IMG/VR virus record: IMGVR_UViG_3300030419_001427
Coordinates: 1-20,153 of that record
From: a virus
DNA length: 20,153 nt
Strand: one strand, 5' to 3'
The notes beneath the pieces were generated by a model. The model worked only from the letters and a program-made list of their open reading frames with translations, was not told the DNA's origin and did no database searches. This document shows, piece by piece, positions 1 through 20,153 of this stretch (the stretch's first letter is position 1; every line of letters starts with the position of its first letter). Made by a program: the position numbers and the translations under genes.

Positions 1-593
1 TTGAGATTGAAACAAACTATATGGTTAATGATATGTTAGACTTGATGTTCGTAGCGTCATTTGGTAATTGGAAATTTGACGGAGACGCTGAGGGAACTTA
101 TCAAGAAAATGAGTATAACTCAGAAGGTCAAGTAGTTGGATTTTCAACAACTGAATATGCATACGCACTTGACGGATTGTATGTAGGTGATATGCCACAA
201 ACTGCATATGTATTGGGAATGACATTAAAACCAGTCAAGGGTTTAATGATACAAGCAATACACAAAACATACGATAAGAACTATTCAGACTGGTCACCAG
301 GCGCTCGTGAATATGACGGAACGGATGATGACGCAGACAGAAGTCAAGTATGGGAAGCTCCTGGCTACTCAAAACTTGACCTACATATGTCTTACAAATT
401 ACCAAAAGTTAAAGGACTTGATATGACTTTAAACGGACATATCTTTAATGTTCTTGATGAGGTATTTGTTCAAGACGCAGTTGATAATAGTAGATACAAT
501 AGTTGGGGTTCTAAGGAACACTTAGCACACAACGCAGAAGTATTCTTGGGAACACCAAGATATGCAAATATTGGATTAACTATTAACTTCTAA
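1..593 (+). CDS. TonB-dependent receptor-like outer-membrane barrel, C-terminal part (5' end outside window)
   Basis: The frame is open to the left edge, so the true start lies outside the window; about 196 residues are visible. The fragment has the alternating aromatic/polar pattern of outer-membrane beta strands. It also carries C-terminal hallmarks of TonB-dependent receptors: a P-Q-T segment in a predicted strand (VGDMPQTAYVLG), a late 'hIFNVLDE' stretch matching the usual N-V/L-F/L-D-x-x-Y element, a 'GTPRYANIGLTINF' ending matching G-x-P-R...F, and a terminal Phe as the BAM insertion signal expects. Family members import siderophores, vitamin B12 or glycans in Gram-negative bacteria. 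This is unexpected beside T4-like replication genes. Word usage (frequent GACGGA for Asp-Gly, AT-rich third positions) looks like the phage genes downstream, which argues against a simple host/phage chimera but does not exclude it. Plug domain and TonB box cannot be checked here. Confidence 0.8.
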   Translation, partial: EIETNYMVNDMLDLMFVASFGNWKFDGDAEGTYQENEYNSEGQVVGFSTTEYAYALDGLYVGDMPQTAYVLGMTLKPVKGLMIQAIHKTYDKNYSDWSPGAREYDGTDDDADRSQVWEAPGYSKLDLHMSYKLPKVKGLDMTLNGHIFNVLDEVFVQDAVDNSRYNSWGSKEHLAHNAEVFLGTPRYANIGLTINF

Positions 594-599
594 TCTTAT

Positions 600-621
600 G
601 GGGGCGATTTATTTCGCCCCC
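600..621 (+). terminator. GC-rich hairpin after the receptor gene (possible terminator, no U-tract)
   Basis: A perfect 7-bp stem, GGGGGCG (600-606) with CGCCCCC (615-621), closes an 8-base loop of A and T. It lies 7 bases after the receptor stop codon and just before the polymerase promoter, where a terminator is expected. It is followed by an A-run rather than the T-run a rightward intrinsic terminator needs. It could therefore be an RNA 3'-end stabiliser or a factor-assisted terminator. It is the most GC-rich element in the window. Confidence 0.55.
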
Positions 622-632
622 ACAAAAAAAAC

Positions 633-661
633 TTGACATTATTAAAAAAGTATTGTATATT
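633..661 (+). promoter_or_regulatory. Sigma70-type promoter for the polymerase gene
   Basis: TTGACA (633-638) matches the -35 consensus exactly. It is followed by a 17-base spacer and TATATT (656-661), which is close to the -10 consensus. Start of transcription would be near 668, about 30 bases before the polymerase start codon. It is the only gap with a consensus -35 box, suggesting early transcription by unmodified host RNA polymerase. Confidence 0.7.
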
Positions 662-665
662 TATA
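658..665 (+). promoter_or_regulatory. TATTTATA octamer, copy 1
   Basis: TATTTATA overlaps the -10 region of the polymerase promoter, 31 bases before the start codon. The same octamer recurs in the other intergenic gaps of the window (3988, 7870, 16084, and TATTTATT at 13513). It is the reverse complement of the T4 late-promoter core TATAAATA; function here is inferred only. Confidence 0.4.
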
Positions 666-685
666 TACAGAGTGTTGTATCTAAA

Positions 686-690
686 AGGAG
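686..690 (+). promoter_or_regulatory. Ribosome-binding site that fixes the TTG start of DNA polymerase
   Basis: AGGAG lies 6 bases before the TTG at 697, within AAAAGGAG. No ATG in this frame lies between the site and the first conserved residues, so this site decides the unusual TTG start. Confidence 0.75.
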
Positions 691-696
691 TTATAT

Positions 697-3198
697 TTGT
701 ATCAAGCAATTCACTATGATGTAAAAAAATCAAAAATGCATTTATGGGACGACCAAAAAGGTTATCTCGTAGTCCCTTATCATAAGTATGCTTATGTTAA
801 ACACTCAAATGGTCAGCATGTTTCTCTTTATGGAGATAGATTAAAAAGAGTTACAAACTATGACAAAGATGACCCAACACTTCACGAGTCAGATGTTCCG
901 CCAGTCACAAGATTTTTAGTTGATAACTATGGAGATTCTGATGAGGTATCAGTAGGACATAGAACTATGTTCTTTGACATTGAGGTTGAAGTAACGGACG
1001 GATTTCCTGACATAGAGAAAGCACAAAATCCAATCACTTCAATAGCACTCTATGATTCCACAACACAAAAATATTTTACCTATTGCTTTGACCCAAAACA
1101 AAGAATTAAAAATTATACAAAAGATGACGAGATAGTTGAGTTCTATGATACTGAATATGAAATGTTAAATAAGTTTTATCAAAAGTATTTAGAAATTAGA
1201 CCTACGATTATTAGTGGTTGGAACTCAGACTTTTTTGATATTCCTTATCTATATAATAGAGCGGTTAGAGTGTTGGGGCCTGAGGTAGCAAATCTTTTAT
1301 CACCAATCTCAGAAGTTATTTATTCAGAATACAAAAAGAAACATACAATCGCTGGTGTATCATCATTAGATTATTTATCTTTGTATCGTAATTTTTCATT
1401 TACTCAACAATCAAGTTATCGTTTAGATTATATTGGTGAAGTAGAAGTTGGTATGAAAAAGGTTGATTATGAGGGGACACTTGATGATTTATATGAGAAA
1501 GACTTACAGACTTTTATTGATTATAATATTCGAGATGTAAGAATATTAGTTGAGTTAGACAAAAAATTAGATTTTATTGAAATTGCCAGAGGTATTGCTC
1601 ACTTAGGGCATGTTCCTTATGAAGATGTTTATATGTCAAGTCGTTGGTTAGAGGGAGCTATATTAGTTTATCTGAAAAAGATTGGTGTGGTTGCACCAAA
1701 CAAACCAAGACGACCAAAAAAATTAGATGATGATAAGTTTGCAGGAGCTTATGTTCAAGAACCACAATCTGGCAAACACGATTGGGTTTATGACTTGGAC
1801 ATTACATCAATGTATCCGAGTGTTATTCGTTCACTAAATATATCACCTGAAACAAAAGTTGGTAAGGTAGTGGGTTGGGACGCTGAACAATTCTTAAAAA
1901 CCGATAATAAAAAAACTTACACAATGTTAAATAAACAAGGTAAGGAAATGGGTAAGATGACAGAAAGAGAACTTCAACAATATTTTGATGAAGCAGATGT
2001 TTCCATAGCGTCAAATGGAATAATGTATAGAACAGACAAACAAGGACTGATACCTGCATTGTTGGAAAAATGGTTCAATGAAAGAGTTGAGATGAGAAAA
2101 CTTGTGAAGAAGTTTCACGATGAGGGTGATAAAGAAAAAGAAGATTATTTTGATAGACGACAATATATTCAGAAAGTTGTATTGAATTCATTGTATGGTG
2201 TATTAGGTTTATCAGTATTTAGATTTTATGATTTGGATAATGCCGAAGCAACCACTCTTACGGGTCAATCTCTAATTAAGTTTAGTAAAAAGATAACCAA
2301 TCATTATTACAACACTCAATTGAATACTGATGACGACTATGTTATCTATATCGATACAGACTCTATTTTTGCTTCGGCAGTTCCATTGATTGAGAAAAGA
2401 TTTCCTAATCAAGAATTGACAGAAACTATGATGACACAAAGGATTTCTGAAATTTGTGCAGAAGTTCAAGACTATCTAAACAATTCATACAATTATTTTG
2501 GTAAAAAGTTTTTAAATCTTGATAAGCATGTGTTCGATATCAAACAAGAGGTAATTGCAAAGACAGGTTTATTTATCACAAAGAAAAGATATGGGTTAAG
2601 AATTATTAATGACGCTGGTAGAAAATGTGATAAAATTCACGTTAAAGGATTAGACACGGTTCGTAGTAATTTTGCGGTGGCTATGAAAGAGTTATTGTCA
2701 AATGTGTTAGAAGATATTCTGGCAAATGTTCCAAAAGAAAAGATAGACGAAAGAATTAGTATCTTTAAAAGAAATATGACTTCATTACATTATGATGTTA
2801 TGGCAAATCCAATCGGTGTAAAAGGTATTGGAAAGTATCAGATAAAAGATGATGACAATCCATTTGCCACCTACAAAAAAGGAACACCAGTTCACGTCAA
2901 GTCTGCTATTAATTATAATTCGTTGTTAGAACATTGGTATGAGGGTAGAAAATATACAAAGATATCTAACGGAGAGAAAATTAAATGGGTTTATTTAAAA
3001 GAGAATGAGTTTGGTTTTGATACCATAGCTTACAAAGGTTATGAAGACCCACCACAAATTTTAGATATGATTAAAAACTTCATAGACCATAATAAAATGT
3101 TTGAACAAGCTATGAGTAAGAAAATTGGTATGTTTTATAAAGCAATGCATTGGGGTGGAATAGAAGACACAACACAATCAATGAGTAGGTTTTTCTAA
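697..3198 (+). CDS. 43: T4-type family B DNA polymerase (gp43-like)
   Basis: Replicative DNA polymerase with 3'-5' proofreading, 833 residues (T4 gp43 is about 900). Exonuclease motifs: Exo I with D94/E96 (FFDIEVEV), Exo II with D178 (WNSDFFDIPYLYNR), Exo III with D280 (YNIRDVRI). Polymerase motifs: A with D368 (DITSMYPSVI), B around K493 (KVVLNSLYG), C YIDTDS at 551-556, and a KKRY element at 629-632. The protein ends in SMSRFF. In T4 and RB69 the polymerase C-terminus is the peptide that binds the gp45 sliding clamp, so this tail is probably the clamp-docking peptide. Translation starts at TTG, the only non-ATG start I assign, behind a good AGGAG. Its stop shares one base with the next gene's ATG (taATG), implying coupled translation with the Mom-like gene. 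Confidence 0.97.
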   Translation: MYQAIHYDVKKSKMHLWDDQKGYLVVPYHKYAYVKHSNGQHVSLYGDRLKRVTNYDKDDPTLHESDVPPVTRFLVDNYGDSDEVSVGHRTMFFDIEVEVTDGFPDIEKAQNPITSIALYDSTTQKYFTYCFDPKQRIKNYTKDDEIVEFYDTEYEMLNKFYQKYLEIRPTIISGWNSDFFDIPYLYNRAVRVLGPEVANLLSPISEVIYSEYKKKHTIAGVSSLDYLSLYRNFSFTQQSSYRLDYIGEVEVGMKKVDYEGTLDDLYEKDLQTFIDYNIRDVRILVELDKKLDFIEIARGIAHLGHVPYEDVYMSSRWLEGAILVYLKKIGVVAPNKPRRPKKLDDDKFAGAYVQEPQSGKHDWVYDLDITSMYPSVIRSLNISPETKVGKVVGWDAEQFLKTDNKKTYTMLNKQGKEMGKMTERELQQYFDEADVSIASNGIMYRTDKQGLIPALLEKWFNERVEMRKLVKKFHDEGDKEKEDYFDRRQYIQKVVLNSLYGVLGLSVFRFYDLDNAEATTLTGQSLIKFSKKITNHYYNTQLNTDDDYVIYIDTDSIFASAVPLIEKRFPNQELTETMMTQRISEICAEVQDYLNNSYNYFGKKFLNLDKHVFDIKQEVIAKTGLFITKKRYGLRIINDAGRKCDKIHVKGLDTVRSNFAVAMKELLSNVLEDILANVPKEKIDERISIFKRNMTSLHYDVMANPIGVKGIGKYQIKDDDNPFATYKKGTPVHVKSAINYNSLLEHWYEGRKYTKISNGEKIKWVYLKENEFGFDTIAYKGYEDPPQILDMIKNFIDHNKMFEQAMSKKIGMFYKAMHWGGIEDTTQSMSRFF

Positions 3199-3968
3199 TG
3201 TATGTAAATGCAGATTCAGTTTACATTGAGGAAATACCAAGTTCAGTAGCCAAGAAAATGATTATTGAAAAACACTACACTCACGCATTCAGTATGTGTA
3301 GATATGCATTAGGTATTTATTATGTTGGAGAACAAGACCACAAGTTTTATGACGGAAAAGAAACTAAGTTAATTGGTTGTATGACTTATGGATATCCAGT
3401 TGGTCGTTCAGCGGTCAAGTCTATGATACCAACGTTAGAAAAAGAACAAGTATTAGAATTGACACGACTATATATTGATGACGGATACGGAAAGAACATT
3501 GAGTCATTGAGTATGGGTAAATCTTTCAAGTGGTTAAAGCAAAATGCCAGAGATATAAAAATGTTAATCAGTTATGCAGACCCGGAACAAATGCACTTGG
3601 GAACGATTTATCAAGCAACAAATTGGTTGTATCAAGATTGTCGTGATATACAATTAATGCCAAACTATTCAGTATCATTAGGTGAACCACATAATTGGAT
3701 ACATAGTCGTACGGTATTTTCAAGATACGGAAGTCATAATGTAGAACACTTGAAAAATGAAATAGGACATACATTTTATAGAAAAAGAGAAGCACCTAAA
3801 CATAGATACTTATATTTTTTGGGTTCATCAAGAGAAAACAAAAAGATGAGAAAACAATTGAAACACGATTGTAAAGCATATCCAAAAAACAAAGAAGAAT
3901 TTATACCGCCGATAGAGAAAATCGAGGTAGAAAATAAAAAAATCAAATCAATGGAAAAGTTTTTTTGA
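3198..3968 (+). CDS. Mom-like DNA adenine modification protein (GNAT-related) with a clamp-binding-like tail
   Basis: 256 residues resembling the phage Mu Mom family, which modifies adenine in phage DNA to block host restriction. Supporting segments: KHYTHAF with H26, Y27 and H29 near the N-terminus, LIGCMTYGYPVG (a GNAT-like strand pair), LELTRLYIDDGY in the middle, and the family-typical YADPEQMHLGTIYQATNWLY around residues 126-145 (D128). A basic C-terminal third would suit nucleic acid contact. The last residues, KSMEKFF, repeat the S-M-x-(R/K)-F-F end of the polymerase encoded immediately upstream, and the next gene is the sliding clamp, so I infer that it docks on the clamp. The start overlaps the polymerase stop by one base. 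The gene could instead be a GNAT relative with another substrate; the exact modification cannot be read from sequence. Confidence 0.75.
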   Translation: MYVNADSVYIEEIPSSVAKKMIIEKHYTHAFSMCRYALGIYYVGEQDHKFYDGKETKLIGCMTYGYPVGRSAVKSMIPTLEKEQVLELTRLYIDDGYGKNIESLSMGKSFKWLKQNARDIKMLISYADPEQMHLGTIYQATNWLYQDCRDIQLMPNYSVSLGEPHNWIHSRTVFSRYGSHNVEHLKNEIGHTFYRKREAPKHRYLYFLGSSRENKKMRKQLKHDCKAYPKNKEEFIPPIEKIEVENKKIKSMEKFF

Positions 3969-3987
3969 TTTTCAGATTAACAAATGA

Positions 3988-3995
3988 TATTTATA
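3988..3995 (+). promoter_or_regulatory. TATTTATA octamer, copy 2, upstream of the sliding clamp gene
   Basis: TATTTATA lies 28 bases before the clamp ATG. It overlaps a consensus -10 hexamer, TATAAT (3992-3997), but no good -35 box is seen at the right distance. The local word GATATTTATAA is shared with the gap before the Hint-protein gene. Confidence 0.45.
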
Positions 3996-4023
3996 ATTGA
4001 AAAATAATAGGAGAAAATAGGTT

Positions 4024-4755
4024 ATGAACAAAACTCAGTTAACAGACTTCATTACGAAATATACTCTTGGTGGAGAAATTAAATCAACTAAATGGACTTC
4101 AAACGGAAACTCATTATCAACAAGATTTATCTCAGGTGATAAATCAGTTGTGGGTAAAGTTGAATTAAGTAAGTTCACTCATCTATCACCTTGTGAATTA
4201 GGTGTATATAATACAGGACAACTATCAAGTTTGTTATCAGTATTGGGTGATGATGTTGAGGTTAGTTTATCAAACTCAGGAGATAAATTTATTTCTATGG
4301 AGTTCGTAGATACTAAAAGAAAAACAAAGTCAAAGTATATGTTAAGTGATTTATCGGTTATCCCTACACCACCAGAACTAAAAAATTTGCCAGATAGTTT
4401 TGAGTTAGGTATTAAGGTTGACCCTTATTTCGTGAACACATTTATTAGTGGTAAAGGTGCTTTATCCGAAGCAGAAACTTTTACTATTTTGACTGAAAAT
4501 AACGAAACAAAAATCGTTATTGGATATGCGAGTATCGCATCTAATCGTGTTACAATTCCAGTTGAAACTACAAAATATAAAGAGATTGAACCAATCAGTT
4601 TTAATGCAAATATGTTCGCATCAATCTTAAATGCAAACAAAGATTGTGAAAGTGCAACTCTTGAAGTTAGTTCAGCAGGTTTATCAAGAATACAATTCTC
4701 AATTGATAACTACAATTCAGAATACTTCTTGGTGTCAACACAAGCGGTTAATTAA
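4024..4755 (+). CDS. 45: Sliding clamp, DNA polymerase processivity factor (gp45-like)
   Basis: 243 residues; T4 gp45 is 228. In T4 the homotrimeric ring encircles DNA and tethers polymerase, and also activates late transcription. The call rests on length, on the two-fold repeated all-alpha/beta layout suggested by the sequence, and on gp45-like stretches: an N-terminal MNKTQLTDFITKYT helix, LGVYNTGQLSSLLSVLG mid-protein, and FNANMFASILNANKDCESATL in the second half, followed by a strand-rich end. The position between the polymerase gene and the clamp-loader ATPase gene fits the T4 cluster. AGGAG (4009-4013) lies 10 bases before the ATG. The stop overlaps the next ATG by one base. Clamp family sequences diverge strongly, so context carries part of the call. 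Confidence 0.88.
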   Translation: MNKTQLTDFITKYTLGGEIKSTKWTSNGNSLSTRFISGDKSVVGKVELSKFTHLSPCELGVYNTGQLSSLLSVLGDDVEVSLSNSGDKFISMEFVDTKRKTKSKYMLSDLSVIPTPPELKNLPDSFELGIKVDPYFVNTFISGKGALSEAETFTILTENNETKIVIGYASIASNRVTIPVETTKYKEIEPISFNANMFASILNANKDCESATLEVSSAGLSRIQFSIDNYNSEYFLVSTQAVN

Positions 4756-5678
4756 TGGATAATATAAAACATAGTTTATGGGTTGAAAAGTATAGGCCAA
4801 ACACCTTACAAACTTACATTGGTAATGACCATTTAAAAAGTAAGGTGTCAGTCTATTTGGAAAGTGGTGATGTTCCACATTTATTATTATTTGGTAGAGC
4901 AGGAACAGGTAAAACTACTTTGGCAAAACTCATTGTCAATAATATAGATTGTGATTATCTATACATCAACGCATCAGATGAGAATAGTGTAGATGTGGTT
5001 CGTGAGAAAGTCAAGAACTTCGCATCAACATTAGGTTTCAAAGATATGAAAGTGATTATCTTGGACGAGTGTGATTACATTACACCAAACGCCCAAGCAG
5101 CACTTCGTAATCTTATGGAAACTTTCTCTAAGAATTGTCGTTTTATATTGACTTGTAATTATGTCGAAAGAATAATTGACCCAATACAAAGTCGTTGTCA
5201 AGCATTTCAGATAATTCCACCAGATAGAAAAGAAGTAGCACAACATCTGGCAAATATATTGGATAATGAAAGTGTTAATTATGACATTAAGAATATAGCT
5301 ACCATTGTAAATGGTGGTTATCCAGATATTAGACGAGTAATCAATGGTGCTCAACGACAAGTAGTTAATAATGAATTAGTAATTGATGAAAATACAATCA
5401 CTCAAAACGATTATAAATTACAAGTATTAGACATATTAAAAACACAAGACAAGAAAAACTCATTTCAAAATATCAGACAATTATTAGCAGACTCAAAAGT
5501 ATCAGACTTTTCAGATTTGTTTAGGTTATTGTTTGATACGATTGATGATTGGGCAACAGGTCATATCGCAGAGTGTATTTTAATCTTGTCTAAATATCAA
5601 CAATCAGACGCAGTCGTAGTGGATAAAGAAATCAACATTATGTCTATGTTTGTAGAAATAATAGGGACAATAAAATGA
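4755..5678 (+). CDS. 44: Clamp loader large subunit, AAA+ ATPase (gp44-like)
   Basis: 307 residues, close to T4 gp44 (319) and to RFC small subunits. It opens and loads the sliding clamp at primer-template junctions using ATP. Features: N-terminal LWVEKYRPNTLQTYIGN (RFC box II type); Walker A GRAGTGKTT at 47-55 with K53; Walker B IILDECDY with D104/E105; sensor-1-like ILTCN; and the SRC motif S146-R147-C148 that supplies the trans-acting arginine finger; then sensor 2 near GGYPDIRRVING. Walker B has Cys after Asp-Glu. It is translationally coupled to the clamp (taATG) and to the next gene (ATGA). In T4 the small subunit gene 62 follows directly; here a zinc-ribbon gene does, and the probable gene 62 lies about 7.9 kb away. 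Confidence 0.96.
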   Translation: MDNIKHSLWVEKYRPNTLQTYIGNDHLKSKVSVYLESGDVPHLLLFGRAGTGKTTLAKLIVNNIDCDYLYINASDENSVDVVREKVKNFASTLGFKDMKVIILDECDYITPNAQAALRNLMETFSKNCRFILTCNYVERIIDPIQSRCQAFQIIPPDRKEVAQHLANILDNESVNYDIKNIATIVNGGYPDIRRVINGAQRQVVNNELVIDENTITQNDYKLQVLDILKTQDKKNSFQNIRQLLADSKVSDFSDLFRLLFDTIDDWATGHIAECILILSKYQQSDAVVVDKEINIMSMFVEIIGTIK

Positions 5679-5902
5679 GCAATATACAAAGAGAACAACC
5701 AGGACTTCAAATAGATTTATCAAAAGCAGAAACTATTGTTTGTGAGAATTGTGGAAACGCATCTTTCATACAGGCATTTTTCTTAAAGAAAGTATCGGCT
5801 TTGGTATCACCAACAGGTAAAGAAGCTATCGTTCCAATGCAAGTTTTTAGTTGTGGTAATTGTGGAACTATTCCAAAAAATATGACAGAAATGGGAGAAT
5901 AA
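5675..5902 (+). CDS. Small zinc-ribbon protein, function unknown
   Basis: 75 residues with two CxxC knuckles (CENC near residue 23 and CGNC near residue 60) separated by a hydrophobic/basic segment, which is a typical zinc ribbon. There is no signal peptide or membrane segment. The ATG overlaps the gp44 stop as ATGA, so it is co-translated with the clamp loader and sits where gene 62 would be in T4. It is too short and unlike the gp62 family to be that subunit. A nucleic-acid-binding or adaptor role is plausible but unproven. Confidence 0.75.
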   Translation: MSNIQREQPGLQIDLSKAETIVCENCGNASFIQAFFLKKVSALVSPTGKEAIVPMQVFSCGNCGTIPKNMTEMGE

Positions 5903-5903
5903 T

Positions 5904-6674
5904 ATGTCGTTGAAAAAACATTTTACTTTATGGAAACCACCATCAAGTAAAGCGATGAAACTAACAGAACAAGATACACTATTTACTGAAGGTATTATAG
6001 AGTTTGTAGAGAAATATTATTATGATAATGTCAGATATACGAAAAGAAGACAAGGATTATCAGTAACAAATATTGAAACACCAATGCAATTCTATGAAAA
6101 AGGTAGTAGAATAAATGATGAGAAAAACAATTCTGATGCCAAATATGAAATACATAATTTTGGTGATAGTTGGACTTATGGTTGGTGTCTTGAAAACGAA
6201 GAAGCATATCCACATTTACTAATTGAAGAAGATGTGGCTTCATATAATTATGGAGCAGGTAGAACAGGCCTTGACTATGCAGTAAAAAAAGCATCAGAGG
6301 TTTATCACAATAGAGGACTAAAAGATAAAGATAACTTTGTTTTTGTGATGACTATTCCACACACATTTAGAAGAATGTTTGTTGAAGATGATGGTATGGC
6401 TCGTAGGTGTATTGAAAAACCAAAAGCAGCTCTAATCAATGAATATAATCATTATTTATATTTCTTACATCATTACGAAATGTTAAATCGTTTTGTTGGT
6501 AGAGATAGGATAATTTGGGGAACTTGGGATAGTGAAGTTCCTGAGGACAAATTAGATATATTCTTTGAATTACACGACCACGGTTCTGATGGAAGACATC
6601 CTGGCATTGAGTCTCACAAAGTATATGCGGAGAAAGTAAAAAATGTCATCAAAGAAAGAAACTTATTTAAATAA
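5904..6674 (+). CDS. SGNH/GDSL-type hydrolase-like protein, first of a tandem pair
   Basis: 256 residues. Family SGNH hydrolases are esterases or acyl-transferases acting on glycans, lipids or acetylated sugars. The block I nucleophile is in FGDSWTYGW (S89); YNYGAGRTGLD supplies the block II/III Gly and Asn candidates; and the C-terminal D229-G-R-H232 fits the catalytic DxxH, followed by HPGIESHKVYAEKVKN. No signal peptide is seen, so it would act in the cytoplasm or inside the virion pathway. It closely resembles the next gene across the whole length (shared HNFGDSW/YTFGDSW, EYN..LYFLHHY.MLN.FVGRD, IIWGTWD). The next gene starts 32 bases inside this one's 3' end. The substrate is unknown; glycan de-acylation would suit the neighbouring GNAT and nearby glycosyltransferases. 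GGGAG at 5893-5897 supports the ATG at 5904. Confidence 0.8.
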   Translation: MSLKKHFTLWKPPSSKAMKLTEQDTLFTEGIIEFVEKYYYDNVRYTKRRQGLSVTNIETPMQFYEKGSRINDEKNNSDAKYEIHNFGDSWTYGWCLENEEAYPHLLIEEDVASYNYGAGRTGLDYAVKKASEVYHNRGLKDKDNFVFVMTIPHTFRRMFVEDDGMARRCIEKPKAALINEYNHYLYFLHHYEMLNRFVGRDRIIWGTWDSEVPEDKLDIFFELHDHGSDGRHPGIESHKVYAEKVKNVIKERNLFK

Positions 6675-7449
6675 AGTCAAATACAATGTAGACAAATTCT
6701 ACTTTGATAATCATAGAGTAACAACAAAAGAAAATACAGACGAAGGTTTTCCACAAGGAGAACACGGACTAAAACTTTATCAACACAAAGATGACAAAGG
6801 AAATATTGTTTACTCTAATGATAAAGGTGAATATGTTTCATCTCATTTAGAAGCTCTCAATATCTATGAAAACAATATGGGTAGATTAGAGGGTGGAAGA
6901 CAACACGACCCAATCTATAATGACGAAAATGCCAGAAGGCAAATCTACACATTTGGAGATAGTTGGACTTATGGTTGGAGTTTAGAACAAGAACAGACCT
7001 TTACTCATTTGTTAGGTGATGAAGACACAGCAGTTTATAACTACGGAGCAGGTGGAACAGGTTTAGATTTCGCAGTCAAGACATTATCAGAAGTTTACAT
7101 ACCAGAATCAAGACGACAAATATTTATCATTACGGTTCCACACTTTTTTAGAAGAACTTGGTTTGATGATGACGGAGTGGTATTGAGAGCGTGGCAGGTA
7201 AAAGAAAAAGTCAATATCAACGAGTATAATAATTACTTTTACTTTCTACATCATTATAATATGTTGAATACTTTTGTAGGTCGTGATAAAATTATATGGG
7301 GAACTTGGGACGGAGATTTACCAGCAGAACATTTTGATGTCAATTTTGATTTAACAGATTTAGCAGAGGATAATTTACATCCAGGTCCAATAGCACACAA
7401 AGAATATGCAGAGAAAATAAAAAATGTATTACAAGATAGATTTAAGTAG
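6643..7449 (+). CDS. SGNH/GDSL-type hydrolase-like protein, second of a tandem pair
   Basis: 268 residues, paralogue of the preceding gene. The nucleophile is S107 in FGDSWTYGW; YNYGAGGTGLDFAV follows; the catalytic dyad candidate is D243-N-L-H246 in the C-terminal NLHPGPIAHKEYAEKIKN. It differs from its sibling by an insertion in the N-terminal third (residues about 35-75, rich in Asp, Lys and Gly). The start is nested in the 3' end of the sibling gene, with GGAGA about ten bases upstream inside the codons for AEKVKN. The GNAT gene starts at the equivalent position within this gene, so the embedded start site appears to have been duplicated along with the gene. A 21-base identity (GATAGTTGGACTTATGGTTGG is 21 long with its last base) around the nucleophile also supports duplication. 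Confidence 0.8.
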   Translation: MSSKKETYLNKVKYNVDKFYFDNHRVTTKENTDEGFPQGEHGLKLYQHKDDKGNIVYSNDKGEYVSSHLEALNIYENNMGRLEGGRQHDPIYNDENARRQIYTFGDSWTYGWSLEQEQTFTHLLGDEDTAVYNYGAGGTGLDFAVKTLSEVYIPESRRQIFIITVPHFFRRTWFDDDGVVLRAWQVKEKVNINEYNNYFYFLHHYNMLNTFVGRDKIIWGTWDGDLPAEHFDVNFDLTDLAEDNLHPGPIAHKEYAEKIKNVLQDRFK

Positions 7450-7864
7450 ATACTTATTACGACCAGTTCCAAAATTTCAAGAGTTTAACAATTGGGAACA
7501 AATGAAATGGAACGAGGTTCAGGTAGATATTTTGAGAGAGTTAAACGAATTCAAAGACTCATTTGGTAAGGATTGGGAAGAGTGGAATTTATCTGATTTA
7601 AAACACAGACTAAAAAACAATTGGTCATTTTATTTAGTTGAGGGTGGCTGGTGTTTTATTGATTGGAATAGACGATATCCTTACTTGTGTAATCGTTATG
7701 TGTTTCCAGAACATAGAAATAAAGGATTAGGTAGTGATTTAGTATGGTTGAGATGTAATGAAATAGTTCAACAAGGATACAAAACTGCTATGATTAAGTT
7801 AGAGGATTGGAATACACCAGCATTATCGGTTATGAAAGAAAATATATTCACTAAAATGGACTAA
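7424..7864 (+). CDS. GNAT-family N-acetyltransferase
   Basis: 146 residues. The acetyl-CoA binding motif A is seen as YVFPEHRNKGLGSDLVW (R/Q-x-x-G-x-G form: RNKGLG), preceded by the strand WCFIDWNRRYPYLCN and followed by AMIKLEDWNTPALSVMKEN, the usual late GNAT element in which an Asn and the helix shape the active site. GNATs move an acetyl (or other acyl) group to an amine. Coupled to two SGNH hydrolase-like genes, it may add groups that those enzymes handle, for example on an amino sugar; this is inference. The start lies 26 bases inside the upstream gene behind an AGAGAAAA stretch. TAA is followed by a real gap and a new transcription-type motif. Confidence 0.82.
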   Translation: MYYKIDLSRYLLRPVPKFQEFNNWEQMKWNEVQVDILRELNEFKDSFGKDWEEWNLSDLKHRLKNNWSFYLVEGGWCFIDWNRRYPYLCNRYVFPEHRNKGLGSDLVWLRCNEIVQQGYKTAMIKLEDWNTPALSVMKENIFTKMD

Positions 7865-7869
7865 ATTGA

Positions 7870-7877
7870 TATTTATA
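7870..7877 (+). promoter_or_regulatory. TATTTATA octamer, copy 3, upstream of the Hint-domain gene
   Basis: TATTTATA sits 14 bases before the ATG at 7892, within GATATTTATAA, an 11-base word shared with the gap before the clamp gene. AGGAAAAAA follows as the ribosome-binding site. No consensus -35 box is seen upstream. Confidence 0.45.
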
Positions 7878-7891
7878 AGTAGGAAAAAATT

Positions 7892-9691
7892 ATGTCAGTT
7901 CAAACAAAAATAACAAATTTATTAAACCACATCACAGGAAGTGCAGGTGGTTGGCCAACAAATACTAATATTGGTATTTTAGCAGGTGTTGATTATATTA
8001 AAGAAGAAACCACAGACAACATATATTTCAATGAAATGAACACAGCTTGTGGTATTTATGGTTCTTATAATGAACAAACAGCTTCATTTGACTTAATTGC
8101 AGACTATGCAAACGAAAAAGGTTGCACAAATGCATTTGTTTATGGTCAAGATGATAGTGTTAAGTATAATCCTTCTAACTTTCAACACCCATTGATTAGT
8201 GCGAGTTTTGCCAGACACAACATAAGTTGTAGTTTTGAGTATGGAGATGATACAAACAGAACATACTTTACTCAAAGAGGACAAAATCAATACACAAGTA
8301 GTTTCCATTTCTTTATACAAACACCATTTTTTAGTGATGATAATCTATTAGAGATAGTTAGTGGTTCATTTGATAAGACAACATTTAGAACTATATTGAA
8401 CTCATCACCTGAAAGTGCGAGTTTAATACCATTATTTAACACAAGTTCTTTTTCTGATACAAATGCATATCATCCAGATTTTGTAGTTAAAGATGCGAGT
8501 AAAGACGGAACAGCTCTTGACAATACGATATTGTTTCATAAATACAATTCATCAAACCCAACTTATCAAAATTCAGTAAATAGTGGTTCATTGATTGAAA
8601 AATATATTGTCCCAAGTGGTAGCACATTGAGTAATCAAGGATACTTTAAAACAACAAAACAAGATTATTTGTTAACACCAGACAGACAAATATTATTAAA
8701 AGATAAAGATAGATTTACTTTTTCATATGCACCAAAATTTATTTTAAGTGGTGATAGATATCATATTCAAAACGCTCTTGGTGTATATTCATCACCAAGT
8801 GGTAGTGAAATTACTATGTATGATAATTCAACAAAACAAGTTCAAGATATTGAAGTTGGAGATGTTGTGAAATCATATAAACCTGCTGGAATGCCAGATG
8901 AATTTTTCTTTGAAGATTGGTATGATTATAGTTCAACAAATTTAAGTGGTTCAGTCGCATCTGGTTCAGTTGTGGTTAGAACTTTTAGTGAGGACTTTTA
9001 TGGTTATTATTTAATTAATGGAAGTATAAAAATTCCAGTGATGAAACAAGCTATGATGAAAGGTGGTAGATTTTTTACAAAACAAGGTGATACTTGGAGT
9101 TGGCAAACACCTGACAATATTAATGTAGGTAATTACTTTTTAGATAAAGACGCAAACGAAGTTGAAATCACATCAAAAACAGAAGTAGCACAAGAGGACA
9201 CATTTTATTCATTAGATGTAGAGAATATTGATACATACTTTACATCAGATATTTTAGTTCATAATATTCCACCAGGTAAATGTTTTACAGGTGATACAAT
9301 GATTACATTAGCAGACGGAACTTATGAAAACATACAAAAGATTAAACCAGGAACAGAAATTAAAACTTATAATGAGGAAACTGGTAAATTACAAAATTCA
9401 GTCGTGGGAGAGATTACAAAAATTAGACACGACAATTTAGTTAAATATAAATTTAGTGATAATACAGAAATTAAAGCAACAGATGACCACCCATTTTATG
9501 TCGGCGGAGATTACAAAGCACCATTAGAGGTTGGTGATGAGGTTTTAAATGATGAATTAAACAAAGTAAATGTGGTTAAAGTTGAAAAGCTCGCCTACAT
9601 GCAAATCACATACAATATAGATAACACAAATAACGGCAAGAATTACTTTGCGAATAGGGTTTTAGTATCAGATGAGTCAGAAACAGAATAA
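7892..9691 (+). CDS. Probable virion or processed protein with two tandem Hint (intein-like) domains
   Basis: 599 residues. Residues 1 to about 295 are Ser/Thr/Asn/Tyr-rich with no recognised enzyme motif; the style resembles phage structural proteins, but I do not recognise the family. Residues about 297-458 look like a degenerate Hint domain: SGSEITMYDN, then VQDIEVGDVVKSY, ending ILVHN (N458). Residues 464-599 form a second Hint domain: CFTGDTMITLADG starting at C464, IQKIKPGTEIKTY, the T530-D-D-H533-P-F block B, and NYFANRVLVSDE. Hint domains cleave or splice proteins autocatalytically. The pentapeptide IPPGK separates the two. Domain 1 lacks Cys1 and the block B His but keeps the terminal His-Asn; domain 2 is the reverse. 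No homing endonuclease segment is present. The stop overlaps the following oxygenase gene by 20 bases. The octamer upstream marks it as a transcription-unit head. Confidence 0.8.
   Translation: MSVQTKITNLLNHITGSAGGWPTNTNIGILAGVDYIKEETTDNIYFNEMNTACGIYGSYNEQTASFDLIADYANEKGCTNAFVYGQDDSVKYNPSNFQHPLISASFARHNISCSFEYGDDTNRTYFTQRGQNQYTSSFHFFIQTPFFSDDNLLEIVSGSFDKTTFRTILNSSPESASLIPLFNTSSFSDTNAYHPDFVVKDASKDGTALDNTILFHKYNSSNPTYQNSVNSGSLIEKYIVPSGSTLSNQGYFKTTKQDYLLTPDRQILLKDKDRFTFSYAPKFILSGDRYHIQNALGVYSSPSGSEITMYDNSTKQVQDIEVGDVVKSYKPAGMPDEFFFEDWYDYSSTNLSGSVASGSVVVRTFSEDFYGYYLINGSIKIPVMKQAMMKGGRFFTKQGDTWSWQTPDNINVGNYFLDKDANEVEITSKTEVAQEDTFYSLDVENIDTYFTSDILVHNIPPGKCFTGDTMITLADGTYENIQKIKPGTEIKTYNEETGKLQNSVVGEITKIRHDNLVKYKFSDNTEIKATDDHPFYVGGDYKAPLEVGDEVLNDELNKVNVVKVEKLAYMQITYNIDNTNNGKNYFANRVLVSDESETE
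8780..9265 (+). other. Hint domain 1: degenerate N-terminal half, intact VHN end
   Basis: Residues about 297-458 of the large protein. The Cys1 position is occupied by Ser (S300 or S301), and the block B region reads YLINGSIKIPVMKQ, where a T-x-x-H would be expected. The end DTYFTSDILVHN matches block F/G with H457-N458, so only C-terminal cleavage by Asn cyclisation looks possible. Confidence 0.65.
9281..9688 (+). other. Hint domain 2: intact Cys1 and TxxH, lost C-terminal HN
   Basis: Residues 464-599. Cys464 is the candidate nucleophile, T530-x-x-H533 the block B pair. The end reads LVSDESETE, so S593-D594 stand where His-Asn are expected. N-terminal thioester formation and cleavage look possible; splicing does not look possible by the standard route. 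Confidence 0.75.
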
Positions 9692-10298
9692 CGACTTTTT
9701 ATATTCAGTTCAAATTCCAAACTTTTTATCATCAGAAAAATGTGATGAATTATTAAAAGACATAATGGAATCAGAACAAGATGTGATAGGTTGTGTTGGA
9801 GATGAACAAGGAAAAAATGCAGTCATACCAGAAATTAGAAAAACTAATGAGTGGTATTTATGTGAACAAGAAGAAAACCAATTCAGACCAACAAAACCAA
9901 ACAAAGATTGGAAATGGTTACAGGACAAAATGTTTCAAATGGCCAATATTGTAAATGATAAAGTATTTCATTTTGATATTGACGGTTGTGATAATGAATT
10001 AAAATTAATAGAATACACAAAGGGTGGTTTCTATGGTTGGCACACAGACTTTAATGCAGGAACTTGTTCAGTAAGAAAATTAGTAGGGATTATCCAATTA
10101 ACAGACCCGAGTGAATATGAGGGTGGAGATGTTCAATTTGGTATCCAAGACAAAGACACAAAAGAGTGGTATTCAATGAACAAATTAAAAGGTTCATTAA
10201 CTTTCTTTCCGGCATTTCTATGTCATAATGTTGTTCCAGTCAGCAAAGGTAAACGATATGTAATTCAAGAATTATTTATCGGAGACCACTTCAAATAG
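9672..10298 (+). CDS. 2-oxoglutarate/Fe(II)-dependent oxygenase (prolyl-4-hydroxylase-like), first of three
   Basis: 208 residues with the double-stranded beta-helix iron site: H124-x-D126 (GWHTDF), distal H185 (CHNVVPV) and R195 (KGKRYVIQE) for 2-oxoglutarate. Shared family text includes KLVGIIQLTD and EYEGGDVQF. Such enzymes hydroxylate or otherwise oxidise proteins, nucleic acids or small molecules; the substrate here is unknown. The first and third enzymes of this trio are more alike than either is to the second. The start codon lies 20 bases inside the Hint-protein gene, with TAGGG about 13 bases upstream. T4-like marine phages commonly carry several such genes, so the family is expected, but three side by side is a notable cluster. 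Confidence 0.9.
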   Translation: MSQKQNNDFLYSVQIPNFLSSEKCDELLKDIMESEQDVIGCVGDEQGKNAVIPEIRKTNEWYLCEQEENQFRPTKPNKDWKWLQDKMFQMANIVNDKVFHFDIDGCDNELKLIEYTKGGFYGWHTDFNAGTCSVRKLVGIIQLTDPSEYEGGDVQFGIQDKDTKEWYSMNKLKGSLTFFPAFLCHNVVPVSKGKRYVIQELFIGDHFK

Positions 10299-10305
10299 GA
10301 TAAAA

Positions 10306-10869
10306 ATGTATAAACCAATAGATATGGATAGTTTGAAATTAAATAATAATTTCAAATGGGTAATAACAAAAGATGACTTCTTTACAAAAGAGGAGTGCGA
10401 CTATATCATTGACAAAGTAAACAAAAATTCTGAAAGAAAGAAAACTAAATACTATGAAAAAGAAGATAGTATTTGTTTATTAAACATTAACAAAAACAAT
10501 GAACAAAAATACTTAGATAAATTTTGGGAAGTAATATCAGTAGCAAATCAAATACATTACAAATATGATATCAAAGGTATTTATAGAAATAGAATACAAT
10601 GTCATAGATATGATGTAGGAGATTGGTATAATCCACACTCAGATTTTTATCCAATAGACCAATTCAGTTCATTAAAATTAACTTGTATCGTATCATTAAA
10701 TGATGATTATGAGGGTGGAGAGTTTAAGTTGTTTGACGGAAAAACCATAGAACAAAAACCAGGTAGATTAATTATTCACCCGGCATTTGCAGGACATCAA
10801 ATTACCGAGATAACAAAAGGTGAGAGATACTCTTGTGTTGCTTGGGCAGTTGGAGATACTTTCGTATGA
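10306..10869 (+). CDS. 2-oxoglutarate/Fe(II)-dependent oxygenase, second of three
   Basis: 187 residues. Iron ligands H111-x-D113 (NPHSDF) and distal H164 (AGHQITE), with R174 (KGERYS) for 2-oxoglutarate. DDYEGGEFKLF and RLIIHPAFAGH follow the prolyl-4-hydroxylase-like pattern. It differs from its neighbours in having HSD rather than HTD, and a shorter segment between YEGG and the distal His, implying a different substrate pocket. Seven bases separate it from the preceding stop; AGGA just upstream serves as the ribosome-binding site. It ends in ATGA overlap with the third copy. Confidence 0.9.
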   Translation: MYKPIDMDSLKLNNNFKWVITKDDFFTKEECDYIIDKVNKNSERKKTKYYEKEDSICLLNINKNNEQKYLDKFWEVISVANQIHYKYDIKGIYRNRIQCHRYDVGDWYNPHSDFYPIDQFSSLKLTCIVSLNDDYEGGEFKLFDGKTIEQKPGRLIIHPAFAGHQITEITKGERYSCVAWAVGDTFV

Positions 10870-11435
10870 TACAAAATGATAAATTTAAATTCGTAGTTCA
10901 TAAAGAGAACTTTCTATCATTAAGTCAATGCCAGAAGCTAATGAGATACTTAGAAACAGGTGAAGCGACTGAATCAGAACTCGCAGGTAATTATGACGAG
11001 AATATTTTGAACAAAGAGGTTCGTGATAACAAAGAGGTTGTTATCAATAATAAACAATTAAATGATAAATTAAAAATGGTATTTGAGTTATCTAACTTAT
11101 CTATTTGGAAATACAATATACAAGAAATGGAAAAAGTTAAAATATTAAAATATGAAAATGGTGGTAAATATAAATGGCATACTGATTGTGGTTCAAAAGA
11201 AACTTCATTAAGAAAACTAACAGCTATCGTTCAGTTGTCAGACGAAACAAAATATGAGGGTGGAAATTTAGAGTTTGGAATTACTGACGAAACAGGTGAA
11301 AATAATTATACCGCACCAAGAACAAGAGGAAGTATAACAATCTTCCCTGCTTTCTTATCACATAGAGTTACACCAATCACAAAAGGAAAAAGATATTCAT
11401 TGATAACTTGGATGTTAGGAGATTGTTTTGTATGA
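10866..11435 (+). CDS. 2-oxoglutarate/Fe(II)-dependent oxygenase, third of three
   Basis: 189 residues from the ATG at 10866, which forms an ATGA overlap with the previous stop. An in-frame ATG at 10833 would add residues with no family resemblance and lies inside the preceding gene, so I reject it. Iron ligands H105-x-D107 (KWHTDCG) and distal H166 (LSHRVTP); R176 (KGKRYS) for 2-oxoglutarate. SLRKLTAIVQLSD and KYEGGNLEF align closely with the first enzyme of the trio, suggesting these two arose by the more recent duplication. Its stop overlaps the radical SAM gene by ATGA, so enzyme and radical SAM protein are probably made together. Confidence 0.9.
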   Translation: MIQNDKFKFVVHKENFLSLSQCQKLMRYLETGEATESELAGNYDENILNKEVRDNKEVVINNKQLNDKLKMVFELSNLSIWKYNIQEMEKVKILKYENGGKYKWHTDCGSKETSLRKLTAIVQLSDETKYEGGNLEFGITDETGENNYTAPRTRGSITIFPAFLSHRVTPITKGKRYSLITWMLGDCFV

Positions 11436-13483
11436 GAATAGCACTATGTATATGCCCACAATGGTCAGTTCAAACGCCTTCTTTCGCAATCGGTAGTTTA
11501 AAATCACACATCAAAAATAAAGATGTTGAGGTTGAACAATTTGATTTAAACATCAGAACATCATTATATACAAAAGAAAAAAATATACAAAAGTTTTGGG
11601 ATTGGGGTAATGATACGCCTTGGAATTCCGAAGCAAACTTCAAAGATGAAATATTACCACACTTTAAAGATTTATGGCACGAGTATATAGATAAATTAGC
11701 AGAATATGATGTGGTGGCATTTACCACTTACATTTCTAACATTGTAACAACAGACTATATTGCCAGATACTTAAAACAAAAAAATCCAAAGATACAAATT
11801 TGGTATGGTGGCCCATACTCTTGGTATGCAGAATCAGCAGGGTTAGTTGAAAACGATAATTATAGAGAGTATGTTGATGTGGCTTGTAGTTCAACTGACG
11901 GAGAAAAAATTATATCTGATTTAGTTAATCGTTATACTGAAGACGGACATTATGAAAATGTAAAGGGTATTTATCGTTGGGATAAAATAGCACCAAGTTT
12001 TCCTACGGTATTGAAAAAGGGTCGTAGTGGTAGAAAGCCAGTGTTTAATGGGCCAGTCTTACCACAAAATCTAAATGAATTAGAAATACCAAGTTGGGAT
12101 AAAGAAATCATAGATGAGTTCAAAAAATTAACAGAAGCTTTTGATACAGAATTACAATTACCAATGCAAACTTCAAGGGGTTGCACTTTCAAATGCACAT
12201 TTTGTAGTGAAACAAGATTGTATAGAACAAAAAACAATGAAAAAATTGTTGATGAGATGAAAGGATTAACTGAACAAACTGGCATTAATAACTTTTGGTT
12301 TACAGATTCATTGATTAATGGGTCAATGAAAAACTTTAAGTTGTTGGTAGAAAAATTAGAAACAGAAATGGATAATGGAACGATACCAAAAATGTATTGG
12401 GGTGGACATTTCAGAACACACAAAAAACTTGACGGAGAATTATTAACAAAAGCAGTTAATGTAGGATTAAACTATATGAATGTTGGGGTAGAAAATGGTG
12501 TTAACAAGATACTGGCATTAATGGAAAAAGGACAGACCACAGATGATGTTAGTCATTTTTTGAAATCTGCATATGAAAGTAAAGTATTCTACATAGCTAA
12601 TTATATACCAGGTTATCCAAAAGAAAACTATATGGACTTTATATTACAACTAAAATTTTTGTATGACAACCACAAATATTTTGGAAACAATGGGGTTATA
12701 AACTTAATGCAATCAACCGACATACTTAATCACACACCATTAGATGTTTACAGAGATGATTTTGAGGTTTCAAAAAAGAAAACTATGTTGAACGCTTGGG
12801 TATCAAAAGACTATAAAAATATATTGATGATTAGACATTTAAGGTCATTTTTAATTGAAATAATGTTAAGGACATTTAAATTTACAAAAGAGGGTGAGGA
12901 TTTAATCGGAGATGAGTTCTCATATGCAACCACAAAAGAAAGGGGTGGAAAACCACCATATTATAGAGCAAGACTAAGAGAGAAAGACTTAGTGTTTAAT
13001 AATGTTGAAGTAGAACTGAAGGACAATGTAGATAATGATATATTTAACAAAGATTTTTTATTATCTACGGAACAAAACAATGTTGTGGACACGATTAAAA
13101 ATGAGATAACAAAAACAATAAAAGGTTTTGCTTGGGTAATGGTAAACATAAGTAATAAATCAAATGTTAATTTTATCATTAGAGATAATTTCAAAGGTTA
13201 TGGTTTAAAAGACTCTTGTTTTAATTTAAATTTTTCATTAAATTCTAATGGTGATGACTTTGAACTTGATTTTGGATTTGATTTTAAGATTGGGAAAGAT
13301 GACAAATATTTATTTAATGAAACAGATAAATTAGATTTTATTGCCAGAAACGAGATAAAAATTGTTGATAATGTTAATGAGTATAAATTTTCTGAAGAAG
13401 TTAATGATTTATATTTAGATAGCACAGATTACAAAAAGCATAAGATATCAATACCACGAGTTCCAATGACAAATCAATATTAA
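11432..13483 (+). CDS. Radical SAM protein with N-terminal B12-binding-type domain
   Basis: 683 residues from the ATG at 11432 (ATGA overlap with the preceding gene); an upstream in-frame TTG at 11408 is less likely. Residues 1 to about 190 have the Rossmann-like layout of B12-binding domains that precede radical SAM domains: MRIALCICPQWSVQTPSFAI, DVVAFTTYISNIVTTDYIA, IQIWYGGPYS. The classical DxHxxG cobalt-ligand motif is not seen. The 4Fe-4S site is C251-x3-C255-x2-C258 (SRGCTFKCTFCSE), followed by INNFWFTDSLING and a GVENG stretch typical of the radical SAM barrel. The last 200 or so residues are Asn/Asp/Lys-rich strands I do not recognise. Members methylate or rearrange unactivated carbons; the substrate is unknown. 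It closes the accessory transcription unit with the oxygenases. Confidence 0.85.
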   Translation: MRIALCICPQWSVQTPSFAIGSLKSHIKNKDVEVEQFDLNIRTSLYTKEKNIQKFWDWGNDTPWNSEANFKDEILPHFKDLWHEYIDKLAEYDVVAFTTYISNIVTTDYIARYLKQKNPKIQIWYGGPYSWYAESAGLVENDNYREYVDVACSSTDGEKIISDLVNRYTEDGHYENVKGIYRWDKIAPSFPTVLKKGRSGRKPVFNGPVLPQNLNELEIPSWDKEIIDEFKKLTEAFDTELQLPMQTSRGCTFKCTFCSETRLYRTKNNEKIVDEMKGLTEQTGINNFWFTDSLINGSMKNFKLLVEKLETEMDNGTIPKMYWGGHFRTHKKLDGELLTKAVNVGLNYMNVGVENGVNKILALMEKGQTTDDVSHFLKSAYESKVFYIANYIPGYPKENYMDFILQLKFLYDNHKYFGNNGVINLMQSTDILNHTPLDVYRDDFEVSKKKTMLNAWVSKDYKNILMIRHLRSFLIEIMLRTFKFTKEGEDLIGDEFSYATTKERGGKPPYYRARLREKDLVFNNVEVELKDNVDNDIFNKDFLLSTEQNNVVDTIKNEITKTIKGFAWVMVNISNKSNVNFIIRDNFKGYGLKDSCFNLNFSLNSNGDDFELDFGFDFKIGKDDKYLFNETDKLDFIARNEIKIVDNVNEYKFSEEVNDLYLDSTDYKKHKISIPRVPMTNQY

Positions 13484-13512
13484 AAAAAATACATTTTACA
13501 AAAAGAGATTAC

Positions 13513-13520
13513 TATTTATT
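13513..13520 (+). promoter_or_regulatory. TATTTATT octamer, copy 4 (one mismatch), upstream of the probable gene 62
   Basis: TATTTATT within ACTATTTATTAGTATCTAAG, 20 bases before the ATG at 13541. The following word GTATCTAA also occurs in the gap before the polymerase (677-684), so similarity extends beyond the octamer. No -35 box is evident. Confidence 0.4.
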
Positions 13521-13540
13521 AGTATCTAAGGTTATTCACA

Positions 13541-13972
13541 ATGAAAACAAAAACACTATTTGACCACATAAAAGAAATTACAAATTCACAGAACCCAAAT
13601 TATTGGGACGATATTTCTGATGCTGATAAAAAAACTTGGTCAAACTATATGGTTCACAGATTTTTATCAATGAAGCCAGAGTGGATTGAAGTTGTAAATG
13701 AAATCCAAAGATATTGGGAATTAGAACCTAAATCAGTATATCAATTCTACACCAATGTAATTCCCAAGAGTAGAACATTTCTAAGATACACAAAATCTAA
13801 GAAGAAATCTAAGATTGAAAAGTGGGCTATGGACATTTTATGTGATTATTTTGAAGATAGTTCAGAAAATATTGAAAAAACGCTTGACATTATGGGTAAA
13901 GATGTTGTATATTCTATCGTATCCAAGTATGGTGTAGACGAAAAGCAACTAAAAAAAATATGGAGTAAATAA
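13541..13972 (+). CDS. 62: Probable clamp loader small subunit (gp62-like)
   Basis: 143 residues, shorter than T4 gp62 (187) but close to the form I recall from marine T4-like phages. Recognised pattern: an N-terminal LFDHIKEIT, then NYMVHRFLSMKPEWIEVVNEIQRYW (the M-V-N-R-x-L-S helix typical of the family), YQFYTNVIPKSRTFLRY, and the Lys-rich KSKKKSKIEKWAMDILCDYF. Gp62 has no ATPase site; it bridges the gp44 ring to the clamp. No cysteine motif or other enzyme signature is seen. It starts a transcription unit after a 57-base gap rather than following gene 44. Its one-base overlap with the next gene is taATG. The family is divergent, so an alignment or structure model is needed before the symbol is firm. 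Confidence 0.65.
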   Translation: MKTKTLFDHIKEITNSQNPNYWDDISDADKKTWSNYMVHRFLSMKPEWIEVVNEIQRYWELEPKSVYQFYTNVIPKSRTFLRYTKSKKKSKIEKWAMDILCDYFEDSSENIEKTLDIMGKDVVYSIVSKYGVDEKQLKKIWSK

Positions 13973-14400
13973 TGATTAAAGACACACCAAAGGGATTGCC
14001 AGACTCAGCATTGGACTTTGAAAGAGAACCAACTGAAACAGAAAAAGAAATGGTGGACACACAAGATGTTGTGAAATATATGGAGAGAACTTATCCTGAA
14101 ATGACAGGTGAGTTTCTAAAAATACAATCAGAACAATATGAATTGTTTTGTAGAAAACAATATGATTATGGCCCACAAAACATAGCAGTGGGAACAATTC
14201 TAAAAACACCAGAAGACATTAAATTATCATTGTTGGGATTATGGTTCAGAATGAACGACAAGATAGAAAGAATGAAAACATTATTATTGAGAAACGGAGA
14301 GAACTCAGTTGAGGGAGAACCCGTAACTGATAGTTTTTCAGATGTATCAAATTATGGAGTTATGGCACAAGTCGTAGCAAGAGGTAAATGGGCAAAATAA
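13972..14400 (+). CDS. Nmad1 (DUF1599) nucleotide-modification-associated domain protein
   Basis: 142 residues. The stretch YDYGPQNIAVGT, then EDIKLSLLGLWFRMNDKIERM and SFSDVSNYGVMAQVVARGKW, is the characteristic DUF1599 pattern, now called nucleotide modification associated domain 1. The family was predicted from gene neighbourhoods to take part in phage DNA base modification; the biochemical reaction is not established as far as I know. The helix-rich layout with conserved D/E-x-x-D-like acids recalls nucleotide pyrophosphatase-type folds, but I cannot prove that. The N-terminal 35 residues are acidic and variable. It overlaps the downstream nuclease gene by 13 bases. Its presence near a Mom-like protein supports a DNA-modification theme. 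Confidence 0.8.
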   Translation: MIKDTPKGLPDSALDFEREPTETEKEMVDTQDVVKYMERTYPEMTGEFLKIQSEQYELFCRKQYDYGPQNIAVGTILKTPEDIKLSLLGLWFRMNDKIERMKTLLLRNGENSVEGEPVTDSFSDVSNYGVMAQVVARGKWAK

Positions 14401-15221
14401 GTTATAGTCAGTTCGCAATGTGGGACAAATGTCCTTACACTTGGAAGTTGAATTATGTTGACAAGGCAGAGACTTTCAAAGGTAATATCTACACATTGTT
14501 TGGTAGTGCTATTCACGAAACTATTCAAGCATATTTAGTTTGTTATTATGAACGAACAATCAAAGAAGCAGATGCTTTACCACTTCACGATATTTTGATT
14601 TATCGTATGAAAGAATTGTATAAAGAATCGAAAGAAAGATATGGTGATGAGTTTGAAGTAGAACAAAAAGAAATGATTGAGTTCACTAATGACGGATTTG
14701 CTATCATTGATGAGTTCTTAAAAAGAAAAGGTAGTCATTTCAAAAAGAAAGATACTGAGTTAGTTGGTATTGAGATGAACCTAAATTATCAATTACCAAA
14801 AGATATGAGATTTGTAGGGTTTATGGATGTTGTTTTACACGACAAGAAAAATGGTCGTATGAAAATTATTGACATTAAATCATCTACTATGGGTTGGAAC
14901 AAATATATGAAAGCCGATAAGAATAAAACCAATCAGTTATTGTTGTATAAACATTTTATGGCAAAACAATTAGAAATATCAGAAGATAAAATAGATGTTG
15001 AATATTTAATATTAAAGAGAAGATTATATGAAAATATGATTTATCCACAGAAAAGAATTCAGGCGTTCTCGCCGGCAAGTGGAAAACCAAGTGTTAATAA
15101 GGTTATGAATAGATTACAAGAGTTTATGGACGAGTGTTATGATGATAAAGGCAAAATCATTTCACACGATTATGAAAAATGTGAACCACACAAAAAGTGT
15201 AGAAGTTGTAAGGATTTATAA
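14388..15221 (+). CDS. PD-(D/E)XK nuclease with Cas4/AddB-type iron-sulfur cysteines
   Basis: 277 residues. N-terminal SYSQFAMWDKCPYTWKL with C15 and GSAIHETIQ (a RecB/Cas4-type early His) precede the catalytic core: D147 in GFMDVVLHD and D162-I-K164 in IIDIKSS, fitting the D...(D/E)xK site, then QLLLYKHFM (the QxxxY helix). Three C-terminal cysteines, C265-x5-C271-x2-C274, together with C15, match the one-plus-three arrangement that holds a 4Fe-4S cluster in Cas4 and AddB. It probably cuts or trims DNA ends during recombination or replication. I call it Cas4/RecB-like in fold; no CRISPR array is nearby, so this is not a CRISPR adaptation gene here. The coding start overlaps the Nmad1 gene by 13 bases. 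Confidence 0.88.
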   Translation: MGKISYSQFAMWDKCPYTWKLNYVDKAETFKGNIYTLFGSAIHETIQAYLVCYYERTIKEADALPLHDILIYRMKELYKESKERYGDEFEVEQKEMIEFTNDGFAIIDEFLKRKGSHFKKKDTELVGIEMNLNYQLPKDMRFVGFMDVVLHDKKNGRMKIIDIKSSTMGWNKYMKADKNKTNQLLLYKHFMAKQLEISEDKIDVEYLILKRRLYENMIYPQKRIQAFSPASGKPSVNKVMNRLQEFMDECYDDKGKIISHDYEKCEPHKKCRSCKDL

Positions 15222-15682
15222 TGACTGAACCAAGTTTAAGACTAAAAGTCACAGACTTTTTAGCAACAGATTTTGAACAAGAAGTTTTTCAAGAACTGAT
15301 GAAACTAAAACAATTAGAATATTTATCTGGCATTTCGTTTCCATTATATTTTTGGTATGATAGAAATACTGAAATGGTGGATTTAAAAACATTAGAACCA
15401 TTTATTAAATATTGGAAAACGAGTGGTGAGTTCAACACAAAAATTACTATCGTGCCAGAGCTTATAGATAGTCAAAATCAATTTATATTTTTTGATATCA
15501 TACCAAAAGGTGCTAAACCAGCGAATAGAGATTATATGGAAAATCGTAGATTTGCATACGAATATAGTAATCCAAAAGACATTATAAAAGGTTTAGAACA
15601 TTTCAAAGAAACATATGAGTTTGTCAATAAAGACGAAATAAATCCAGAACCAATCAGAAAACAAAAAAGAAACGACCAATGA
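15221..15682 (+). CDS. Conserved-looking phage protein, function unknown
   Basis: 153 residues. I do not recognise the family. It starts with a taATG overlap on the nuclease gene and ends with an ATGA overlap on the SLOG gene, so it is clearly translated as part of this operon. Features: acidic first half with FEQEVFQELMKLKQLEYLSG, aromatic PLYFWYDRN, a strand FIFFDIIPKGAK, and a basic tail PIRKQKRNDQ. No signal peptide, membrane segment or cysteine motif. Being sandwiched with a nuclease suggests a role in DNA processing, but nothing in the sequence proves it. Confidence 0.7.
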   Translation: MTEPSLRLKVTDFLATDFEQEVFQELMKLKQLEYLSGISFPLYFWYDRNTEMVDLKTLEPFIKYWKTSGEFNTKITIVPELIDSQNQFIFFDIIPKGAKPANRDYMENRRFAYEYSNPKDIIKGLEHFKETYEFVNKDEINPEPIRKQKRNDQ

Positions 15683-16077
15683 AAATAGCAATTATTGGAA
15701 GTCGAACTTATACAAATAAATCAAAAATGAAGAATTTTATGTTCAGATTAAAAATGGAACATACAGATGTTGAGGTGGTTAGTGGTGGTGCCAAAGACGG
15801 AGCAGATAAATATGCAAAGAAATTTGCATTAGAATTTAAAATACCTTATAGTGAGTTTCCACCACAACACGAACCACATAATATGCATTGTGTAATGGAA
15901 GCTTACAATTATGGAAAACCATATGGTGTGGGATATTATCACAAAAGGAATAAAGATATGGTAAAATATTGTGATAAGGTTGTGGCATTTTGTAAGGACG
16001 GAGAAATAACCAACGGAACAAAATCTGCCTTAGAATATTGTGAAAAAATTAATAAAAAATATGTTATTTTAGACTAA
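15679..16077 (+). CDS. SLOG-superfamily protein (YspA/DUF2493-like)
   Basis: 132 residues with the Rossmann-like SLOG pattern: MKIAIIGSRTY at the N-terminus, VEVVSGGAKDGADKYAKKFA (the nucleotide-binding glycine loop), KRNKDMVKYCDKVVAFCKDG and ITNGTKSALEYCEK near the end. SLOG domains bind or cleave nucleotide-derived ligands, and some act as sensors in conflict systems. Which ligand this one binds is unknown. The gene closes the transcription unit that starts with the probable gp62, and a gap with another TATTTATA copy follows. Confidence 0.82.
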   Translation: MKIAIIGSRTYTNKSKMKNFMFRLKMEHTDVEVVSGGAKDGADKYAKKFALEFKIPYSEFPPQHEPHNMHCVMEAYNYGKPYGVGYYHKRNKDMVKYCDKVVAFCKDGEITNGTKSALEYCEKINKKYVILD

Positions 16078-16083
16078 ACAAAC

Positions 16084-16091
16084 TATTTATA
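16084..16091 (+). promoter_or_regulatory. TATTTATA octamer, copy 5, upstream of the RHH/glycosyltransferase unit
   Basis: TATTTATA in ACTATTTATATATACATATA, 16 bases before the ATG at 16108. This gap is only 30 bases long and almost wholly A and T, so the octamer is less striking here than elsewhere. No clear ribosome-binding site precedes the ATG. Confidence 0.35.
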
Positions 16092-16107
16092 TATACATAT
16101 ATACATT

Positions 16108-16305
16108 ATGAGTAAAGAAGAGAAATTAACATCAGTAAAAGTCATTGACGAACTTTATAAAAAGTTTAGGGAGAAATCCATACACGAGGATTTTTCTTTG
16201 CAGAAATTAGTAAATAGAACTTTAGATATGTTTGTTTATGATGAAGAATTCCAAAAGAAAGTTTTGGATTATGATAATTTAGAGAAAAGCGGTTCAAAAT
16301 ATTAA
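16108..16305 (+). CDS. Small ribbon-helix-helix-like protein
   Basis: 65 residues. The segment KLTSVKVIDELYKKFREKSIHEDFSLQKLVNRTLDMFV fits a strand followed by two helices, as in Arc/CopG/MetJ-type ribbon-helix-helix DNA-binding proteins, which act as dimers. The first strand (TSVKV) would insert into the DNA major groove. It heads the unit containing the glycosyltransferases and may regulate its own promoter, though an operator cannot be proved; the A/T-rich gap upstream is a candidate. The Shine-Dalgarno signal is poor. An alternative is a simple helical adaptor protein. Confidence 0.65.
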   Translation: MSKEEKLTSVKVIDELYKKFREKSIHEDFSLQKLVNRTLDMFVYDEEFQKKVLDYDNLEKSGSKY

Positions 16306-16314
16306 GAGGTTTTA

Positions 16315-17736
16315 ATGGATTTACCAAAATTAAAAAAGGTTTCAGAAGTCAAAAAGAAAAAAATTCTATTATTTTCAGATGACCTAAGAATGTCAAGTGG
16401 TGTCGGAACAATGTCAAGAGAAATTGTTATGGGGACACTTGATGAATTTGATTGGGTTCAAGTCGGTGGTGCTATCAAACATCCTGACAAAGGTAAAGTA
16501 ATAGATATGGATAAAAGTGCAAGAGAGGAAACAGGTGTTGAGGACGCTTCATTAAAAGTGTATCCAGTTGACGGCTATGGAGACCCTAAAATATTAAGAA
16601 ATTTATTAGAGATAGAAAAGCCAGATGCTATTATGATTTACACAGACCCAAGATTTTGGATTTGGTTATTTCAAATGGAACACGAAATCAGACAAGATAT
16701 TCCAATCTTTTATTATAACATTTGGGACGATTTACCTTATCCAATGTGGAACGAACCTTATTATGAAAGTTGTGATTTGATTATGAATATTTCAAAACAA
16801 ACACACAACATTGTTAAAAATGTTTGTAAAGATAAACCAAGAACAGATTGGGACTCTACTTATGTTCCACACGGAATAAATGAAAAATATTTTTATCCGG
16901 TTGAAAATGAAAAAGAAAAACTTGAAATGAATAAAATGAAGTCAGAATTATTTCAAGGTAGAGATATAGATTTTTGTTTACTATACAACAATAGAAACAT
17001 CAGAAGAAAACTCACATCAGATACGATACTGGCATTTAGAGAGTTTGCTTATGGACTTCCAAAAGAAAAAAGAGATAAAGTTGCATTTGTTTTACACACA
17101 CAGCCAGTAGACCAAAATGGAACTGATTTGCCAGCAGTTGTAGAAGCGATGTGTCCTGATTTGAATATTATATTCTCAACACAAAAACTAACCAATCAAC
17201 ATTTAAATTATTTATACAACATTTGTGATTTAACAATTAATTTAGCATCCAATGAGGGATTTGGATTAGGAACTTGTGAAGCTTTAATGTGTGGAACACC
17301 AATCATTGTCAATGTAACGGGTGGACTACAAGACCAATGTGGATTTAGATTGAAAGATAAATTATTAACTTATCAAGATTATAAAGATATTCACACTCTA
17401 CACGATTGGAGAAAGTGGGAACACAACAAAGACTTAACTCACGGAGAGTGGGTAAAGCCAGTCTGGCCTAAATCAAGGTCATTACAAGGTTCACCACCAA
17501 CACCATATATTTTTGATGACAGATGTGATTGGGTTGAAGCAGGGGAAAGAATTAGAGAGTGGTATGATATGAAACCAAGTGATAGAAAACATTGTGGTAG
17601 ATTAGGACACGAGTTTGTAACGAGTGATGAAGCTCAAATGTCAGCAAGGCATATGTGTCAATTATTCATAGACCATATGAATACTGCATTTGAAAAGTGG
17701 ACACCAAGAGAAAGATATGAGGTATATAAAGTATGA
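16315..17736 (+). CDS. Glycosyltransferase, GT-B fold (GT4-like), first of two
   Basis: 473 residues. N-terminal KKILLFSDDLRMSSGVGTMSREI is a GT-B acceptor-domain start with the glycine-rich loop. The donor domain contains LTINLASNEGFGLGTCEALMCGTPIIVNVTGG, the GT4-type E-x7-E element and donor-binding helix. Such enzymes move a sugar from a nucleotide sugar to DNA, protein or glycan. In phages candidate acceptors are modified bases or virion surface structures. It begins with MDLPKLKK, a peptide repeated at the end of the next gene. It is coupled to the next glycosyltransferase by ATGA. The acceptor is unknown. Confidence 0.88.
   Translation: MDLPKLKKVSEVKKKKILLFSDDLRMSSGVGTMSREIVMGTLDEFDWVQVGGAIKHPDKGKVIDMDKSAREETGVEDASLKVYPVDGYGDPKILRNLLEIEKPDAIMIYTDPRFWIWLFQMEHEIRQDIPIFYYNIWDDLPYPMWNEPYYESCDLIMNISKQTHNIVKNVCKDKPRTDWDSTYVPHGINEKYFYPVENEKEKLEMNKMKSELFQGRDIDFCLLYNNRNIRRKLTSDTILAFREFAYGLPKEKRDKVAFVLHTQPVDQNGTDLPAVVEAMCPDLNIIFSTQKLTNQHLNYLYNICDLTINLASNEGFGLGTCEALMCGTPIIVNVTGGLQDQCGFRLKDKLLTYQDYKDIHTLHDWRKWEHNKDLTHGEWVKPVWPKSRSLQGSPPTPYIFDDRCDWVEAGERIREWYDMKPSDRKHCGRLGHEFVTSDEAQMSARHMCQLFIDHMNTAFEKWTPRERYEVYKV
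16319..16337 (+). repeat. 19-base direct repeat, left copy
   Basis: ATTTACCAAAATTAAAAAA, read as L-P-K-L-K-K at the very start of the first glycosyltransferase. An identical 19-mer lies at 19027-19045, at the very end of the second glycosyltransferase, so the pair brackets the two-gene cassette almost exactly. It may be a recombination seam or an encoded peptide tag. Confidence 0.8.
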
Positions 17737-19052
17737 CGAAACCATTTATATTAGTAACAGCGCCAGTTGAAACTCGTAGTGGATACGGAAATCATTCAAG
17801 AGATATTTGTAAAGCATTGATTGAAGCAGAAAAATATGATATAGCAATCCAATCAGTACCGTGGGGTTCAACACCTACTAATGCATTAAATCTTGATGAT
17901 AAATCACATAGAGAAATACAAAAAAGAATTATTAGACAACCAAACTTACCAAAACAACCTGATTTACATTATCACATTGTAATACCAAATGAATTCCAAC
18001 CAATAGCAAAGAAAAATGTTGGTATGACAGCAGGTATTGAGTGTACCGTTCCACCTGCAAATTGGGTAGAGGGTTGTAATCGTATGGATATGACAATATT
18101 TACTTCTCATTTTTCAAGAGATGGATTTACAAATGTCGCTTTTGATAAATTAGATAACAATACAAAACAAATTGTTGGACAACTAAAATTAGAAAAACCA
18201 ACAGAGGTTTTATTTGAGGGAGCGGATACCAATATATTTAAAGAGGTTAATGAGTTTTCACCGATTTTATCTGGCAAATTCTCAAAAATTGAAGAAGACT
18301 TTTGTTTTCTATTCGTAGGACATTGGTTACAAGGTAATCTTGGTGAGGATAGAAAAGATATCGGTATGATGATAAAGTCTTTCTTGAATACTTTTAAAAA
18401 TCAAAAAAATGCACCTGCATTAATATTAAAAACAAGTAGTGCTAATTTTTCAATCATTGATAGAAGAGAGATGATTAAAAAAATAGATATGGTCAAAAGT
18501 TCAGTTAAAGCTGATGTATTACCGAATATTTATTTATTGCACGGAGACTTAACAGATGAAGAAATGAACGAAATGTATAATCACCCGAAAGTGAAAGCGC
18601 ACATTACCTTTACACACGGAGAGGGTTTCGGAAGACCATTATTAGAAGCTTCACTAAGTGGTAAACCAGTGATAGCACCAATATCAACAGGTCAAGCAGA
18701 TTTCTTAGATAAACAATATAGTGTTGAACTACCACATCAGATGACAAAGGTAGCACCAAATGCTTTTCCAAAAGATTATACAACACCTGAGTCTATGTGG
18801 AGCACGGTAAATTATGGTATTGCAGGAAGAGTAATGCTAGATGTATTTAATAATTATGATAAATACAAAATGAAAGCAAAAAAACAAATGATAGTAAATC
18901 GTGAGACATTTTCACACGATGCTATGAGAGATAAATTAATTCAAATAACTGATAAAGTTTTAGAGGGTGTTCCAAAACAAGTAGAATTAAAACTACCTAA
19001 ATTGACAAAAGAACCAAAGAAACTTAATTTACCAAAATTAAAAAAAGGATAG
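17733..19052 (+). CDS. Glycosyltransferase, GT-B fold (GT4-like), second of two
   Basis: 439 residues. N-terminal FILVTAPVETRSGYGNHSRDICKAL carries the glycine-rich acceptor loop; the donor half contains DFCFLFVGHWLQGN, IYLLHGDLTDEEMNEMYNHP and HITFTHGEGFGRPLLEASLSGKPVIAP, which is the GT4 nucleotide-sugar site with its E-G-F-G-R and downstream Glu. It is only distantly like the preceding gene, so the two probably add different sugars or act on different acceptors. The C-terminus is a low-complexity Lys/Leu/Pro tail containing KLPKLTK and LPKLKK, echoing the first residues of the upstream glycosyltransferase. Start by ATGA overlap; a one-base gap separates it from the next gene. Confidence 0.88.
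   Translation: MTKPFILVTAPVETRSGYGNHSRDICKALIEAEKYDIAIQSVPWGSTPTNALNLDDKSHREIQKRIIRQPNLPKQPDLHYHIVIPNEFQPIAKKNVGMTAGIECTVPPANWVEGCNRMDMTIFTSHFSRDGFTNVAFDKLDNNTKQIVGQLKLEKPTEVLFEGADTNIFKEVNEFSPILSGKFSKIEEDFCFLFVGHWLQGNLGEDRKDIGMMIKSFLNTFKNQKNAPALILKTSSANFSIIDRREMIKKIDMVKSSVKADVLPNIYLLHGDLTDEEMNEMYNHPKVKAHITFTHGEGFGRPLLEASLSGKPVIAPISTGQADFLDKQYSVELPHQMTKVAPNAFPKDYTTPESMWSTVNYGIAGRVMLDVFNNYDKYKMKAKKQMIVNRETFSHDAMRDKLIQITDKVLEGVPKQVELKLPKLTKEPKKLNLPKLKKG
19027..19045 (+). repeat. 19-base direct repeat, right copy
   Basis: Identical to the 19-mer at 16319-16337 and in the same reading phase (L-P-K-L-K-K). The A-run is one base longer here. A weaker third echo of the peptide (KLPKL) occurs some 12 residues upstream. 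Confidence 0.8.
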
Positions 19053-19053
19053 T

Positions 19054-19509
19054 ATGGCAGAAATAAAAATAACTTGTCCACATTGTTTGAGTGATAAACA
19101 TTGTTTTGAAGAAAGAGTTGATATTGAAAATTTCAGTTCTTTCATATGTTTTAATTGTGGATTTATGAGTAATTCAACTTACAAAAGAGATAGTGATTCA
19201 TTAAAGAAGATAGAGGAAACATCAACAGAATTAATGAGGGATATAAAATTCTTTGATTATGAAAGAGAAATCTTTTGGTTTCCAACAATTCTAAATATGG
19301 GTAAGTTTGGTATGATTTATCCTGAGGGTAAGAAAGACAATTGGAATTGGAAGTTAGCAGAGGTTCGTAAATTAACCAAAGAGGAACAGAAAAATCCTAT
19401 GTATGAGGGAAATGAACACACTCTTGATATTGAGGGTGCTACCACTTATGGACAACACGAGTTTTTAGACGCTTGTAAAAAAATGGGTATCGTTAAGGAT
19501 ATTGATTAA
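19054..19509 (+). CDS. Zinc-ribbon protein, function unknown
   Basis: 151 residues. The N-terminal 35 residues form a zinc ribbon with CPHC (C8, C11) and CFNC (near residues 33-36), and C17 lies between. The remaining part, with DYEREIFWFPTILNMGKFGMIYPEG and NWNWKLAEVRKL, looks like a compact strand-rich domain I do not recognise; a similar tail occurs in marine T4-like phage hypothetical proteins as far as I recall. It lies one base after the glycosyltransferase stop, with AAAAAGGA as ribosome-binding site inside the end of that gene. It overlaps the next gene as taATG. It may bind nucleic acid, but this rests on the ribbon alone. Confidence 0.75.
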   Translation: MAEIKITCPHCLSDKHCFEERVDIENFSSFICFNCGFMSNSTYKRDSDSLKKIEETSTELMRDIKFFDYEREIFWFPTILNMGKFGMIYPEGKKDNWNWKLAEVRKLTKEEQKNPMYEGNEHTLDIEGATTYGQHEFLDACKKMGIVKDID

Positions 19510-20000
19510 TGAAAAATACTAATTGGAATATAATACAAGCTGGACAATTAGTCAGATTTTTATATAGAAATATGAAAGGTGAGAGTTCACAAAGAACCGC
19601 TTATGTATTAGCACCAAGATATCGTTATAGGAAACAATCCACAAAAAGAATTGTAGAGTTTTTCATTGGATTAGAGATAGAAAATAATAAAAAAAAGTCA
19701 TTAAATCCAATGGTAGTGAAAGAACTATTTGAAGAAATTAATGGTATATTTGAGGACGCTGAAAAAAGTGCAGACTACACAGCAGAGTCAACAATGAAAA
19801 GAATATACAATGATTTGAAAGCTTTTTTAAAAAAAGAACCTATATTTAAAACTTACTTTTTAAGAGAGTGTAGAAAAAGAAGAGTATTTTTAATTGAAGA
19901 TAGTAATGATTTAATAGGTGGTTCTTTAAAACAAGTAGTGAAATTAATATTAGAAGATGAAAAAGACGCATTAGAAAGGGCATTGCCAGATGAAGATTAG
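19509..20000 (+). CDS. Basic, helix-rich phage protein, function unknown
   Basis: 163 residues. I do not recognise it. Features: NIIQAGQLVRFLYRNMKG at the start, YVLAPRYRYRKQSTKRIVEFFIG, a charged middle, and FLRECRKRRVFLIEDSND before an acidic end (ALPDED). There is no signal peptide, membrane segment or known catalytic motif. It is translationally coupled on both sides, by taATG upstream and an 11-base overlap downstream. The genes around it are glycosyltransferases, so it may belong to the same unit, but its role cannot be inferred. Confidence 0.65.
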   Translation: MKNTNWNIIQAGQLVRFLYRNMKGESSQRTAYVLAPRYRYRKQSTKRIVEFFIGLEIENNKKKSLNPMVVKELFEEINGIFEDAEKSADYTAESTMKRIYNDLKAFLKKEPIFKTYFLRECRKRRVFLIEDSNDLIGGSLKQVVKLILEDEKDALERALPDED

Positions 20001-20153
20001 TTATGGAATAACGGTTTATAATGAACATAAAGAATTAGATAATTTACTATTTCATTTATCTAAACACATTAGAGAGGAAGATGAAATTGTAGTTACACAA
20101 GACACATCAAAGGTTGGAGAGAAAAGTATAGTGCAAGATGAGTTTTATGCATT
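19990..20153 (+). CDS. Family 2-type glycosyltransferase, N-terminal part (3' end outside window)
   Basis: 54 codons are visible before the window ends. MKISYGITVYNEHKELDNLL fits the first strand and helix of GT-A family 2 enzymes (the V-x-x-Y/F-N-E element), followed by REEDEIVVTQDTS, in the place where the family's second strand and first nucleotide-contact acids lie. The ATG is nested 11 bases inside the preceding gene. It would be the third glycosyltransferase in this unit and the only GT-A type. The metal-binding DxD is beyond the window edge, so activity cannot be assessed. Confidence 0.75.
   Translation, partial: MKISYGITVYNEHKELDNLLFHLSKHIREEDEIVVTQDTSKVGEKSIVQDEFYA

Follow-up and report, generated by a model that had tools for sequence, protein, structure and literature searches.

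Why should a DNA-modifying enzyme end in almost the same peptide as the DNA polymerase encoded directly before it? The question is raised by a virus record of 20,153 bases from a marine T4-like phage (hereafter the window), in which four consecutive genes on the + strand encode a gp43-like family B DNA polymerase (697..3198; Pfam DNA_pol_B 4.6e-42, phrog_262 7.7e-186), a predicted Mom-family DNA-modifying enzyme of 256 aa (3198..3968), a gp45-like sliding clamp (4024..4755) and a gp44-like clamp loader large subunit (4755..5678; phrog_168 1.3e-84). The polymerase gene starts at TTG and stops at TAA (3196-3198), overlapping the ATG of the Mom gene by one base (TAATG). When read directly from the two ORFs, the polymerase ends in ...TTQSMSRFF, of which QSMSRFF (3175..3195) holds a PIP-like core, M-x-x-F-F, and the Mom protein ends in ...KKIKSMEKFF, with SMEKFF at 3948..3965; both ends are as given in an initial annotation of this DNA. 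A terminator or hairpin was sought at the end of the Mom gene and none was found; TTTTC follows the stop codon directly and opens the Mom-clamp junction (3969..4023, + strand). Upstream, positions 21-593 encode the C-terminal part of a TonB-dependent receptor, an odd outer-membrane protein for a phage to carry. A chimera was suspected from this fragment and was rejected because complete receptors of about 850-950 aa lie upstream of the polymerase gene in relatives L186, L188, L193 and L320. Further downstream, 7892-9691 encodes a protein with a Hint/intein-like domain near its C-terminus (PT-HINT 2.9e-8, Intein_splicing 3.2e-8), and 9672-13483 encodes three 2OG-Fe(II) oxygenases in a row, then a B12-binding/radical SAM protein.

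The Mom protein of phage Mu places a carbamoylmethyl group on the N6 of adenine. The window ORF had been called Mom-like from its letters alone, and profile searches bear this out: it matches Pfam PF25680 over positions 2-202 of 202 (E 8.4e-48; 163 bits against a cut-off of 27.1) and phrog_1384 (E 6e-45), and the Mom profile aligns with the solved Mu Mom, 8BV8, over profile residues 9-232, that is, across the entire catalytic domain (E 3.6e-13). The stretches H-Y, L-x-R, S-[YF]-A-D and Y-Q-A-[ST]-N are conserved with Mu Mom, and the residues HY, LxR, SxAD and YQAxN are invariant in 11 T4-like Mom proteins; by analogy, the chemistry is presumably that of the Mu enzyme. The two proteins differ at the C-terminus and in gene setting. 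Mu Mom stops where the domain stops (YPK, residue 230 here), whereas the window protein, encoded within a replisome operon, runs on for 26 residues, made up of a linker (residues 231-250; 3888..3947, + strand) and the tail KSMEKFF.

The gene that follows had been named as a clamp, and it proves to be one by profile and predicted fold: it matches phrog_223 (5e-7) and the RB69 clamp (1b77/1b8h, E 0.0033), and Foldseek assigns its model to the PCNA fold (TM 0.6-0.7, E about 1e-13). T4 gp43, gp55 and gp33 each bind gp45 through a C-terminal motif, and the three motifs can replace one another; in T4/RB69 the clamp is bound by the C-terminus of the polymerase (PMC2988020). The comparison with T4/RB69 drawn in the initial annotation thus holds for the role of the polymerase C-terminus but not for the peptide itself, since the T4 sequence LDFLF (gp43 ASLDFLFG; gp55 SLDFLYEAND) is absent from the window tails. 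PIP motifs follow the consensus Qxx[I/L]xxFF (PMC9690074); the Mom tail has the hxxFF core (M-E-K-F-F) and lacks the Q, and the hydrophobic-x-x-F-F core is common to the Mom and polymerase tails. Both tails therefore appear closer to the PIP box than to LDFLF. As in T4 gp55 and gp33, an unrelated protein carries the polymerase's C-terminal peptide on a variable linker, but those T4 proteins are transcription factors with the motif LDFL[FY], whereas the window protein is a predicted DNA-modifying enzyme with hxxFF. A gp55-like sigma tail was also sought as an independent clamp client, and none was found. The absence of the exact T4 peptide leaves room for a different ligand, such as the clamp loader, the polymerase or another shared replisome partner, or for a sorting or stability signal. 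We regard this as improbable, given that the T4/RB69 polymerase C-terminus binds the clamp (PMC2988020), that a tail with the PIP core occurs here beside a clamp with the PCNA fold, and that tail types covary with those of the phage's own polymerase. AlphaFold2 was run on natural read-through fusions, one joining a Mom tail to the clamp (L002) and one, as control, a polymerase tail to the clamp (L123). Neither tail docked, and pLDDT was 42-46 for the Mom tail and likewise low, 50-62, for the polymerase control.

The Mom protein is 88-99% identical in 13 other contigs, with the same gene order wherever it could be read, and the tail is present in all 13 as K[SP]MEKFF, KSMEKYF or KSMEKFI. Among these sister phages, pN/pS is 0.117 for the last six codons, a value based on few substitutions (1.7 synonymous and 1.3 non-synonymous per pair), 0.10 for the body of Mom and 0.18 for the linker, which varies in length and sequence through indels. 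The changes seen in the tail keep its hydrophobic identity (M/L/I and F/Y/I). At the codon level, the tail thus shows purifying selection similar to that on the enzyme body. Conservation does not extend to Mom proteins at large. In more distant T4-like phages, with polymerases 46-63% identical, the position of the Mom gene varies (upstream of the polymerase, between the genes for clamp and clamp loader, or downstream of the loader), and its product ends in VSFW, KGFYE or NKWEN or has no aromatic ending; in siphovirus P12002L, Mom lacks the tail. The idea that every T4-like Mom tail is a clamp peptide was rejected, because close matches to the phage's own polymerase were confined to the window clade and L021/L023. 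In the L013-type clade the FW endings of Mom are conserved and are at most candidate clamp peptides. Conservation in Mom homologues, proposed at the outset as a check, accordingly holds in the close contigs and fails in most distant T4-like Mom proteins; since distant tails differ or are missing, the tail is a trait of the window's phage lineage and not of Mom.

In phages with polymerases 79-88% identical to that of the window, the junction between polymerase and clamp holds other genes or nothing. One class of cargo comprises PF01555 N6/N4 DNA methyltransferases ending in NNSSTLEKFI (L119, L120, L124 and L126, also L202 and L203); another is an HNH/endonuclease VII-like protein (phrog_3322) ending in KIEKYF or KIERFF (L131, L133-137, L263). 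An SGNH-like cargo in L317, which is not a known DNA enzyme, ends in SIERFF, as does its polymerase, and the codons differ only synonymously. Cargos free of any tail were also found, namely GDSL-like (L051/L070) and glutaredoxin-like (L076) proteins. On strongly supported branches of the polymerase tree, at least five changes involve Mom and at least three the methyltransferase, and Mom can be 98% identical where the polymerases are only 83% identical; the contents of the slot, with their tail, have thus been exchanged. The tail is lacking in methyltransferases outside T4-like replication operons (L196-198) that share 57-68% identity with the L119 cargo. Two of them, L197 2460-3212 and L198 5989-6741, end in TKQTKLF and TKQINLF, which resemble the bacterial beta-clamp motif QxxLF and might possibly serve for tethering to the host clamp. 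In the empty slots (L116-L118, L123, L125), the sequence just past the polymerase stop resembles a cargo 3' end (AAAAATAAATTTGATTTTC versus AAAAATTTATTTGATTTTC), as if it were the scar of a lost cargo.

How closely tails follow the polymerase was assessed by scoring the last five residues of every gene against the last five of its own polymerase. Among relatives, nearly all polymerases of this type terminate in [ST][MIL]x[RK]FF. The top of the scan is held by a 483-aa GT-like protein ending in DSWF beside a polymerase ending in NSWF (L319), together with the HNH-like protein, the SGNH-like protein, the window Mom and methyltransferases (L283, L170). Also at the top are a second Mom, in L013, which ends in KWFGF and its polymerase in EFFGF, and the L023 Mom, which ends in NKFFDI and its polymerase in EKFFNF. 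Contigs of 45-219 genes usually hold a single non-polymerase gene with a close polymerase-like tail, the adjacent cargo. Matching tails are not confined to the slot, since those of the L023 Mom, the L283 methyltransferase and the L319 GT-like protein belong to genes upstream of the polymerase. Overall, 9 of 664 gene families have a C-terminal 5-mer scoring at least 13 against their own polymerase tail, and 40 control offsets gave a mean of 2.9 and a maximum of 7; taken alone, this excess is modest. Next to the polymerase such tails are far more frequent: they occur in 6 of 25 polymerase-adjacent families and in 3 of the 639 others (Fisher p 1.2e-7; control offsets 0-2), and 8 of 9 adjacent tails match the type of their own polymerase (exact p about 0.012, calculated by hand), p-values that are descriptive because families were inspected before some tests were framed. 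A short peptide at a poly-T gene end (AAA..TTTTTT) in an AT-rich genome could resemble another by chance or low complexity, and the modest excess over all families would allow for this. With the tail kept in 13 contigs and in unrelated cargo, and with the enrichment next to the polymerase, such a coincidence appears disfavoured and very improbable.

Several other endings came to light in the same comparisons. Among cyanophage methyltransferases, those of S-RIM12 and P-TIM68 give no hint of a polymerase-matched tail; S-CAM22 ends in GLTSLF (polymerase SLEFLFG) and Sf-CH1b in SVLSFT (polymerase TISSFFS), endings that hint at the same pattern, but together the four support no claim. Two glycosyltransferase-like paralogues of 483 and 465 aa, with no Pfam match, end in DSWF and VAWF beside a polymerase ending in NSWF (L319/L321/L325, upstream of the polymerase; L371 12733-14130), and homologues elsewhere end in KKHxWF; they are possible clamp-tethered DNA glycosylation enzymes. 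Endings of the form HxFF or HxWF are found near the clamp on PALP-like, CxxCxxCC and methyltransferase proteins (L186 7414-8911, L317, L320, L347 737-2053), and also on GT-like proteins. The register differs from that of the polymerase tail, and these endings are perhaps a second tail type.

The origin of the tail may be sought in the DNA around it. The 3' ends of cargo genes and their flanks are homologous to those of the polymerase gene in relatives that have no cargo (z up to 9), as in the L133 cargo compared with the L138 or L132 polymerase. The flank at 3969..4023, which begins TTTTC, is common to methyltransferase- and HNH-bearing slots and is itself related to the polymerase 3' flank of cargo-less relatives. 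The glutamate in the Mom tail (SMEK) is nearer to the polymerases of relatives (SMER, SIER) than to its own polymerase type (SMSR, SMNR). These relations are read most simply as a duplication of the polymerase tail on entry into the slot, which is most likely why cargo tails match the polymerase; because the 3' ends are homologous DNA, the likeness owes something to common descent and is not all convergence. This homology, together with the similar sequence retained past the polymerase stop at empty sites and the tail on the SGNH-like cargo of L317, would also suit a view in which the tail codons are no more than the last part of a homologous 3' flank, a by-product of recombination at the slot, and encode a peptide without any function. 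We consider that view unlikely. The tail is under purifying selection like the enzyme body, with hydrophobic identity held; several slot cargos lack it; and the three upstream genes with matching tails have no such flank. Those genes cannot have acquired their tails in place by duplication, and selection for the match therefore has to be invoked as well.

Our preferred reading, to which we assign a probability of roughly 0.6, is that the duplicated peptide tethers modification enzymes to the replisome by binding the clamp, as we infer from sequence comparison. Carried on a flexible linker, the Mom tail would dock on the pocket of the phage sliding clamp that serves the polymerase, and Mom would then act on DNA at the sites of clamp loading, at the fork or directly behind it; freshly made DNA would thus be modified ahead of any attack by host nucleases. 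The tails of Mom, of the N6/N4 methyltransferase and of the HNH-like cargo would either derive from the polymerase tail or be matched to it. More tentatively, the arrangement may be common to a marine family of T4-like phages that is itself widespread, with the polymerase-clamp junction acting as a recombination slot that gives captured modification enzymes (Mom, N6/N4 methyltransferases and possibly glycosyltransferases) and nucleases a duplicate clamp peptide that would make their action replication-coupled, and with the cargo tail following that of the polymerase as the clamp pocket diverges.

The initial annotation treated replication-coupled Mom activity as not known to have been described, a claim that needs narrowing. 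According to Sommer 2004, as cited in PMC13216743, T4 alpha-glucosyltransferase co-purifies with gp45, and clamp-bound modification of phage DNA is therefore not in itself new; the contact with gp45 adds little to glucosylation levels in vivo (PMC13216743). Both the T4 enzyme and the window Mom are phage DNA-modifying enzymes, with clamp binding known for the former and proposed for the latter, but they differ in enzyme and chemistry, and the T4 gene lies outside any polymerase-clamp slot. A gp43-like tail on the T4 enzyme was considered and rejected, as it ends in ..KEQFDIITK. DNMT1 likewise is a base modifier with a short motif for a sliding clamp, PCNA (PMC9690074), as is proposed for the window Mom; however, DNMT1 is a eukaryotic maintenance methylase, and its motif is not copied from the polymerase's own tail. 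The part of the claim that stands is more specific: the open-access literature searched yielded no account of a Mom or phage methyltransferase with the clamp tail of its own polymerase, or of a slot between polymerase and clamp genes that provides such a tail.

If the reading is correct, an acquired enzyme becomes part of the replisome through duplication of a six-residue peptide, and replication-coupled hypermodification of phage DNA becomes directly testable, with natural controls in the tailed and tailless members of each enzyme family and in the occupied and empty versions of the slot. In T4 it is disputed what part the clamp plays in DNA modification; the conserved tail described here argues for selection on that role.
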